In this document: piece after piece, positions 1 to 64,000 of the stretch
Numbering within the stretch: the stretch's first letter is position 1
Layout: each line of letters begins with the position of its first letter
NCBI RefSeq assembly: GCF_013363995.1
Contig: NZ_JABWGO010000011.1
Location: 1 to 64,000 of the forward strand
Origin: Nonomuraea rhodomycinica
GTDB lineage: Bacteria; Actinomycetota; Actinomycetes; Streptosporangiales; Streptosporangiaceae
DNA length: 64,000 nt
Direction of reading: 5' to 3'
Program-made: the position numbers and the translations under genes
Notes under the pieces: model-generated
Database searches by the model: none
The model's input: the letters and a program-made list of their open reading frames with translations, nothing else
Told to the model about the DNA's origin: nothing

Positions 1-1
1 G

Positions 2-119
2 GTTACGGCGGTTATGGCGGGAAGGAAACACCCGGTTACATTCCGAACCCGGAAGTTAAGCTTCCCAGCGCCGATGGTACTGCACTCGGGAGGGTGTGGG
101 AGAGTAGGTCACCGCCGGA
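2..119 (+). rRNA. rrf: 5S ribosomal RNA
   Basis: The first ~118 bases form a complete 5S rRNA. It has the central CCGAACCCGGAAGTTAAG block typical of bacterial 5S, and complementary ends (GGCGG near the start, CCGCC near position 114) that form helix I. The 16S and 23S genes of the same operon would lie to the left of the window. The exact ends are uncertain by one to three bases. Confidence 0.95.
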
Positions 120-138
120 CAATCTTTGTTTGACAGGT

Positions 139-204
139 AAGGGCTCCATCCGGAGCTTCTCGGGCCAGGGTTGGCTTGAGGGGCGGAGGATGGGGCCCTT
201 TCTT
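139..204 (+). terminator. rRNA operon terminator
   Basis: A long inverted repeat follows the 5S gene. AAGGGCTCCATC (139-150) pairs with GATGGGGCCCTT (189-200) with one mismatch, a smaller GCTCC/GGAGC hairpin sits inside, and a short T-rich stretch follows. Its position directly after the 5S RNA fits an rRNA operon terminator. Confidence 0.7.
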
Positions 205-954
205 GCGTTGTGCAGGCTTGTGGGGGCTGGCCGGCGCCTTGTGGGTGGCGGTGTGATTGCCTGGCGGGTTCTGGTGTGTACCGCGCAGGCTTGTCCGTGT
301 GTGAGTTGCTGTTGTTTGGTGCTCGTGCTTTCGGGTCATGCGTTGGGTTGCCTGTGCTCGGCCAGCGCCGGTGGGATACGCGCTGACGGTCATGCATTGC
401 TGGAGCACTGGCGCCTGTGCGCTTCTCGTCCACCATCTTCAAGGCCGTGGGGGAATGGGCCGGAGTAGCTCTGGGTGGACAGTCGCACCGTCTGTCGCCG
501 ATGCCGTGAGCTATGAATCTGTGAGCTCTCGCCGCTGGATGCTCGCCGTACCCGGAGGGCCGGCTCGGAGCTGGGTGCGCACAAGCAAGCGACGCGATGC
601 CCGGCCGTGGTGCATGGCTGTGCACCTGGCGCCGCTGGTTCATGCACGCTCCTGGCTCACCCCGGATGGGCTTGACGCTGGGCCTCCACTGGCCGGGTAC
701 AGCTGCCTCATGCCGTCAATGTGCTCATTGTGACGCTTCGTCATCGAGATATTTCGAGGAGTTACGCCAAACAGCCTCTACAAGTGCGGCGCAGGCGGCA
801 CACTGGTGTTCGGCGGCCATCGCGGGGTTCCCCTTCAGTCCAGGTCATGCACTCGAAGGATCGTGCGATGGCCGTCTTCATGTCTTCAGAGCTCATCGTC
901 TGAATCGCCCGTTCAACCCGTGCGGTCGATTGCGGGAATGGCTAGCGGCGTGTC
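201..954. other. Gap without a recognisable gene
   Basis: About 750 bp between the rRNA terminator and the serine hydrolase. Reading frames exist on both strands, but none shows the strong G/C third-position bias of the neighbours or a recognisable domain. Composition is visibly less GC-rich, with an A/T-rich patch around 740-780. It may be decayed foreign DNA; nothing can be assigned. Confidence 0.5.
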
Positions 955-978
955 GTGCTTTGTCGGGATAATTCGGCA

Positions 979-2013
979 ATGATCATCGGCAGGGCGGTGC
1001 GCCGCGCCGCGTTGGTCACCCTTCTGGTGGCGCCGGCCGCCCTCTCGCCGCCCATCCTCGGCTCTCCCGCCGCGGCCGCCCTGTCCCCTGCGCTCGTCGC
1101 CCTCAGAGGCCAGGAGCGCTTACGCGCGGGGCCGAGCGCGAGCTCCCTCGTCGAGTCCATCGAGCTCGCGCCCAGAAATGCCGCTGATCACGGGCCCTCC
1201 AAGGCCCTCAAGCCCCAAGAGCGCAAGGCCGCCGACACCAAGGTGAGGGCCGTACCCGTCCCCGCCAAGAGCCTGACCATGCGGCTCGACCGTTACCTCG
1301 CCGGTCGTCCCGGGCCCGTCACCGCCATGGTGCGCGACCTCACCGACGGCCGTCTCTACCGCTACCACCGCGACGAGCGTCTCATCACCGCCAGCTCGGC
1401 CAAGGTGCAGATTCTCATGGCGCTCCTCCTGCGCACCCCCTGGCGCGAGCTGCCGGAGGGCGTGCGCCGCGACGCCGATCTGATGATCCGCTACAGCGAC
1501 AACCACGCTGCCGACCGGCTCTGGTCGCGCATCGGCGGTCCGGACGGCTTCACCAGAGCCGGTCGGAGGTTCGGGCTTCGCCACACCATGGGCGTTCCGG
1601 GCAAATGCGTGGACCTGTACTGCTGGGGCATCACGCCCACCTCGGCCGAGGACCAGGTACGGCTCATGGGGGCCCTGGTGTCGGATCGGAGCCCGTTGCC
1701 GGGCAAGGACCGGGAGCAGGTGCTGCGGCTCATGGGGCGGGTGATCCACGGCCAGAACTGGGGGATCAGTGCCGCCGCCTGCGGGAGCGATCGGGTGGCG
1801 TTGAAGAACGGCTGGCTGAAGCGGGTCTCCACCAAGCGCTGGGCCGTCGTCACGGTCGGGATTCTCCGTGGGCGCGGTGACGGGGCGGCGGGTCACGACT
1901 ACGCGGTCGCGGTGCTCAGCGAGGGGGCCGCCGAGGTGGGGCACGGCATCGCGACTGTGGAAGGTGTGGCAAGGCGCGTCATGAAGGCGTTCCGCACGTG
2001 CCGCCAACCATGA
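979..2013 (+). CDS. Secreted class A beta-lactamase-like serine hydrolase
   Basis: Predicted exported serine hydrolase of the beta-lactamase/penicillin-binding superfamily, 344 residues from ATG 979 (an in-frame GTG at 955 would add 8). An arginine-containing N-terminus, a hydrophobic stretch and an Ala-rich segment form a signal peptide, followed by a poorly conserved linker to about residue 95. The catalytic domain shows SxxK as SSAK (about 139-142), SDN (about 173-175) and a KNG motif in the place of KTG. This motif order matches class A enzymes, but overall similarity to true beta-lactamases looks limited, so a cell-wall peptidase/esterase role or a non-hydrolytic role is equally possible. 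It stands alone after the rRNA operon. Confidence 0.7.
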   Translation: MIIGRAVRRAALVTLLVAPAALSPPILGSPAAAALSPALVALRGQERLRAGPSASSLVESIELAPRNAADHGPSKALKPQERKAADTKVRAVPVPAKSLTMRLDRYLAGRPGPVTAMVRDLTDGRLYRYHRDERLITASSAKVQILMALLLRTPWRELPEGVRRDADLMIRYSDNHAADRLWSRIGGPDGFTRAGRRFGLRHTMGVPGKCVDLYCWGITPTSAEDQVRLMGALVSDRSPLPGKDREQVLRLMGRVIHGQNWGISAAACGSDRVALKNGWLKRVSTKRWAVVTVGILRGRGDGAAGHDYAVAVLSEGAAEVGHGIATVEGVARRVMKAFRTCRQP

Positions 2014-2066
2014 CCGCGGTGCCGCGCCGACGACCCGGGTCGCGGTGCCGCGCCGACGACTCGGGT
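2011..2066 (+). repeat. Two-copy tandem repeat after the serine hydrolase gene
   Basis: Starting at the stop codon, a segment containing CGCGGTGCCGCGCCGACGA is present twice (around 2014-2038 and 2041-2066) with few changes, followed by a decayed third start (TGCGGTATCGGG). No coding signal. Confidence 0.6.
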
Positions 2067-2151
2067 TGCGGTATCGGGCCAGCGGGTCACACTTCAGCGC
2101 AGCGCCGGGGAGTGAGACTCCAGCGCCACACGGGCGACCCCAGTCAGCGGC

Positions 2152-2258
2152 GCCGTGCCGGTCCGAATCGCCCAGCGGTGACCGGCCGAATCGTCCCGCG
2201 GTGACCGGCCGAATCGTCCCGCGGTGACCGGCCGAACCGTCCCGCCGTGACCGGCCCG
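2152..2258 (+). repeat. 23-bp tandem repeat array
   Basis: Head-to-tail 23-bp units with core GGTGACCGGCCGAATCGTCC: near-identical copies at 2175-2197, 2198-2220 and 2221-2243, a diverged copy at 2152-2174 and a partial copy at 2244-2258. There are no spacers, so it is not a CRISPR array. It lies in the gap between the serine hydrolase and the pst operon tail. Confidence 0.8.
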
Positions 2259-2338
2259 CACCCCCCGACGCGAAGAGGTCGAGGCTGGTCGGGCGGTTGA
2301 GCCGGCTCAGGCAGCCGAGCCGCCCAGGCCGTCAACCG

Positions 2339-2463
2339 GGCCCGTTCAAGCCGCCTAGACCGCCGTGGCGGCCCGCTCAGGTCGTCGAGACCGTCGTGAC
2401 GGCCCGTTCAGGCCGTTGGACACCGGTGTGACGCCCCGTTCAGGTTGTCGAGACCGGTGTGAC
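2339..2463 (-). repeat. Stop-codon-spanning 31-32 bp repeat at the regulator 3' end
   Basis: Read on the minus strand, the last ~21 bases of the response-regulator gene, its TGA and the next ~10 bases (2433-2463) recur as degenerate copies at 2401-2432, 2370-2400 and 2339-2369. Each copy retains the pattern G[TC]CAC..CGG..TGA[AG]CGGG, so TGA is present in all four. A further decayed copy may extend to about 2305. Confidence 0.8.
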
Positions 2464-3156
2464 GAGCCGGTAGCCCACCCCGCGTACCGTCTGGATGAGC
2501 TGATCGTCCTCGTCCCCGAGCCGGGCCCGCAGCCGCTTGACGTGGACGGCGATCGTGTTCGTGGACGTGCCGGCCCCCGCATGCCACACGTGCCGCATGA
2601 TCTGCTCCCGCGTCACCGTCCGGTCGGCGTTGCGCATGAGGTACAGCAGCAGTTCGAACTCCCTGAGGGGCAGGTGGACGACCCGCCCGTCCACGCGTAC
2701 CTGGTAGGCCCGCACGTCCAGCTCGACGGAGCCGGCGGCGAGCACGTCGCGCTGCTCGGGGGAGGCCGCGTGGATGAACGGCAGCAGCTCCGGCACCCGG
2801 TACGGCCGGGCGACGCAGGCCGCCGCCCCGGCGGCGAGTGCCTGGACGGCCTGGTCGGCGTTGCCCTCGCCGACCCCCAGCAGCACGGGCACGGCCCGGG
2901 CGAGCCGGACCGCGCGGACGAAGTCGACGGCGCCGATGACCGGCAGGGTGGCCGCCACCAGCACCACGTCGGGCTGGAGCGCGCCGGCCTGCAGCAGGCC
3001 CTGAGCGCCGTCGGGCGCGTTGGTGACGGCGACGCCCTCGCGTTCGAGGGCGTCGGCCAGGTCTCCGGCGACGTTCTCGTCGGGGTCGGCGATGAGCAGT
3101 ACGGGTCTGGTCCGCGTGTCCCCGTTCACCGTGGATGCCGCCTGCTGGTGGGTCAT
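2440..3156 (-). CDS. OmpR/PhoB-type regulator with degenerate receiver domain
   Basis: Predicted DNA-binding regulator of 238 residues: N-terminal receiver fold (about 15-125) and C-terminal winged helix (about 140-232, with LPLREFELLLYL and TVRGVGYRLV). The receiver keeps an acidic pocket (ADPDE), but the phospho-acceptor position reads DVVLVAATLP, Ala instead of Asp. The conserved Lys is Arg (ARPY) and the usual Thr/Ser is Gly. It should therefore act without His-Asp phosphorylation. The start codon overlaps the pstB stop as ATGA, making it the last gene of the pst operon, which points to phosphate-linked regulation. It could also use a ligand or partner protein as signal. Confidence 0.8.
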   Translation of the reverse strand: MTHQQAASTVNGDTRTRPVLLIADPDENVAGDLADALEREGVAVTNAPDGAQGLLQAGALQPDVVLVAATLPVIGAVDFVRAVRLARAVPVLLGVGEGNADQAVQALAAGAAACVARPYRVPELLPFIHAASPEQRDVLAAGSVELDVRAYQVRVDGRVVHLPLREFELLLYLMRNADRTVTREQIMRHVWHAGAGTSTNTIAVHVKRLRARLGDEDDQLIQTVRGVGYRLVTPVSTT

Positions 3157-3932
3157 CAGCCGAAGCGCCCGGTGATGTAGTCCTCGGTCGCTTTCTGCGA
3201 GGGGTTGGTGAACATCCGGGAAGTTTCGTCCATTTCCACCACCTTGCCCGGCTTGCCCTGGCCGTCGAGGTTGAAGAAGGCCGTCCGGTCGCTGACGCGG
3301 GCCGCCTGCTGCATGTTGTGGGTGACGATGACGATCGTGTACTCGTCCTTGAGCTTGACCATGAGGTCCTCGATGGCCAGCGTGGAGATCGGGTCGAGCG
3401 CCGAGCACGGCTCGTCCATGAGCAGCACCTGCGGCTTGACCGCGATGGCGCGGGCGATGCAGAGCCGCTGCTGCTGACCGCCCGACAGGCCGGCGCCGGG
3501 CTTGTTGAGCCGGTCCTTGACCTCGTTCCAGAGGTTGGCGCCCTTGAGCGACTCCTCGACGATGCCGTCGCTCTCCGACTTCGAGACGCGGCCGTTGAGC
3601 CGCAGCCCGGCGGCCACGTTCTCGTAGATCGACATCGTGGGGAACGGGTTCGGACGCTGGAACACCATGCCGATGGACCGGCGCACCGACACCGGCTCGA
3701 CCGTCGAGCCGTACAGGTCCTCGCCGTCGAGCAGGACCTTGCCCTCCACGCGCGCGCCGGGGATGACCTCGTGCATGCGGTTGAGCGTGCGCAGGAACGT
3801 CGACTTGCCGCATCCGGACGGGCCGATGAAGGCCGTGATCGAACGCGGCTCGATCGTCATCGAGACGTCCTCGATGGCCTTGTGCGAGCCGTAGTAGGCG
3901 TCGAGGCCGGACACCTGGATCTGCTTGGACAT
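3156..3932 (-). CDS. pstB: Phosphate ABC transporter ATP-binding protein PstB
   Basis: ATPase of the high-affinity phosphate importer, 258 residues, the usual PstB length. Walker A is GPSGCGKST, the ABC signature LSGGQQQR is present, and Walker B is VLLMDEP followed by CSALDP. The N-terminal [10 protein letters not shown] pattern and the long insert EVIPGAR are typical of PstB. It works on the cytoplasmic face with PstC and PstA. It lies 15 bp after pstA and overlaps the following regulator by ATGA. No phoU gene accompanies the operon here. Confidence 0.97.
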
Positions 3933-3947
3933 TGCGCTGGTTACCCC

Positions 3948-4823
3948 CTATCGGCCCCTGGCGGCCGAGCGCCACCAGGCGATGAGCCGCGCCACCAGGT
4001 TGAGCAGCATGACGATCAGGATGAGCGTGAGGGCTCCGGTCCAGGCCCGGTCGATGGCGGTGTCGTTGGGACGTCCCGCCTGGTCGAAGACGTAGAGGGG
4101 GAGCCCCATCTGCGGCCCGCTGAACGGGTCGTTGTTGATGGAGTCGGTGAAGAACACGGTCAGCAGCAGTGGCGCGGTCTCGCCGGCGACGCGGGCGACG
4201 GCCAGCATGACGCCGGTGACGATGCCGGTGAACGCGGTCGGCAGCACGACCTTGACGATCGTGCGCCACTTGGCGACGCCCAGCGCGTACGAGGCCTCGC
4301 GCAGGTCGTTCGGCACGAGGCGGAGCATCTCCTCGGCCGATCTGACCACCGTCGGCATCATGAGGATCGACAGGGCGAGCGCGCCGGCCAGCCCGGAGAA
4401 CGGCATGCCCAGGAACAGGATCCAGAACGCGAGGACGAACAGGCCGGTGACGACGGACGGGACGCCGGTCATGACGTCCACGAAGAAGCTGATGGCCCGG
4501 CTCAGCCGGCCGCCGTTGCCGTACTCGGTGAGGTAGATCGCCGTGAGCAGGCCGATCGGCACCGAGATGAGCGAGGCGAGCAGGACCTGCTCCAGCGTGC
4601 CGATGATCGCGTGGTAGGCGCCGCCGCCCGCGTCGCGCGCGCCGATGTTGCGCATGGAGTGGGTGAGGAACTCCAGGTCGAACCGGGCGAGGCCGTTCTT
4701 GATCACCAGCCAGAGCACCGAGACGAGCGGCACGACGGCCAGCGCGAACGCCAGATAGACCAGCCCCTGCGCCAGGCGGTCCTTGACGCGGCGGCCGGCC
4801 GAGATGTGCTGGACGGTGGTCAT
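3948..4823 (-). CDS. pstA: Phosphate ABC transporter permease PstA
   Basis: Inner-membrane permease subunit, 291 residues from an ATG that overlaps the pstC stop by ATGA. About six hydrophobic segments are visible. The cytoplasmic loop that contacts PstB reads EASYALGVAKWRTIVKVVLP, the EAA motif of binding-protein-dependent permeases. The context (pstS-pstC-pstA-pstB) fixes the substrate as inorganic phosphate. Confidence 0.96.
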   Translation of the reverse strand: MTTVQHISAGRRVKDRLAQGLVYLAFALAVVPLVSVLWLVIKNGLARFDLEFLTHSMRNIGARDAGGGAYHAIIGTLEQVLLASLISVPIGLLTAIYLTEYGNGGRLSRAISFFVDVMTGVPSVVTGLFVLAFWILFLGMPFSGLAGALALSILMMPTVVRSAEEMLRLVPNDLREASYALGVAKWRTIVKVVLPTAFTGIVTGVMLAVARVAGETAPLLLTVFFTDSINNDPFSGPQMGLPLYVFDQAGRPNDTAIDRAWTGALTLILIVMLLNLVARLIAWWRSAARGR

Positions 4824-5800
4824 GCGCCGCTCCTCGCGTATTCCTTGCGGCGGTTGATGATCATGCGGGCGCCCATGTTGACGAGCAGGGTGATGACGAA
4901 CAGCACCAGACCGGAGGCGATCAGCGCGCCCCGGCCGATCGGGGTGGCCTCGCCGAACCCGTTGGCGATGTTGGCCGCGATGCTGTTGCCGTGCGGGGTG
5001 AGGATCTCGATGCTGATGTCGAACGTGGCGGGGAAGATCAGGGCGACCGCGATCGTCTCGCCCATGGCCCGGCCGAGGCCGAGCATCGCGGCGCTGACCA
5101 CGCCGGGGCGGCCGAACGGCAGCACGGCCATCCGGATCATCTCCCAGCGGGTGGCGCCGAGGGCGAGCGCGGCCTCCTCGTTCATCCTGGGGGTCTGCAG
5201 GAAGACCTCGCGCGAGATCGCGGCGATGATCGGCAGGATCATGATGGCCAGCACGACGCCGCCCGCGAGCATGGTCTTGCCGCCGATCGCGCCCTCGCCG
5301 GAGAACAGCGGGAACCAGCCGAGGTGCGCGTTCAGCCACTCCGACGGCGTCTTCAGCAGCGGCACCAGGAACGTCACGCCCCACAGGCCGTAGACGACGC
5401 TGGGGACGGCGGCGAGCAGGTCGACCAGGTAGCCGAGCGGCCCGGCCAGGCGGCGCGGGGCGTAGTGGGAGATGAACAGCGCCACGCCCATGGCCACCGG
5501 AGTGGCGATGACGAGCGCGATGGCGGAGCTCAGGACGGTGCCGAAGGCAAGGGCGGCGATGCCGAAGACCTGGCTGCCGTTCGGCTCCCAGGTCAGGTCG
5601 GTGAAGAAGTTGCCCTTGTTGGCCCGGAGCGCGGGGACCGCCTCGCTGATGAGGAACACGGCGATGGCCGCCATGATCGCCAGCAGGAGGATGCCCGCGC
5701 CGGTGGCGGCGAAGCGGAAGGGCGCCTCACCGTGGCTGCGCCGCGAGGCGGACCGGCGCGTGGCCGGTCCGCCCCCACGGGTACGGACGTCAGTCGTCAT
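4820..5800 (-). CDS. pstC: Phosphate ABC transporter permease PstC
   Basis: Membrane permease partner of PstA, 326 residues. The first ~35 residues are Arg/Gly/Ser-rich and cytoplasmic, followed by about six membrane segments. The EAA loop reads EEAALALGATRWEMIRMAVLP, here split by its membrane context. It starts 8 bp after the pstS stop and ends in an ATGA overlap with pstA, so translation of the two permeases is probably coupled. Confidence 0.95.
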   Translation of the reverse strand: MTTDVRTRGGGPATRRSASRRSHGEAPFRFAATGAGILLLAIMAAIAVFLISEAVPALRANKGNFFTDLTWEPNGSQVFGIAALAFGTVLSSAIALVIATPVAMGVALFISHYAPRRLAGPLGYLVDLLAAVPSVVYGLWGVTFLVPLLKTPSEWLNAHLGWFPLFSGEGAIGGKTMLAGGVVLAIMILPIIAAISREVFLQTPRMNEEAALALGATRWEMIRMAVLPFGRPGVVSAAMLGLGRAMGETIAVALIFPATFDISIEILTPHGNSIAANIANGFGEATPIGRGALIASGLVLFVITLLVNMGARMIINRRKEYARSGA

Positions 5801-5808
5801 CGGCGGAT

Positions 5809-6918
5809 CTAGGAGATCGCCTCGACGGCGGTGCGGACCTTGGTGAGCAGCTCGCCCGACAGGGGCGCGTAGCCCAGGTCCTTCAGCGCGGTCTGGCCCT
5901 CGTCGCTGGCGGTGTAGGTGAGGAAGGACTTGACCAGCTTGGCCTCGTCGGCCGACAGGCCCTTCTCGCAGGTGATCTCGTAGGTCACGAGGACGATCGG
6001 GTAGGCGCCCGCCGTCTTGGTGGCGTAGTCGATGCCCAGCTTGAGGTCGTTGCCGGTGCCCTTGATCTCGGCGGTCTCGACCGTCTTGGCCGCGCTCTCG
6101 GGGGTCAGCTCGACGAACTCGCCGGCGCCGTTGGCCACCTTGGCCTTCTGGAGCTGGGAGTTCTCGGCGAACGACAGCTCGACGTAGCTGATGGCGCCCT
6201 CGGCGCCCTTCACCGAGGAGGCGATGCCGTCGGAGCCCTTGGCGCCCTGGCCCTTGGCCTCGGCGGGCCAGGCCTTGGCCGGCTCGTACGGCCACTCGGC
6301 GGTCGCCTTGAGGAACTTCGTGAAGTTGTCGCTCGTGCCCGACTCGTCGGCCCGGTGGAAGGCCTGGATCGGGGTGGAGGGCAGCTTGGCCTGCGGGTTG
6401 TCGGCCTTGATGGCGGCGTCGTCCCACTTGGTGATCTTGCCGTTGAAGATGGCGCCGATCGTCTTGGGGGAGAGCTGAAGGCCGTCCACGCCGGGCAGGT
6501 TGTAGACGACCGCGATCGGGCCGGTCACCATCGGGATGTTGATGGCCTTGCCGGTCTTGCACCGGGCGTCGGCCTGCGCCGGCTCGCCCTTGTCGTCCTT
6601 GAGGGCCGAGTCGGAACCCGCGAAGGCGACCGTGCCCTGGATGAACGCCTGCACGCCCGCGCCCGAGCCGCTCGGCTGGTAGTTGACGCTGACGCCCGCG
6701 TTCTTGGACTGGAAGTCCTTCTTCCACTGGTCGATCGCGTTGGCCTGGGCCGAGGAACCGGCGGCGTTGATGGTGCCGCTGAGCCCGCTGCCAGCGGCGC
6801 CGGTGGCGGCGGCCGAGCTGGTGCTCGCGCTGCCGGAGCTGTTGTTGTCTGTGCCGCACGCAGCGAGCGAGAGCGCGCCGACGACGGCGACGGCGGCGAG
6901 CCGGCCTGCATACTTCAC
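5809..6918 (-). CDS. pstS: Phosphate-binding lipoprotein PstS
   Basis: Extracytoplasmic phosphate receptor, 369 residues from a GTG start preceded by GGGAGGAA. The signal peptide ends in a lipobox (SLAAC), so the mature protein is lipid-anchored at Cys, with a Ser/Gly/Ala-rich tether before the binding domain. The binding domain carries the family elements INAAGSSAQANA, YQPSGSGAGVQAF, FAGSDSAL and RADESGTSDNF, which line the phosphate site. It is the first gene of the pst operon, downstream of a PHO box, so it should be induced by phosphate starvation. Confidence 0.96.
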   Translation of the reverse strand: MKYAGRLAAVAVVGALSLAACGTDNNSSGSASTSSAAATGAAGSGLSGTINAAGSSAQANAIDQWKKDFQSKNAGVSVNYQPSGSGAGVQAFIQGTVAFAGSDSALKDDKGEPAQADARCKTGKAINIPMVTGPIAVVYNLPGVDGLQLSPKTIGAIFNGKITKWDDAAIKADNPQAKLPSTPIQAFHRADESGTSDNFTKFLKATAEWPYEPAKAWPAEAKGQGAKGSDGIASSVKGAEGAISYVELSFAENSQLQKAKVANGAGEFVELTPESAAKTVETAEIKGTGNDLKLGIDYATKTAGAYPIVLVTYEITCEKGLSADEAKLVKSFLTYTASDEGQTALKDLGYAPLSGELLTKVRTAVEAIS

Positions 6919-6982
6919 GGTTGGGTTCCTCCCACTTGGTCCTTAGTCGCCACTGAAGCTATGCAGGCAAAGTGACTCACAA

Positions 6983-7011
6983 CCCCTGACAAGGGTGAAC
7001 GTTCGGTGAAC
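6983..7011 (-). promoter_or_regulatory. PHO box (PhoP-binding direct repeats) upstream of pstS
   Basis: On the minus strand, GTTCACC occurs at 7011-7005 and again at 7000-6994, exactly 11 nt apart (GTTCACCGAAC-GTTCACCCTTG). A degenerate third unit (GTCAGGG, 6989-6983) follows in register. Two 11-nt direct repeat units with GTTCACC cores are the known PhoP operator format in Streptomyces. It sits about 65-95 bp before the pstS start. Confidence 0.85.
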
Positions 7012-7039
7012 GGGCCCGGTCGCCCCCATGATGGGGTTT

Positions 7040-7513
7040 ATGACGTATCGCGTATGCCTGGTGTGCATGGGGAACATCTGCAGGTCACCGATGGCGGAGG
7101 TGGTCCTCCGTCACGTGCTGGAGGAGCGCGGGCTGGGCCGCCGGGTCACCGTGGAGAGCGCCGGCACGGGCGGATGGCACGCGGGCGACCCGATGGACAC
7201 CCGCGCCCTGCGCACGCTGTCCGACCACGGGTACGACGGCTCGGCCCACCGGGCCCGGCAGTTCACCCGCGACTGGTTCGACCGCTACGACCTGGTCCTC
7301 GCCATGGACCGCGACAACCTCGCCGTCCTGCGGGGGATGGCTCCCGCCGGCGTCGAGGTGAGCCTGTTCCGCTCGTTCGACCCGGCGGCGCCCGAGGGGG
7401 CCGAGGTGCCGGATCCCTACTACGGGGGTCCGGAGGGCTTCGTGGAGGTGCTGGGGCTCGTCGAGGCGGCGGCCGAGGGCGTCGCGAAGCACATCGCTGA
7501 TGAGATCGGCTGA
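7040..7513 (+). CDS. Low-molecular-weight protein phosphatase
   Basis: Cytoplasmic LMW protein-tyrosine-phosphatase family enzyme, 157 residues from ATG 7040; upstream in-frame ATGs at 7028-7037 have no better ribosome site. The P-loop C-x5-R is CMGNICRS (nucleophile Cys9, Arg15), and the general-acid loop is DPYYGG near the C-terminus. Besides phosphotyrosine, family members next to fructosamine-kinase homologues have been linked to dephosphorylating sugar-phosphate adducts on proteins. The next gene, 36 bp downstream, is such a kinase, so a protein-deglycation role is plausible here. Confidence 0.9.
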   Translation: MTYRVCLVCMGNICRSPMAEVVLRHVLEERGLGRRVTVESAGTGGWHAGDPMDTRALRTLSDHGYDGSAHRARQFTRDWFDRYDLVLAMDRDNLAVLRGMAPAGVEVSLFRSFDPAAPEGAEVPDPYYGGPEGFVEVLGLVEAAAEGVAKHIADEIG

Positions 7514-7549
7514 CGGGCGGGTCCATCGCATCGGCCGCCGGGCGGGCCG

Positions 7550-8347
7550 ATGAGGTGGGCCGAGGACCTCGGGGTGTCGCACGGCTGGCGGCTGCGGGGC
7601 GGCGTGCTGGACGACGGTCGCCGGGTGTTCGCCAAGGTCGGGAAGGCCTCGCCGGTGTTCGCCTCGGAGGCGGCCGGGCTGCGGTGGCTGGGCGAGGCCA
7701 TGGACGTCCCCGAGGTGGTGGAGGTGGCCGAGGACCGCCTGGTGCTGTCATGGGTGGACACGGAGCCGCCCGGCCCGGCCGCCGCCGAGCGGTTCGGGCG
7801 GGCGCTCGCGCGCATGCACCGGGCGGGGGCGCCCGCCTTCGGGGCGCCCTGGCCGGGCTTCATCGCCGACCTGCCGATGGACAACTCGGCCGCCGACGAC
7901 TGGCCGGCCTTCTACGCCACCCGGCGCGTCCTTCCGTTCGTACGGCGGGCGCGGCTTCCCGCCGGGGACGTACGGCGCATCGAGCGGGCCGTGGAGCGTT
8001 TCCCGGAGGCGGCCGGTCCGCCGGAGCCGCCGGCCCGCATCCACGGCGACCTGTGGAGCGGGAACGTGCTGTGGTCCGGCGGCACCGCCGTGCTGGTGGA
8101 CCCCGCCGCCCACGGCGGGCACCGGGAGACGGACCTGGCCATGCTGGCGCTGTTCGGCGTGCCGTACGAGGAGCGGATCCTCGCGGCGTACCAGGAGGAG
8201 AGCCCGCTGGCCGACGGCTGGCGCGAGCGGGTGCCGCTGCACCAGCTCCATCCGCTGCTGGTGCACGTGGTGCTGTTCGGCGGGTCGTACCGGGAGAGCC
8301 TGATGCGGGCGGTGGACCGGGTGCTGGCTCTCGGACGGGCGGGGTGA
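7550..8347 (+). CDS. Fructosamine kinase family protein
   Basis: Cytoplasmic kinase of the fructosamine-3-kinase/aminoglycoside phosphotransferase fold, 265 residues. The catalytic loop HGDLWSGN and the following metal-binding VDPAAHGGHRETDLAM match the fructosamine-kinase family. The N-terminal lobe is short, with the ATP-site Lys in VFAKVG. Bacterial members phosphorylate ribulosamine or erythrulosamine adducts on proteins, after which the adduct decomposes and the amine is repaired. It follows the LMW phosphatase and probably shares its transcript. The substrate is not determinable from sequence. Confidence 0.87.
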   Translation: MRWAEDLGVSHGWRLRGGVLDDGRRVFAKVGKASPVFASEAAGLRWLGEAMDVPEVVEVAEDRLVLSWVDTEPPGPAAAERFGRALARMHRAGAPAFGAPWPGFIADLPMDNSAADDWPAFYATRRVLPFVRRARLPAGDVRRIERAVERFPEAAGPPEPPARIHGDLWSGNVLWSGGTAVLVDPAAHGGHRETDLAMLALFGVPYEERILAAYQEESPLADGWRERVPLHQLHPLLVHVVLFGGSYRESLMRAVDRVLALGRAG

Positions 8348-8353
8348 CGGGCC

Positions 8354-9154
8354 TCAGGCGCCGGGGGTGCGGCCGTCGTTCAGCCGCTTGATCACCTCGT
8401 CGTGGAGGAGGCCGTTGGTGCAGACCAGGCTGCCGCCCTCCAGACCGGGCCTGCCCTCGACGTCGGTCCAGACGCCGCCCGCCTCCTCGACGATCACCGT
8501 CAGGGCCGCCATGTCCCATGGCGACAGCTCCGGCTCCGCCGAGATGTCGACCGAGCCCTCGGCGACCATCATGTGCGACCAGAAGTCGCCGTACGCGCGG
8601 GTGCGCCAGCAGGCGCGGCCGAGGTCGAGGAAGGGTTCGAGGCGGCCCGTCTCCTCCCAGCCGCCGAAGCTGGAGTAGGAGAACGACGCGTCGCTCAGGG
8701 CGGAGACCTGCGACACCTGCATGCGGGTGGCCCTGGCCAGGCTCTTGCCGGTCCAGGCGCCGCCCTCGGTGGCGGCCCACCAGCGGCGGCCGAGGGCCGG
8801 GGCCGACACCAGGCCCACGACGACCTTGCCGTACTCCATCAGCGCGATCAGCGTCGCCCACACGGGCACGCCGCGCACGTAGTTCTTCGTGCCGTCGATG
8901 GGGTCGATGATCCAGGACCTGGCGCCCCAGCCGGTCTGGCCGAACTCCTCGCCGACGACCGCGTCGCGCGGGCGGGCGCGGCGCAGCGTGCCGCGGATGG
9001 CCTCCTCGACCGCCCGGTCGGCGTCGCTGACCGGGGTGAGGTCGGGCTTGGTCTCGACCTTGAGGTCCACGGCCTTGAACCGGCGCATCGTCAGGTCGTC
9101 GGCGGCGTCCGCCATCACGTGGGCGAGGCGTAGATCGTCGTTGTAACCCTGCAC
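8354..9154 (-). CDS. hisN: Histidinol-phosphatase, inositol monophosphatase type
   Basis: Mg-dependent phosphatase of the inositol monophosphatase superfamily, 266 residues from GTG 9154 (an ATG at 9190 would add 12 unconserved residues). Metal-binding motifs are present in order: GEEFG (about residue 70), IDPIDGTKNYVRG, and SPWDMAAL near the C-terminus. The opening YNDDLRLAHVMADAAD and KVETKPDLTPVSDAD are typical of actinobacterial HisN, which removes phosphate from histidinol phosphate in histidine synthesis. Convergent with the kinase gene, 6 bp apart. A broader sugar-phosphatase activity cannot be excluded. Confidence 0.85.
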   Translation of the reverse strand: MQGYNDDLRLAHVMADAADDLTMRRFKAVDLKVETKPDLTPVSDADRAVEEAIRGTLRRARPRDAVVGEEFGQTGWGARSWIIDPIDGTKNYVRGVPVWATLIALMEYGKVVVGLVSAPALGRRWWAATEGGAWTGKSLARATRMQVSQVSALSDASFSYSSFGGWEETGRLEPFLDLGRACWRTRAYGDFWSHMMVAEGSVDISAEPELSPWDMAALTVIVEEAGGVWTDVEGRPGLEGGSLVCTNGLLHDEVIKRLNDGRTPGA

Positions 9155-9240
9155 GGTTCGCCACGCTACCGTGCCGGGCCTCCCGAGCATCAGGGGCCCG
9201 CGTCGCCTTTCCCGAAAGTGCCCTTCCGGATGGGTTGAAC

Positions 9241-9309
9241 ATGGCTTGGATGCTTTTCGCCGCAGCTGGCTGCGTTCTGGTGTTACTCGTCAGTAGCATC
9301 GGGGCATGA
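9241..9309 (+). CDS. Candidate 22-residue hydrophobic peptide coupled to the thioesterase gene
   Basis: Short frame, ATG 9241 to TGA 9309, encoding one hydrophobic stretch (MAWMLFAAAGCVLVLLVSSI..). GGATGGG at 9228-9234 is a fair ribosome site. Its stop overlaps the next start as ATGA, suggesting coupling. Codon 15 is TTA, a very rare codon in these genomes. It could be a leader peptide, a tiny membrane protein or chance; no homology is claimed. Confidence 0.35.
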   Translation: MAWMLFAAAGCVLVLLVSSIGA

Positions 9310-9752
9310 CGCTCGACGCCGGAGCCCTGCTGCTCCAGACCGTTCCGTTCGCCCGCACCCTGGGCGTCACCTTCGACCACACCGGGGACGGGCGCGCCGT
9401 GTGCCGCCTGACCGACCGCGCCGACCTGCACAACCACGTGGCCGGACCGCACGCCGGCGCGCTGTTCACGCTCGCGGAGTCGGCCTCGGGCGCCGCCATG
9501 CTGTCGGCGCTCGGCGACCAGCTCGCCCGCGCGGTGCCGCTCACGACCGGGGCGACCGTCCAGTACCACAAGCTCGCCAAGGGCGACGTGGTCGCCGAGG
9601 GGCGGCTGCTCGCCGCGCGCGAGGACGTCATCGCCGAGCTGGACGCGGGCAAGCGGCCGGAGTTCGACGTCGCGGTGGAGGTCAGGAACGGGGAGGACGT
9701 GCCGGTGTGCTCGTTCACGTTCACGTGGACGCTGCGGCCCAACCGCACGTGA
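9306..9752 (+). CDS. DUF4442/PaaI-like hotdog-fold thioesterase
   Basis: Single-domain hotdog-fold protein, 148 residues, close to the family's usual size. The segment NHVAGPHAGALFTLAESASGAAM corresponds to the H-x-G-x-x-x-x-x-x-E/D helix of PaaI-type acyl-CoA thioesterases, and the C-terminal VEVRNGEDVPVCSFTFTW strand is characteristic. Substrate unknown. The start overlaps the stop of a 22-codon frame. Four 20-bp tandem repeats begin inside its last codons. Confidence 0.75.
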   Translation: MTLDAGALLLQTVPFARTLGVTFDHTGDGRAVCRLTDRADLHNHVAGPHAGALFTLAESASGAAMLSALGDQLARAVPLTTGATVQYHKLAKGDVVAEGRLLAAREDVIAELDAGKRPEFDVAVEVRNGEDVPVCSFTFTWTLRPNRT

Positions 9753-9820
9753 ACGCGGCCAACCGCACGTGAACGCGGCCAACCGCACGTGAACGCGGCC
9801 AACCGCACGTGAGCGTGGCG
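9741..9820 (+). repeat. Stop-codon-spanning 20-bp tandem repeat, four copies
   Basis: AACCGCACGTGAACGCGGCC is repeated exactly at 9741, 9761 and 9781 and imperfectly at 9801. The TGA of the first copy is the stop codon of the thioesterase gene, and TGA persists in every copy. With a period of 20, the four copies place TGA in all three frames. Confidence 0.95.
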
Positions 9821-9960
9821 GGGACACTCTGAGCGGAGGAACCCTCCGCGCGGGGAAACGTGCGTAAGGAGCCCTTGCGCGAGGAGATGCGTGCAGGGAG
9901 GACCGTGGCCGGTCCGCTGCGCGCAGGGAGATGCGCCATGGCAGCTCGTACGGCGGGCTG

Positions 9961-10042
9961 GTCCGGACGACGGCGGCCGGGGACCTGGCCCGGACGGCGG
10001 TGTCCGGGGACTTGGCCCGGACGGCGGTGTCCGGGGGCGACC
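9961..10042 (-). repeat. Three tandem 27-bp hairpin repeats after rsgA
   Basis: Read on the minus strand, just past the rsgA stop (10049), CCCGGACACCGCCGTCCGGG recurs in three 27-28 bp units (10016-10042, 9989-10015, 9961-9988, the last diverged). Each unit folds into a 7-bp stem (CCCGGAC/GTCCGGG), giving three consecutive hairpins. They may act as a terminator or RNA-stabilising element. The remaining 9821-9960 shows no gene. Confidence 0.75.
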
Positions 10043-10048
10043 GTCGTT

Positions 10049-11098
10049 TCAGGTGGCGGGGGACTCGTCCGGGGCGCCCTCGCGGATCGCCAGCAGGCGG
10101 CGGAGGGACTCCAGGCGCGCCGGGTCGGCGTGCCCGGCCGCCACCCACGCGTCCAGCGCGCACCCGTCACTCAGATGCGTGCAGCCCTTGGGACAGTCGA
10201 CCGTGCCCTCCACCAGGTCGGGGAAGCTCGCGAGCACCGTCTCGACCGACACGTGGGCCAGGCCGAAACTGCGCACGCCGGGCGTGTCGATGATCCAGCC
10301 GCCCTCCGGCAGCTCCAGGGCCACGGCCGACGTCGAGGTGTGACGGCCTCGGCCGGTCACCGCGTTGACGTGGGAGACCGCCCGGTTGGCGTCCGGGACG
10401 AGCGCGTTGACCAGCGTCGACTTGCCCACCCCCGAGTGGCCCACGAGCACGCTGACGCGGCCCTCCAGATGGTCGTGCAACTCGTCGAGCGAACCGCCCT
10501 TGTGCACCACGACGTGCGGGACGCCGAGCGGCCGGTAGAGGGCGAGCAGGTCGTCGGGCGGCGCGAGGTCGGACTTGGTGAGGCAGAGCAGCGGCTCGAT
10601 CTCGGCGTCGAAGGCGGCGACGAGAATCCGGTCGATCATCCGGGGACGCGGCGGCGGGTCGGCCAGCGCGGTGACGATGACGAGCTGGTCGGCGTTGGCC
10701 ACGATCGGCCGCTCGATGCCGTCGGTGTCCTCCGTGTCGTCGGCCGAGCGCCGCAGCATCGAGGTGCGCGGTTCTACCCGCACCACGCGGGCCAGCGTGT
10801 CGGGCTGCCCCGACACGTCGCCGACCAGCGCCACCCGGTCGCCCACCACGATGCCCTTGCGGCCCAGCTCCCGGGCCTTCATCGCGACGACCAGGCGGGA
10901 ACGCTGCCGCGCTCCACGCTTGGCGGCCGAACCCTTGGGCCGCTCCGCCTCGACCAGCGCGGTGTAGCGTCCCCGGTCGACGGCCACGATGAACCCTTCG
11001 ACGGCGTCCTCGTGCGCAGGCCGGATACGGGTCCGTGGCCGTGACCCCTTGCCCGGCCTGACCCGTACGTCGTCCTCGTCGTACTCCCGCTTCCTCAG
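10049..11098 (-). CDS. rsgA: Ribosome small-subunit GTPase RsgA
   Basis: Circularly permuted GTPase that matures the 30S subunit. G-motifs in permuted order: LTKSD (G4), GHSGVGKST (G1), DTPGV (G3). C-terminal zinc knuckle C-x4-C-T-H-x5-C (CPKGCTHLSDGC). The first ATG/GTG is at 10987, but the 36 codons before it read as conserved N-terminal sequence ([38 protein letters not shown]). An in-frame TGA lies just upstream, so the start is most likely CTG 11098, overlapping the previous frame's stop as CTGA. That gives 349 residues. It ends with tandem hairpins downstream. Confidence 0.9.
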   Translation of the reverse strand: MRKREYDEDDVRVRPGKGSRPRTRIRPAHEDAVEGFIVAVDRGRYTALVEAERPKGSAAKRGARQRSRLVVAMKARELGRKGIVVGDRVALVGDVSGQPDTLARVVRVEPRTSMLRRSADDTEDTDGIERPIVANADQLVIVTALADPPPRPRMIDRILVAAFDAEIEPLLCLTKSDLAPPDDLLALYRPLGVPHVVVHKGGSLDELHDHLEGRVSVLVGHSGVGKSTLVNALVPDANRAVSHVNAVTGRGRHTSTSAVALELPEGGWIIDTPGVRSFGLAHVSVETVLASFPDLVEGTVDCPKGCTHLSDGCALDAWVAAGHADPARLESLRRLLAIREGAPDESPAT

Positions 11099-11631
11099 CG
11101 GTCTTCACCCCTGCGATCGTTCCTGTGTGCCTTCAGCGGCCGCCGACCCCGGAGCCCGGGCGTCGAGGCCGCGCGTCCTGCATCCCCCCGCCCGCCGGAC
11201 GGGAGTGACGACACCCTCCGCACCTCCACGCCCGCCCCGAGCGCGCGGGGAGGGGCCGTCGGCTCGGTCTCACGCACCTCGGGCGCGGGGGATGACGCTG
11301 TATGCGCCTTCCCACGCGCGCCGGGCGCATGCACTGCCGCCGTGCACGTCTCCGCGCTCGTTGCGGTCATGTGCGATGTCGCCGCACGTGTCTCCGCGCC
11401 CGTCCAGAAGGTGCGTGATGTCGCCGTCTGTGTCTTCGCGGTCATCCCGGTCGCGTACGGAGCCGCCGCACGCCCCTTCTCGCCCGTCCGGCGCGCATGC
11501 GATGCCGCTGTGCCTGCCTCAGGACCCGTCTCCCGAGCCTGTGGGGACGCCGCGCGTGCCCCCTCGCGTTGCCCGGAAAGGTGCGGTACCGCAGGCCGTC
11601 CTGTGGTCACGTTGCGCCGGGGCGCGTTCAT
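11095..11631 (-). CDS. Candidate disordered repeat protein between aroA and rsgA
   Basis: 178-codon frame starting with an ATG that overlaps the aroA stop (ATGA) and ending with a TGA that overlaps the rsgA CTG start (CTGA). The product is rich in Ala, Thr, Arg, Gly and Pro, with no predicted fold. A degenerate ~15-residue period is visible in the middle (variants of T-G-x-E-T-x-A-A-T-S), matching loose ~45-bp repeats in the DNA. Third-position GC bias is weaker than in real neighbours. The double overlap argues for translation; the composition argues for a decaying or non-coding spacer. Function unknown. Confidence 0.35.
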
Positions 11632-12905
11632 TGCGAGCCCAGCATCGACGCCCACATGGTCGTGAACTCCGGAAGGGTCTTGCCGGTCGTCGCGATGTTC
11701 TCGACCTCGACGCCCGGCACCGCGAGGCCGATGACCGCCCCGGCCGTGGCCATGCGATGGTCGTCGTAGCTGTGGAAGACGCCGCCGTGCAGCGGGCGCG
11801 GCCGGACGATCAGGCCGTCGTCGGTCTCCTCGGCGTCGCCGCCGAGCCGGTTGATCTCGGTGGCGAGCGCCGCGAGCCGGTCGGTCTCGTGGCCGCGCAG
11901 GTGCGCCACCCCGCGTACGCGGCTCGGTGAGGAGGCCAGCGCGGCCAGAGCGGCGATCGTGGGCGTCAGCTCGCCCACCTCACGCAGGTCGGCGTCGATG
12001 CCCTCGATCCGGCCCGAGCCGGTGACCGACAGCACGCCGTCGTCGTCCAGGTGGACGGTGGCGCCCATGTCGGCGAGCAGGCCGCGCAGCGCGTCGCCCG
12101 GCTGGGTGGTGACGGCCGGCCAGCCCGGGATCGTGACCGTGCCCCCCGTGACCATGGCGGCGGCCAGGAACGGGGCCGCGTTCGACAGGTCGGGCTCCAC
12201 CGTGAGGTCGCGGGGCGCGACGGGGCCGGGCTCGACCCGCCACACGTCGCGCTCGCCGTCGTCCACGCGCACGCCCGCCGCCCGCAGCATCTGCACGGTC
12301 ATGTCGATGTGCGGCTGCGACGGCACGGGCGGGCCGGAATGGCGGATCGTGACGCCCTTCTCGAAGCGCGCCGCCGTGAGCAGCAGCCCCGAGACGAACT
12401 GGGACGACGCCGACGCGTCGATCGTGACCTCGCCGCCCGCGATCGGCCCGCTGACCGTGAACGGCAGCGCGTCGCCCTCCACGCGGGCGCCCAGGGCGCG
12501 CAGCGCGTCGAGGATCGGGCCCATCGGACGCTTGCGCGCGTGCGGGTCGCCGTCGAAGGTCACCGGGCCGTCGGCCAGCGCAGCCACCGGCGGGACGAAC
12601 CGCATCACCGTGCCGGCCAGGCCGGCGTCGACGTGCGCGCCGCCGCGCACCGGGCCCGGTGTCACCCGCCAGTCGACCGAGGCGGAGGTCTCGGCCGTCG
12701 GCTCCAGCGTCGCGCCGAGGGAGCGCAGGGCGGCGACCATGAGGTCGGCGTCGCGGCTGCGCAGCGCCCTGCGCACGGTGCCGGGACCCTCGGCGAGGGC
12801 GGCGAGCACGAGGGCGCGGTTGGTGACCGACTTGGAGCCGGGCAGCTCGACGGACGCGGCCACGGGGCCGGTGGCGACGGGAGCGGGCCAGTGCTGAGCG
12901 GGCAT
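11628..12905 (-). CDS. aroA: 3-phosphoshikimate 1-carboxyvinyltransferase (EPSP synthase)
   Basis: Sixth step of the shikimate pathway: joins shikimate 3-phosphate and phosphoenolpyruvate. 425 residues, normal length. Signatures: [11 protein letters not shown] near the N-terminus (substrate-binding Lys and Arg), GLAGTVMRF (the family LGNAGTAMR motif), [32 protein letters not shown] and YDDHRMA near the C-terminus. It has a consensus -10 hexamer 7 nt before the ATG, suggesting a leaderless transcript, and ends in an ATGA overlap with the next frame, so aroA-ORF-rsgA may be one operon. Confidence 0.97.
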
Positions 12906-12912
12906 GGGCCCA

Positions 12913-12918
12913 AGCCTA
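12913..12918 (-). promoter_or_regulatory. Likely -10 element of a leaderless aroA promoter
   Basis: TAGGCT on the minus strand ends 7 nt before the aroA ATG. TAGGCT-like -10 hexamers at this distance are typical of leaderless actinobacterial mRNAs. No clear -35 is seen. Confidence 0.45.
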
Positions 12919-12959
12919 TCGGGCCAGGGGCGAAGCGGCCGTCGCCCTGGCCGAAGGCC

Positions 12960-13080
12960 TGTGGACAGGCGTGGAGGATGACCCTCTGTCTGTGGACAGG
13001 GGGCAGGGGGGAGGGGACAGGGGTGGATGGCGGCTCTCTGTCTGTGGATCGGGGGCGGTGGGCGGTCCCGCCTGTGGATC
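12960..13080 (+). repeat. Four TGTGGA-core repeats, DnaA-box-like
   Basis: TGTGGACAG occurs at 12960-12968 and 12991-12999, and TGTGGATCG at 13043-13051 and 13073-13081. All are in the same orientation in the gap between the divergent aroA and SRAP genes. TGTGGACAA is the reverse complement of the actinobacterial DnaA box TTGTCCACA, so the first two differ by one base. The repeats could equally be G-rich tandem decay products. Confidence 0.5.
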
Positions 13081-13179
13081 GGGCGGGACGGCCGCTCTCC
13101 GCCTGGGTGCGGAGGAAGGCGGGCCCCCTGCAGTGGGTGGGAACACGCGAGCGAAAGCCCCACGTGGCAATGTGGGGGC

Positions 13180-13932
13180 ATGTGCGGTAGATACGCGTCG
13201 GCGCGCAAGAAGCACGAGCTGCTGGAGGAGTTCCAGGTCGAGCTCGACGGCGACCCCGACAAGGAGCTGGGTCCCGACTACAACGTGGCCCCGACCAAGA
13301 ACGTCTACGCCGTGCTCAGCCGCGTGCCCAAGGAGGCCGGGCGGGCGGTGCGGCAGCTCAGGGTCGTGCGTTGGGGGCTGGTCCCGGCCTGGGCCAAGGA
13401 CCCGTCGATCGGCTCGCGCATGATCAACGCCCGGGCCGAGACGCTGGCGGAGAAGCCGTCGTTCCGGCAGGCGTTCGCCAAGCGCAGGTGCCTGCTGCCC
13501 GCCGACGGCTACTTCGAGTGGATGCCGGTCGAGGGCGACGACGGCAAGAAGCGCAAGCAGCCGTACTTCATCCGCCCGGACGACGGCGGGGTGTTGGCGA
13601 TGGCCGGCCTGTACGAGTTCTGGAAGGACCCCTCGCGCGCGGACGACGACCCGCTCAAGTGGCTCGTCACCTGCACCGTCATCACCACGGACGCGGAGGA
13701 CGAGCTGGGCCGCATCCACGACCGGATGCCCATGATGATCGAGCAGGACCGGTGGGCCGAGTGGCTCGACCCCAAGCTCACCGACACGGAGAGCGTCTCG
13801 GGGCTGCTGGTGCCCGCGAGTCCCGGCCGGCTGGCGGCGATCCCCGTCTCCACCGACGTCAACAACGTCCGCAACAACGGCCCTGACCTCATCAAGCCGC
13901 TCCCTCCCGAGGAGGCTCCCGCCCTCTTCTGA
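13180..13932 (+). CDS. SOS-response-associated peptidase family (SRAP/YedK)
   Basis: HMCES/YedK homologue that crosslinks to abasic sites in single-stranded DNA. 250 residues starting MCGRYA, so Cys2 becomes the N-terminal nucleophile after Met removal; that fixes the start at ATG 13180. Other active-site elements: YNVAPT (Asn), RMINARAET (Arg), GYFEW (Glu) and RIHDRMP (His). Upstream in-frame codons to 13027 are not conserved. No clear LexA box is seen upstream. Confidence 0.93.
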
Positions 13933-14086
13933 AGGTGTAAAAGCCCGGTCAAGTGGGCATTCGGTGAGAAAAGCGGTGCATTCGCTTACTAGGAGTCACC
14001 GCCACCACCTTGCCCCCCAAGCTCCGCGCGGGACAACCGGGGAGTCCCGCCGCGGGATGCCGTCATTCACCCGGAGGTGCGGATCC

Positions 14087-14419
14087 GTGGAGGTCACGTC
14101 CGCTCGCCAGCGGCTGCAGCAGATGCTCGCCGACCTCGACCGTTCGATCGGCGTGTTACGAGGGGACCCCCTCTCGGTCAACGACCGCTCGCCGGCCGAC
14201 GCCGGCTCCGACCTCAGCGACGCCGACCGCGCCCAGGCCATGCTGGCCGTCGCCACGACGCAGCGGCGGGCCGTGCTGGACGCGATCGAACGCCTCGACG
14301 AGGGCACGTACGGCAGGTGCGTCGACTGCGCCAAGCCGGTGCCGGAGGGCCGGCTGGAGGCGCGTCCCGAGGCGGCGCGGTGCGTGCAGTGCCAGGGGAA
14401 GCGGGAACGCCGCCGCTGA
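14087..14419 (+). CDS. DksA/TraR-type zinc-finger protein
   Basis: Small cytoplasmic protein of 110 residues from GTG 14087, which has GGAGG at 14073-14077; an upstream ATG at 13964 gives an unconserved extension. The N-terminal half is a predicted helical hairpin (ARQRLQQMLADLDRS.., DADRAQAMLAVATTQRRAVLDAIERL). The C-terminus carries a four-Cys zinc finger C-x2-C-x17-C-x2-C (CVDC..CVQC) preceded by GTYGRC. Family members bind RNA polymerase through its secondary channel; the target here is unknown. Confidence 0.85.
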   Translation: MEVTSARQRLQQMLADLDRSIGVLRGDPLSVNDRSPADAGSDLSDADRAQAMLAVATTQRRAVLDAIERLDEGTYGRCVDCAKPVPEGRLEARPEAARCVQCQGKRERRR

Positions 14420-14470
14420 GCGTCGGGACGCTCAGGAGAGGCGGGAACGCCGCCGCCGAGCGTCGGGACG
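14401..14470 (+). repeat. Duplicated 3' end of the DksA-like gene
   Basis: The last 18 coding bases, stop codon and 12 following bases (14401-14430) are repeated 40 bp downstream (14441-14470) with a single change, which turns the TGA of the second copy into CGA. Confidence 0.9.
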
Positions 14471-14474
14471 CGCG

Positions 14475-15263
14475 TCAGGCCTTGCGGGCGCTGGCCACCA
14501 GGTGGATGCCGACCGTGTCGTCGTCGTCCGGGTGCGCCTCCAGCTCCGTGCGCACCAGCCACGTCAGCGCCCGCGTGCCGGAGCCGAGCACGTGGTCGAC
14601 CGTCGAGGGCGACAGCACGGTGCGCGGACGCACCCACTCCACCTCCAGGCCCGCGCCGATGAGCAGCTCCTGCAGCTGCGCGCTGCTGAAGCAGCGGGTG
14701 ATGCTGCCGTCGGGCCAGGGCACGAGCATGACCTCGCCGGTCTGGCGCAGGTGCTGCCACTGGCCCTGCTCGGCCAGGATCGCCATGCCCAGCACCAGCG
14801 AGTCGACGCAGACCAGCACGCGCCCGCCCGGTCGCAGCACGCGCGCCACGTCGCTCATCGCGGACTCGGCCATCAGCTCGATCGACATGGCCCGTTCCTC
14901 GGCGACGACCGCGTCGACGCTCTCGTCCGGCAGGAACGACAGGTCGTCGGCGCGCACCTGGCGCACCTCGCCGGCCTCGTGGCCCGGGGCGTCGGCCTCG
15001 CGCAGCCACGGCTGGCCGTCCACGGTCCGCAGCCTCGCCTGGGGGTCGGCGACCCGCCGGAAGTCGAGCACCTCGATCACGCGGTGCCCGGCCCTGGCGA
15101 GCTGGCCGGACCACCGCCCGCGCCCGCCGGACAGGTCGAGCACCACGGAGGGCGTCGCGGGAAGCCACCGGCTCAACTGCTCGGCCACGACGGCACGGTA
15201 GAAGGTCCAGTACGGTCCGAGCGTCCCTGAGCCGTTCAGTTCCTCGGCCGGAATGGGCAGCAC
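14475..15263 (-). CDS. SAM-dependent methyltransferase
   Basis: Class I Rossmann-fold methyltransferase, 262 residues from GTG 15263. Motif I reads [19 protein letters not shown], followed by an acidic strand end (VIEVLDF). Motif IV/post regions include [15 protein letters not shown] and [14 protein letters not shown]. The substrate cannot be inferred. It is divergent from sigR with a 122-bp gap that holds the sigR promoter. Confidence 0.75.
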
Positions 15264-15349
15264 ACGCGACTCCTGGGTTCCGGAAAATGGCTACCAGCCG
15301 GTACGTATGGTTTTCCCCGCACCGGGTCGTTCGTCACCTTCCATCTTGC

Positions 15350-15376
15350 GGGAACAGACGCGGGCACGGGCGTGTT
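15350..15376 (+). promoter_or_regulatory. SigR-type autoregulatory promoter
   Basis: GGGAAC (15350-15355) and GTT (15374-15376) are separated by exactly 18 nt, the known sigma-R consensus GGGAAY-N18-GTT. The in-frame ATG at 15386 lies 10 nt after the -10, so the transcript would start at or next to the ATG (leaderless) and encode the extended form of the sigma factor. Confidence 0.85.
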
Positions 15377-15385
15377 GCGACGAGC

Positions 15386-16102
15386 ATGCTCACACTCATG
15401 GACCCGCTCCCCGGTGGCCGGGCGCCGCAGGACGAGCGGGTATTCTCCCCTGAGTACGGTGTCCCGGCACAACCGGCCACCGGTGATCTTAGGGGGGTGG
15501 GCCTGGTGCCCGCGACAGGCGCGGAGACTCTCGAGCAACGCAGCGAGCGGTTCGAGCGCGAAGCGATGCCGTATCTCGAGCAGCTCTACTCCGCGGCGCT
15601 CCGGATGACCCGCAACCCATCCGACGCCGAGGACCTGCTCCAGGAGACCTTCGCCAAGGCGTTCGCGTCCTTCCACCAGTTCCAGGAGGGCACCAACCTC
15701 AAGGCCTGGCTGTACCGGATCCTGACGAACACCTTCATCAACAGCTACCGCAAGAAGCAGCGGGAGCCGAAGCAGTCGGGCACCGAGGAGATCGAGGACT
15801 GGCAGCTCGCCCGCGCCGAGTCGCACACGTCGAGCGGTCTGAAGTCCGCCGAGGTCGAGGCCCTCGAGCACCTGCCCGACGGCGACATCAAGGAGGCGCT
15901 GGCCGCGCTCCCCGAGGAGTTCCGCATCGCCGTCTACCTCGCCGACGTCGAGGGCTTCCCGTACAAGGAGATCGCCGACATCATGGGCACTCCGATCGGC
16001 ACCGTCATGTCGAGGCTCCACCGCGGACGCAGGCAGTTGCGGACGCACTTGGAGGACTACGCACGCGAGCGTGGCCTTGTCCCCGCGGAGGGTTCCAAAT
16101 GA
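15386..16102 (+). CDS. sigR: Oxidative-stress ECF sigma factor SigR
   Basis: Group IV sigma factor of the thiol-disulfide stress response, held inactive by RsrA. Region 2 holds [14 protein letters not shown] and [25 protein letters not shown]; region 4 holds [44 protein letters not shown]. Both are near-identical to Streptomyces sigma-R. Two starts are plausible. GTG 15506, behind an AGGGGGG ribosome site, gives the short stable form. ATG 15386 adds 40 residues and would be made from the stress-induced promoter, like the unstable sigma-R' of S. coelicolor. Stop overlaps the rsrA start (ATGA). Confidence 0.95.
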
Positions 16103-16365
16103 GCTGCGGCAACCCGCACGAGACCGACTGTCGTGAGGTGCTCGACAAGGTCTACGCCTACCTCGACGGCGAGCTCGAGGAGGGCGACTGCGTCGACATC
16201 CGCGTCCACCTCGACGAGTGCGGCCCGTGCCTGAAGGAGTACGACCTCGACAAGGTGGTCAAGCAGCTGGTCGCCAAGCACTGCGGCTGCGATCCGCTGC
16301 CCGGCGACCTGCGATCCAAGGTCCTCGCGCGCATCGCGCAGGTGAGAGCCGACCTGTCCGACTAA
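16099..16365 (+). CDS. rsrA: Zinc-binding redox-sensing anti-sigma factor RsrA
   Basis: 88-residue ZAS-family anti-sigma factor. Zinc ligands Cys11, His37, Cys41 and Cys44 (motif H-L-D-E-C-x2-C) are all present, as are Cys3 and Cys31; S. coelicolor RsrA forms its regulatory disulfide among these. Oxidation releases zinc and frees SigR. ATGA overlap with sigR ensures matched synthesis. Extra C-terminal cysteines (HCGC, 62 and 64) resemble the Streptomyces protein. Confidence 0.95.
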
Positions 16366-16375
16366 AATTCGGCCC

Positions 16376-17314
16376 ATGCGCGTGCTCGTCACCGGTGGTG
16401 CCGGTTTCATCGGGTCCAATCTCGTCGATCGGCTGCTGGCCGACGGGCACGAGGTCGTCGTGGTGGACGATCTGTCGTCCGGCGACCGCGACAACCTGTC
16501 CGGCGCCCTGACCAGCGACCGGTTCCGGCTGCGGGTGCTGGACGTCTGCGATCCCGCCCTGGCCGACCTGGCCGCCGAGGCACGGCCGGAGGTGGTCTGC
16601 CACCTGGCCGCGCAGATCAGCGTGCGCCGCAGCGTCGCCGACCCGCTCCACGACGCCCGGGTCAACGTGGTGGGCACCGCGTCGGTGCTGGCCGCCGCCC
16701 GCGCCGGCGGCGCCCGCAAGGTGGTCTTCGCCTCCTCCGTCGCCGTCTACGGCCGTCCCGCCACGATCCCGGTGCCCGGCGACGCACCGACGGACCCGCG
16801 TTCGCCGTACGCGGCCTCCAAGCTCAGCGGCGAGACCTACCTCGCCACCTTCCGCGCCCTGCACGGCATCGAGTGCACGACCCTCGTGCTGTCCAACGTG
16901 TACGGCCCGCGCCAGTCGCCCGAGGGCGAGGCCGGCGTGGTCGCCATCTTCACCGACGGCCTGCTCAGCGGCACCCCCACGGTCGTCTACGGTGACGGCG
17001 GCCAGACCCGTGACTACGTCTACGTGGACGACGTGGTCGACGGGTTCGTCCGGGCGTGCGGCAAGGCCGGCGACGGACGCAGGTTCAACCTCGGCACCGG
17101 CATCCAGACCACCGACCGCAGGCTGCACACCCTCATCGCCGACGCCGCCGGCCGGCCCGACAAGCCCGGGTTCGCGCCGCCCCGGCTGGGCGACCTGCCC
17201 GCCATGGCGGTCGACCCGGTGCCCGCCTACGACGGGCTCGGCTGGCAGCCGCGCACCGACCTGGCCACCGGCCTGAAGGCCACGGTCGAGTGGGCCAGGA
17301 GTCGCCGGGGGTAG
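16376..17314 (+). CDS. NAD-dependent epimerase/dehydratase (GalE-like)
   Basis: Extended short-chain dehydrogenase/reductase, 312 residues. N-terminal dinucleotide motif GGAGFIGSNL, acidic VVDDLSSG, catalytic S..Y-x3-K as ASSVAVYG then SPYAASK, and the sugar-nucleotide region GDGGQTRDYVYVDDV. This pattern is typical of UDP-glucose/UDP-GlcNAc 4-epimerases. It starts 10 bp after rsrA and may be co-transcribed from the sigR promoter, but substrate and stress link are unproven. Confidence 0.85.
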   Translation: MRVLVTGGAGFIGSNLVDRLLADGHEVVVVDDLSSGDRDNLSGALTSDRFRLRVLDVCDPALADLAAEARPEVVCHLAAQISVRRSVADPLHDARVNVVGTASVLAAARAGGARKVVFASSVAVYGRPATIPVPGDAPTDPRSPYAASKLSGETYLATFRALHGIECTTLVLSNVYGPRQSPEGEAGVVAIFTDGLLSGTPTVVYGDGGQTRDYVYVDDVVDGFVRACGKAGDGRRFNLGTGIQTTDRRLHTLIADAAGRPDKPGFAPPRLGDLPAMAVDPVPAYDGLGWQPRTDLATGLKATVEWARSRRG

Positions 17315-17413
17315 CCGGTTGATTACGCTTTGCTTGCGATTCGTGACTCCGCCGGTGCGACGACCCCGCGTTCTGTAGCGTGAGCCCCAGGACTCAAGGG
17401 GGAGGCACAGCGG

Positions 17414-17524
17414 ATGTCGAAGACATGGATCGCCCGCCTGATCACGGGTATCACGTTGATCGCTCCTGTCGCGCTGCTGATCACGGGTGGGGGCCTCATC
17501 CCGCCCGGGGTCTCGTGGACCTGA
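17414..17524 (+). CDS. 36-residue predicted membrane peptide
   Basis: Small frame, ATG 17414 to TGA 17524, with a strong ribosome site (GGGGGAGG, 17398-17404). The product starts with MSKTWIARL and continues as one hydrophobic helix (ITGITLIAPVALLITGGG) followed by a short polar tail. It lies 20 bp before the HD-GYP gene on the same strand. Function unknown; ribosome site and clean helix make it more likely real than not. Confidence 0.6.
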   Translation: MSKTWIARLITGITLIAPVALLITGGGLIPPGVSWT

Positions 17525-17544
17525 ACCGGCCGTGAGAGGCCGCC

Positions 17545-18915
17545 ATGCGTGAACTGTCGTGGCCTGCGAGGGTCTACCTGGTCACCGTCATCGCCCTCGG
17601 GGCCGGGGTCATCGCCCACAGCGTGACCACCCTCGGGCAGGCGGTGGCCCCCGGGCGCCTGGGCACCGAGGAGCTGGGCACGCTGCTCGTGCTGGCCCTG
17701 CTGTTCCTCGTGTGCGAGTCGATGCCGACCCTGCTCAACGTGGAGCAGTTCGCGGTGTCGGTGAGCTTCTCGGCCGCCCTGGCGGCCGTGGTGCTGCTGG
17801 GGCCGGAGGGCACGGCGCTCGTGGGGTTCACCGCGGTGTTGAGCGTGCGGCCCGGGTTGCCGCTGGTCAAGCGGCTCTTCAACGGCGCGCAGTTCGCCAT
17901 CTGCGGTCACGCGGCCGGCTGGGTCTACGTACAGCTCGGGGGCCGCATCGGGGTGCCGGAGGTGCACGCCTTCGACGACCTGATCGGCCCCTACGTCGCG
18001 GCCACGGCGGTGTTCGTGCCGCTGAACATCCTGCTCACGCTCACCATGATCCGCCTGGCGACCGGGGTGCGGGCCGTGGAGGTCCCGATGCGGGGCCTGG
18101 CCCAGTTCCTGCTGTCCTACCTCGGGTACGGCACGTTCGGGCTGCTCGTGGCGGGGCTGTGGGCGACCGTGCAGTCGATCTCGGCGGTGCTGGTGCTGGT
18201 GCCGCTGTTCGTCGCCCGATGGGCGTTCGGGCAGTACCACGCCCAGCAGCGCTCGTACGACGCCACCATCGCGGCCCTGTGCCAGGCGGTGGAGACCAAG
18301 GACTACTACACCCGGGGCCACTGCACCCGCGTGTCGGCCGCCTCCAGCATGATCGCCCAGGAGATCGGCATGGGCCAGGAGCGGCTGCGGGCCATCCGCT
18401 ACGCGGGCATGCTGCACGACGTGGGCAAGCTCGGCGTGCCCACCAAGGTGCTGCAGAAGGAGGGGCCGCTCACCGAGGAGGAGTTCGCCGCGATCCAGCT
18501 CCACCCCATGCGGGGGCTGGAGATCGTGCGCGGCATCGACTTCCTCGACGAGGCGTACGCCGGGATCATGCACCACCACGAGCGCCACGACGGCAGGGGC
18601 TACCCGATGGGGCTGGCCGGCGACGAGATCCCGGAGTTCGCGCGGATCATCGCGGTGGCCGACGCGTTCGACTCGATGACCTCCGACCGCTCCTACCGGG
18701 GCGCGCGGCCGGTCGAGGTGGCCGTGCAGGAGCTGCGCAAGAACGCCGGCACCCAGTTCGACCCCGTCATGGTGAGCGCCTTCGTCAAGGCGCTCGAACA
18801 CCAGCCGTGGCAGCCGCCGCGCCGCGTCGAGCCGCCGCCGCCCGACGCCGACGAGGCGGCGGTCAAGGACCACGACGACCCCACGATGCCCATCGAAGTG
18901 GTGAGCGGACCGTGA
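17545..18915 (+). CDS. Membrane HD-GYP domain phosphodiesterase
   Basis: 456 residues: about seven to eight N-terminal membrane segments (to ~230) and a cytoplasmic HD-GYP domain (~240-420). The metal-binding HD is in MLHDVGKLGVP, followed by HHERHDGRGYP, which supplies the GYP triad, and the downstream helix VADAFDSMTSDRSYR. Intact HD-GYP enzymes hydrolyse cyclic dinucleotides, usually c-di-GMP. The membrane part probably senses a signal. The gene overlaps the next HD gene by GTGA. The C-terminal ~35 residues are Pro/Asp-rich and disordered. Confidence 0.85.
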   Translation: MRELSWPARVYLVTVIALGAGVIAHSVTTLGQAVAPGRLGTEELGTLLVLALLFLVCESMPTLLNVEQFAVSVSFSAALAAVVLLGPEGTALVGFTAVLSVRPGLPLVKRLFNGAQFAICGHAAGWVYVQLGGRIGVPEVHAFDDLIGPYVAATAVFVPLNILLTLTMIRLATGVRAVEVPMRGLAQFLLSYLGYGTFGLLVAGLWATVQSISAVLVLVPLFVARWAFGQYHAQQRSYDATIAALCQAVETKDYYTRGHCTRVSAASSMIAQEIGMGQERLRAIRYAGMLHDVGKLGVPTKVLQKEGPLTEEEFAAIQLHPMRGLEIVRGIDFLDEAYAGIMHHHERHDGRGYPMGLAGDEIPEFARIIAVADAFDSMTSDRSYRGARPVEVAVQELRKNAGTQFDPVMVSAFVKALEHQPWQPPRRVEPPPPDADEAAVKDHDDPTMPIEVVSGP

Positions 18916-20177
18916 GCCGGGCCTTCCAGGGCCTCGACTCCGGTCAGCTCCTGCTGATCTGCGCGGCCGGGCTGGTCGCCGTCGCCGGGGTCGCGCACAC
19001 GGCCGCCACCGGGCTCGACCATCCCGAGATCGCGGTCGGGTTCGGCGCGCTCATCGCGGTGGGGGAGCTGGCCCGGCTCACCATGCCGGGCAACAGGGAG
19101 GTCGCGCCCATCGGGGCGGCCGCCGCCCTCGGCTACACGCTGCTGCTCGACCTCAGCCAGGACCAGCTCCGCCACTCGGCGCTCCAGGTCGTGGCGGTGA
19201 TCGCCGTCGGCATGATCGCCGGGGCGCTGCCGCACCTCGCGGTCGGCCGGCCGCCGCGGCTCGACGCGATGGCCCGCCGGCTGCTCACCGGCGCGCTGCT
19301 CGCCTTCGCGTTCCGGCCGCTGGCCGACCCGCTGTTCAGGCTCACGCAGGGGCCCGACCCGACGTGGTGGCCGGCGCTCGCGGTGATGGTGGTGCTGATC
19401 GCGGTCACGCTGCTGGTGGACGTGCTGATCGCCGCGCTGCTGCGGGCCGAGCAGGTGCGCACCGCCTTCCGGGTCGCGGTGCGCGACGAGCTGAACATGG
19501 CGTTCCCGCTGGGCGCCGCGGTGGCCGCCTCAGGCGTGCTGCTCGCCCTGGCCACCCACAGCATGGACCTCGTCGCCCTGCTGGTGTTCGCCGCGCCGCT
19601 GCTGGTCACGCAGGTGGCCTTCCGCAAGTACGCGGGGATCCGCGCCACCTACCTGCAGACCGTACGGGCGCTGTCGCGCGTCACCGAGGTCGGCGGGTAC
19701 GTCGAGCCGGGCCACTCGCGCCGGGTGAGCCGGCTGGCCGTGGCCATCGGCCGGGAGCTGGGGATGGCCGAGCCCGAGCTGCTGGAGCTGGAGTACGCCG
19801 CGCTCATGCACGACATCGGCCAGCTCTCGCTGCGCGACCCGATCCCCGGCGGCGCCACCGTGCTGGCCGATCCGGAGCAGGCTCGGCGCATCGCCGAGCT
19901 GGGCGCCGAGGTCATCAAGCAGACGGGCGTGCTGGACCGGGTGGCCGACGTGGTGCGCCGCCAGTGCGACCCCATCAGCGACGACCCGCCGCTGTCCAGC
20001 CGCATCATCAAGGTCGCCAACGCCTACGACGACCTGGTGGGCGGCTCGACCGACCGCGACCGGGCGGGCGCGGCCCTCGAACGCATCCGCCTGGCCGCCG
20101 GCTCGGCCTACGACCCGGCCGCCATCGAGGCGCTGTCGCGGGTCATCGACCGTCTCGCCGCCGTCCACCGTCTCTGA
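18912..20177 (+). CDS. Membrane protein with degenerate HD domain
   Basis: 421 residues from GTG 18912, which overlaps the previous stop. Same plan as its neighbour: membrane segments to ~250 and then an HD domain with ALMHDIGQLSLRDP. The GYP region is replaced by RRQCDPISDDPPLSSRI, so c-di-GMP hydrolysis is doubtful. The helix VANAYDDLVGGSTDR corresponds to VADAFDSMTSDRSYR of the upstream protein. The pair likely arose by duplication and may form a hetero-complex in which this member is regulatory. The 3' end is tandemly repeated with its stop codon. Confidence 0.75.
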   Translation: MSRAFQGLDSGQLLLICAAGLVAVAGVAHTAATGLDHPEIAVGFGALIAVGELARLTMPGNREVAPIGAAAALGYTLLLDLSQDQLRHSALQVVAVIAVGMIAGALPHLAVGRPPRLDAMARRLLTGALLAFAFRPLADPLFRLTQGPDPTWWPALAVMVVLIAVTLLVDVLIAALLRAEQVRTAFRVAVRDELNMAFPLGAAVAASGVLLALATHSMDLVALLVFAAPLLVTQVAFRKYAGIRATYLQTVRALSRVTEVGGYVEPGHSRRVSRLAVAIGRELGMAEPELLELEYAALMHDIGQLSLRDPIPGGATVLADPEQARRIAELGAEVIKQTGVLDRVADVVRRQCDPISDDPPLSSRIIKVANAYDDLVGGSTDRDRAGAALERIRLAAGSAYDPAAIEALSRVIDRLAAVHRL

Positions 20178-20234
20178 CACCGTTCACCGTCTCTGACGCC
20201 GTCCACGGTCTCTGACGCCGTTCACCGTCCCTGA
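20159..20234 (+). repeat. Stop-codon-spanning 19-bp tandem repeat, four copies
   Basis: Units ending in TGA: 20159-20177 (CGCCGTCCACCGTCTCTGA, containing the true stop), 20178-20196, 20197-20215 and 20216-20234, differing at one to three bases. All four keep TGA; the 19-bp period puts the stops in all three frames. Confidence 0.95.
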
Positions 20235-20519
20235 GCCCTGGCATCGTCCCAGCGGGCGCCTCAGGGCCGCCCCAGCCGCGCCGGAGGACCACCCCAGCCC
20301 GGCCCCAGCGCGGCCCCAGTCCCGCCCCAGCGCCGGCTCACGGCCGGGCCGGGCGGCGAGGGCGCCCGCTCGTCCGACCTCTATAGCGCGAGCGCGCGCA
20401 TCCTCGTTTCCCCTGCGTTCGGGATGGCACATCATTGTGGGTTTCCTACAGATCGCGCTCTTTGGATCAGTCGTTTCAGCGGAACGGGCGGATGTCACGC
20501 CGCCCGTAAGGTGGGCGGC
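20235..20519 (+). other. Intergenic region before accC
   Basis: About 285 bp without a gene. The first part holds several GGCCCCAG-type repeats (20265-20330). The second part is less GC-rich (20380-20480) and is the likely promoter zone of the biotin carboxylase gene, but no clear -35/-10 pair could be assigned. Confidence 0.4.
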
Positions 20520-21908
<1,389 letters not shown>

Positions 21909-21941
21909 CATCCTTGGATCCGTTGAAAGAGGGGAGCCCCG

Positions 21942-22154
21942 GTGGCTGAGGTACGCGCCGAGATGGTGGCGAACGTGTGGAAGGTCGTCGTCAAGGAGGG
22001 TGACACGGTGTCCGACGGCGACACCCTGGTCATCCTCGAGTCCATGAAGATGGAGATCCCGGTCCTCACCGAGGACGACGGTGTGGTGACGCAGCTCAAG
22101 GTCAACGAGGGCGACGTCATCCAGGAGGGCGACCTCATCGCCGTCATCGAGTAG
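21942..22154 (+). CDS. Biotin carboxyl carrier protein (small)
   Basis: Free-standing biotinyl domain of 70 residues. The biotinylation site is ESMKMEIPV, with Lys as acceptor, and the C-terminal strand GDVIQEGDLIAVIE completes the lipoyl-like fold. It serves the biotin carboxylase encoded just upstream. GTG start with a GAGGGGAG ribosome site. Its 3' end overlaps the convergent thioesterase gene by 11 bp. Confidence 0.92.
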   Translation: MAEVRAEMVANVWKVVVKEGDTVSDGDTLVILESMKMEIPVLTEDDGVVTQLKVNEGDVIQEGDLIAVIE

Positions 22155-22527
22155 TCGCGCGCTCCATGAAGGCGGCACGGTCGACCACGACGCGCTCGAT
22201 CGTGCCACGGCCGACGACTCTGTCCTTGCCGCGTGCCTCGAACGCGAAGACCAGCCGCTTGCCGTCGACCTGGGTGAGCTCGGTGGTGAACTGGACGTGC
22301 GCGCCCAGCGGGCTCGGCGCCAGGTGCTCCAGCTCCACGCGGGTGCCGACCGTGCTCTGGCCGGGCGCGAGGTGCGGGCGCACGGCCTGGACGGTCGCCA
22401 TCTCGGCGAAGGTGAGCAGCTTGGGTGTGGCGAGCACCGGCACGTCGCCGCTGCCCACCTTCTGGGCCGTGTCCTCGCGCTCCACCATGATGAGCAGCTG
22501 GGAGCGGAGGCCGGGCGCGAGCGTCAT
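22144..22527 (-). CDS. FlK-like hotdog thioesterase
   Basis: 127-residue hotdog-fold protein. TPKLLTFAEMATVQAVRPHLAPGQSTVGTRVELEHLAPSPLG is split over the helix and strands expected for the fluoroacetyl-CoA thioesterase (FlK) family, whose catalytic Thr/Glu/His counterparts are visible (T..E in LTFAEMA, H in LEHLAP). Such proteins hydrolyse small acyl-CoAs. Specificity for fluoroacetyl-CoA is not implied. Convergent with the carrier protein. Confidence 0.75.
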   Translation of the reverse strand: MTLAPGLRSQLLIMVEREDTAQKVGSGDVPVLATPKLLTFAEMATVQAVRPHLAPGQSTVGTRVELEHLAPSPLGAHVQFTTELTQVDGKRLVFAFEARGKDRVVGRGTIERVVVDRAAFMERATTR

Positions 22528-22806
22528 GACGACAGCGTACTGTCACCGCCACGGCAGGCCCGCGGGTGAGCGCGATCCCGCGCCGTCGGGGCATGCTGAT
22601 CTCGTCAATCCCCGGACAAGCACGGCCTCCAGGCCGCAGGATAGGGTTTGTACGGCTTGTGTGTGTTAAGTGGCTTGTGGGATTTCTGAGTCGTACACTC
22701 TCGGAATTCCGTGACCTCTGTGTGATCTCACCGCGACACAAGTCCGCTTTGTTGGAGAGCCCCGGGGTGGGAGAGGTCGCAGAGGCGAAGGGGTAACGGG
22801 GGAAGC

Positions 22807-24630
22807 ATGGTGGCCCAAGGGACGACGCTGGCGGGGCGGTATCGCCTGGATACCCGCATCGGCGCCGGCGGCATGGGCGAGGTCTGGCGGGGCGAGGACA
22901 TCGTGCTGGCCCGCACCGTCGCCGTCAAGGTGCTGCTCCCGGGCCGCATGGACGATCCCGGCTTCGTCGCCCGCTTCCAGGGGGAGGCGCGGGCGATGGC
23001 CACGATCAACCATTCGGGCGTGGTCGACGTCTACGACTACGGCGTCAGCGGCGACACCGTCTACCTCGTGATGAAGTTCGTGGACGGCGAGCCGCTCGAC
23101 CGGCTGCTGGCCCGCCTGGGCCGGATCCCGCCGCAGGCGGCGATGGAGCTCATCGCGCAGGCCGCGGCGGCCCTGCAGGCGGTCCACGAGCAGGGCATCG
23201 TGCACCGCGACGTCAAGCCCGGCAACCTGCTCGTGCAGCGCGACGGCACGCTCGTGCTCACCGACTTCGGCATCGCCCGCTCCGACCTCGCCAACCGCCT
23301 CACCGACGCCGGCATGGTGCTCGGCACGGCCGCCTACTGCGCGCCGGAGCAGGCCGAGGGCGCTCCGGTGACGCCGGCCGTCGACATCTACGCGCTCGGC
23401 GTCGTGGCGTACGAGTGCCTGGCCGGGCAGCGTCCCTTCGACGGTGACAGCGCCGTCACCATCGCGCTCAAGCACATCCGCGAGGCGCCGCCCCCGCTGC
23501 CCGCGGACATCCCGCCGGCGGTGCGGGCGCTGGTGGAGTGCGCCCTGTCCAAGGACCCGGCGCGGCGCTTCCCGACGGCCAAGGCGATGAGCGAGACGGC
23601 CCGCCAGATCGCCAACGGCCAGACGCCGGCCCTGCCGGCCCCGACGCAGCACGTCACCGGGGCCACGATGGCCGCGCCCACGCATCCCGGCCCGACCGGC
23701 GCCCATCCCGCCGCGGGCCACCCGACCGGCGCGCACCCCCAGGACGGCTACCAGACCGGCGCCCAGCAGGGCGGCTACCAGACGGGCGCCCAGCAGCAGG
23801 GCGGCTACCAGACCGGAGCCCAGCAGGGCGGCTACCAGACCGGAGCCCACCAGAGCGGCTACCAGACGGGCGCGCACCAGTCCGACGGCTACCCGCAGAC
23901 CGGCTCCCACCAGGCCCAGCAGCCCGCCCAGGCGGGCGGCCAGCGCACGGGCGGCTTCCAGGCCCAGGACGCCACCACCGTGGCCAACCCGCGGCAGGGC
24001 GGCCGGCGCGGCGGGAAGGCGCCGCGCCGGGGCGGCCTGATCGCGGGCATCGCCGCCGCGGTGGTCCTCGGGGCGGGCGCCGGCGCCGTCGCCCTGACGG
24101 GCCTCAACCCCCAGGAGGATCCGCCCATCCCCACGGCCACCACGTCCGGCGTGGGCTCGGAGACCTCCACCACCCCCAAGGCGACCAAGACGACCAGACG
24201 GCCCTCCAAGCCCAAGCCGACGACCCACGAGCCCGTCCCGACCCAGCCGACCGAGACCGAGGAGCCGGCGCAGACCGAGGAGCCGACCCGGGAGCCCACC
24301 AGGTCGCCCTCGCCCACGCCGACGGTCACCAAGAAGTCGCCGTCGCCCACGCCCACGCCGACGGTCGTGAAGAGGGCCGTGCCGCCCGTGGTGGAGCTGC
24401 CCTTCCCGCAGGCGAGGGCGGCCATCCTGAACGCCGGGTTCACGATCAAGGTGGACGACCAGACCCGGGGCGCGGTGCCGCAGGACTGCCTCAGGGTCGG
24501 TGAGTCCATCCCCGAGGCCGGGACGATGCTCGCCCCCAAGAAGCCCGTCACCCTGGTGCTCATCGAGGGCGGCACCTGTCCCTCCGGCAGTCCCACGCCC
24601 ACCGGGGCCACGTCCCCGTACAAGAACTAG
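22807..24630 (+). CDS. PknB-type Ser/Thr kinase with PASTA domain
   Basis: 607-residue membrane kinase. Kinase domain about 12-270: GAGGMGEVW glycine loop, VAVKVLL Lys, HRDVKPGNLL catalytic loop, DFGIAR, GTAAYCAPEQ. Then a long disordered linker with six copies of G-Y-Q-T-G-A-[QH] and a basic stretch. A membrane segment follows (about 405-430), then an extracellular Thr/Pro/Lys/Glu-rich tether and one PASTA-like domain (VVELPFPQARAAILNAGF..) near the C-terminus. Such kinases sense peptidoglycan fragments and control growth. One PASTA unit is fewer than in PknB. GTG/ATG context at 22807 is supported by GGGGGAAGC. Confidence 0.9.
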   Translation: MVAQGTTLAGRYRLDTRIGAGGMGEVWRGEDIVLARTVAVKVLLPGRMDDPGFVARFQGEARAMATINHSGVVDVYDYGVSGDTVYLVMKFVDGEPLDRLLARLGRIPPQAAMELIAQAAAALQAVHEQGIVHRDVKPGNLLVQRDGTLVLTDFGIARSDLANRLTDAGMVLGTAAYCAPEQAEGAPVTPAVDIYALGVVAYECLAGQRPFDGDSAVTIALKHIREAPPPLPADIPPAVRALVECALSKDPARRFPTAKAMSETARQIANGQTPALPAPTQHVTGATMAAPTHPGPTGAHPAAGHPTGAHPQDGYQTGAQQGGYQTGAQQQGGYQTGAQQGGYQTGAHQSGYQTGAHQSDGYPQTGSHQAQQPAQAGGQRTGGFQAQDATTVANPRQGGRRGGKAPRRGGLIAGIAAAVVLGAGAGAVALTGLNPQEDPPIPTATTSGVGSETSTTPKATKTTRRPSKPKPTTHEPVPTQPTETEEPAQTEEPTREPTRSPSPTPTVTKKSPSPTPTPTVVKRAVPPVVELPFPQARAAILNAGFTIKVDDQTRGAVPQDCLRVGESIPEAGTMLAPKKPVTLVLIEGGTCPSGSPTPTGATSPYKN

Positions 24631-24636
24631 CGGCTC

Positions 24637-26283
24637 TCACACCCCCGTCGTGTTGCGCGGGTAGGCGATCTCGGGGTCGGTGGCGATGTTGACCATGTAC
24701 GGCACGCCGGAGTCGAAGGCGCGGCGCAGCGCGGGCCCGATCTCCGAGGGCCTGGTCACCAGCTCGCCGCCGCCGCCGAGCGCCGTGACCACCTGGTCGT
24801 AGCGGCACTGCGGCTGGAGCTCGGCGGCCACGTCGTAGCCGTACAGCATGCGCATGGGGTGCTTCTCCAGGCCCCAGATGCCGTTGTTGCCGCAGACCAT
24901 GACGACGGGCAGGCGGTGGCGCACGAGCGTGTCGACGTCCATGAGGGAGAAGCCGGCCGCGCCGTCGCCCATGAGCAGCACGATCTGCGCGGACGGCCGG
25001 GCCAGGCGGGCCGCGATGGCGTAGCCGAGGCCGGTGCCGAGGCAGCCGTAGGGGCCGGGGTCGAGCCAGTTGCCCGGGCGGCGCGGCTCGACGTACTTGC
25101 CGGCGTAGGAGACGAAGTCGCCGCCGTCGCCGATGACCACGGCGTCGTCGTCCAGCACCTTGCCCAGCTCGCCGTAGATCCGCATCGGGTGGATGGGGTC
25201 GGAGTCGGCGGCGAGCAGGTCGGCGTCGCCGGCGATGGCCGCGGCGGCCGTCTCCGCCAGGCGGGACACCCAGGCGGCGTGGTGGTCGGGCTTGACCCCG
25301 GCCTCGCCGCAGGCCGCCGTGAGGCCCCAGAAGACCACGGACAGGTCGCCGGCGGCCGAGGCGGCGGGCTGCATGTGGGTGGCCAGCTGCGACGGCGCGT
25401 CGGCGATGTGGACGACCTTGGCGAGCGGCGCGCCCTCCTTGCCGCCGAACCAGCCGTAGCCCAGGCGGAAGTCGAGCGGCGTGCCGACGACCACGACGAG
25501 GTCGGCCTGGCCGAAGGCGAGGCCGCGGGCGCGGGTGACCAGCAGGTCGTGGCCGGCGGGCAGGATGCCGCGGCCCTGGCCGTTGGGGATGACGGGCAGC
25601 CGCCAGGTCTCGGCGAAGTCGCGGGCGGCCTCCTCGGCCCGCTCCATCCACACGTCCGACCCGTAGACGAGCACGGGACGCTCGGCCTCGGCGATGAGGC
25701 GGGCGATGGCGGCCAGCGAGTCGGGATCCGGCTCCAGCGGCGAGGGGGTCTGCGTCTCGACGTCGTGGATGGCGGACGGGGCGAACAGGTCGTCCATGTA
25801 CATGTCGAGGAAGACCGGGCCGCGGTGGGGCGCGACGGCCGTGCGGAAGGCCACCTCGACGTCCTGACCGAGCGTCTCGGCGTCGCTGGCGGTGAAGGCC
25901 AGCTTGGTGATCGGGCCGAGCAGCGGCGGGTGGTCCATCTCCTGCAGGGCGCCGCTGCCCCAGCGCGAGCGCGGCGCCCGGCCGCCGAGGACGACCACGG
26001 GGGAGCCGTTGAAGTGGGCCGTGGCCACGCCGCTGACGCCGTTGGTGACGCCGGGGCCCGCGGTGAGCACGGCCAGGCCGGGTTTGCGCGTCAGGCGGGC
26101 CGTGGCCTCGGCGGCGAACACGGCGCTCTGCTCGTGGCGCACGTCGAGGATGCGCATCCCCTCGTGGACGGCGCCGTCGTACAGAGGGAAGACGTGCCCT
26201 CCGGACAGGGTGAACATGGTCTCGACGCCGTAGGCCTTGGACACGGCGACGGCGGCGTCACCGGCGTGCTTCGCAGACTCCAT
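24637..26283 (-). CDS. ThDP-dependent acetolactate synthase-like enzyme
   Basis: 548-residue thiamine-diphosphate enzyme of the acetolactate synthase/2-hydroxyacyl-CoA lyase group. N-terminal Pyr domain with the catalytic Glu in VRHEQSAVFAAEA; central domain with PVLVYGSDVW; C-terminal ThDP site GDGAAGFSLMDVDTL..NN. It stands alone without a regulatory subunit gene (ilvN), so branched-chain synthesis is not assured. Oxalyl-CoA decarboxylase-like or other ThDP chemistry is possible. Convergent with the kinase gene. Confidence 0.8.
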   Translation of the reverse strand: MESAKHAGDAAVAVSKAYGVETMFTLSGGHVFPLYDGAVHEGMRILDVRHEQSAVFAAEATARLTRKPGLAVLTAGPGVTNGVSGVATAHFNGSPVVVLGGRAPRSRWGSGALQEMDHPPLLGPITKLAFTASDAETLGQDVEVAFRTAVAPHRGPVFLDMYMDDLFAPSAIHDVETQTPSPLEPDPDSLAAIARLIAEAERPVLVYGSDVWMERAEEAARDFAETWRLPVIPNGQGRGILPAGHDLLVTRARGLAFGQADLVVVVGTPLDFRLGYGWFGGKEGAPLAKVVHIADAPSQLATHMQPAASAAGDLSVVFWGLTAACGEAGVKPDHHAAWVSRLAETAAAAIAGDADLLAADSDPIHPMRIYGELGKVLDDDAVVIGDGGDFVSYAGKYVEPRRPGNWLDPGPYGCLGTGLGYAIAARLARPSAQIVLLMGDGAAGFSLMDVDTLVRHRLPVVMVCGNNGIWGLEKHPMRMLYGYDVAAELQPQCRYDQVVTALGGGGELVTRPSEIGPALRRAFDSGVPYMVNIATDPEIAYPRNTTGV

Positions 26284-26340
26284 GCCGGGAACTTACCAAC
26301 CAGTCACACGAGTAAACAGGAAGCAACGCAGGACGGCGGA

Positions 26341-27123
26341 TCAGTCGCAGCAGATGTCGATCACGCCCTCGGCCACCGAGGCGGTGATCCGGCGGGGGGC
26401 GCCGATCTGGCGAGGGACGTCGACGTCCACCTTGGGAGCCGTGGCGGTCACGTCGTAGGTCGCTCTGCGGGGCACCTCGACCGAGACCGTCCCGGACGTC
26501 CGCACGACCGCCCGCACCTCGGCCGGCGGCTGGCGGAAGCCCAGGTGCACGCGGCCGGTGCCGACCTCGACGTCGGCGCGCTCGCCGCTCAGCGCCGTCG
26601 CCTCGACGTCGCCCGAGCCGCTCCTGACGTGCAGGTCGCCGGGGACGCCGTCCATGTGCACGTCGCCGGAGACGGAGGTCACCCGCAGCTTGCCGGGGAT
26701 GTTCGCCAGTTGGAGGGGCGTGCTGGCCGTGCTGGTGTCGAGGGAGGTCTCCGGCGGCACCGCGATGCTGTACCCGACCTCGCAGGGGAGCGGGCCGGAG
26801 CGGTCGGAACGGTCGCGAACCTGGCAGTCGGAGCTGACCCGCAAGGTGCCGGAGCCCCACTCCTCGGTGACCTCGGGCTTCCTGCGCAGCCAGCGGACCT
26901 GCCGCTCCACGACGACCTCCCCGGCCTCTCCGCTCTGGATCAGCACGTCGGAGACGCCGTCCTCGACCACCAGCCGCACCTGGGAGCCGTGGAACGGGAA
27001 GGAGCCGCGCGAGACCTCGATGGGCGGATCGGCGTCCGCGAACCCGTTGTAGAGCAGCGCCGTGGCCACGACGAGCACGATCGAGGTGAAGACCGTGCCC
27101 GCGGCCAGCCAGATCGCTCTCAC
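26341..27123 (-). CDS. Membrane-anchored DUF4097-type protein
   Basis: 260 residues. One N-terminal membrane helix (WLAAGTVFTSIVLVVATALLY), then an external domain with repeated beta-strand turns (VTSVSGDVHMDG, VRSGSGDVEATA) characteristic of DUF4097 beta-helix proteins, and a C-terminal ICCD. GTG start overlaps the response-regulator stop (GTGA), so it is the third gene of an HK-RR-DUF4097 operon and probably part of an envelope-stress response. Function of the family is not established. Confidence 0.7.
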   Translation of the reverse strand: MRAIWLAAGTVFTSIVLVVATALLYNGFADADPPIEVSRGSFPFHGSQVRLVVEDGVSDVLIQSGEAGEVVVERQVRWLRRKPEVTEEWGSGTLRVSSDCQVRDRSDRSGPLPCEVGYSIAVPPETSLDTSTASTPLQLANIPGKLRVTSVSGDVHMDGVPGDLHVRSGSGDVEATALSGERADVEVGTGRVHLGFRQPPAEVRAVVRTSGTVSVEVPRRATYDVTATAPKVDVDVPRQIGAPRRITASVAEGVIDICCD

Positions 27124-27773
27124 GGCGTGCTCCTGACGTCGAGGAAGCGCAGGACGGCCAGGACGCGCCGGTGGTCGCCCTCGGCCGGCGCGAGGTCCAG
27201 CTTGGTGAAGATGTTGCCGATGTGCTTGCCGACGGCGCCCTCGCTGAGGACGAGCTCCTGGCCGATGCCGGCGTTGGAGCGGCCCTCGGCCATCAGCTTG
27301 AGCACCTCCCGCTCGCGGGGCGTCAGCCGGTCCAGCGGGTCGCTGTGGCCGCGCAGGAGGAGCTGGGAGACCACCTCGGGGTCGAGGGCCGTGCCGCCCG
27401 CCGCCACGCGCCGCAGCGCGTCCATGAAGTCGGTCACGTCCGCCACCCGGTCCTTGAGCAGGTAGCCGACGCCGCCGGCCGCGGAGGACAGGAGCTGGGC
27501 GGCGTAGCGCTCCTCGACGTACTGCGACAGCACGAGCACGGCCAGGCCGGGCTGCTGGCGGCGCAGCACGAGCGCGGCGCGCAGGCCCTCGTCGGTGTGC
27601 GTGGGCGGCATCCGGACGTCGGTGACCACGAGGTCGGGCCGGTGCTCCTCGGCGGCGCGCAGCAGGCTCTCGGCCTCGGCGACCGCGGCCACCACCCGCA
27701 TGCCGGCCGCGTCGAGCAGCCGCACCAGCCCCTCGCGCAGCAGCACCGAGTCCTCCGCGAGCACTACTCGCAC
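27120..27773 (-). CDS. NarL/LuxR-type response regulator
   Basis: 217 residues from GTG 27773. Receiver domain (1-~120) with acidic VVLAEDS, phospho-acceptor Asp in LVVTDVRMPP and Lys in YLLKDRV. C-terminal LuxR-type HTH (about 150-205) with LTPREREVLKLMAEGRSNAGIG and SEGAVGKHI. The start overlaps the kinase gene by 10 bp, marking them as cognate partners. All residues needed for phosphorylation are intact, unlike the regulator of the pst operon. Confidence 0.92.
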   Translation of the reverse strand: MRVVLAEDSVLLREGLVRLLDAAGMRVVAAVAEAESLLRAAEEHRPDLVVTDVRMPPTHTDEGLRAALVLRRQQPGLAVLVLSQYVEERYAAQLLSSAAGGVGYLLKDRVADVTDFMDALRRVAAGGTALDPEVVSQLLLRGHSDPLDRLTPREREVLKLMAEGRSNAGIGQELVLSEGAVGKHIGNIFTKLDLAPAEGDHRRVLAVLRFLDVRSTP

Positions 27774-28924
27774 GGCAGCTCCACCTCGATCGTCGTCGGC
27801 CCGCCGGGCGGGCTGGTCAGCATGAACGCGCCGTCCACCGCTCCCACGCGCTGCGCCAGGCCGCGCAGGCCGGTGCCGGCGTCCAGTGTGGCACCGCCGT
27901 GCCCGTCGTCGTGGACGCGCACGCGCAGCCGCTCGCCGTCGCGGGTCACGACGATCTCGGCGTGGGACGCGGCGGCGTGCTTGGCGATGTTGGTCAGCGC
28001 CTCCGAGACCACGAAGAACGCCACGGCCTCGATCGTGGGCGTCGGCCGCCGGTCGATGCGCACGCGCAGCCGCACCGGGAAGGGGGCGCGGGCGGCGACG
28101 CCGGACAGGGCCGCGTCGAGGCCCTGGTCGTTGAGCACGGCCGGGTGCAGGCCGCGGACGAAGTCGCGCAGCTCCTTGAGCGCCTGCTTGGCCTCCTCGT
28201 GGGCCTGCGCGATGGCCTGGCGGGCCGGCTCGGGCAGGTCGGTGAGGGTGGCCCGGGCCAGGCCGAGGTTCATGGCCAGGGACACGAGCCGCTGCTGGGC
28301 GCCGTCGTGCAGGTCGCGCTCGATGCGGCGGCGCTCGGCGTCGGCGGCGTCGATCACCCCGGCCCGGCTCTCGGTCAGCGTCTCGATGCGCCGGTCGAGC
28401 TCGGAACGGCTCGGGCCGAGCAGCATGCGGGCCACCGCCAGGTCCAGCGCCGCCATGCCGCGCGCCACCACGGGCGAGGCCAGCAGGAGGACCAGCCCCA
28501 CGGCCGTGTAGAGGCCGGCGATGCGGGGGTCGCGCAGGTCGAACACGAACACCAGGGGCGGTGGCTGCAACCACGGCTGGGCGAAGGCCGTCAGCCCCAC
28601 CAGGGCTCCGCCCCAGCCGAGGCCGACGAGCAGCGCGCCGGCGGCGCTGACCACGGGGGACAGCAGGTGGTAGCCGAGCTGGCGCCACGTCGAGGCGTCG
28701 CGCCAGCCGCCGGGCTCGCCGATGCGCGGGATGTGCGCGCCCTGGAACGCCGCGAACCGGGAGCGCTGCACCCGGGTGAACGCGGGCAGGCCGCGGCGCA
28801 GCGCGGCCGGGACGACGGCCAGCGCGAGCGTCAGCACGCCGAGGACCACGGCGACCGGCAGGCCGGTCATCACGTGGGCGGTGTCCAGCCAGGCCCGCGC
28901 CGACCAGGGCCGGGGGACTTTCAT
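27764..28924 (-). CDS. Sensor histidine kinase (NarL-partner type)
   Basis: 386 residues from ATG 28924. Several N-terminal membrane helices in a module of roughly 170 residues. HisKA_3 dimerisation domain with the phospho-acceptor His in RRRIERDLHDGAQQRLV. HATPase domain with EALTNIAKHAAAS (N box) and DDGHGGA and GTGLRGLAQRV (G boxes). Desk-type kinases with this layout pair with NarL-family regulators, here encoded immediately downstream. The signal is unknown. Confidence 0.92.
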   Translation of the reverse strand: MKVPRPWSARAWLDTAHVMTGLPVAVVLGVLTLALAVVPAALRRGLPAFTRVQRSRFAAFQGAHIPRIGEPGGWRDASTWRQLGYHLLSPVVSAAGALLVGLGWGGALVGLTAFAQPWLQPPPLVFVFDLRDPRIAGLYTAVGLVLLLASPVVARGMAALDLAVARMLLGPSRSELDRRIETLTESRAGVIDAADAERRRIERDLHDGAQQRLVSLAMNLGLARATLTDLPEPARQAIAQAHEEAKQALKELRDFVRGLHPAVLNDQGLDAALSGVAARAPFPVRLRVRIDRRPTPTIEAVAFFVVSEALTNIAKHAAASHAEIVVTRDGERLRVRVHDDGHGGATLDAGTGLRGLAQRVGAVDGAFMLTSPPGGPTTIEVELPCE

Positions 28925-29013
28925 GCCGTCAACGGTATTGATCCCGGCCCTCCGCGCGACAGGGGCCTGGTGGGCGCTCCGGGGGTGGGGTTCGCCCCAC
29001 CCCCGGCGGGGCC

Positions 29014-29982
29014 TCACAAGGGCGGCACCGACCAGCCCTTCTCGTGGAAGAGCGGCGCGTGCTCGGCGTTGACGAACAGCCGGTCCTCGGGGTTCGGGAC
29101 GCGGAAGTAGCTCTGCGGGTGCAGCAGTTCGCGGGCGTCGTCCGACAGGTCGAGCACGTACCGGTCGGGCGCCCGGCGCTGGGCCAGGAAGCGCAGCTCG
29201 AACGGCAGGATCGCGAGCGGGTCCGCGGGGTCCCACAGCCCGAGCCCGCTCCCGCGGGCCTGCCGCACCGCCTCGCGGGCGCGGCCGAGGGCTCCTGCCT
29301 CGCCGATCGAGCGGGCCGTGCCCGGCGGGGGCACCGCGTCGGCCACGCGGCCCTCCTGGCGCACGAACGGGTCCACGTTGGGCCAGATGAAGTACGGGAT
29401 CACGTGCCCGGCCGTGAGCAGCCGCTCGTTGTACGGGTCGGGGCGGGGCCGGTCGCGCTGGTCGCGGTTGACGTAGCAGAGCAGCCGGCCGTACCGGTCG
29501 AGGATCTCGTGCGCGAAGGCGAGCCGGAACTTGAACGTGGCTTCGGTGAGGCCCTGCTCGGCGATGTCGGCGGCGATCATCTCCTTGAGCGCCTTCGTGG
29601 CGGGCGCGGCGTGGGCGGCGTGGTTGGCGGCGGCGCGCGGGCCGAGCCGGGCCGTGAGGTTCGCGCGCAGCGCCGTGCGGAGCGACAGCTCGGGCAGGCC
29701 CTTGGCGAAGGGATCGGTCAGGAACGTCGTCCAGGCCGGATGCTCGATCTTGACGAAGCCGCCCGGGAAGTCCGGGAAGTCGGGGCTCTGGGGCAGCTCG
29801 AAGCTGACCTCGGGGGCGTCGACGCCCAGCATGCGGACGCCGAAGTTCCCGTCGGCCGCGATGTTGATCGTGTCGCCGTCGTGGACGATCTTGTCCACGG
29901 GTTCGGCCTGGCCGTTGCGCCGGGCGAGGAGGCCATGGCCAACCGTGATGCCGGGAACGGGTTGTTCGATCGCCTTTGCCAT
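29014..29982 (-). CDS. Staphylococcal nuclease-like domain protein
   Basis: 322 residues from ATG 29982 (an in-frame ATG at 30033 adds 17). The N-terminal half has the thermonuclease-like signature DGDTINI...RMLGVDAPE, and later DRYGRLLCYV, which matches the D-x-Y-G-R-x-L catalytic-loop pattern. The segment between these is much longer than in a standard nuclease. No signal peptide is evident, so it may act inside the cell or be a non-enzymatic derivative. Function beyond the fold is unknown. Confidence 0.65.
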   Translation of the reverse strand: MAKAIEQPVPGITVGHGLLARRNGQAEPVDKIVHDGDTINIAADGNFGVRMLGVDAPEVSFELPQSPDFPDFPGGFVKIEHPAWTTFLTDPFAKGLPELSLRTALRANLTARLGPRAAANHAAHAAPATKALKEMIAADIAEQGLTEATFKFRLAFAHEILDRYGRLLCYVNRDQRDRPRPDPYNERLLTAGHVIPYFIWPNVDPFVRQEGRVADAVPPPGTARSIGEAGALGRAREAVRQARGSGLGLWDPADPLAILPFELRFLAQRRAPDRYVLDLSDDARELLHPQSYFRVPNPEDRLFVNAEHAPLFHEKGWSVPPL

Positions 29983-30084
29983 GCCTGCATCATCACCCTG
30001 TTCGGCCGACAAGTCCCGTGATATCCGAACCAATGGCGCACCATGGTCATCTCATGGATGAGTCAACGGACGATGGAGGTCCAG

Positions 30085-30681
30085 ATGATCCAGACGGGGA
30101 TGGCCGTGCTCGCCCTGGCGGGGGTGCTGAGCGGCGGGGGCGGGCTGCCGAAGGGGTTCCTCCCCTCGGAGACGCACCCGCCGGCGACCCAGGACGAGGC
30201 CTACAAGGTCAGCGACTCGCTCAAGCGCCCGCTGGCGCTCAACCCGTGCTTCCGGGCCAGGCCGTGGGACACGGGCCGGGTGGCCGCGCGCAGCGTCGTC
30301 CACGAGAGCCCGAGCCGCGTCGACCAGGAGCAGCTCGTGCTCTACAGGAACCCGGCGGCGGCCGAGCGCGCCATGCGGGGGCTGCGCGCCGAGCTCGCGC
30401 GCTGCGCCGACGTGGGCAAGGGCATCAAGCGCTACCGGTACTTCAGCAAGCCGCTCGACGTGGGCGACGACGGGCTGCGCGCGGGCGGGCGCTTCTACGA
30501 GAGCGGCGAGCAGGCCGTCGTCGTACGGCGGGGCGCCGCGGTGTACGTGGCGGCCACGAGCGGCGAGCCGGTCTACCCGACCAGGTCACTGCCCCTCCGC
30601 GGCTTCCGCGAGCTCGTCGGGCGCGCCGAGCGGATGGCCGAGAAGGTGTGTGAGCTGCCTGAGGCGTCCTGCGGCCGGTAG
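30085..30681 (+). CDS. Secreted protein of unknown function
   Basis: 198 residues from ATG 30085, which has GGAGG at 30073-30077; upstream ATGs lack a ribosome site. An N-terminal hydrophobic helix (TGMAVLALAGVLSGGGG) suggests export. The rest has evenly spaced Cys residues (PCF, RCAD, VCEL, SCGR), which could form two disulfides, and a layout reminiscent of extracellular sensor domains such as that of PknH (Y.NP.AAERAMRGLRAELARC). No firm family assignment. Confidence 0.6.
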   Translation: MIQTGMAVLALAGVLSGGGGLPKGFLPSETHPPATQDEAYKVSDSLKRPLALNPCFRARPWDTGRVAARSVVHESPSRVDQEQLVLYRNPAAAERAMRGLRAELARCADVGKGIKRYRYFSKPLDVGDDGLRAGGRFYESGEQAVVVRRGAAVYVAATSGEPVYPTRSLPLRGFRELVGRAERMAEKVCELPEASCGR

Positions 30682-30684
30682 GGG

Positions 30685-31407
30685 TCAGGGGAGCAGCCCG
30701 AGGCGCCGCTTGAACGCCGCGGAGTCGAAGCCGCCGCCCAGCGTCATCGCGAGCCCGCGCCTCGCCTCCTCGGCGAACTCCTCGGGGCCGAGCGCCCCGA
30801 TGCCCTCCGGCAGCACGCCGGCCAGCGGACGGGCGGCCAGCATCTCCAGGTCGGCCACGTCGTTCAGCTCGGCCGCGCCCGGCTCGGCCGGCCACGCACC
30901 GATCACCACGCCGGCCAGGCCGAGCCCGCGGTTGGCCATGGCCTCCAGCGTGAGCGCCGTGTGGTTGAGCGTGCCGAGGCCGGCGCGGGCGACGACCAGC
31001 ACCTGCGCCCGGAGGGCGCGCGCCAGGTCGGCGATCGTGCCGCCGTCCTCGTCGTAGCGCACCAGCAGCCCGCCGGTGCCCTCGACCAGCACGAGCCGGT
31101 GGGTCTCGGCCAGCTCGCCGATCCGCCCGGCCGCGGCCTCCAGCGACACGGGGGCGACCCCGCCGGCCCGCGCGGCTGCGGCGGGCGACAGGGCGGCCGG
31201 GTAACGGGCCAGCTCGAACGTCGTCGTCACGCCGGACAGCCGGATGACGTGGTCCAGGTCGCCCGGCTCGCCGGGTGCCGCACCGGTCTGCGCCGGCTTC
31301 ACCACGGCCACGCTCGACCCGCGCAGGCGCGCCAGCGCGGCCACCGCGGCGGTGACGACGGTCTTGCCGACCCCGGTGTCGGTCCCGCTGACGACGAGCA
31401 CACTCAC
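30685..31407 (-). CDS. bioD: Dethiobiotin synthetase
   Basis: ATP-dependent closure of the ureido ring of dethiobiotin from 7,8-diaminopelargonate and CO2, the penultimate step of biotin synthesis. 240 residues. P-loop GTDTGVGKT at the N-terminus, VKPAQTG, and VEGTGGLLV, all diagnostic of BioD. GTG start. It lies 66 bp after dasR on the same strand, with a bioF remnant further upstream, suggesting a former biotin cluster. Confidence 0.93.
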   Translation of the reverse strand: MSVLVVSGTDTGVGKTVVTAAVAALARLRGSSVAVVKPAQTGAAPGEPGDLDHVIRLSGVTTTFELARYPAALSPAAAARAGGVAPVSLEAAAGRIGELAETHRLVLVEGTGGLLVRYDEDGGTIADLARALRAQVLVVARAGLGTLNHTALTLEAMANRGLGLAGVVIGAWPAEPGAAELNDVADLEMLAARPLAGVLPEGIGALGPEEFAEEARRGLAMTLGGGFDSAAFKRRLGLLP

Positions 31408-31473
31408 CCCTCAAGCCTAGGGTGCCGGGGAACCCGCGGGTCGGAGGCGGTCTCCCTGGAGCCCGTCAGCCGC

Positions 31474-32193
31474 TCAGGGGCGACGCAGCCGCGTGACGAA
31501 CTTGTACCGGTCACCGCGGTAGAGGGACTGGGCCCACTCGACGGGGTTGCCGTCGGCGTCGAAGGCGTGCCGGGTCAGCAGCAGCATCGGCAGGCCCACG
31601 TCCACCCCCAGCGCCTTGGCGTCGTACGGCGTCGCGAGGACCGTCTCGATGATCTCCTCGGCGTCCGTGAGCCGCACGTTGTAGGCGTTGTGCAGCGTCT
31701 CGTACAGCGAAGAGTGGACCTCCAGCTCGCGCCGCAGCCGGGGGAAGCGGCGCGCCGACAGGTGGGTGGTGTCGATCGACACCGGCTCGCCGTTGGCCAG
31801 GCGGAGCCGGTGGATGCGCAGCACGCGCCCGCCCGGGTTGATCGCCAGGCGGCGGGCCAGCGCCTCGTCGGCGGTGATGTAGCCGATCTCCAGTATCTTC
31901 GTGTCCGGCTCCAGCCCGGCGGTGCGCAGGTCGCCGATGTACGAGGTGAGCTGGAGCACCTGCGCCACCTTCGGCTGGGCGACGAACGTGCCCTTGCCCT
32001 GGATGCGCAGCAGCCGTCCCTCGACCACCAGCTCCGTCAACGCCTGCCGCACGGTCGTGCGCGAGGTCTCGAACCGCACGGCCAGCGTCCGCTCCGGAGG
32101 CAGCGCCGTGCCGGCCGGGAGGCTCTTGGTGAGCTCGAGCAGGCTGCGCTTCACGTCGTAGTACTTCGGTACGCGAGGGCCGTCGTCCGTCAC
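31474..32193 (-). CDS. dasR: GntR/HutC-family regulator, DasR-like
   Basis: 239 residues. N-terminal winged helix with [25 protein letters not shown] and [11 protein letters not shown]-terminal UTRA sugar-sensing domain with [26 protein letters not shown], each typical of DasR, the GlcNAc-6-phosphate-responsive regulator of chitin use and development in Streptomyces. The C-terminus [17 protein letters not shown] matches closely. GTG start overlaps the stop of the upstream bioF remnant (GTGA). No convincing dre operator was found in the window. Confidence 0.85.
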
Positions 32194-32510
32194 GCTCTCA
32201 CCTTCACTTCTGCCACGGCGGTGAGGGCGTGTCGGATCACCGCTAGATCATCGGAACTCAGATTGGCCCGAGCGGTCAACCGCAGGCAAGAGCGGCCGTC
32301 CGGCGCCGAGGGCGGGCGGAGGCGTCGACGCGGCTCGGGTTGATGGAGAAGGATATCCATCGCGGCGGAGGCGGCCGCAACCGAGGCCGGTACGAGACCC
32401 GTGCCGACGACGTACGATCTGGCCGTCTGGTCCGACGTCTGGATCACCTCCGGCTCCCCGGGACCGTTTCCCCTGGACACGAGCGCCCGGGACAGTGTGA
32501 CGGTTCTCAC
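32190..32510 (-). pseudogene. bioF: Remnant of 8-amino-7-oxononanoate synthase (bioF)
   Basis: A 106-codon frame whose product aligns with two separated parts of BioF. TVTLSRALVSRG..PEVI and ARSYVVGTGLVPASVAAASAAMDIL correspond to the TLSKALGSxGG...ARxFIFTTGLxPA region; [25 protein letters not shown] corresponds to the C-terminus. The N-terminal two thirds is missing, about 70-80 residues between the two blocks are deleted in frame, and the PLP lysine of TLSKAL is Arg. Third-position GC is lower than in neighbours, consistent with decay. The stop overlaps the dasR start, so it may survive as a translated leader. Confidence 0.7.
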
Positions 32511-32519
32511 AATGTGAGA
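32496..32519. promoter_or_regulatory. CRP-type operator upstream of pdtaS
   Basis: TGTGA-CGGTTC-TCACA (32496-32511) matches the CRP consensus exactly. It overlaps a second palindrome TCTCACA-A-TGTGAGA (32505-32519), giving three half-sites. It lies 88 bp before the PdtaS start and within the 5' part of the bioF remnant. Confidence 0.7.
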
Positions 32520-32598
32520 TTCCCGGAAAAGGCTGGTTGAGTGCACCGAACCGGGGGGCCGGTTTGGTCGTACGGCGGGACAGCGCGCATGATGCAGT

Positions 32599-34140
32599 GT
32601 GCCCACTCTCAGCGACCTCGTCGTCCGCCACACCGCTCTCGACGCGGCGGACCTCGAATGGCTGCACTCGCTGGTCTCCGACTGGCAGCTGCTCGCCGAC
32701 CTGTCCTTCGCCGACCTCATCCTGTGGGCCCCGCTGCTCCCGCCCGCCGCGGAGGCCGGCGAGGGGCGTGCGGGACGCACCGAGAACGGCCACGGGGAGC
32801 GGTACGGCGGCGGCTGGATCGCCATCGCGCAGATGCGCCCGACGACCGGCCCGACCGTCTACCACGACGACGTCGTGGGCACCGTCGTCGCGCGCGGCGA
32901 GCGCCACCTGATCGACACCGCCTGGAACGAGCGGCGCATCTGCCGCGAGGGCGACCCCGACTGGTCCACGGGCGTGCCCGTGCGCGAGGAGACGATCCCC
33001 GTGCGGCGGGTGCTGCCCGACGGGCAGGGCCGCTTCCTCGCGGTCATCCAGCGCTCCACCAACCTGTCGTCGGCGCGCACCCCGTCGCGCCTGGAGCTGA
33101 CCTACCTCCAGAGCGCCTCCGACCTGGCGCAGATGGTCGCCGAGGGGCGTTTCCCGTTCTCCGGCGACGAGCCGATCCTGGTCCGCTCGCCGCGCGTGGG
33201 CGACGGGCTGCTCAGGCTCGACCGGGGCGGCCGGGTGACGTACGCGTCGCCGAACGCGCTGTCGGCCTACCGGCGGCTCGGCCTGCACGCCGACCTCGTG
33301 GGCGCGGAGCTGGGCCGGGTGACCGCCACCCTGTGCTACTCCGACGAGCCGATCAACGAAGACCTGATGATCGTGGCCAGCGGGCGGGCCGCCAAGGAGA
33401 CCGAGGTCGAGTCCGGCGGCACGATCGTGCAGTTGCGCGCCATCCCGCTGATCGTCGGCGGGGGGCGCATCGGCGCGCTGGTGCTCATCCGCGACGTGAC
33501 GGAGCTGCGGCGGCGCGAGCGCGAGCTGATGACCAAGGACGCGACGATCCGCGAGATCCACCACCGCGTCAAGAACAACCTGCAGACCGTCGCGGCGCTG
33601 CTGCGGCTGCAGGCCAGGCGCCTGCAGGTGCCGGAGGGGCGCGAGGCGCTGGAGGAGGCGGTGCGCAGGGTCGGGTCCATCGCGATCGTCCACGAGACGC
33701 TCTCCCACGCGCCGGAGGAGTTCGTCGACTTCGACGACATCGCCGACCGGGTCATCGCGATGGCGGGAGAGGTGTCGGCCGCGGAGTCCGCGGTCACGCC
33801 GCGCCGGGTGGGGGCGTTCGGCGTGCTGCCGTCGCTGATCGCCACGCCGCTGGCGATGGCGCTGACCGAGCTGCTGCAGAACGCGCTCCAGCACGGCAGG
33901 CCGAGGCGGCTGCAGGTCGTGGTGGAGCGGGTCGGGCCCGGCGACGACCGGCTCAACGTGACCGTCTGGGACGACGGTCAGGGGGTGCCGGAGGGGTTCG
34001 ACCTCGACAGCTCCACGAGCCTCGGGTTGCAGATCGTGCGCACGCTGGTGGAGGGGGAGCTGTCCGGAAAGCTCTCGATCGGGCCGCGCGAGGGCGGCGG
34101 CACGGAGGTCATGCTGTCGATCCCGCTGCCCGCCGGGTGA
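32599..34140 (+). CDS. pdtaS: PdtaS-type cytosolic sensor histidine kinase
   Basis: 513 residues from GTG 32599. No membrane segments. N-terminal GAF-like and PAS-like sensor modules (to ~310; FAVIQR-type ends, VTYASPNALSAYRRLG). HisKA_2 domain with the acceptor His in IREIHHRVKNNLQTVAALLRLQ, and HATPase with TELLQNALQHG, WDDGQGVPEGFD, SLGLQIVRTL. The partner PdtaR is an RNA-binding antiterminator in mycobacteria and is not encoded here. Convergent with whiB1, the same neighbourhood as in M. tuberculosis (Rv3220c/Rv3219). A CRP-type site lies upstream. Confidence 0.88.
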   Translation: MPTLSDLVVRHTALDAADLEWLHSLVSDWQLLADLSFADLILWAPLLPPAAEAGEGRAGRTENGHGERYGGGWIAIAQMRPTTGPTVYHDDVVGTVVARGERHLIDTAWNERRICREGDPDWSTGVPVREETIPVRRVLPDGQGRFLAVIQRSTNLSSARTPSRLELTYLQSASDLAQMVAEGRFPFSGDEPILVRSPRVGDGLLRLDRGGRVTYASPNALSAYRRLGLHADLVGAELGRVTATLCYSDEPINEDLMIVASGRAAKETEVESGGTIVQLRAIPLIVGGGRIGALVLIRDVTELRRRERELMTKDATIREIHHRVKNNLQTVAALLRLQARRLQVPEGREALEEAVRRVGSIAIVHETLSHAPEEFVDFDDIADRVIAMAGEVSAAESAVTPRRVGAFGVLPSLIATPLAMALTELLQNALQHGRPRRLQVVVERVGPGDDRLNVTVWDDGQGVPEGFDLDSSTSLGLQIVRTLVEGELSGKLSIGPREGGGTEVMLSIPLPAG

Positions 34141-34302
34141 CGGTCCGCGGGATGCTCGAGGCCGATGGTGAGACGGCCGCGCCCGCCGCGGTGTCGCGGC
34201 GGGGGACTGGCGGCCGTACGGATCGCTTCGAGGACTTCGACGTGCCGGGGGCGACTGCCGGGGGCAGGGGCTCCGGGGACGGGGTGTCGCGGTCGGGTGG
34301 GG

Positions 34303-34557
34303 TCAGGCGGAGGCGCGGGCGCGGGCACGGGCCGTGCGGCGCTTGAGCGCGCGACGCTCGTCCTCGCTCAGGCCGCCCCAGACGCCGGCGTCCTGGCCGG
34401 ACTCCAGGGCCCACTTCAGGCACGCGTCCACGGCCGGGCAGGAACGGCAGACCTGCTTGGCCTCCTCGATCTGCATGAGCGCGGGGCCGGTGTTGCCGAT
34501 CGGGAAGAACAGCTCGGGGTCCACGTCACGGCAGGCAGCTCGGTGGCGCCAGTCCAT
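34303..34557 (-). CDS. whiB1: WhiB-family iron-sulfur regulator (WhiB1/WblE type)
   Basis: 84 residues. Four cluster-binding cysteines (Cys9; C-x2-C as CRSCPAVDAC, positions 37 and 40; Cys46), the turn motif GVWGGLSEDERR and a basic DNA-contacting C-terminus (RALKRRTARARARA). WhiB1-type proteins bind [4Fe-4S], interact with sigma-A region 4 and react with nitric oxide. It is convergent with pdtaS, with a CRP-like site about 56 bp upstream of its start. Confidence 0.93.
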   Translation of the reverse strand: MDWRHRAACRDVDPELFFPIGNTGPALMQIEEAKQVCRSCPAVDACLKWALESGQDAGVWGGLSEDERRALKRRTARARARASA

Positions 34558-34612
34558 GCGTCCACTCCTTAGTAGATGGAGCCGGTGGTCGGGCTCCGTG
34601 CGGCTACTACTT

Positions 34613-34628
34613 TGTGAAGAGTTTCACT
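34613..34628. promoter_or_regulatory. CRP-type operator upstream of whiB1
   Basis: TGTGA-AGAGTT-TCACT, one mismatch from TGTGA-N6-TCACA, 56 bp upstream of the whiB1 ATG. In M. tuberculosis whiB1 is a known CRP target. The rest of 34629-34834 has no gene and presumably holds the promoter. Confidence 0.6.
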
Positions 34629-34834
34629 AAGGCGCGCGAGCAAGGACCCGGACCATGGGGGACCGGGAATTGCTCGCCGGACGACCGGAACGACCTCGGG
34701 GTTCTGGTTAAACGTCCTACGTTCCGACGTCAGTCTGAGCCTGTCAGCCACGGAGAGTGCACGCAAGGGGTTCCGGGCGAAGTTTTGGCCGTAATGGATG
34801 TCGGATGCGTCACACAATGACCGAATGTAACCAG

Positions 34835-35854
34835 CTAGACCAGGACTTGTAACGCGTTCGGGATAGACCGGAACGTTACGGATTCGCGTTCGCCCAGGTA
34901 GTCCCCGTCCAGCTCGAAGGCCACCGGGCGGTCGGCGGTGAGGGTGAACTCGGGTTCGTCGTGCAGCTGGACGAGGTGCCGTCCGGACGGAAGGGCGTCA
35001 CTCTCCGTGAGAATGTGCTGGATGAGCGGCATCAACGAGGTCAGGCCCATGCGCTGGAGTCCCAGCATGTCGAGGCCGGTCTCGAAGGAGGCCCACGGCG
35101 TGGGGCGGACCGGGCGCGTGCCGACGTACGTCCAGGGTGAGGTGTTGGAGATGATCGCCATGAAGATCCCCGCTGCGGTGGGGATGCCCGGACCGGTCAG
35201 CGTCATCGCCGGACGCCGCTTGTCGGTCGCGACATAGTGCCGTAGCGCGGTGTTCACGTAGCGGGCGGGCGTCGCCTTGCGGCCGGCGCCGCGCAGCCCC
35301 TCGACGGCCCGGACGACCTCGGCGTCGTACCCCAGGCCCGCGCAGAAGGTGAAATATCGGCTCTCGTTCTCCCAGAGGGCCTGGCCCAGGCCGACGGTCC
35401 TGCGGCGGCCCTCGCGCAGCGCCTCCAGCACCGCGCCGGTGGCCTCCACGGGGTCGTTCGGCAGGCCGAGCCCGCGGGCGAACACGTTGGCGCTGCCGCC
35501 GGGGATGACGATCACCGCCGGACGCCCGGCACTCGGGTTGTCGTCGGCGACGGCGTCGGCGACGGAGGGGGCGGGGGCGCCGTCGTCGCCGGGGCCGGAG
35601 GGCCGGGCGGCGATGCCGTTGACGGGGTTGAGGAGGCCGTTCACCGTCTCGTTGATCGTTCCGTCGCCGCCGAGGACGGCCACCACGTCGTACCCCTTGG
35701 CGCGCGCGGTGGCGGCCAGCGACGCCGCGTGGCCCCGGTAGCCGGTCTCCTCGACGGTCAGCTCCATGGCCGCCCCGAGCGCCCGGAGCAGCACGTTCCG
35801 GGTGCGGGCGTTCGTGGTCGTCGCCTTGGGGTTGACCAGCAGCATCGCGCGCAT
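34835..35854 (-). CDS. Diacylglycerol kinase family lipid kinase
   Basis: 339 residues from ATG 35854; further upstream codons lack conservation. N-terminal LLVNPKATTTNARTR and nucleotide motif VLGGDGTINETVNGLL, then VIPGGSANVFARGLGLP, all diagnostic of the DAGK catalytic domain. The C-terminal half has the beta-sandwich with ELDGDYLGE. Between GGDGT and the PGG motif is an Ala/Pro/Asp insertion (about 95-120). Bacterial members phosphorylate diacylglycerol or related lipids such as phosphatidylinositol-mannoside precursors; substrate unknown. Confidence 0.85.
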   Translation of the reverse strand: MRAMLLVNPKATTTNARTRNVLLRALGAAMELTVEETGYRGHAASLAATARAKGYDVVAVLGGDGTINETVNGLLNPVNGIAARPSGPGDDGAPAPSVADAVADDNPSAGRPAVIVIPGGSANVFARGLGLPNDPVEATGAVLEALREGRRRTVGLGQALWENESRYFTFCAGLGYDAEVVRAVEGLRGAGRKATPARYVNTALRHYVATDKRRPAMTLTGPGIPTAAGIFMAIISNTSPWTYVGTRPVRPTPWASFETGLDMLGLQRMGLTSLMPLIQHILTESDALPSGRHLVQLHDEPEFTLTADRPVAFELDGDYLGERESVTFRSIPNALQVLV

Positions 35855-35964
35855 GAGGCCAGCGTATCCATGATGGATGTCTGTCTTGTCGAGAAGATCC
35901 CGGTTTCGCACCTGAAGCCCCGGGCGGAGACCGGACCGGCGGCCGGAGCGGATAGGGTTCCCGT

Positions 35965-36360
35965 GTGTCGAAGCGTCCCCTGAGCCTGCTGGTCGCCGCC
36001 GTCGTCGTCGCCCTGGAGGGCCTCGTGACGTTCGGGCTGGGCGGTTTCGTGGCGGTCGAGACCGCGCGCGGGCTGGCCGCCGACGTGACCAGTGCCGTCG
36101 CCGAGGCGGCCTTCGGCATGCTGATCGGCGCCGGGCTGCTCTGGGTGGCGTGGGGCGGCCTGTTGAGAGGCGAGCGGTGGGGCAGGACGCCGACCGTGCT
36201 CGCCCAGGTCTTCGTGCTGCCCGTCGCGATCACGCTCATCGACTCCGGCCGGCCCGACCTGGGGGTGCCGCTGGTCGCGGTGGCGGTGATCGGCCTGGCC
36301 GCCGTGCTCGCACCCCCCACCACCAAGGCGTTGTACGGCGACGGCCAGGAAACCCGCTGA
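35965..36360 (+). CDS. Four-helix membrane protein of unknown function
   Basis: 131 residues with about four hydrophobic helices and short loops, a basic start (MSKRPLSLL) and a Lys/Asp/Glu tail. The GTG start lies 6 nt after TAGGGT (35953-35958), so the mRNA is probably leaderless. Small integral membrane proteins of this kind are common in actinomycetes; no function is known. Confidence 0.65.
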   Translation: MSKRPLSLLVAAVVVALEGLVTFGLGGFVAVETARGLAADVTSAVAEAAFGMLIGAGLLWVAWGGLLRGERWGRTPTVLAQVFVLPVAITLIDSGRPDLGVPLVAVAVIGLAAVLAPPTTKALYGDGQETR

Positions 36361-36365
36361 CGGCG

Positions 36366-37166
36366 TCAGTCGTCGGCGGTGAGGCCCTCGCGCAGCTGGG
36401 CCAGCGTGCGGGCCAGCAGGCGCGAGACGTGCATCTGCGAGATGCCCAGCTCGGTGGCGATCTGGGACTGCGTCATGTTGCCGAAGAACCGCAGCAGGAG
36501 AATGCGCTTCTCACGCGGCGGCAGGCGTTCGAGCAGCGGCTTGAGCGACTCGCGGTACTCGACCCCTTCGAGCGACTCGTCCACGATGCCGAGCGAGTCG
36601 GACACGGCGGGCGCGTCGTCGTCGCCGGAGTCGGGCGCGTCGAGGGACACCGTCGAGTAGGCGTTGGCCGACTCCAGCCCCTCCAGCACCTCCTCCTCGG
36701 TCATCTTGAGGTAGGCGGCCAGCTCGGCGACCGTCGGCGCGCGCCCCTCGCGCTGCGACAGATCGCTTATCGCCTTCGTCAGCGAGAGCTTGAGCTCCTG
36801 CAGCCGGCGCGGCACCCGGACCGCCCAGCCCTTGTCGCGGAAGTGCCGCTTGATCTCGCCGACGATCGTCGGCGTCGCGTAGGTGGAGAACTCCACGCCG
36901 CGGTTGAGGTCGAACCGGTCGATCGACTTGATGAGCCCGATCGTGGCGACCTGGGTGAGGTCGTCGAGCCATTCGCCGCGGTTGCGAAAGCGCCGCGCGA
37001 GGTACTCGACCAGCGGAAGGTGGAGCTCCACCAGCTCGTCCCTGATGCGCTGACGGCGCGGCTCCTCGGGCCCGAGCTCGGCCAGCTCGGCGAACAGCAT
37101 GCGGGCACGGACCCGGTCGGGCACAGCGTGGTCGCTGGTGGCCATCGCTCCAGTCCTTTCCGTCAC
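36366..37166 (-). CDS. SigB/SigF-family stress sigma factor
   Basis: 266 residues from GTG 37166, which overlaps the rsbW stop (GTGA). ATG 37145 (259 residues) has its own GGACTGGAG site and is equally plausible. Region 2: LVEYLARRFRNRGEWLDDLTQVATIGLIKSIDRFD; region 3: AVRVPRRLQEL; region 4: LPPREKRILLLRFFGNMTQSQIATELGISQMHVSRLLAR. Members of this group direct general stress or sporulation genes and are inhibited by the RsbW-type protein encoded just upstream. Confidence 0.92.
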   Translation of the reverse strand: MTERTGAMATSDHAVPDRVRARMLFAELAELGPEEPRRQRIRDELVELHLPLVEYLARRFRNRGEWLDDLTQVATIGLIKSIDRFDLNRGVEFSTYATPTIVGEIKRHFRDKGWAVRVPRRLQELKLSLTKAISDLSQREGRAPTVAELAAYLKMTEEEVLEGLESANAYSTVSLDAPDSGDDDAPAVSDSLGIVDESLEGVEYRESLKPLLERLPPREKRILLLRFFGNMTQSQIATELGISQMHVSRLLARTLAQLREGLTADD

Positions 37167-37588
37167 GCCGGCCTCGCCGCGCCTCGGCGCTTACGCAGGA
37201 CGATCGCCATGCGGTCGGGAGAGTCGGTAACCGCCTCCACATCGTCGGCCAGGGCGGTCAGGACCATCCAGGCGAAGTCGTCGCGCTTGGGCGCGGAGCT
37301 GCCGACTGTCGCCACCTCGACCTTGACCTGCATCTCCTGCCCGGTCAGCTCGAACTCGGCGGTCAGGTCGGTGCCCGGGACCGCCTCGTTCAGGAGCATG
37401 GCGCACGCCTCGTCGACCGCGATCCGCAGATCCTCGATCTCGTCGAGCGTGAAGTCGAGCCGGGCGGCCAGCCCGGCCGTGGCCGTACGCAACACGGACA
37501 GGTAGGCGCTCGCCGCGGGAAGCCTGATGCTCACCACGTCCCGGATGCCGGTCTCGCCCTCCATGCGCGTCTCGGTTTCCTCGGTCAC
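37163..37588 (-). CDS. rsbW: RsbW-type anti-sigma factor
   Basis: 141-residue GHKL-fold serine kinase/anti-sigma factor. N-terminal RLPAASAYLSVLRTATAGLAARLDF; N box DLRIAVDEACAMLL; C-terminal region DDFAWMVLTALADDVEAV in place of the usual FGLxLI... motif. It is expected to bind the sigma factor encoded downstream. No anti-anti-sigma gene is adjacent. Start uncertain between ATG 37588 and an ATG 24 bp later. Confidence 0.88.
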   Translation of the reverse strand: MTEETETRMEGETGIRDVVSIRLPAASAYLSVLRTATAGLAARLDFTLDEIEDLRIAVDEACAMLLNEAVPGTDLTAEFELTGQEMQVKVEVATVGSSAPKRDDFAWMVLTALADDVEAVTDSPDRMAIVLRKRRGAARPA

Positions 37589-37670
37589 GTTCCTCCTCGC
37601 GTATACGACGCTGACTGCAACTTACCGCCCCTGAGAGGTGCTTGGACGATTCAGACTCGCCAACAACGGA

Positions 37671-37707
37671 AAAGGCTCTGTGTAGCGGGTAACCACACAG
37701 AGCCTTT
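37671..37707 (-). terminator. Intrinsic terminator after sodN
   Basis: Perfect 13-bp stem AAAGGCTCTGTGT (37671-37683) / ACACAGAGCCTTT (37695-37707) with an 11-nt loop, immediately after the sodN stop. On the minus strand the stem ends in a short run of T. Confidence 0.9.
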
Positions 37708-37715
37708 GCGCCGTT

Positions 37716-38117
37716 CTACGCGGCCTTGGTCTCCCAGAAGATCTTGGAGATCTCGTCGATCTTGCCGAGCAGGTCCTCGGCCTTGGCGACGTCGACCGTG
37801 CCCTTGGCGCCCGCCGCGCCGGCCAGCTTCGTGGCGTCCCAGAAGAGCTGGTGGAGCTGGGGGTACTGCTCCAGGTGCGGGGGCTTGAAGTAGTCGGTCC
37901 ACAGCACCCACAGGTGGTGCTTGACCAGCTCGGCCCGCTCCTCCTTGATGGTCAGCGCGCGAGCGCGGAAGACCGGGTCCTCGTTGGCCGCGTACTTCTC
38001 CATGATCGCCTTGACCGACTCCGCCTCGATCCGCGCCTGAGCGGGGTCGTAGACGCCGCAGGGCAGGTCGCAGTGCGCGGAGGCGACGTGCTTGGGTCGT
38101 AGCAGTCGTGCGAGCAT
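37716..38117 (-). CDS. sodN: Nickel superoxide dismutase precursor
   Basis: 133 residues from ATG 38117 with AAGGA upstream. A 14-residue propeptide (MLARLLRPKHVASA) precedes the nickel hook HCDLPCGVY, whose His1, Cys2 and Cys6 bind Ni after cleavage. The rest (DPAQARIEAESVKAI, LVKHHLWVLWTDYFKPPH, KIFWETK) matches Streptomyces SodN throughout. It converts superoxide to hydrogen peroxide and oxygen. The maturation protease SodX is divergently encoded. Nickel-dependent control by Nur is known in Streptomyces; no clear Nur box was assigned here. Confidence 0.97.
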   Translation of the reverse strand: MLARLLRPKHVASAHCDLPCGVYDPAQARIEAESVKAIMEKYAANEDPVFRARALTIKEERAELVKHHLWVLWTDYFKPPHLEQYPQLHQLFWDATKLAGAAGAKGTVDVAKAEDLLGKIDEISKIFWETKAA

Positions 38118-38207
38118 CAGAAGGTCCTTCCTTGATGCTGAGTCAGCTTGGTCCACTTACCGACCTTACTCGGGTCGCAAGGCCCGTGACGGAGGGGGTC
38201 TCGGCGT

Positions 38208-38507
38208 ATGAGAGTGCGTGTCGAAGGGGATTCGATGCGCCCCGCGCTGCTGCCCGGCGACTGGCTCCTGGTGCGGCGCGGCGCCCCGGTCAGGCCCGGC
38301 GACATCGTGGTCGCCCGGCTCCCCGGAGACTCCTCCCGGCTGATCGTCAAGCGGGCCGCATGGCAGGGCGACGACGGGTGGTGGCTGGAGAGCGACAACC
38401 AGCGGGCCTCCGGCCGGCGCGACAGCTGGGACTTCGGGCCGGTCACCGACGTGGTGGGGCGGGTCGTGCTGCGCTACTGGCCGCCGCGGCGGCGTTCGCG
38501 GGAGTGA
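38208..38507 (+). CDS. sodX: Ni-SOD maturation protease SodX (S26 family)
   Basis: 99-residue signal-peptidase-like S26 protease. Catalytic Ser in VEGDSMRPALLPGDWLLV and Lys in SRLIVKRAAW. No membrane anchor, as for SodX. It removes the SodN propeptide to expose the nickel-binding His. ATG 38208 has GGAGGGGG upstream. Divergent from sodN with a 90-bp shared region. Confidence 0.92.
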   Translation: MRVRVEGDSMRPALLPGDWLLVRRGAPVRPGDIVVARLPGDSSRLIVKRAAWQGDDGWWLESDNQRASGRRDSWDFGPVTDVVGRVVLRYWPPRRRSRE

Positions 38508-38513
38508 TCGGCC

Positions 38514-38948
38514 TCATTGACCGCCGCGGCGGCGGGCCCGGTAGGCGGCGACGTTCGCGCGGGTGGCGCAGCGGGAGGAGCAGTAGCGCCGCGAGCGGTT
38601 GGAGGAGGTGTCGAGGAACGCCCGGCCGCAGCGGGGGTCCTGGCAGCGGCCCAGCCGCTCGGCGCCGTGCTCGGCGACCACCGCGGCCAGGCCCATGACG
38701 GCGCCCGCGGCGGGGTTGTCCGTGGGGTCCTCGGCCAGGTGCAGGTGCCAGCCGCGGCCGTCGTGGGCGGCCAGCTGCGGCCGTACGGGGTGCAGGACGA
38801 GCAGCACGTTGAGCAGCGCCGCCACGGTGGCCTCGTCCCCGGCGTCGAAGACGGCGGCGAGCTGGTCGCGCAGCTCCCGCAGCGGGGGCGGCGGGTCGGG
38901 GTCGTTGACGAGACGGACCGCCCACTCGGCGTAAGAGGTCAAGTCCAT
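38514..38948 (-). CDS. CGNR zinc-finger protein
   Basis: 144 residues. N-terminal ABATE-like stress-sensing domain (SYAEWAVRLVNDPDP..LRELRDQL) and C-terminal CGNR-type zinc finger LGRCQDPRCGRAFLDTSSNRSRRYCSSRCATRANVAAYRARRR, here spanning ~100-142, with four Cys in C-x4-C...C-x3-C. Probable transcription regulator. Convergent with sodX, 6 bp apart. Confidence 0.85.
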   Translation of the reverse strand: MDLTSYAEWAVRLVNDPDPPPPLRELRDQLAAVFDAGDEATVAALLNVLLVLHPVRPQLAAHDGRGWHLHLAEDPTDNPAAGAVMGLAAVVAEHGAERLGRCQDPRCGRAFLDTSSNRSRRYCSSRCATRANVAAYRARRRGGQ

Positions 38949-38995
38949 GCCGGAGTATTACACGGCTGGGCCGCGCTGTGACGCCCGCAGGAGAG

Positions 38996-39028
38996 GCGGC
39001 CACCCTGGTCCGCGGAAGGTGGCCGCCC
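38996..39028 (-). terminator. Terminator-like hairpin after the amino-acid ABC operon
   Basis: GGCGGCCACC (38996-39005) pairs with GGTGGCCGCC (39019-39028), loop 13 nt, 18 bp past the ATPase stop on the minus strand. No strong T tract. Confidence 0.6.
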
Positions 39029-39046
39029 CTCATCCGTCCTCGCGCG

Positions 39047-39786
<740 letters not shown>

Positions 39787-39790
<4 letters not shown>

Positions 39791-40626
39791 CGAGCCCTCA
39801 CCTCCCGCTTCTCCAGTCGGGTCGAGAGGTGCCCCAGAGGGATCGTCACCAGCAGGTACGTCAGGCCGGACACCATGATCGGCGTGGCGTTGGCGTACTG
39901 GGAGGCCAGGTCGTTGCCGAACTTGGCCAGCTCCACGTACTCACCGGACACGCCGAGGAACAGCACCAGCGACGAGTCCTTGAGCAGGGCCACGAACTGG
40001 TTGGTGGTCGGCGGGATGACGATCCTGATGGCCTGCGGGATGATCACCGTGATCTGGGCCCGCGCGGCCGACATGCCGAGCGAGCGCGCCGCCTCGACCT
40101 GCCCCTTGGGCACCGCCTGCAGACCGGCCCGGAACACCTCCGCCTGGTAGGCCGCGCCGACCAGGCCGAGGCCCAGGATGCCCTGGCCGTACGTGCCGCC
40201 GGGCACCGCGAAGCCCGGCAGGGCCAGCGGCAGGAAGGTGATCAGCAGGAAGATGAGCAGGGCGGGTAGCCCGCGGAAGATCTCGATGTAGAGCGTGGAG
40301 ATCCAGCGGTACGGCCGGACGGTCGACAGCCTCATGAGCGCGAGCACCAGCCCGAGCACGAACGAGAAGATGAAGCCGCCGACCGAGTAGATGATCGTGT
40401 TGCGCAGCGCGACCGTGAACAGCTCGGGCAGGGCCTTGCCGGCCACGTCGGGCTTGGCGAAGTTCTCCGCCAGGCTGCCCCAGTCGGCGTACAGGACGAT
40501 GCCGACGGCGATCGCGACCAGGACGACGTACTGGATCGCGCGGCTGATGCGCTGCTTCTTACGCGGGCTGAGCCGGGCCTTCCCGCCCGGCTCGGCCGCC
40601 ACCGGTGGTGGTAGGCGATCCGTCAT
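39787..40626 (-). CDS. Polar amino-acid ABC transporter permease
   Basis: 279 residues with about five to six membrane helices after a basic N-terminus ([17 protein letters not shown]). HisM/GlnP-type motifs: [51 protein letters not shown] and the EAA loop. It is the only permease of the operon, so a homodimer is expected. Confidence 0.93.
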
Positions 40627-40629
40627 GGA

Positions 40630-41487
40630 TCAACCCAGCTCGCCGGGCTTCTTGCCGAACCACTTGACGTAGATCTTCTCGTACGTGCCGTCGGACTTGG
40701 CCTGGGTGATCGTGTCGTTGATCGTCTTGAGCAGGACCGGGTCGGCGTTCTTCTTCAGGCCGATGCCGTACTGCTCGCCCGTGTCGAGGCTGGCGATCAG
40801 CTCGAACTTGGCGGCGATCTCCGGCTTCTTCAGCCAGGTCAGCACGACCGGCAGGTCCTGGACGATCACGTCGGCCTGGCCGGCCTGCAGCGCCAGCAGC
40901 TCCTTGGAGCTGTCGGCGTACTCGGTCGGGTCCAGACCCTGCTTCTTGACGTAGTCGAGGCCGGTCGTGCTGGCCTGGGCGCCCAGCTTGAGGCCCTTGG
41001 CCTTGACGTCCTCCAGCGACTTGGCGCCCGTGCCCTTCTTGGCCAGCAGGGCCTGCGTGGCGTCGAAGTACGGCTCGGAGAACGTGATGTTCTGCTTGCG
41101 CTCGGGAGTGATCGTCATGCCGGCGGCGGCGACGTCGCACTTGCCGGTGGCCATGGCCGCGCCGCTCTTGATGACGGCGAAGTCGATGTCCACGATGTCC
41201 TGCGTGACGCCGAGCTTCTTGGCGACCAGGTCGACGATGTCCACGTCGAATCCGACGATCTTGCCGTCCTTGTCCTTGAACTGGAACGGCTCGTACGGGA
41301 TGTTGGTGCAGGTGGTGAGCTTGCCCGGGTGAACGAGCTTGGCTCCGCCCGCGGCATTGCCGCCTCCGGTGGTGGCGGAGGTGGAGCCGCCTCCCGAACC
41401 GCCGCCGCAGCCGGACAGCGCCAGGACGGCGGTCAGGGCGAGCGCGCCGATGGCTTGGCCACGGCTGCTCCTGGGCCAGAGGGCCAT
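40630..41487 (-). CDS. Polar amino-acid binding lipoprotein
   Basis: 285 residues from ATG 41487 with GAGGAGG upstream. Signal peptide with lipobox ALSGC, then a Gly/Ser tether. The binding domain has YEPFQFKDKDGKIVGFDVDIVDLVAKKLG and GKCDVAAAGMTITPERKQNITFSEPY, typical of SBP family 3. Mature protein is lipid-anchored outside the membrane. First gene of the three-gene operon. Confidence 0.95.
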   Translation of the reverse strand: MALWPRSSRGQAIGALALTAVLALSGCGGGSGGGSTSATTGGGNAAGGAKLVHPGKLTTCTNIPYEPFQFKDKDGKIVGFDVDIVDLVAKKLGVTQDIVDIDFAVIKSGAAMATGKCDVAAAGMTITPERKQNITFSEPYFDATQALLAKKGTGAKSLEDVKAKGLKLGAQASTTGLDYVKKQGLDPTEYADSSKELLALQAGQADVIVQDLPVVLTWLKKPEIAAKFELIASLDTGEQYGIGLKKNADPVLLKTINDTITQAKSDGTYEKIYVKWFGKKPGELG

Positions 41488-41767
41488 GTCAGGCCTCCTC
41501 AAGGGTATATGCCAAAAAGTCGGATTTGGTGAAGTTTAAGTGGCAGGTTGCCCGGCTCCGCCATCGGACATTTAACAATGCGTCAACGGAACGGCGTCGA
41601 TGGCGATACCTGTGGTCGTCTCGGCGTGTGGCACTATGGGGCGACGGGTGACCCCCGTAACCCCTCACGAGACGTTCGGGAGGGGACCCTGGCGGCTACC
41701 GAAGCCAGGCCTCTCGCGCCGTCTGCCGAAGGTCCTTCGTCCGTCCGATGACTACTGGGGTCTCTCT

Positions 41768-42973
41768 GTGACTGCCTCTCCTGCCTCGTCCGCATCGTCC
41801 TCACTCGCCTCACTCGACGTCGATCCGGTCTTCGCCCTGCACCGCGGCGGCAAGCTGGAGGTCCGCTCCACCATCCCGGTCCGCGACGCCGGTGACCTGT
41901 CACTGGCCTACACCCCCGGGGTGGCCCAGGTCTGCACCGCCATCGCCGACACGCCGTCGCTGGTCCACGACTACACGTGGGTCTCCAACGTCGTGGCCGT
42001 CGTCTCCGACGGCACCGCCGTGCTCGGCCTCGGCGACATCGGCCCGGCCGCGGCCATGCCCGTGATGGAGGGCAAGGCGCTGCTGTTCAAGGAGTTCGCC
42101 GGGGTCGACGCCGTGCCGATCTGCCTCGACTGCACCGACGTCGACGCGCTCGTCGAGACCGTCGTCCGGCTCGCCCCCTCCTTCGGCGGCATCAACCTCG
42201 AGGACATCAGCGCCCCGCGCTGCTTCGAGGTCGAGGACCGCCTGCGCGAGCTGCTCGACATCCCCGTCTTCCACGACGACCAGCACGGCACCGCCATCGT
42301 GGTCCTGGCCGCGCTCACCAACGCCGCCCGCCTCACCGGCCGCACGCTCGGCGACCTGCGCGCCGTCGTGGCCGGCGCCGGCGCCTCCGGCGTCGCGGTC
42401 ACCCGCATCCTGCTGGAGGCCGGCATCGGCGACATCGCCGTGGCCGACTCCAAGGGCATGATCCACTCCGGCCGCGACGACCTCAACCCGGTGAAGTCCG
42501 CCCTGGCCCGCGACACCAACCGCGCCGCTCACACCGGCTCCACCGAGCAGGCGCTGGCCGGGGCCGACGTGTTCGTCGGCCTGTCCGGCTCGACCGTGTC
42601 GGAGGAGGCCATCGCGTCCATGGCGCCCGACTCGATCGTGTTCGCGCTGTCCAACCCCACGCCCGAGGTGGCGCCGTCCGTGGCGGCCCGCCACGCCCGC
42701 GTGGTCGCCACCGGCCGCTCCGACTTCCCCAACCAGATCAACAACGTGCTCGCCTTCCCCGGCGTCTTCCGCGGGGCGCTCGACGTCCGGGCCACCGCCA
42801 TCACCGAGAACATGAAGGTGGCCGCCGCCACCGCGCTCGCCGCCGTCGTGGGCGACGACCTCGCGGCCGACTACGTCATCCCCAGCCCCTTCGACGAGCG
42901 TGTCGCCCCCGCCGTCACCGCGGCCGTCGCTGAGCAGGCCAGGAAGGACGGCGTCGCCCGCGTCAAGGGCTGA
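41768..42973 (+). CDS. NAD-type malic enzyme
   Basis: Oxidative decarboxylation of malate to pyruvate. 401 residues from GTG 41768; earlier codons are unconserved. Malic domain: [37 protein letters not shown] (Lys and Asp of the active site), [34 protein letters not shown] domain: [20 protein letters not shown] and [20 protein letters not shown]. Short bacterial type without a phosphotransacetylase domain. The neighbouring ABC transporter and sodN/sodX keep the order seen in Streptomyces. Confidence 0.93.
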
Positions 42974-43055
42974 CGCGTACAGGATCTGCCGGGCCGGCGT
43001 CCGGATAGTTCGCGCGAGCATCGGGAAAGCGCAAAACTTCCTTTACTCAGCGTGC

Positions 43056-43061
43056 TATAAC
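43056..43061 (+). promoter_or_regulatory. Possible -10 element of the TPR regulator gene
   Basis: TATAAC about 90 bp before the ATG at 43150, in a less GC-rich patch (43025-43065). No convincing -35. Confidence 0.3.
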
Positions 43062-43149
43062 AGGAGCCCTCTGTAAGGACGCCGGCTCCCGCCTCCCTCG
43101 GTGAGGAGGCCACGACGTGGCCGGCTCCACTCCCGCGGTGAGGAGAGCG

Positions 43150-44508
43150 ATGACACGCGAGCCCAACAGACTGCTGCGGCAGCTCATCGCGGAGTCGGGG
43201 TTCTCCCACAAAGGGCTGGCCAGGCGCCTCAACGAGCTGGGCGCCGCGCGCGGCACCCCGGGCCTGAAGTACGACCACAGTTCCGTCCTGCGATGGATCG
43301 GTGGCCAGCGGCCCAGGGAGCCCGTGCCGGCGCTGCTCAGCGAGATCTTCGCGCTCCGGCTCGGCAGGCCCGTCCGACCCGAAGACCTGGGCATGCCGAC
43401 GATCATCACCCCCCTCGACCTCGGGCAAGAGTTCACGCACACGTGGCAGGAGGGGGTCGCGACCGTGACGGCGCTGTGGCGGGCCGACGTGGAGAGAAGG
43501 AGATTCCTGATCGACTCCACGTTCGCGATAGGAGCAGGCTCCGTGGGAGCCGTGCGCTGGCTGACATCCCCATCCGAGGGCCGCCTCGAAGGCGGCGGCA
43601 CCCGCCGCGTCGGCCGGGCCGACATCGCGGCCATCCACGAGGTGACCCGCTCGTTCGGCGAGCTCGACAACCGCTTCGGCAGCGGGCGCGTGCGCGCCTC
43701 CGTGGTCAAGTACCTCGACACCGCCGTGGGGCCGCTGCTCAAGGACGGCACGTACGGCGAGGCCACAGGCAAGCAGCTCGCCGCCGCCGCGGCCGAGCTC
43801 ACCCGGCTGGCCGGCTGGATGGCCTACGACCTGGAGCAGCACGGCCTCGCCCAGCGCTACCTCATCCAGGCGCTGCGCCTGGCCAGGGGAGCGGGCGACG
43901 ACGCGCTCGGCGGCGAGATCCTGGCCGGCATGGCCCACCAGGCCATCTACATGAGCCAGCCGGCCCACGCCCTCGACCTGGCCAGGGCCGCCCAGCTCGC
44001 GGCCCGGCGCTCCGGTGTCCAGACGCTCATGGCCTCCTGCCACGTGCTCGAGGCCCACGCCCACGCCGGGCTCGGCGACGCCCGCTCGTGCAGCGCCAGC
44101 CTCCACCAGGCCGAGCTGGCCTTCGACCGCCGCTCACCGGGCCGCGAGCCCGCCTGGCTCGGCTACTTCGACGAGGCCTACCTCGCCGCCAAGTTCGCCC
44201 ACTGCTTCCGCGACCTCGGCGACGGGCCGCGCGCCGTGCGCCAGGCCCGCCGCTCGCTCGACATGGACGGCCGCTACGTGCGGGGCCGGATGTTCAACCT
44301 GTCGCTGCTGGCCGCCGGGCTGCTCCAGTGCGGCGAGCTGGAGGAGGCGTGCGGGGTGGCGGCCGGGGCTCTGGACCTGGCCGGGGAGCTCCAGTCGGTC
44401 AGGTCCCGCTCCTACGCCACCGACCTGCGCCGGCGGCTGGAACCGTACCGGCGCGAGAGCGCGGTCACGTCCCTGTACGAACGCGCCCGCGCCCTCGCGC
44501 CGGTCTGA
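43150..44508 (+). CDS. HTH/TPR regulatory protein
   Basis: 452 residues from ATG 43150 with GAGGAGAG upstream. N-terminal XRE-like DNA-binding region (NRLLRQLIAESGFSHKGLARRLNELG, SSVLRWIGGQRP). A linker with a hydrophobic segment (STFAIGAGSVGAVRWL) follows, then TPR-like helical repeats to the end (GWMAYDLEQHGLAQRYLIQALRLAR, ARAAQLAARRS.). Proteins of this build regulate development and antibiotic production in Streptomyces (NsdA-like), sensing unknown partners. Convergent with the first trypsin-fold gene, 3 bp apart. Confidence 0.75.
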   Translation: MTREPNRLLRQLIAESGFSHKGLARRLNELGAARGTPGLKYDHSSVLRWIGGQRPREPVPALLSEIFALRLGRPVRPEDLGMPTIITPLDLGQEFTHTWQEGVATVTALWRADVERRRFLIDSTFAIGAGSVGAVRWLTSPSEGRLEGGGTRRVGRADIAAIHEVTRSFGELDNRFGSGRVRASVVKYLDTAVGPLLKDGTYGEATGKQLAAAAAELTRLAGWMAYDLEQHGLAQRYLIQALRLARGAGDDALGGEILAGMAHQAIYMSQPAHALDLARAAQLAARRSGVQTLMASCHVLEAHAHAGLGDARSCSASLHQAELAFDRRSPGREPAWLGYFDEAYLAAKFAHCFRDLGDGPRAVRQARRSLDMDGRYVRGRMFNLSLLAAGLLQCGELEEACGVAAGALDLAGELQSVRSRSYATDLRRRLEPYRRESAVTSLYERARALAPV

Positions 44509-44511
44509 CCC

Positions 44512-46011
44512 TCAGCTGCCGATCAGTTCACCGTTGGGGCCGACGATCGACTTCGTCGCCGCGTAGTTCGCCTTGTTGTAGACGTCGGCGACCTCGCCGT
44601 CGAAGTAGGCCGAGCTGATGAAGTCGATCCGGTCGTTGCCGTCCTGGTCGTGGAACAGGCTCGTGACGCCGTTGACGTAGCCGGTGCGCTTGTTGTTGTC
44701 GTAGCGCAGCAGCCACGGCGCGCCGTCGGAGCCGCCGGTCATCGAGCACTTCAGCACCTGGTGCGTCTCGACCTTGAACATGTTGACCTGGTAGGTCTTG
44801 GTGCCCGTCCGGCCGGCGCAGATCTTGGGGGTCAGGCCGGTGAAGGGCTTGTCGCCGTCGGGGTGCGGGGCGGCGGGGTAGCCGAAGACGGTCACCTTCT
44901 GTCCCATGGGCTGGTTCCAGGCGACACCCTGCCCGCCGACGACGTCACCGAGCCGGCCGGCGTCCTTGGCCAGGCCGAGGGTGAAGACCGTCCTGAAGTA
45001 GTCGGTCTTGGCGCTCTCCTTGACCCAGTAGCCGATGAAGTAGTGGGTGATGGTGAAGTTGCCGCTGCCGTCGATCTTCCGGTAGCCGGGGCCCTTGTAG
45101 GCTTCGTACTCGCTCTGGGTGACGTGGTCGACGACAGTCTTGGCGGGCTCCTGCGCGCCGTTGCCGTCACCGGTCGGGGCCTTGTCGAAGTCCTCCTTGG
45201 CGACCTCCTTGAAGGCCCGCTTCTTGCCCGGGAAGGACGGTCCGACGACGTCGGTGAGGGTGGACAGCTTCGCCCAGCAGTCGGGCGTCTCGCCGCCGTG
45301 CAGGTCGACGCACTTGTTGTACGTGGCCGCGTCGATGGGTTCGTCCTTGGCCCACTTGTCGCCGGCCCACTTGTCGTACTCCGCCTTGGACACCGTCTTC
45401 TCACCAGCGAGCTCGAAGCCGTTGTGCACCGCCACGAACGCGAAGTCGCCGTCGTAGTCGTCGTAGGTGTCGAGGTCGTAGGCGGTGAAGGCGTACGCGC
45501 CCGCGTACACGCCGAACGGGGCCTTGCCCTGGTAGTAGCCCGGGACGAACACCCACTTGGCGAAGACGTCCTTGCCCTGCTCGTAGACGCAGTGGCCGGC
45601 CGTGGCGACCAGGTTGCGGTTCCTGGCCTGGATGGAGGTGGCGGAGCACCAGCGCTGGTTGCCGGCGCGGTCGAGGAAGAACACCTTGCCGATGGTCTTC
45701 GGCAGGTTCACGTTCTTGGACTTGGGCGCGGCGCCGGTGGTGCCGGTCGGGGCCGCCATGCCGGGCTTGCCGTCGGCCGAGGTGGTCTGGGGGTGCACCA
45801 GCTTGGGCACGTCCTTGGCGTCGACGCGGAACTCGGTGGCCTTCTTCAGGGCGGCGCCGTTGGCGTCCAGCCAGAAGTACGCGGAGCTGTAGGCGTCGGC
45901 GGGCTTGGGGGTGAGGGGGTCGCTCACCCAGCTCGGCGCGGCGGTGGCGGGGGTGGCGAGGGCGGCGGCGCTGAGACCGGCGACGGCGAGGGGTACGAGC
46001 AGGCGCTTCAC
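44512..46011 (-). CDS. Secreted trypsin-fold protein 1, Ser-to-Asp pseudoprotease
   Basis: 499 residues from GTG 46011 with GGAG upstream; signal peptide MKRLLVPLAVAGLSAAALATPATA. Trypsin-like domain: WCSATSIQARNRNLVATAGHC (His retained), GDFAFVAVHNG (Asp retained), but the nucleophile loop reads GGSDGAPW with Asp in the Ser position. An insertion of roughly 145 residues between the Asp and Ser regions contains TVSKAEYDKW, PIDAATYNKC, EVAKEDFDKA and HVTQSEYEAY repeats and the pair C..GGETPDCWAK. Most diverged of the three insertion-bearing copies. Likely a secreted binding protein or proteolytically inactive relative; other functions are possible. Confidence 0.85.
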   Translation of the reverse strand: MKRLLVPLAVAGLSAAALATPATAAPSWVSDPLTPKPADAYSSAYFWLDANGAALKKATEFRVDAKDVPKLVHPQTTSADGKPGMAAPTGTTGAAPKSKNVNLPKTIGKVFFLDRAGNQRWCSATSIQARNRNLVATAGHCVYEQGKDVFAKWVFVPGYYQGKAPFGVYAGAYAFTAYDLDTYDDYDGDFAFVAVHNGFELAGEKTVSKAEYDKWAGDKWAKDEPIDAATYNKCVDLHGGETPDCWAKLSTLTDVVGPSFPGKKRAFKEVAKEDFDKAPTGDGNGAQEPAKTVVDHVTQSEYEAYKGPGYRKIDGSGNFTITHYFIGYWVKESAKTDYFRTVFTLGLAKDAGRLGDVVGGQGVAWNQPMGQKVTVFGYPAAPHPDGDKPFTGLTPKICAGRTGTKTYQVNMFKVETHQVLKCSMTGGSDGAPWLLRYDNNKRTGYVNGVTSLFHDQDGNDRIDFISSAYFDGEVADVYNKANYAATKSIVGPNGELIGS

Positions 46012-46105
46012 TGGGGGGCTCCACAAACTTGTCAAGTGTCTCGTAAGACCCTATCGACCCTCAGGTCACTTAGGTAAGGGTCCGTACCAAAAGACCCGGA
46101 AAAGG

Positions 46106-46137
46106 CCGAAGGGCCCGGCAGAAGCCGAGCCCTTCGG
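46106..46137 (-). terminator. Terminator hairpin after trypsin-fold gene 2
   Basis: CCGAAGGGC (46106-46114) pairs with GCCCTTCGG (46129-46137), with an inner CGGC/GCCG extension, 50 bp past the stop on the minus strand; TTTTCC follows on that strand. Confidence 0.75.
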
Positions 46138-46187
46138 GTCAAGCTGGTGAACGATGACCCAGGGTCGTCGTTCGGTACCGCCAAGAA

Positions 46188-47699
46188 CTACTTGACAAGC
46201 TTGCCGGACCACACGGCCGCAGCGGCCTTGTAGATCGCGGCGGTCTCGCCGTCGAAGATCGGCGAGGTGATCTTGTCGTAGCGGCCGTTGCTGTCGGTGT
46301 CCACGATCAGGCTGGTGACACCGGTGACGTAGCCGAGACGCTTGGCGTTGCTGTACTTGGCGAGCCAGGGGCCACCGTCGTAGCCGGCGGTCACCGGGCA
46401 ACGCAGGCTCTGGTGCTCCTCGACCTTCTTGGCCGGGATCTGCAGAACCTTGGACTCGGTCTTGCCGTAGCACCACTTCGGCGTGACACCCGTGTAGGGC
46501 TTGTTGCCGTCGGGGTGCGGGCCCGCCGGGTAACCGAAGGTACGGACGACGGCACCAGCAGGCTGGTTCCACGCCACACCCTGGCCACCGACGTTGTCAC
46601 CGAGGCGGCCGACGTCCTTGAGGGAGCCGTCCACGATGTAGAACTCGGTGCGGAGGTACTCGACCTTGGCGGTCTCCTTCACCCAGTACTTGACGAAGTA
46701 GTGGGTGATGGTGAAGTTGCCCTTGTCGTCGATCTTCCGGTAGCCCGGGCCGGTGTAGCCCTTGTACTGGGACTCCGTCACGTACTCGGTGTAGGTCGCG
46801 CCGGTGGCCTTGCCGCCGTTGACCTTACCCTCGGGGGCCTTGGCGTAGTCCTCCGCCGAGACCTCCTTCAGAACCTTGACGGCGTTCGGGTAGTCCGGGC
46901 CGACCGTGTCCTGGATGGTGGACGGCTTGGCCCAGCAGTCCGGGGTCTCGCCACCGTTGAGGTCCTTGCACTTGGTGTACTCGGCCTCGGAGATCGCGAT
47001 GTCCTTGGTGAACTTCTGCCCACCGAACTTGTCGAAGTCGGCCTTGGAGACCTGCTTCGGAGCGCCGGCGTTGGGGCCGCCGATGCCGTTGTACACGGTC
47101 ACGAACGCGTAGTCGCGGTCGAAGTCCTCGTACACGTCGAGGTCGTAGTGGGTGAAGGCCTGCTTACCCACGTAGAGGCCGAACGGCGTCTTGCCCTGGT
47201 AGTAGCCCGGGACGAAGACCCAGCGGCTCACGACCTCGTTGTTGGCGGCCATGTCGTAGACGCAGTGCCCGGCCGTGGCGACCAGGTTGCGGTACTGCGA
47301 CTGGATCGAGGTGCCGGAGCACCAGTACAGCTTGCCGTCGCGACCCTCGAAGAAGACCTTGCCGATGGTCTTCGGCAGGTTCACGTTCTGGGTCTTGACC
47401 GCGACCTTCTTCTCCTCGCCGATCGGCAGAGCCGAGCCCGGCTTGGTGTCGGCGGAGTAGCCGCCGCCGCTCTTGATCTTCTTGACCTCGAGCGAGTCGG
47501 GGTTGAAGGCAACGGCCTGCGTCAGCGCGGCGTTGTTCGACTTGGTCCAGAAGTCGACGACCTCGGCGGCCTGCGCCTCGGTCTTGGCCAGAGCGTCAGT
47601 CGCGACGTCGCCCTGGGCCTGAGCAGTGCCGGCCAGACCAGCAGCCAGCAGACCGGTGGCCAGAATGGCGCCACCGGCGGGGAGGAGGATGCGCTTCAA
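46188..47699 (-). CDS. Secreted trypsin-fold protein 2, Ser-to-Asp pseudoprotease
   Basis: 503 residues from TTG 47699 (GGAG upstream; an ATG at 47741 would add 14 unconserved residues). Signal peptide to AQA. His145 in ATAGHC and Asp196 in DRDYAFV are kept; the nucleophile position is Asp441 in AGYDGGPW. Insertion from about 205 to 350 with four V-[ST]-x-x-[ED]-[YF]-like repeats (VSKADF 217, ISEAEY 236, VSAEDY 280, VTESQY 307) and CKDLNGGETPDCWAK. Has its own upstream region with a perfect CRP-type site and its own terminator, so it is transcribed separately. Catalytic activity as a serine protease is not expected. Confidence 0.87.
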   Translation of the reverse strand: MKRILLPAGGAILATGLLAAGLAGTAQAQGDVATDALAKTEAQAAEVVDFWTKSNNAALTQAVAFNPDSLEVKKIKSGGGYSADTKPGSALPIGEEKKVAVKTQNVNLPKTIGKVFFEGRDGKLYWCSGTSIQSQYRNLVATAGHCVYDMAANNEVVSRWVFVPGYYQGKTPFGLYVGKQAFTHYDLDVYEDFDRDYAFVTVYNGIGGPNAGAPKQVSKADFDKFGGQKFTKDIAISEAEYTKCKDLNGGETPDCWAKPSTIQDTVGPDYPNAVKVLKEVSAEDYAKAPEGKVNGGKATGATYTEYVTESQYKGYTGPGYRKIDDKGNFTITHYFVKYWVKETAKVEYLRTEFYIVDGSLKDVGRLGDNVGGQGVAWNQPAGAVVRTFGYPAGPHPDGNKPYTGVTPKWCYGKTESKVLQIPAKKVEEHQSLRCPVTAGYDGGPWLAKYSNAKRLGYVTGVTSLIVDTDSNGRYDKITSPIFDGETAAIYKAAAAVWSGKLVK

Positions 47700-47732
47700 G
47701 GTAACTCCTTGCGCTGTCGTGGAACGCCTCTT

Positions 47733-47760
47733 GCGTCCCATGCGTCAGTAAAGGGATAGC
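47733..47760 (-). promoter_or_regulatory. 28-bp block conserved upstream of trypsin-fold genes 2 and 3
   Basis: The 28 bases here are identical to 49676-49703 upstream of gene 3, while flanking sequence differs. A TATCTT (gene 2) or TATGTT (gene 3) lies 5-6 nt further upstream on the minus strand and could be the -10, which would place the block at the transcript start. Confidence 0.55.
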
Positions 47761-47899
47761 CAGAAGATACAGGCGCGATCTTGGGCTGCGGTAGCCACTT
47801 TGGAAGGAAAACAGGGGGCTTGTCGGCCGTGATCGTTCTGTGATGTTTAGATCGGCTATCGCCACGACTTGTCCGGTGTGCCTGACGCGCCCGTTTTCC

Positions 47900-47924
47900 C
47901 TGATCAACACGAGCGAGTGATCAG
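47900..47924. repeat. Paired TGATCA inverted repeat upstream of trypsin-fold gene 2
   Basis: CTGATCA (47900-47906) and TGATCAG (47918-47924) form an inverted repeat with an 11-nt spacer; possible operator. The rest of 47761-48056 has no gene. Confidence 0.4.
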
Positions 47925-47973
47925 AGTGACTGCTGGGGGCGAGGTGTCGGCGATCAGACCCCGTCGGCATGGA

Positions 47974-47989
47974 TGTGACGCACATCACA
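47974..47989. promoter_or_regulatory. CRP-type operator upstream of trypsin-fold gene 2
   Basis: TGTGA-CGCACA-TCACA, an exact match to the CRP consensus, about 275 bp upstream of the TTG start and 213 bp upstream of the conserved 28-bp block. Confidence 0.7.
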
Positions 47990-48056
47990 CCGCTCGGATG
48001 GCACCGTATGAGCCTCCGCTGCGTCCAAACGGTCCGCACTTTCTCCGGGAACGCCG

Positions 48057-48081
48057 AAGGGCCCGGCGATGCCGGGCCCTT
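48057..48081 (-). terminator. Terminator hairpin after trypsin-fold gene 3
   Basis: AAGGGCCCGGC (48057-48067) / GCCGGGCCCTT (48071-48081), perfect 11-bp stem with a 3-nt loop, 50 bp past the stop on the minus strand. Confidence 0.85.
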
Positions 48082-48130
48082 GACGAGTGAACGCGGGGTC
48101 GATCGGGTCAGCCCGATCGGGGTGCGCTAC

Positions 48131-49639
48131 TTAGAGGATCTTGCCGGACCACACGTTCGAGGCGGCCTTGTAGATCGCCGCGGTCTCGCCGTCGAAGTAC
48201 GGCGAGGAGATGTAGTCGACGCGACCGTTGCCGTCCTGGTCGTTGAAGGTGCTGGTGACACCGTTCACGTAGCCGAGACGCTTGGTGTTGCTGTAGTTGA
48301 GCAGCCACGGACCACCGTCGGCGCCCTCGGTCATCGAGCACTTGAGGGCGATGTGCTCCTCGATCTTCTTGGCGGCGGAGCCGACAAGCTTCTTCGAGGT
48401 CTTCCCGTAGCACCACTTGGGCGTGATGCCGGTGAAGTTCTTGTTGCCGTCGGGGTGCGCGGCGGCCGGGTAGCCGAACACGCGGACGTACTTGCCGGTG
48501 GGCTGGTTCCAGGCGACACCCTGACCGCCGACGTTGTCACCGAGACGGCCGGCGTCCTTCGCGAAGCCCTCGATGATGTAGAAGACGGTCTTGTAGTAAC
48601 CCTTGAGGTCGGTCTTCTTCACCCAGTTCTTCACGAAGTAGTGGGTGATGGTGTAGTTGCCCCGCTCGTCGATCTTGCGGTAGCCCGGGCCCTTGTAGCT
48701 CTCGTACTCGGACTTGGTGACGTTCTCCGTCTTGGTCTGACGGGGCGCCTTGGTGTTGTTGCCCGAGCCCGTGGGGGCCGCGTCGTACTGCTCCTTGGTG
48801 ACCTCGGTGAAGGCCTTGACCGCGCCGGGGTAGTCGGGGCCGACGGCCTCGATCTTCGTGTCGGTCTTCGCCCAGCAGTCCGGGGTCTCGCCGCCGTTGA
48901 GGTCCTTGCACTTCTGGTACTCGGCCTCGGTGATCGCCACGTCCTTGGCATCCTTGATGCCCTGGTACTTGTCGAAGTCGGCCTTGGAGACCTGCTTGGC
49001 GGTGGCACCGCCGAACTGGATGCCGTTGTACACGGTCACGAACGCGTAGTCGCGGTCGTAGTCCTCGTACACGTCGAAGTCGTAGTGCGTGAACGCCTGC
49101 TTACCGACGTAGATGCCCCACGGCGACTTGCCCTGGTAGTAACCCGGGACGAAGACCCACTTGGACATGACGTCCGTGTTGCCGGCCGTGTCGTACACGC
49201 AGTGGCCGGCCGTGGCGACCAGGTTGCGGTACTTCGACTGGACGGAAGTGGCGGAGCACCACTTCTTCTCGCCCTTGCTGTTGACGAAGAAGACCTTGCC
49301 GATGGTCTTCGGCAGGTTCACGTTCTGAACCTTGACCGTGGTCTTCTTCTCCTGGCCGATCGGCGAGGCCGAGCCCGGCTTCGTGTCGGCGCTGTAGCCG
49401 CCCTTGCTCTGGAGCTTGGCGACGTCGCTCTTGTCCCAGACGTTGGACTCGGTCGCGGCCTTGAGGGCCGCACCGTTGCTCTCGGCCCAGTACTGGGCGA
49501 TGGCCTTGGCGTCGGCCGCGCTCTTCGCCATCGGGTCGGTGGCGACGTCTCCGGCGGCCTGGGCGGTGCCGGCGAGGCCGGCAGCCAGAAGGCCGGTAGC
49601 CAGGATGGCGCCACCGGCGGGGATGAGGATGCGCTTCAA
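48131..49639 (-). CDS. Secreted trypsin-fold protein 3, Ser-to-Asp pseudoprotease
   Basis: 502 residues from TTG 49639, closest to protein 2 in length and sequence. Signal peptide MKRILIPAGGAILATGLLAAGLAGTAQA. His in LVATAGHC and Asp in DRDYAFVTV retained; nucleophile loop is EGADGGPW with Asp for Ser. The insertion has QVSKADFDKY, AITEAEYQKC, EVTKEQYDAA and NVTKSEYESY repeats plus CKDLNGGETPDCWAK. Separate promoter region with a perfect CRP-type site, and a hairpin terminator. Probably the product of a recent duplication with gene 2. Confidence 0.87.
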   Translation of the reverse strand: MKRILIPAGGAILATGLLAAGLAGTAQAAGDVATDPMAKSAADAKAIAQYWAESNGAALKAATESNVWDKSDVAKLQSKGGYSADTKPGSASPIGQEKKTTVKVQNVNLPKTIGKVFFVNSKGEKKWCSATSVQSKYRNLVATAGHCVYDTAGNTDVMSKWVFVPGYYQGKSPWGIYVGKQAFTHYDFDVYEDYDRDYAFVTVYNGIQFGGATAKQVSKADFDKYQGIKDAKDVAITEAEYQKCKDLNGGETPDCWAKTDTKIEAVGPDYPGAVKAFTEVTKEQYDAAPTGSGNNTKAPRQTKTENVTKSEYESYKGPGYRKIDERGNYTITHYFVKNWVKKTDLKGYYKTVFYIIEGFAKDAGRLGDNVGGQGVAWNQPTGKYVRVFGYPAAAHPDGNKNFTGITPKWCYGKTSKKLVGSAAKKIEEHIALKCSMTEGADGGPWLLNYSNTKRLGYVNGVTSTFNDQDGNGRVDYISSPYFDGETAAIYKAASNVWSGKIL

Positions 49640-49675
49640 GGGAACTGCTCCTTGGTCTGTCGTGGGTCGCAACAT

Positions 49676-49703
49676 GCGTCCCATGCGTCAGTAAAGGGAT
49701 AGC
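49676..49703 (-). promoter_or_regulatory. 28-bp conserved block upstream of trypsin-fold gene 3
   Basis: Identical to 47733-47760. Begins 37 bp before the TTG start. See the gene 2 entry for the possible -10. Confidence 0.55.
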
Positions 49704-49908
49704 AAGGAACATAGCGCGGTGATCTTTGCAGGTGGAAGCCGGTTTGCCCCATTCGGTAGGCACCCTTACCGCCGTGACCCTTCCGTTACCAGTCAGTGAT
49801 CTTTGCCCAAAGTGATCAAGGCGTCACGTTTTCGCTGGGTATCGCGCGGTTTCGTAACGGCGGAGTAAAGGTGGATCAAACGGACATCACGCTACGTGTT
49901 CGCGTGTA

Positions 49909-49924
49909 TGTGATGTAGATCACA
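49909..49924. promoter_or_regulatory. CRP-type operator upstream of trypsin-fold gene 3
   Basis: TGTGA-TGTAGA-TCACA, exact CRP consensus, 270 bp upstream of the start and 205 bp upstream of the conserved block; nearly the same spacing as for gene 2. The region 49704-50051 has no gene. Confidence 0.7.
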
Positions 49925-50046
49925 GGAACCAAATCGGGCTCCAACTCCGTCTAACTTCGCCTCCGAGCCGGATGATCTTCTGAATCGGCGTCCCCGGCGA
50001 TGTTTTCGACCCCTCCCCACCCTCCCGCGAGCCAAACCGCGGGCAC

Positions 50047-50077
50047 GAAAAAGGGGCCCGGCCGAAGCCGGGCCCCT
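50047..50077 (-). terminator. Intrinsic terminator after trypsin-fold gene 4
   Basis: AGGGGCCCGGC (50052-50062) / GCCGGGCCCCT (50067-50077) with loop CGAA, followed on the minus strand by TTTTTC. Textbook rho-independent form. Confidence 0.93.
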
Positions 50078-50092
50078 CCGTCGAGCGGGGTG

Positions 50093-51259
50093 TTACTTGT
50101 ACAGCTCGCCGTTCGAGCCGACGATCTTGCCGGACCACACGTTCTTGGCCGCGTTGTAGATCGACGCCGTCTCACCGTCGAAGTACGGCGAGGTGATGGT
50201 GTCGATGCGGTCGTTGCCGTCCTGGTCGGCGAACGTGCTGGTCACGCCGTTGACGTAGCCCAGACGCTTGCTGTTGCTGTAGTTGCTCAGCCAGGGGCCG
50301 CCGTCGAAGCCGGGCGTGACGGGGCACTTGAGGCCCACGTGCTCCTCGATCTTGAGCCACGGGGCGCCCACGGCCTTGCCGGTCGTCGCGCCGTAGCACC
50401 ACTTCGGCGTCACGCCGCTGTAGGGGCGGTTGCCGTCCGGGTGCGGGCCGGCGGGGTAGCCGAACGCGCGCACCGTCTTGCCCGTGGGCTGGTTCCAGGC
50501 CACGCCCTGGCCGCCGACGTTGTCGCCCAGGCGGCCCGCGTCCTTCGACAGCAGGATGTAGTAGTGGCCGCCCCAGCTGCGCTTCGGGCCGCTGAACCGC
50601 TCGAAGTCCTTGCGGTCCACCTGCTTGACGCCCTCGAAGGCGATGCCGTTGAAGACGGTGACGAACGCGTAGTCGCGGTCGTAGTCCTCGTAGACGTCGA
50701 AGTCGCTGTGGGTGAAGGCCTGCTTGCCGACGTAGATGCCGAACGGCGCCTTGCCCTCGTAGTAGCCGGGCACGAACACCCAGTTGCTCATCGTGTCCTT
50801 GTTGCTGTCCGTGTCGTACACGCAGTGGCCGGCCGTGGCGACCAGGTTGCGGTAGTTGGACTGCACGGACGTGGCCGTGCACCAGCGGAACTTGCCGGAG
50901 CCGTCCACGAAGAACACCTTGCCGACCGTCTTGGGCAGGTTGACGTTCTGCGCGCGGCCGATGGGCTTCTTGTCCTCGCCGATGGGCGCGGCGGTGCCGG
51001 GGCTGCCGTCCGCGGTGTAGCCGCCCTTGGAGACGAGCTTCCGGACCTCCTTGGCATCCCAGTCGTACGCCGTGGCGGAGCGGAGCGCGGCGCCGTTGGA
51101 GGCCAGCCAGAACGAGGCGACCGAGGCGGCCTGCGAGGTGTTGCGGGCCATGGGGTCGGTGGCGATGTCGGCTCGGGCCTGCGCGGTGCCGGTGAGGCCC
51201 GCGGCCAGAAGGCCGGTGGCCAGGACGACGCCACCGGTCGGGAGGAGGATTCGCTTCAA
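50093..51259 (-). CDS. Secreted trypsin-fold protein 4, Ser-to-Asp pseudoprotease, short form
   Basis: 388 residues from TTG 51259 with GGAG upstream. Signal peptide MKRILLPTGGVVLATGLLAAGLTGTAQA. Catalytic His (VATAGHC) and Asp (DRDYAFVTV) kept; nucleophile loop PGFDGGPW has Asp. It lacks most of the insertion of copies 1-3: only one repeat (QVDRKDFERF) remains before SKDAGRLGDN, so it looks like an internal deletion of about 125 residues. A near-consensus CRP-type site lies upstream and a strong terminator downstream. Confidence 0.87.
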   Translation of the reverse strand: MKRILLPTGGVVLATGLLAAGLTGTAQARADIATDPMARNTSQAASVASFWLASNGAALRSATAYDWDAKEVRKLVSKGGYTADGSPGTAAPIGEDKKPIGRAQNVNLPKTVGKVFFVDGSGKFRWCTATSVQSNYRNLVATAGHCVYDTDSNKDTMSNWVFVPGYYEGKAPFGIYVGKQAFTHSDFDVYEDYDRDYAFVTVFNGIAFEGVKQVDRKDFERFSGPKRSWGGHYYILLSKDAGRLGDNVGGQGVAWNQPTGKTVRAFGYPAGPHPDGNRPYSGVTPKWCYGATTGKAVGAPWLKIEEHVGLKCPVTPGFDGGPWLSNYSNSKRLGYVNGVTSTFADQDGNDRIDTITSPYFDGETASIYNAAKNVWSGKIVGSNGELYK

Positions 51260-51396
51260 GGTAACTCCAGGCTTTGCCTTGTGCTGCCGGGGTTCCGTAC
51301 ATCCCTCGGTGCAGCAGACGGACAGCCGGGAACCTATCGGTCTGACTCCGCGCCTGTGAATTTCGCGAAGCTCATGTCATCCGCCGATGAGGCGGT

Positions 51397-51417
51397 CGTG
51401 ATCTTTTCGAGATCACG
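51397..51417. repeat. Inverted repeat upstream of trypsin-fold gene 4
   Basis: CGTGATCT (51397-51404) and AGATCACG (51410-51417), loop 5 nt. It could be an operator for gene 4 or a weak terminator for gene 5. Confidence 0.45.
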
Positions 51418-51452
51418 TCGTGGCTGATCACCGCGGGGGTTGCCACGCTACG

Positions 51453-51468
51453 TGTAAGTTACGTCACA
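51453..51468. promoter_or_regulatory. CRP-like site upstream of trypsin-fold gene 4
   Basis: TGTAA-GTTACG-TCACA, one mismatch from consensus, 194 bp upstream of the gene 4 start and overlapping the last codons of gene 5. Confidence 0.5.
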
Positions 51469-52553
51469 TTTGCGGGGGTGGTGACCGCCGCCGCGTGGCG
51501 GTAGACCTCGCCGGTGGCGAGGGTGAAGTTGGGCGTGGACATGGCGTCGTAGCCACCCTTGGCGTCCCGGTTCCACGTCAGGCTGTTGATCCCGTTCAGC
51601 GAGCCGAGGCCCTGCGCGGGCTGGTAGTCGATCAGCCACGGGCCGCCGCTGGCGCCCGCGGTGAAGTTGCACGGCTCGATCTGCACGCCGTACTGCAGGT
51701 CGCGGCTGGGGGCGACGGTCCAGCGGGTGCTGCCCGTGCACGACAGGAGCTTGCGCCCGTCGAACGGCCGGGTGCCGTCGGGCTGCGGGCCGGCCGGGTA
51801 GCCGAAGGTGGTGACGCGGTTGCCCACGCCCTTGGCGACGGCCAGGCCCTGGCCGCCGACGTTGTCCTGGAGGCGGCCGACGTCCTTCATGACGAGCTTG
51901 CCGCCCACGGTGGCCCAGGTGAAGCCGCGATGCACGGTCACGAACGCGTAGTCGTAGTCGTAGTCACCCCGGCCGGGCCAGTGCTCGTGCATGCTGATCT
52001 CCGCGCCGACGTAGATGCCGTCGGGCGTCTCGCCGTTGGGGCCGGGGTTCGGGACGAAGATCCACGAGTCGGCCGGCTTGGCCTGGCGGGCGTCGTAGGC
52101 GCAGTGCGCGGCGGTGGCGACGACGCTGTGGTTCCTGGCGGCCACCGCGCTGGCGGAGCACCAGTACTCCTTGGTCCCGAACCGGAAGTACACCTTGCCC
52201 ATGGTCCGGGCGGTCGTGCCCTTGGCCGGCAGTTCCGGCGAGACGCTGAGCGGGACCTTGGCCTTCTTGGCGGGGGTGAGCTGCTCGCTGGGCACGGCGG
52301 TGGCGCCCGCGCTCGTGGAGGACTGCGAGCCCGGCGTCGCGGGACTGTAGCTGTCGGCGTTCTTCAGGACGTCCGGCTTCCAGGTGGCGGCCACCTTCTG
52401 GACGTCCGCGGCGGTCTTGGTGAGCGTCACCGAGTAGACCCAGCTCTCGGCCCGCGCGTACGCCGTCCCCCCGAACGCCGTCCCCCCGAGCACGGGCAGC
52501 GCGAGCAGCGCGCTGAGCGCGACGGCTGCCAGTCGCCGGACCGGGGGGATCAT
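51459..52553 (-). CDS. Secreted trypsin-like serine protease 5, intact catalytic Ser
   Basis: 364 residues from ATG 52553 with AAGGAAGG upstream. Signal peptide ends near AYA. Trypsin-like domain with YWCSASAVAARNHSVVATAAHC (His), YDYAFVTVHRG (Asp) and TAGASGGPW (Ser present), so the triad is complete. No insertion: the Asp region joins KDVGRLQDNVGGQG directly. It shares the N-terminal prodomain-like region (TKTAADVQKVAATW) with copies 1-4. Likely an active V8/trypsin-type extracellular endopeptidase and the nearest model of the ancestral form. Confidence 0.87.
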   Translation of the reverse strand: MIPPVRRLAAVALSALLALPVLGGTAFGGTAYARAESWVYSVTLTKTAADVQKVAATWKPDVLKNADSYSPATPGSQSSTSAGATAVPSEQLTPAKKAKVPLSVSPELPAKGTTARTMGKVYFRFGTKEYWCSASAVAARNHSVVATAAHCAYDARQAKPADSWIFVPNPGPNGETPDGIYVGAEISMHEHWPGRGDYDYDYAFVTVHRGFTWATVGGKLVMKDVGRLQDNVGGQGLAVAKGVGNRVTTFGYPAGPQPDGTRPFDGRKLLSCTGSTRWTVAPSRDLQYGVQIEPCNFTAGASGGPWLIDYQPAQGLGSLNGINSLTWNRDAKGGYDAMSTPNFTLATGEVYRHAAAVTTPANVT

Positions 52554-52751
52554 GGAAATGCCTTCCTTGGGGTGTAAAGGTGGATTTTTCCAGATCAACT
52601 GACTGTATTGCAGCTCAGATGAAGATTCGTTATCTGATCAAGCGTGACTTGTGTCCCATAAGGATGGTGTCAAGTAGGCCGTCCGGATAGGTGAGACTGC
52701 TCCCACGTGTCGGTCGTTGCCGCAGGTCAGGGGCCGAGGCAGGCTGCGAGC

Positions 52752-53111
52752 ATGCGTCGACTTCTCTGTCTCGCCGTGCTTTCCTGTACGGCATTCGCCG
52801 CCACGCCCGCCCTGGCCGAGACTCACTCTCGTGACACGGATCGGAGGGTTTTCGTGATCATTGTTGGCGACAAGGGCACCGTCTTGTCGTGCCGGCAGCG
52901 CTCGCCCAAGCCCGCGTGCGTCGCCCTCGAAAGGGCCGGCGGCGACCCCGCCCGGCTGCCCTCGCGGACCGACGCGGTCTGCACGATGGAGTACAACCCG
53001 GTGCGCGTCTCGGCGCTCGGCGTCTGGGGCGGCCGCCCGGTCCGCTACGAACGCACGTTCTCGAACAGCTGCCAGATGCAGGCGGCGATGGGGCCGCTCT
53101 CCCAGTTCTGA
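52752..53111 (+). CDS. Subtilisin-inhibitor-like (SSI family) secreted protein
   Basis: 119 residues from ATG 52752. Signal peptide (LLCLAVLSCTAFAATPALA). Mature part has four Cys (47, 56, 77, 107) in SSI spacing, the reactive loop CTMEYNPV (SSI: CPMVYDPV; P1 Met79, P1' Glu80) and the C-terminal VWGGRPVRYERTFSNSCQM block. SSI proteins inhibit subtilisin- and trypsin-like proteases outside the cell and are substrates of transglutaminase in some species. Divergent from protease 5 with 198 bp between. Confidence 0.88.
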   Translation: MRRLLCLAVLSCTAFAATPALAETHSRDTDRRVFVIIVGDKGTVLSCRQRSPKPACVALERAGGDPARLPSRTDAVCTMEYNPVRVSALGVWGGRPVRYERTFSNSCQMQAAMGPLSQF

Positions 53112-53148
53112 CCACGAGCGTCTCCGACCACGAGCTCCGAAAGCGACA

Positions 53149-53175
53149 GGGACCTCGGCCGCGCGCCGAGGTCCC
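53149..53175 (+). terminator. Terminator hairpin after the SSI gene
   Basis: GGGACCTCGGC (53149-53159) / GCCGAGGTCCC (53165-53175), perfect 11-bp stem, 5-nt loop, 37 bp past the stop. Confidence 0.8.
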
Positions 53176-53226
53176 CGCCGCTTTCCGGGGGAAGCGCACC
53201 GAATCGCGTTCTGCTTTCATGGCGGC

Positions 53227-54663
53227 ATGGACCCACGCACGCCCTGCCTCGTCGGCGCGGCCCAGCTGACCGTCCGCGAGCAGCCCGGTCCCGAGCCGCT
53301 GGACCTGTGGGAGGCGGTCGCGCGGGCCGCGGCCGACGACGCCCGGCTGCCCGCCCGGCGGCTCGGCTCGATCCAGGTGGTCCACACCGACTCCTGGCAG
53401 TACGACGACCCCGCCGGACGCCTGGCCGAACGGCTCGGCGCGGCGCCCGGGCACACCGCGTACTCCAAGGTCAGCGGCACGGCGCCGCAACTGCTCATCG
53501 GCGAGGCCGCCGCGCGGATCGCCGCTGGCGGGCTCGACTGCGCCCTCGTCGTGGGCGCCGAGGCGCTGGCCACCCGCCGCGCCTACCGGAAGGCGGGCGA
53601 GCGCGTGCCGTGGAGCCACCCGGCGGTCCCCAAACCGCCCTACGGCTGGGAACGCCCGCCGCATCCCGCCGAGCTGGCGCACGGGCTGTTCCTGCCGGTC
53701 CACACGTACGCGATCATGGAGACGGCCCGGCGGGCGGCCCTCGGCTGGACCCTCGAGCAGGAGATGGCCGACCGGGCCCGGATGATGGCCCCCATGACCG
53801 AGGTGGCCGCCGCCAACCCGTACGCCTGGCGCCGCGTCCCGCGCACCCCGGAGGAGCTGACGGGCGGCCGGTTCGTCGGCTGGCCGTACACGCGCGACAC
53901 CGTGGCCGTGCTGGAGGTGGACCAGGCCGCGGCGGTGGTGCTGGTCAGCGCCGGGCTGGCCGACCGGCTGGGCGTCCCGGAGGAGCGGCGGATCCACCTG
54001 CGCGGCTGGGCGTACGCCGAGGACACCTGGGAGGTGGCCGCGCGGCCCGCGCTCGGCTCGTCACGGGCGATCGCGCGGGCGGCGCGGGCGGCCTTCGCCC
54101 GGGCCGGGCTCGGGCTCGGCGACATGAACGCCCTCGACGTGTACAGCTGCTTCGCCGTCGCCCTGCGGCAGGCGTGCGACGCGACCGGGCTCGACCCGTT
54201 CGACCCGCGCGGGCTCACGGTGACCGGCGGGCTGCCGTACGCGGGCGGCCCGGCCAGCGACTACGTCCTCCACTCGACCGCCGCCATGGCCGGGCTGCTG
54301 CGCGCGCGGGGCGGCCACGGCCTGGTGACCTCGGTCGGCATGCACCTGACCAAGCACGCCTGCGCGATCTGGTCCACCGAGCCGGGAGGCGCGCTCGGCG
54401 ACGGCCGCCCGGTCTTCACCGCCGAGCCGGTCGCGATCGCCGACGTGTACGAGGGCCCGGCGGTCGTCGCGGGCTACACCGTGGCGCACGGGCGCGACGG
54501 GACGGCCGAGCGGGGCATCCTCGTCGTGGACCTCCCCGGCGGCGGCCGGGCGCACGCGCTCGTCCACGATCCGGGCCTGATGGCGGAGGCGGAGGCGCGC
54601 GAGCTGGTCGGCGAGACGGTGCGGCTGGCCTCCGACGGGCGGGTGAACACGGCCACCTGGTGA
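53227..54663 (+). CDS. Thiolase-family acetyl-CoA acetyltransferase-like protein
   Basis: 478 residues from ATG 53227. Thiolase fold of the SCP-x/acetyltransferase subgroup. Starts with PCLVGAAQLTVRE and has ALVVGAEAL; the active-site region has DVYSCFAVALRQACDA, NDVYSCFAxA being typical of this subgroup. The usual N-terminal nucleophile Cys is not evident (KVSGTAPQLL in its place), so the reaction may differ from classical thiolysis. A C-terminal TRAM-like/OB domain (~390-478) completes the protein. Confidence 0.75.
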   Translation: MDPRTPCLVGAAQLTVREQPGPEPLDLWEAVARAAADDARLPARRLGSIQVVHTDSWQYDDPAGRLAERLGAAPGHTAYSKVSGTAPQLLIGEAAARIAAGGLDCALVVGAEALATRRAYRKAGERVPWSHPAVPKPPYGWERPPHPAELAHGLFLPVHTYAIMETARRAALGWTLEQEMADRARMMAPMTEVAAANPYAWRRVPRTPEELTGGRFVGWPYTRDTVAVLEVDQAAAVVLVSAGLADRLGVPEERRIHLRGWAYAEDTWEVAARPALGSSRAIARAARAAFARAGLGLGDMNALDVYSCFAVALRQACDATGLDPFDPRGLTVTGGLPYAGGPASDYVLHSTAAMAGLLRARGGHGLVTSVGMHLTKHACAIWSTEPGGALGDGRPVFTAEPVAIADVYEGPAVVAGYTVAHGRDGTAERGILVVDLPGGGRAHALVHDPGLMAEAEARELVGETVRLASDGRVNTATW

Positions 54664-54772
54664 CCGAGTCCCTCCGGGGAAGGTCAATGTGGCGATCAGG
54701 TGAATGCGCCGCACCCCGTCCCTGGAATGAACTGGGGCCGAAGGCGAGAGCCCGCCCGACACGAGGACCGCC

Positions 54773-55660
54773 GTGGCCGATCAGTTCGACGTCATCGAGG
54801 CCGGCCAGCACCACCGCCGCCGGCGCTGGACCGGCATCGCGGTGCTCGCGGCCCTGCTCGCCATCCCCGTCGCCGGCCTGCTGGCCGGCCGCGACCCCGA
54901 GCCGGAGCCCGGCGTCGCCGGACACGGGACCGCCCCCTCGACCGCCCCCATGACCACCACGAGGGCCACGCCCAACGTGCTGTTCGCCACGCCGAGGACC
55001 AAGGGCGGTGACGAGGTGATCCGGGTCGTCTTCCCTGACGGCACCCCCGCCGAGGTCCGCTACCCGGCCCGGCTCGGGCTCGCCGCCCTCGGCTCGCGGC
55101 CGTTCCAGGGCGCCTGGGTGGCCGGCCAGTACCGCCGCATGTCCGCCCCGTACGGCGGCGAGGCCGAGGTGTCGAAGGGCGGTCAGCCCCTGCGCAACCT
55201 CACCCCGGACGTCCAGCTGTGGCCGCGCCAGCCCGGCAGCGGCTCGTACGGGCAGGTGCTGCTGTTCGCGTTCGGCGACTGGCGCCTCGCGCTGTACGAC
55301 CGGCCCGAGGGGCTCACCTTCGAGCAGCGCATGGCCGCGGCCGGGCACATCAGGGGCAGGGTCACCAAGGGCGGCTACCTGGTGCTGACCGCCACGGACC
55401 CGGTCCGCCTGGCCCGGCCGGGCGAGACCGTGCGGGGCGACCCGGTCGGGCCGCAGCTGTGGTTCGGCGGCGTGGCCGGCGACGTCGTGGGACTCATCCT
55501 GGCGCCGGGGTGCGACGAGGCGTCGCCGGCGCCCATGATGATCGACCGGCGCGGCCGGCCGTCGCGCACCGCCTGCCGGGGCGGGGTGCAGATCGCCGCC
55601 TCCGGCTCGGCCGCGTTCGTCGAGCGGGCGGTCAAGGAGATCCGGATCACGCTGAAGTAG
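54773..55660 (+). CDS. Membrane-anchored protein of unknown function
   Basis: 295 residues from GTG 54773. Cytoplasmic His/Arg-rich start, one membrane helix (WTGIAVLAALLAIPVAGLLAG), a Pro/Thr-rich tether, then an extracellular domain without recognised motifs. Not assigned to any family. It precedes an MDR oxidoreductase by 9 bp, so may be co-transcribed. Confidence 0.55.
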   Translation: MADQFDVIEAGQHHRRRRWTGIAVLAALLAIPVAGLLAGRDPEPEPGVAGHGTAPSTAPMTTTRATPNVLFATPRTKGGDEVIRVVFPDGTPAEVRYPARLGLAALGSRPFQGAWVAGQYRRMSAPYGGEAEVSKGGQPLRNLTPDVQLWPRQPGSGSYGQVLLFAFGDWRLALYDRPEGLTFEQRMAAAGHIRGRVTKGGYLVLTATDPVRLARPGETVRGDPVGPQLWFGGVAGDVVGLILAPGCDEASPAPMMIDRRGRPSRTACRGGVQIAASGSAAFVERAVKEIRITLK

Positions 55661-55669
55661 GGTGCGGCC

Positions 55670-56626
55670 ATGTTCGCCGTAACCGCCACACAGACCGATC
55701 CCGACAATCCGCTGGCCGGGCTGACGCTCGGCGAGCGGCCGGAGCCGTCCACCCCGGACGGCTGGACCACCGTCACCGTACGGGCCGCCGCGCTCAACCA
55801 CCACGACCTGTGGACGCTCAAGGGCGTCGGCATCCGCCAGGACCGGCTGCCGATCGTGCTCGGCTGCGACGCGGCCGGTGTGGACGAGGACGGCAACAAG
55901 GTCATCGTGCACGCGGTGATCGGCGCGGGCGCCGACGAGACGCTCGACCCGAAGCGCTCGCTGCTGTCGGAGCTCCACGACGGCACCTTCGCCGAGCGGG
56001 TCGCCGTGCCGCGCCGCAATCTGGTGCCCAAGCCGGCCGCGCTCACCTTCGAGCAGGCCGCGTGCCTGCCCACGGCGTGGCTGACCGCCTACCGGATGCT
56101 GTTCGACAAGGCGGGACTCCAGCCGGGCTCGACGGTGCTCGTCCAGGGGGCCGGCGGCGGCGTCGCGACCGCGCTGATCGCGCTCGGCCGGGCCGGCGGG
56201 TACCGCGTGTGGGCCACCAGCCGCTCGGCGGACAAGCGGGAACGGGCTCTGGAGCTGGGGGCGGACCAGGTCTTCGAGACCGGCGCGCGGCTGCCCGAGC
56301 GGGTGGACGCGGTGATGGAGACCGTCGGCCAGGCCACCTGGGACCATTCGCTGAAGTCGCTCAGGCCGGGCGGCCGGGTCGTGGTGTCGGGGGCGACCAG
56401 CGGTGCGGTGCCGCCCGCCGACCTCAACCGCGTCTTCTTCCTGCAGCTCTCGGTGGTGGGCTCCACCATGGGGACCCGCGACCAGCTCGGCCGCCTGGCG
56501 GTGTTCCTGGAGCAGACCGGGGTCCGTCCGGTGATCGACCGGACGCTGCCGCTGGCCGAGGCCCGCGACGGGTTCGCCGCGCTGGCCGAGGGCGACGTGT
56601 TCGGCAAGATCGTCTTCACGGCCTGA
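55670..56626 (+). CDS. Zinc-type alcohol dehydrogenase-like (MDR) oxidoreductase
   Basis: 318 residues. GroES-like N-terminal domain (AAALNHHDLWTLKGVG, LGCDAAGVDEDG) and NAD(P)-binding domain (VLVQGAGGGVATALIALGRAGG, RALELGADQVFE). It lacks the structural-zinc cysteine cluster, as do quinone oxidoreductases and related enoyl reductases of the MDR superfamily. Physiological substrate unknown. Confidence 0.82.
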   Translation: MFAVTATQTDPDNPLAGLTLGERPEPSTPDGWTTVTVRAAALNHHDLWTLKGVGIRQDRLPIVLGCDAAGVDEDGNKVIVHAVIGAGADETLDPKRSLLSELHDGTFAERVAVPRRNLVPKPAALTFEQAACLPTAWLTAYRMLFDKAGLQPGSTVLVQGAGGGVATALIALGRAGGYRVWATSRSADKRERALELGADQVFETGARLPERVDAVMETVGQATWDHSLKSLRPGGRVVVSGATSGAVPPADLNRVFFLQLSVVGSTMGTRDQLGRLAVFLEQTGVRPVIDRTLPLAEARDGFAALAEGDVFGKIVFTA

Positions 56627-56690
56627 GGCAAGCCCTCGCCCGAGGGGTACGAAAGGGGAGAAAGCCCCCTTTCGGCCGGGAGGCGTCGCC

Positions 56691-57518
56691 ATGACCGTCG
56701 AACCCCTCGGGCCGGGCTCGCTGCACTGGGAGACCGCGGGCGAGTACCGCAACCTCCTCGTGGGCGGCAGCGCGCTGGTCCTGCAGACCATGCACCCCGC
56801 CGTCGGCGCCGCCGTGGCGCGCCACTCCGCCTTCCGCGACGACCCGTGGGGCAGGCTCGCCCGCACCCTCTCCTCCGCCCAGACCTGGGTGTACGGGGGA
56901 GAGGCCGGTCCCGCCGAGGGGGCGCGGCTGCGCGAGCTGCACCGGAGCTTCGCCGGCGTGGACGAGCGGGGCCGCCCCTACCACGCGCTGAGCGGGGAGG
57001 CGTGGGCGTGGGTCCACCTGTCGCTGTTCGAGCGGTACGTCACGCTCAACCGCCTCTTCGGCGTGCCGTACGGCCCGGACGGCGAGCGCAGGCTGTACGC
57101 GGAGGCGCGGCGGATCGGCGGCCTCCTGCGCGTGCCCGAGCGGGAGATGCCCGCGGACGTGGAGGCGTTCTGGCGGTACTTCGACGGCATGGTGTCCGGG
57201 CGGCTGGAGGCGCATCCGACCGCGTTCGAGGTGCTGGCCCTGCTGCGCTCGACGCCGCCGCCTCCGGGGCTGCCCGCGCCGCTGCGCCACCTGTGGGCGC
57301 CGGTGGGCGCCGGATGGGGGGAGTTCGCCTGGTTCGTCACGGTGGGGACGCTGCCGCCGGCCGTACGGGAGAGGCTGGGGCTGCGCTGGTCGGCGCGCGA
57401 GGAGCGGCGGCTGCGTCACCTGGGCCGGGCGGTGGCCGCGATCACGCCGCGGCTGCCCGAGCGGCTGCGCTACATGCCGATCGCCTGCCGCGCCCGCCGC
57501 GCCGCCCGCCGTTCGTGA
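56691..57518 (+). CDS. MpaB-like oxygenase (DUF2236)
   Basis: 275 residues from ATG 56691 with GGGAGG upstream. QTMHPAVGAAVARHS, RTLSSAQTWVYG, and AWVHLSLFERYVTL contain the conserved His and Arg residues typical of DUF2236, a family that includes the fungal MpaB oxygenase and the rubber oxygenase Lcp and probably binds heme. Substrate unknown. The 3' end enters a tandem repeat. Confidence 0.75.
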   Translation: MTVEPLGPGSLHWETAGEYRNLLVGGSALVLQTMHPAVGAAVARHSAFRDDPWGRLARTLSSAQTWVYGGEAGPAEGARLRELHRSFAGVDERGRPYHALSGEAWAWVHLSLFERYVTLNRLFGVPYGPDGERRLYAEARRIGGLLRVPEREMPADVEAFWRYFDGMVSGRLEAHPTAFEVLALLRSTPPPPGLPAPLRHLWAPVGAGWGEFAWFVTVGTLPPAVRERLGLRWSAREERRLRHLGRAVAAITPRLPERLRYMPIACRARRAARRS

Positions 57519-57609
57519 CGCGCCGTTCGTGCCCCGGCGTTCGTGCTCCGTTGTTCGTGACGCGCCGTTCGTGTCCCGGCGTTCGTGCCCCGTTGTTCGT
57601 GACCCGCCG
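57511..57609 (+). repeat. Stop-codon-spanning 14/42-bp tandem repeat
   Basis: The GTTCGTGAC that carries the MpaB-like stop codon (TGA 57516-57518) starts a 42-bp unit made of three GTTCGTG-centred 14-bp subunits, repeated at 57511-57552 and 57553-57594 and partly from 57595. TGA recurs at 57558 and 57600. The array ends at the stop codon of the convergent PadR gene. Confidence 0.9.
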
Positions 57610-58347
57610 TCACCGGAGCGTGTCGCGGATGCGGCCGGACGCCTCGTCGAGCGCCGCGCGCACCTGCTCCAGCCGCTCCCGGTCCAGCCTCGTCCCGGAC
57701 GCCTCCTCGCGCACCTGGGCCACGAAGTCGGCCAGCATGCCGCCCAGCTCGGCGTCGAGGTCGGCGCGCGCGCCCGGCGCGCCGCCCAGCGAGGACCACA
57801 CCTCGGCCCAGATGCGGCGCCACTCGGACGTCAGCCGCTGGCTCTCGCCCTGCCAGTGCCCGGCGTGCTCCATCCACTGCCGCTTCTGCTCCCGCTTGAG
57901 CCGCTCGAAGTCGGCCTTCTGCCGGTCGCGGGTGCGCCGGAGGTCCTCCGGGGAGCCGACGCGCACGTCCTTGGCCATCCGGGTCAGCTCCTCGCGCAGC
58001 GACTTGACCGTGTCGCGCACGTCCTCCTTGACCTCCCGCGCGATGTCGCGCACGGAGGCGGAGATCTCCTGCTCCAGGTCGTCGAGCTCGTCGAGGCGGT
58101 CGTTCAGCTCCTCGCGGCCCTTGTCGGTGATCGAGAACACCTTCTTGCCGTCGACCACCTCGTGCGTGACCAGCCCCTCCTCCTCCAGGCGGGCCAGGCG
58201 CGGGTAGATGGTGCCGGGGGAGGGCGAGTAGACGCCGAGAAAACGGTCCTGGAGCAGCCGGATCACCTCGTAGCCGTGGCGTGGGCTCTCGTCCAGCAGC
58301 TTCAGCAGGTACAGCCGCAGGCGGCCATGACCGAAGACAGGGCTCAT
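57610..58347 (-). CDS. PadR-family transcriptional regulator
   Basis: 245 residues. N-terminal winged helix with LRLYLLKLLDESPRHGYEVIRLLQDRF, SPSPGTIYPRLARLEEEGLV and KVFSITDKGREEL, diagnostic of PadR. The long C-terminal part is charged and helical, with coiled-coil character (DLEQEISASVRDIAREVKEDV..), and probably dimerises. ATG overlaps the upstream DUF4097 stop (ATGA), so the two are co-transcribed and autoregulation at the operon promoter is likely. Confidence 0.88.
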   Translation of the reverse strand: MSPVFGHGRLRLYLLKLLDESPRHGYEVIRLLQDRFLGVYSPSPGTIYPRLARLEEEGLVTHEVVDGKKVFSITDKGREELNDRLDELDDLEQEISASVRDIAREVKEDVRDTVKSLREELTRMAKDVRVGSPEDLRRTRDRQKADFERLKREQKRQWMEHAGHWQGESQRLTSEWRRIWAEVWSSLGGAPGARADLDAELGGMLADFVAQVREEASGTRLDRERLEQVRAALDEASGRIRDTLR

Positions 58348-59144
58348 TCCTTCTCCCCCTTGAGCAGCGCGACCTCGCCGGAGACCGTCGTCGCCGACAG
58401 CGAGGCCATCCCGCCGCCGAGCCGTCCCGACAGCGACTTCGCGCCGGGCAGGCTCTGGTTGGACAGTTTCTCGAACGTGCTGACCAGCCGGCCGGAGGTG
58501 GACCGGATCGTCACGTCCGCCTCCACGTCCTCGGGCAGCCTGACCAGGATGTCACCCGAGACGCTGGTGAGCGTCACATGACCGGTGGGCCGCAGCTCCA
58601 GGTCGGCGGTGATGCGTCCCGACACGCTGTTGGCGCGCAGCCGGCGCGGCATCCCGTGGGCGACGGTCAGGTCGCCGGAGACGCTGGTGAACGACAGGTC
58701 GCCGACCATGGCCCGGCTCTCCACCTGCCCGGACACGGTGCCGGCGCTCACCTCGCCGCTCACGCCGTCGAGCACGACGTCGCCGGAGGCGCTCTTGACC
58801 GAGGTGAGGTTCTCGAACCCGGCGATGACCGCGGAGGCGCTGACCACGCCCGCCTTGACCTGGCAGTCCTTCGGCACGGTCAGCGTGGCGACGGTGTGGC
58901 GCCGGGTCTTGCGCAGCCAGCTCAGCATGCCGTCCCAGGTGAGGTCCTTGTAGGTGACGGACAGCTCGCCGGCCTCCTCGTCGTACGTCACGATCAGCGG
59001 CGAGCCGACGATCTCGGTGACCTCCAGGACGGGCGGGCCGTCGCTGGCGAGCACGGCGAGCCGGCCCGACACGATCCGCACGTCGAGCGACCTCACCGGC
59101 CCGAACGTCAGTTGACGGGGGTCGTCGATGGTCCACTGCTGCAT
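58344..59144 (-). CDS. DUF4097-family beta-helix protein
   Basis: 266 residues from ATG 59144 with GGAAGGGTGGGG upstream. No signal peptide or membrane helix. Repeated strand-turn units (VKSASGDVVLDG, VSGEVSAGTVSGQVES, FTSVSGDLTVAHG, LTSVSGDILVRL) spaced ~20 residues, typical of DUF4097/DUF4098 beta-helices. First gene of the operon with padR. Second member of the family in this window, the other being a membrane-anchored form in a two-component operon. Confidence 0.78.
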   Translation of the reverse strand: MQQWTIDDPRQLTFGPVRSLDVRIVSGRLAVLASDGPPVLEVTEIVGSPLIVTYDEEAGELSVTYKDLTWDGMLSWLRKTRRHTVATLTVPKDCQVKAGVVSASAVIAGFENLTSVKSASGDVVLDGVSGEVSAGTVSGQVESRAMVGDLSFTSVSGDLTVAHGMPRRLRANSVSGRITADLELRPTGHVTLTSVSGDILVRLPEDVEADVTIRSTSGRLVSTFEKLSNQSLPGAKSLSGRLGGGMASLSATTVSGEVALLKGEKE

Positions 59145-59181
59145 GGTCCCCACCCTTCCTGGCGGCACGCTGGTTCCCTAA

Positions 59182-59224
59182 GACACGATATGTCGCGTCT
59201 CGCCGAAACTCAAGATGTATCGCG
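59182..59224 (-). promoter_or_regulatory. DUF4097-padR operon promoter with probable PadR operator
   Basis: On the minus strand TTGAGT (59213-59208) and TATCGT (59190-59185) are separated by 17 nt. The -10 lies inside the inverted repeat GACA-CGATA-TGTC (59182-59194). A related element, CGCGATACATC, flanks the -35 (59214-59224). This arrangement fits autoregulation by PadR. Confidence 0.6.
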
Positions 59225-59280
59225 TTTACGCGTGCCGGGCGGGCGCCGGAAGGCAGCCTGACCCTCGAAGCGGCCTGGCG

Positions 59281-59457
59281 TCACTCGTCCTCGTCGTCGA
59301 GGCGCGCCAGCCAGGTGGCCAGCCGCTCGATCGGGACCTCGAACTCGGGGTTGAGGTCCACGAACTCGCGCAGCCGCTCACCCAGCCAGAGGAGACTGAC
59401 CTCCTCCTCGCCGCGCCTGTCGACCAGCTCCTCGATCCCCCGGTCGGTGAAGTACAT
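59281..59457 (-). CDS. Small acidic DUF6104-type protein
   Basis: 58 residues, ATG 59457 to TGA 59281: MYFTDRGIEELVDRRGEEEV..., ending in LARLDDEDE. Short conserved actinobacterial protein of unknown function, usually found next to the large 2-oxoglutarate dehydrogenase gene, as here. Codon bias in this frame fits coding, unlike the longer overlapping frame on the same strand. Confidence 0.75.
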   Translation of the reverse strand: MYFTDRGIEELVDRRGEEEVSLLWLGERLREFVDLNPEFEVPIERLATWLARLDDEDE

Positions 59458-59542
59458 CGCGCTCCGTTTCCCTCGTCGTGCTGCCGGGACATCTCACTCT
59501 AGTCAGCCTCCGGCCCCGCTCCTGACCGGGTGCTGGACAGGC

Positions 59543-59577
59543 GAGACCCCCGCCGGCACGAAGCCGGCGAGGGTCTC
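59543..59577 (-). terminator. Terminator after the 2-oxoglutarate enzyme gene
   Basis: GAGACCCCCGCCGGC (59543-59557) pairs with GCCGGCGAGGGTCTC (59563-59577), 14 of 15 pairs, 5-nt loop, 13 bp past the stop on the minus strand. Confidence 0.85.
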
Positions 59578-59589
59578 AGGTGGAACCGA

Positions 59590-63276
<3,687 letters not shown>

Positions 63277-63431
63277 GGCGGAAATCGCCCTCTTCCGCAG
63301 ATCGGCGTTGATGTTAGAGAACCTGTCCAAGGTTACTCGTCCCGTCCGGCTACGCGCGCGCGGGTCGGCGCGCCGCCCCGCCGGATCCTTCCCGAACCGT
63401 CGACCAGGGTCACGCACCCCTAGTCAACGGT

Positions 63432-63452
63432 GGTGATACGGGAAATATCACC
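63432..63452. repeat. Inverted repeat between the B3/B4 gene and kgd
   Basis: GGTGATA (63432-63438) / TATCACC (63446-63452), 7-nt loop, flanked by AACG and CGTT. It could be a terminator for the upstream gene or an operator for the 2-oxoglutarate enzyme gene. Confidence 0.45.
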
Positions 63453-63480
63453 GTTTGGTATCAACCTTAGGGGAAGAGGT

Positions 63481-64000
63481 TTATTTCCCGCCGGACAGCA
63501 ACCGGCTGGCGACGCGGACCCCCGGAGACAGCTCCGAGAGCAGTTCGGCCAGCTCCTCGCCGGCGACCTTCAGCTCCTCCAGTGTCATCGGCTCCAGCCG
63601 CTCCAGGATGAACAGCGCGTTGACCGTCTCCTCGGTGAGCCGCGTGCGGGCGACCTGGCGCCAGTTCCACCGGCGGCAGGTGACGCCCGTGTCGTCGCGC
63701 CAGATCACCTCGCCGGCGTCGGGGGTGCCGAGCGCCTCCTCCGACGCCTCGTCGCCGGCCGCGCGGACCAGCCGCGCCGGCCCGGCGTAGCGGTCGAGGT
63801 CCTCGCCGCCGATGGGCAGCGCGTGCTTCACGCTGATCGAGTTGTACGCGTCGACGGCCTGGTTGATCTCGGGCAGCGGCAGGCGGCGGGTGAGCGCGTC
63901 GACCGACGGGCGGGTGCGGGACGGCTTGGCCCCGAACGAACGGTAGGCGTCGCGCCACGCCTCGATCTTGGCGGCCCGCGCCTCGCGCTCCTCCTCGCCC
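63481..64000 (-). CDS. B3/B4 tRNA-binding domain protein (partial)
   Basis: Partial at the window end; 173 codons visible in one open frame with TAA at 63481. Sequence such as WRDAYRSFGAKPSRTRPS, ALTRRLPLPEINQAVDAYNSISV and GEVIWRDDTGVTCRRWNWRQ matches free-standing B3/B4 domains related to the phenylalanyl-tRNA synthetase beta chain editing domain. The family may edit or bind aminoacyl-tRNA or amino acids. The start is outside the window. Confidence 0.85.
   Translation of the reverse strand, partial: GEEEREARAAKIEAWRDAYRSFGAKPSRTRPSVDALTRRLPLPEINQAVDAYNSISVKHALPIGGEDLDRYAGPARLVRAAGDEASEEALGTPDAGEVIWRDDTGVTCRRWNWRQVARTRLTEETVNALFILERLEPMTLEELKVAGEELAELLSELSPGVRVASRLLSGGK

Follow-up and report, generated by a model that had tools for sequence, protein, structure and literature searches.

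Four of the five tandem, secreted trypsin-fold proteins encoded in a window of DNA from the soil actinomycete Nonomuraea rhodomycinica (the window being the whole analyzed stretch of 64,000 nucleotides) carry aspartate in place of the catalytic serine. Sequence comparison and structural modeling suggest, with a probability of roughly 0.55, that these four are old, selected pseudoproteases with Asp195 and His57 paired, which serve as binding partners or regulators of the Ser-containing paralogue or as holders of peptides. Because the cutting Ser was replaced by Asp long ago and the copies are well conserved, their most likely function is in binding or regulation and not in cleavage. They have sequence features expected of a pseudoprotease, in that the fold is kept, an essential catalytic residue is replaced and the gene is under selection.

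In the proposed mechanism, the carboxylate of Asp195 would pair with His57 to give an Asp102-His57-Asp195 chain, which would abolish ordinary acyl-enzyme proteolysis and keep the cleft folded. The Asp copies would be exported alongside the Ser paralogue of their array. They would work through binding, and their most likely role would be that of a non-cutting partner or regulator of this paralogue; alternatively, they may hold the same peptides as it does, uncleaved. Binding by an inactive protein is the most likely class of answer, and the Ser copy would most likely be the partner, judged from gene neighbourhood only.

The five-copy array

All five paralogues carry a signal peptide and lie on the same strand. 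The features of the locus are:

43117 to 44508, plus strand: convergent gene, conserved downstream neighbour of the array, which we take to be regulator-like (open reading frame list, synteny)
44512 to 46011, minus strand: copy 1 (slot E), secreted trypsin-fold protein with Asp195 and an insert (open reading frame list, alignment)
44725 to 44727, minus strand: GAC codon at the Ser195 position of copy 1 (loop GSDGAPW, 44713 to 44733)
46188 to 47699, minus strand: copy 2 (slot D, the labile slot), with Asp195 and the insert (open reading frame list, alignment, orthologue counts)
46377 to 46379, minus strand: GAC codon at the Ser195 position of copy 2 (loop GYDGGPW, 46365 to 46385)
48131 to 49639, minus strand: copy 3 (slot C), with Asp195 and the insert; the protein used for the structure model
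48317 to 48319, minus strand: GAC codon at the Ser195 position of copy 3 (loop GADGGPW, 48305 to 48325)
48545 to 49021, minus strand: insert of copy 3, mature residues 180 to 338
50093 to 51259, minus strand: copy 4 (slot B), with Asp195 and no insert (open reading frame list, alignment, orthologue counts)
50303 to 50305, minus strand: GAC codon at the Ser195 position of copy 4 (loop GFDGGPW, 50291 to 50311)
51459 to 52553, minus strand: copy 5 (slot A), with a complete His-Asp-Ser triad and no insert
51648 to 51650, minus strand: AGC codon of the catalytic Ser of copy 5 (loop GASGGPW)
52752 to 53111, plus strand: SSI-type (subtilisin inhibitor-like) protein, divergent from the array (Pfam SSI PF00720, synteny)

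The preliminary description reported Asp for Ser in four of the five copies, and the codons, GAC in copies 1 to 4 and AGC in copy 5, bear this out. The loop pattern with GAC occurs at exactly four sites in the window, where 0.05 would be expected, and four were reached in 0 of 100 shuffles. The catalytic His (TAAHC in the fifth copy, TAGHC in the others) and the DYAF/DFAF Asp, described earlier as common to all five copies, are indeed invariant in the five-copy alignment, in which copies 2 to 5 are 55, 59, 56 and 34 % identical to copy 1. The insert is a long one between Asp102 and residue 195, present in copies 1 to 3 and absent from copies 4 and 5. The most likely starts of copies 1 to 5 are at 46011, 47699, 49639, 51259 and 52553.

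An Rfam scan of positions 43000 to 54000 gave no match, and the product of the convergent gene has no Pfam family above cut-off. A promoter scan found one site, with 0.4 expected. The same genome encodes further family members: one with Leu at site 195 on C44 (L097), two in tandem with Ser on C11 (L098), and a distant one with Ser (L099).

Fold and family

The AlphaFold2 model of copy 3 (pLDDT 90.6) is a double barrel of the Anisep/AL20 type, superimposing most closely on Anisep (3wy8; Z 28.6, rmsd 2.0 over 216 residues) and AL20 (3cp7; Z 28.1, rmsd 2.0 over 214 residues). Sequence profiles match the same group with E values of 7.8e-33 and 1.2e-31 and align the Asp loop with GSSGGPW. The Asp of copies 1 to 4 therefore occupies the place of the catalytic Ser195 in both the predicted fold and the profile alignment. 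The model is a trypsin double barrel and not an alpha/beta-hydrolase fold, which is also absent from the structures listed.

Among chymotrypsin-like proteases, AL20 and Anisep make up the structural group named "S1D new" (PMC6524800). The array proteins resemble them in the whole trypsin-core fold, sequence profile, place of His and Asp (present in all five copies) and loop motif. They differ in that AL20 and Anisep have Ser in GSSGGPW, whereas only copy 5 has Ser in the GxSGGPW loop and copies 1 to 4 have Asp, with an extra insert in copies 1 to 3. Copies 1 to 4 also score 14.1 to 16.5 bits against Pfam Trypsin (PF00089), below its curated gathering cut-off of 20.6 bits, whereas copy 5 reaches 24.4 bits. 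The NCBIfam search gave no family above cut-off.

Residue 195 in relatives and its history

Among 422 distinct members of the family, site 195 is Asp in 202, Ser in 156, aliphatic in 27, Asn in 15, Thr in 9, Ala in 8, Gly in 2 and gapped in 3; 108 of 530 sequences had been left out as identical and 14 of 544 as short. Asp copies were found in 13 of the 21 genus codes sampled, in keeping with the suggestion that Asp is conserved across genera. An earlier homologue count left out 8 of 224 matches that lacked the full span, and counted L096_1_873 as Asp, its loop being shortened and the alignment there doubtful. Counts over 102 loci combine the sets L044-L083 and L104-L172 and are not independent, because these sets share genomes.

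The array order is the same in many Nonomuraea species. In these arrays Asp is found in 29 of 30 slot B proteins, 37 of 37 in slot C and 36 of 37 in slot E, whereas in slot D the residue drifts, with 23 Asp, 9 Asn, 3 Ala and 2 Ser among 37. Ten Nonomuraea loci whose arrays are incomplete or irregular are left out of these counts.

Loss of Ser by the same replacement four times over, as first envisaged, is not what the trees favour. They favour mostly one ancient Ser-to-Asp switch, in an ancestor shared by several genera of the Streptosporangiaceae, followed by duplication. The Asp clade of 34 rows has a bootstrap of 98 and an SH-aLRT of 84, and Asp at its base has a posterior of 0.97 under a one-site model. 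The first tree leaves out L099, L065_4722, L096_1, L098_2562, L097 and L044_1782, and the tree with bootstrap 98 leaves out L098_1375 as well. There is one further Ser-to-Asp case, separate and recent. Within the Asp clade site 195 changed six times, more often than 132 of the 378 columns. Ser has been restored in four lineages or species that belong to the Asp clade or to slot D.

Selection and upkeep of the triad

Estimates of omega from 14 of 27 full arrays are 0.107 for the Ser slot A, 0.056 for B, 0.104 for C, 0.159 for D and 0.069 for E. With values of 0.056 to 0.159, the Asp copies are not decaying genes; the earlier claim of selection rather than decay holds, given 0.056 to 0.104 in the Asp-fixed slots versus 0.107 in the Ser slot. 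That these are unneeded duplicates in slow decay is thus very improbable, and for copies 1, 3 and 4 the results already contradict it: slots B, C and E are constrained as much as the Ser slot or more, the homologue rows listed have no internal stops, and the array order is constant. What such decay would explain is the lower constraint on slot D (copy 2), where Asp has been lost repeatedly, with seven changes at site 195 compared to two in slots B, C and E together, and the in-frame deletions in a slot-0 relative with Asp (L044:1782-2933).

His57 and Asp102 are intact in 199 of the 202 Asp copies. In a comparison of one pair of clades, the two residues changed once over a tree length of 21.8 in the Asp clade versus seven times over 5.7 in the aliphatic clade (binomial p 1e-4), so that the triad erodes in a related clade with Ile or Leu at 195. 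Retention of His57 and Asp102 is no proof of a job, since both are also kept in most other copies (14 of 15 with Asn, 8 of 8 with Ala and 20 of 27 aliphatic).

The slow change of His57 and Asp102 in the Asp clade could also be read as a sign of Asp-based catalysis, in which the Asp195 carboxylate would attack the substrate with the aid of His57, Asp102 and the oxyanion hole. Each of the 419 members whose loop can be read keeps Gly193 and Gly196, and Asp is almost fixed in slots B, C and E. Haloalkane dehalogenases and epoxide hydrolases use an Asp nucleophile in the alpha/beta-hydrolase fold. However, Asp is replaced by Asn, Ala or Ser in 14 of 37 slot D orthologues, relatives with Ile, Leu, Val or Met retain the conserved scaffold without a nucleophile, and the literature search surfaced no precedent, so that such catalysis is improbable. 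Position 438, which we place near substrate-cleft residue 216, holds Phe in 174 of the 202 Asp copies compared to 10 of 217 others, and this Phe would tend to narrow the cleft. A wider version is quite doubtful, namely that the Asp195 copies are enzymes with chemistry new to the trypsin fold, a carboxylate of the Asp102-His57-Asp195 chain acting as nucleophile or general base, and that slot D proteins that reverted to Ser are regained proteases. If true, this would be the trypsin-fold counterpart of the Ser-to-Asp switch of alpha/beta-hydrolases.

Phe at position 438 was considered as a residue coupled to Asp195, with the strongest raw association (phi 0.82), and rejected. Twelve phylogenetically independent pairs give no support (1.9 the same way, 0.9 the other way, median p 1), and the two residues are therefore taken as co-inherited.

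The insert of copies 1 to 3

The insert region of copy 3 folds confidently by itself (pLDDT 90.8). An insert is carried by 152 of the 202 copies with Asp, by 15 of 15 with Asn and by 26 of 27 with an aliphatic residue, versus 42 of 156 with Ser. These results would suit a model in which the insert is the working part, displayed on a trypsin fold that is now an export scaffold with site 195 free to change. This is an unlikely reading, given that 50 of the 202 Asp copies lack the insert, including slot B, the most constrained, and that some Ser copies have it. The trypsin core is also better conserved than the insert: mean column identity is 31 % in the insert (A4) compared to 52 % in whole Asp copies (A2), the two sets being differently chosen.

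No Pfam family was found for the insert, and no solved structure matched at the usual thresholds (best PDB sequence match E 0.084, Foldseek E 0.2, VIA Z 2.5), which is no demonstration of a new fold. The motif [VI][STD]xx[DEQ][YF], chosen post hoc from copy 3, occurs four times in the insert of that copy, a number reached in 0 of 2000 shuffles. Among 250 inserts, 23 have four motifs, 59 three, 114 two, 38 one and 16 none.

The SSI neighbour and the Ser paralogue

The SSI-type protein matches Pfam SSI with an E value of 1.6e-17 (63.7 bits versus a cut-off of 23.9, profile positions 37 to 92 of 92) and has an SSI-like reactive loop, CTMEYNPV. Of 49 arrays whose upstream flank is 1,200 bases or longer, 24 have an adjacent divergent SSI gene (13 of the 15 from other genera and 11 of the 34 from Nonomuraea), only adjacent genes being counted. 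This neighbourhood is what would be expected if the Asp copies were decoys that soak up SSI-type inhibitors, a competitor's or their own, and so shield the Ser paralogue. Yet the 25 arrays that have no SSI gene beside them all keep Asp copies, and the Sphaerisporangium arrays L162, L166 and L167 show the reverse, SSI with no Asp copy. SSI is therefore tied to the protease locus and not to the Asp state; the inhibitor-sponge role suggested in the preliminary description is weakened, and a decoy function seems rather unlikely.

As for the preferred partner, a Ser copy is present in 39 of 40 complete Asp-bearing arrays of the L104-L172 set and the window. In the L044-L083 set, 3 of 22 complete arrays are without one in the stretch covered; for two of these, longer loci show Ser copies further upstream, and the third is L052.

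Relation to known systems and significance

The pseudoproteases CspA and CspC of clostridial spores are described, in passages of that literature, as working with the active paralogue CspB. They likewise are bacterial inactive protease homologues alongside an active paralogue, and for the present arrays the active partnership is a proposal; they differ in being spore proteins with a subtilisin fold, whereas the array proteins are secreted and have a trypsin fold. In insect serine protease homologues, Ser is usually replaced by Gly. These homologues, such as SPCLIP1, are described in passages of PMC3764210 as secreted trypsin-fold proteins with no working triad that regulate active proteases, but they are animal proteins with clip domains. 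A 2008 survey of prokaryotic serine protease homologues recognized a class of putatively inactive members, which made up 42 of 966 proteins from 91 genomes and fell into five families; the passages of that survey consulted contain neither a Ser-to-Asp family nor tandem arrays (PMC2605481). The present proteases are not mentioned in the main text of a secreted-proteome paper (PMC4514598), as judged by a word search.

Animals are well known to have long-conserved, secreted protease homologues that lack the nucleophile, whereas little has been described of such proteins in bacteria, as judged from a non-exhaustive literature search. The array would bring an unusual Asp-His-Asp arrangement, if present as proposed, within crystallographic reach. 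One locus presents many stages: intact Ser, fixed Asp, Asp drifting to Asn or Ala, apparent return of Ser, and an eroding aliphatic clade. Because these stages stand side by side, the question of what a dead active site is selected for becomes directly testable.

Array and place of the Asp in the fold

The array and its two neighbours in the window are as follows:

44512-52553, minus strand: five secreted trypsin-fold paralogue genes (copies 1-5; ORF listing, alignment)
52752-53111, divergent from the array: gene of the subtilisin inhibitor-like (SSI) type (Pfam SSI, E 1.6e-17)
43117-44508, convergent with the array: regulator-like gene (label assumed)

The codon of the nucleophile loop, at position 195, is GAC (Asp) in copies 1-4 and AGC (Ser) in copy 5, which bears out the preliminary description of an Asp in place of the catalytic Ser in four of the five copies. 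The N-termini of copies 1-4, each with Lys-Arg, a hydrophobic stretch and Ala-x-Ala at its end, are read as predicted signal peptides, and copy 5 is similar. By alignment, an insert downstream of the Asp102 strand is present in copies 1-3 and absent from copies 4 and 5. That of copy 3 (48545-49021) has a confident predicted fold (pLDDT 90.8) with four short V-T-x-x-E-Y-like repeats, and it gave no clear match among solved structures.

The predicted model of mature copy 3 (pLDDT 90.6, pTM 0.74) was compared with solved structures, and matched Anisep (3wy8, Z 28.6) and AL20 (3cp7, Z 28.1) with an rmsd of 2.0; the next-best entry was well below these, at Z 21.9. A 58-member profile retrieved the same two chains (E 7.8e-33 and 1.2e-31) and aligned the Asp loop with their GSSGGPW. 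The predicted fold and the profile together put the Asp at the place of the nucleophile Ser. Anisep and AL20, assigned to a "new" S1D group (PMC6524800), carry Ser in this loop, whereas copies 1-4 carry Asp. Asp195 would contact His57.

Spread and origin of the Asp state

Of 200 Streptosporangiaceae genomes searched, from 68 genera, 188 gave matches, with no internal stops among the matches listed, and 60 stretches were taken from the best-matching places. Among 216 aligned members, residue 195 is Ser in 92, Asp in 80, aliphatic in 27, Thr in 7, Ala in 6 and Asn in 4. Asp is conserved across genera, as had been asked, with Asp copies in 13 of the 21 genus codes of the 60 stretches, an ambiguous fourteenth being excluded. 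A second scan, of the best 80 of 258 named relatives (69 loci), found Asp copies in Nonomuraea, Thermoactinospora, Planobispora, Streptosporangium, Thermocatellispora, Planomonospora, Spongiactinospora and Microtetraspora, and in none of four Sphaerisporangium loci. Outside the family, in a class-wide sample of 296 genomes, the loci of 12 of 13 genomes read Ser and one was unreadable; six of six distant members within the family also read Ser. Hence, in a sample confined to the best matches, Asp at 195 turned up in this family alone.

In the careful tree, built from 85 representatives without column 195, 28 Asp rows fall into one 34-row clade (bootstrap 98, SH-aLRT 84), with three Asn rows, two Ser rows and one Ala row nested within it. 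A one-site model puts Asp at its base (0.97), with a single Ser to Asp change and later changes to Asn (2), Ala (1) and Ser (1); elsewhere on the tree, Ser was lost separately to Asn, Thr, Ala and aliphatic residues. A FastTree tree of the full 216 rows agrees in outline, placing 75 of the 80 Asp rows in a single 84-row clade. The same replacement in four copies, previously read as repeated loss under selection, does hold for all four, but it is mainly inheritance, given one switch at the clade base followed by duplication. A separate Ser to Asp change (GAC) occurred in a slot-0 orthologue with in-frame deletions (L044:1782-2933), from another Nonomuraea-group genome.

The array order is stereotyped in Nonomuraea, and residues were counted by slot after exclusion of ten irregular loci.

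Residue 195 by array slot in Nonomuraea
Slot 0: Ser 14/14
Slot A (copy 5): Ser 30/30
Slot B (copy 4): Asp 29/30
Slot C (copy 3): Asp 37/37
Slot D (copy 2): Asp 23, Asn 9, Ala 3, Ser 2 (n = 37)
Slot E (copy 1): Asp 36/37

Slot D changed seven times over a tree length of 8.76, versus twice over 15.11 for slots B, C and E together (p 0.015). The Asn codon AAC and the mostly GCC codons of Ala fit single steps. Ser lies within the Asp clade or slot D in Spongiactinospora L152, L153 and L158 and Nonomuraea L113 and L155; the codon is TCC in four of these (Spongiactinospora and Nonomuraea sp. SYSU D8015) and AGC in N. basaltis. Since slot A uses AGC or AGT, TCC suggests that Ser was regained rather than retained; the Spongiactinospora group is ambiguous, because the nearby L056 uses AGC.

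Other states were also seen. Thr at the nucleophile (GATGGPF/W) occurs in an upstream long copy in Sphaerisporangium L162, L166 and L167 and in L062, L067, L072-L075 and L083, possibly a Thr protease or another inactive form. A large, related clade has Ile, Leu, Met or Val at 195 in a GxGSLGSAW-like loop (L084-L096, L100-L103 and, in the window's own genome, L097); it spans six other genus codes, with several copies per genome in both orientations (six in L087), and its His57/Asp102 is eroding. In the 422-member family alignment, a Cys pair preceding the nucleophile loop is complete in 369, absent from 52 and single in one, and so is lost as a unit.

Selection and the triad

Omega in 14 shared species is 0.107 for slot A, 0.056 for B, 0.104 for C, 0.159 for D and 0.069 for E. 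In the set of 422 distinct members, neither His57 nor Asp102 is altered in 199/202 with Asp, 156/156 with Ser, 14/15 with Asn, 8/8 with Ala and 20/27 with aliphatic residues, although many copies without any nucleophile retain His and Asp, which urges caution in reading triad retention. On the tree, the Asp clade (length 21.8) shows one change at these two residues and the aliphatic clade (length 5.7) seven (p 1e-4; Fisher test on raw counts, 1.4e-5), which says, for this one pair of clades, that they count for more beside Asp195, via an ion pair or chemistry. Caution is also called for by the Asp clade itself, in which column 195 changed more than 132 of the 378 columns.

Neighbourhood and proposed role

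In 102 loci with at least three copies, drawn from two sets that overlap, the regulator-like gene is present in 87, a malic-enzyme-like gene in 87 (both labels presumed) and an SSI match in 52. The earlier suggestion that the Asp copies are a sponge for this inhibitor is weakened: SSI is found in 24 of 49 named loci with flank (13/15 outside Nonomuraea, 11/34 inside), all 25 loci without it retain Asp copies, and three Sphaerisporangium loci (L162, L166, L167) have SSI and no Asp copy. Asp copies occur in 40 of 42 named complete arrays, 39 of these 40 having a Ser copy too. SSI accompanies the locus as a whole, and the Asp copies accompany the Ser copy. The P1 residue of the SSI loop, at the position we take to be P1, is predicted to vary by species (Met, Arg, Lys, Ala, His, Thr, Leu, Glu).

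Inactive prokaryotic homologues were already known as a class, according to a 2008 survey (PMC2605481). No paper joining Nonomuraea with pseudoproteases was found in the literature searched, and among the matches listed there was no occurrence of pseudoprotease terms and no mention of S195D or Ser195Asp. The boldest reading, carboxylate chemistry within the trypsin fold, is quite unlikely. Given the place and age of the Asp, the selection on these copies and the company of the Ser copy, we favor secreted pseudoproteases, in which Asp195 would pair with His57, shutting the acyl-enzyme route while the cleft stays folded. The Asp copies, presumably inactive, would then act through binding, most likely either together with the Ser paralogue or in its service.
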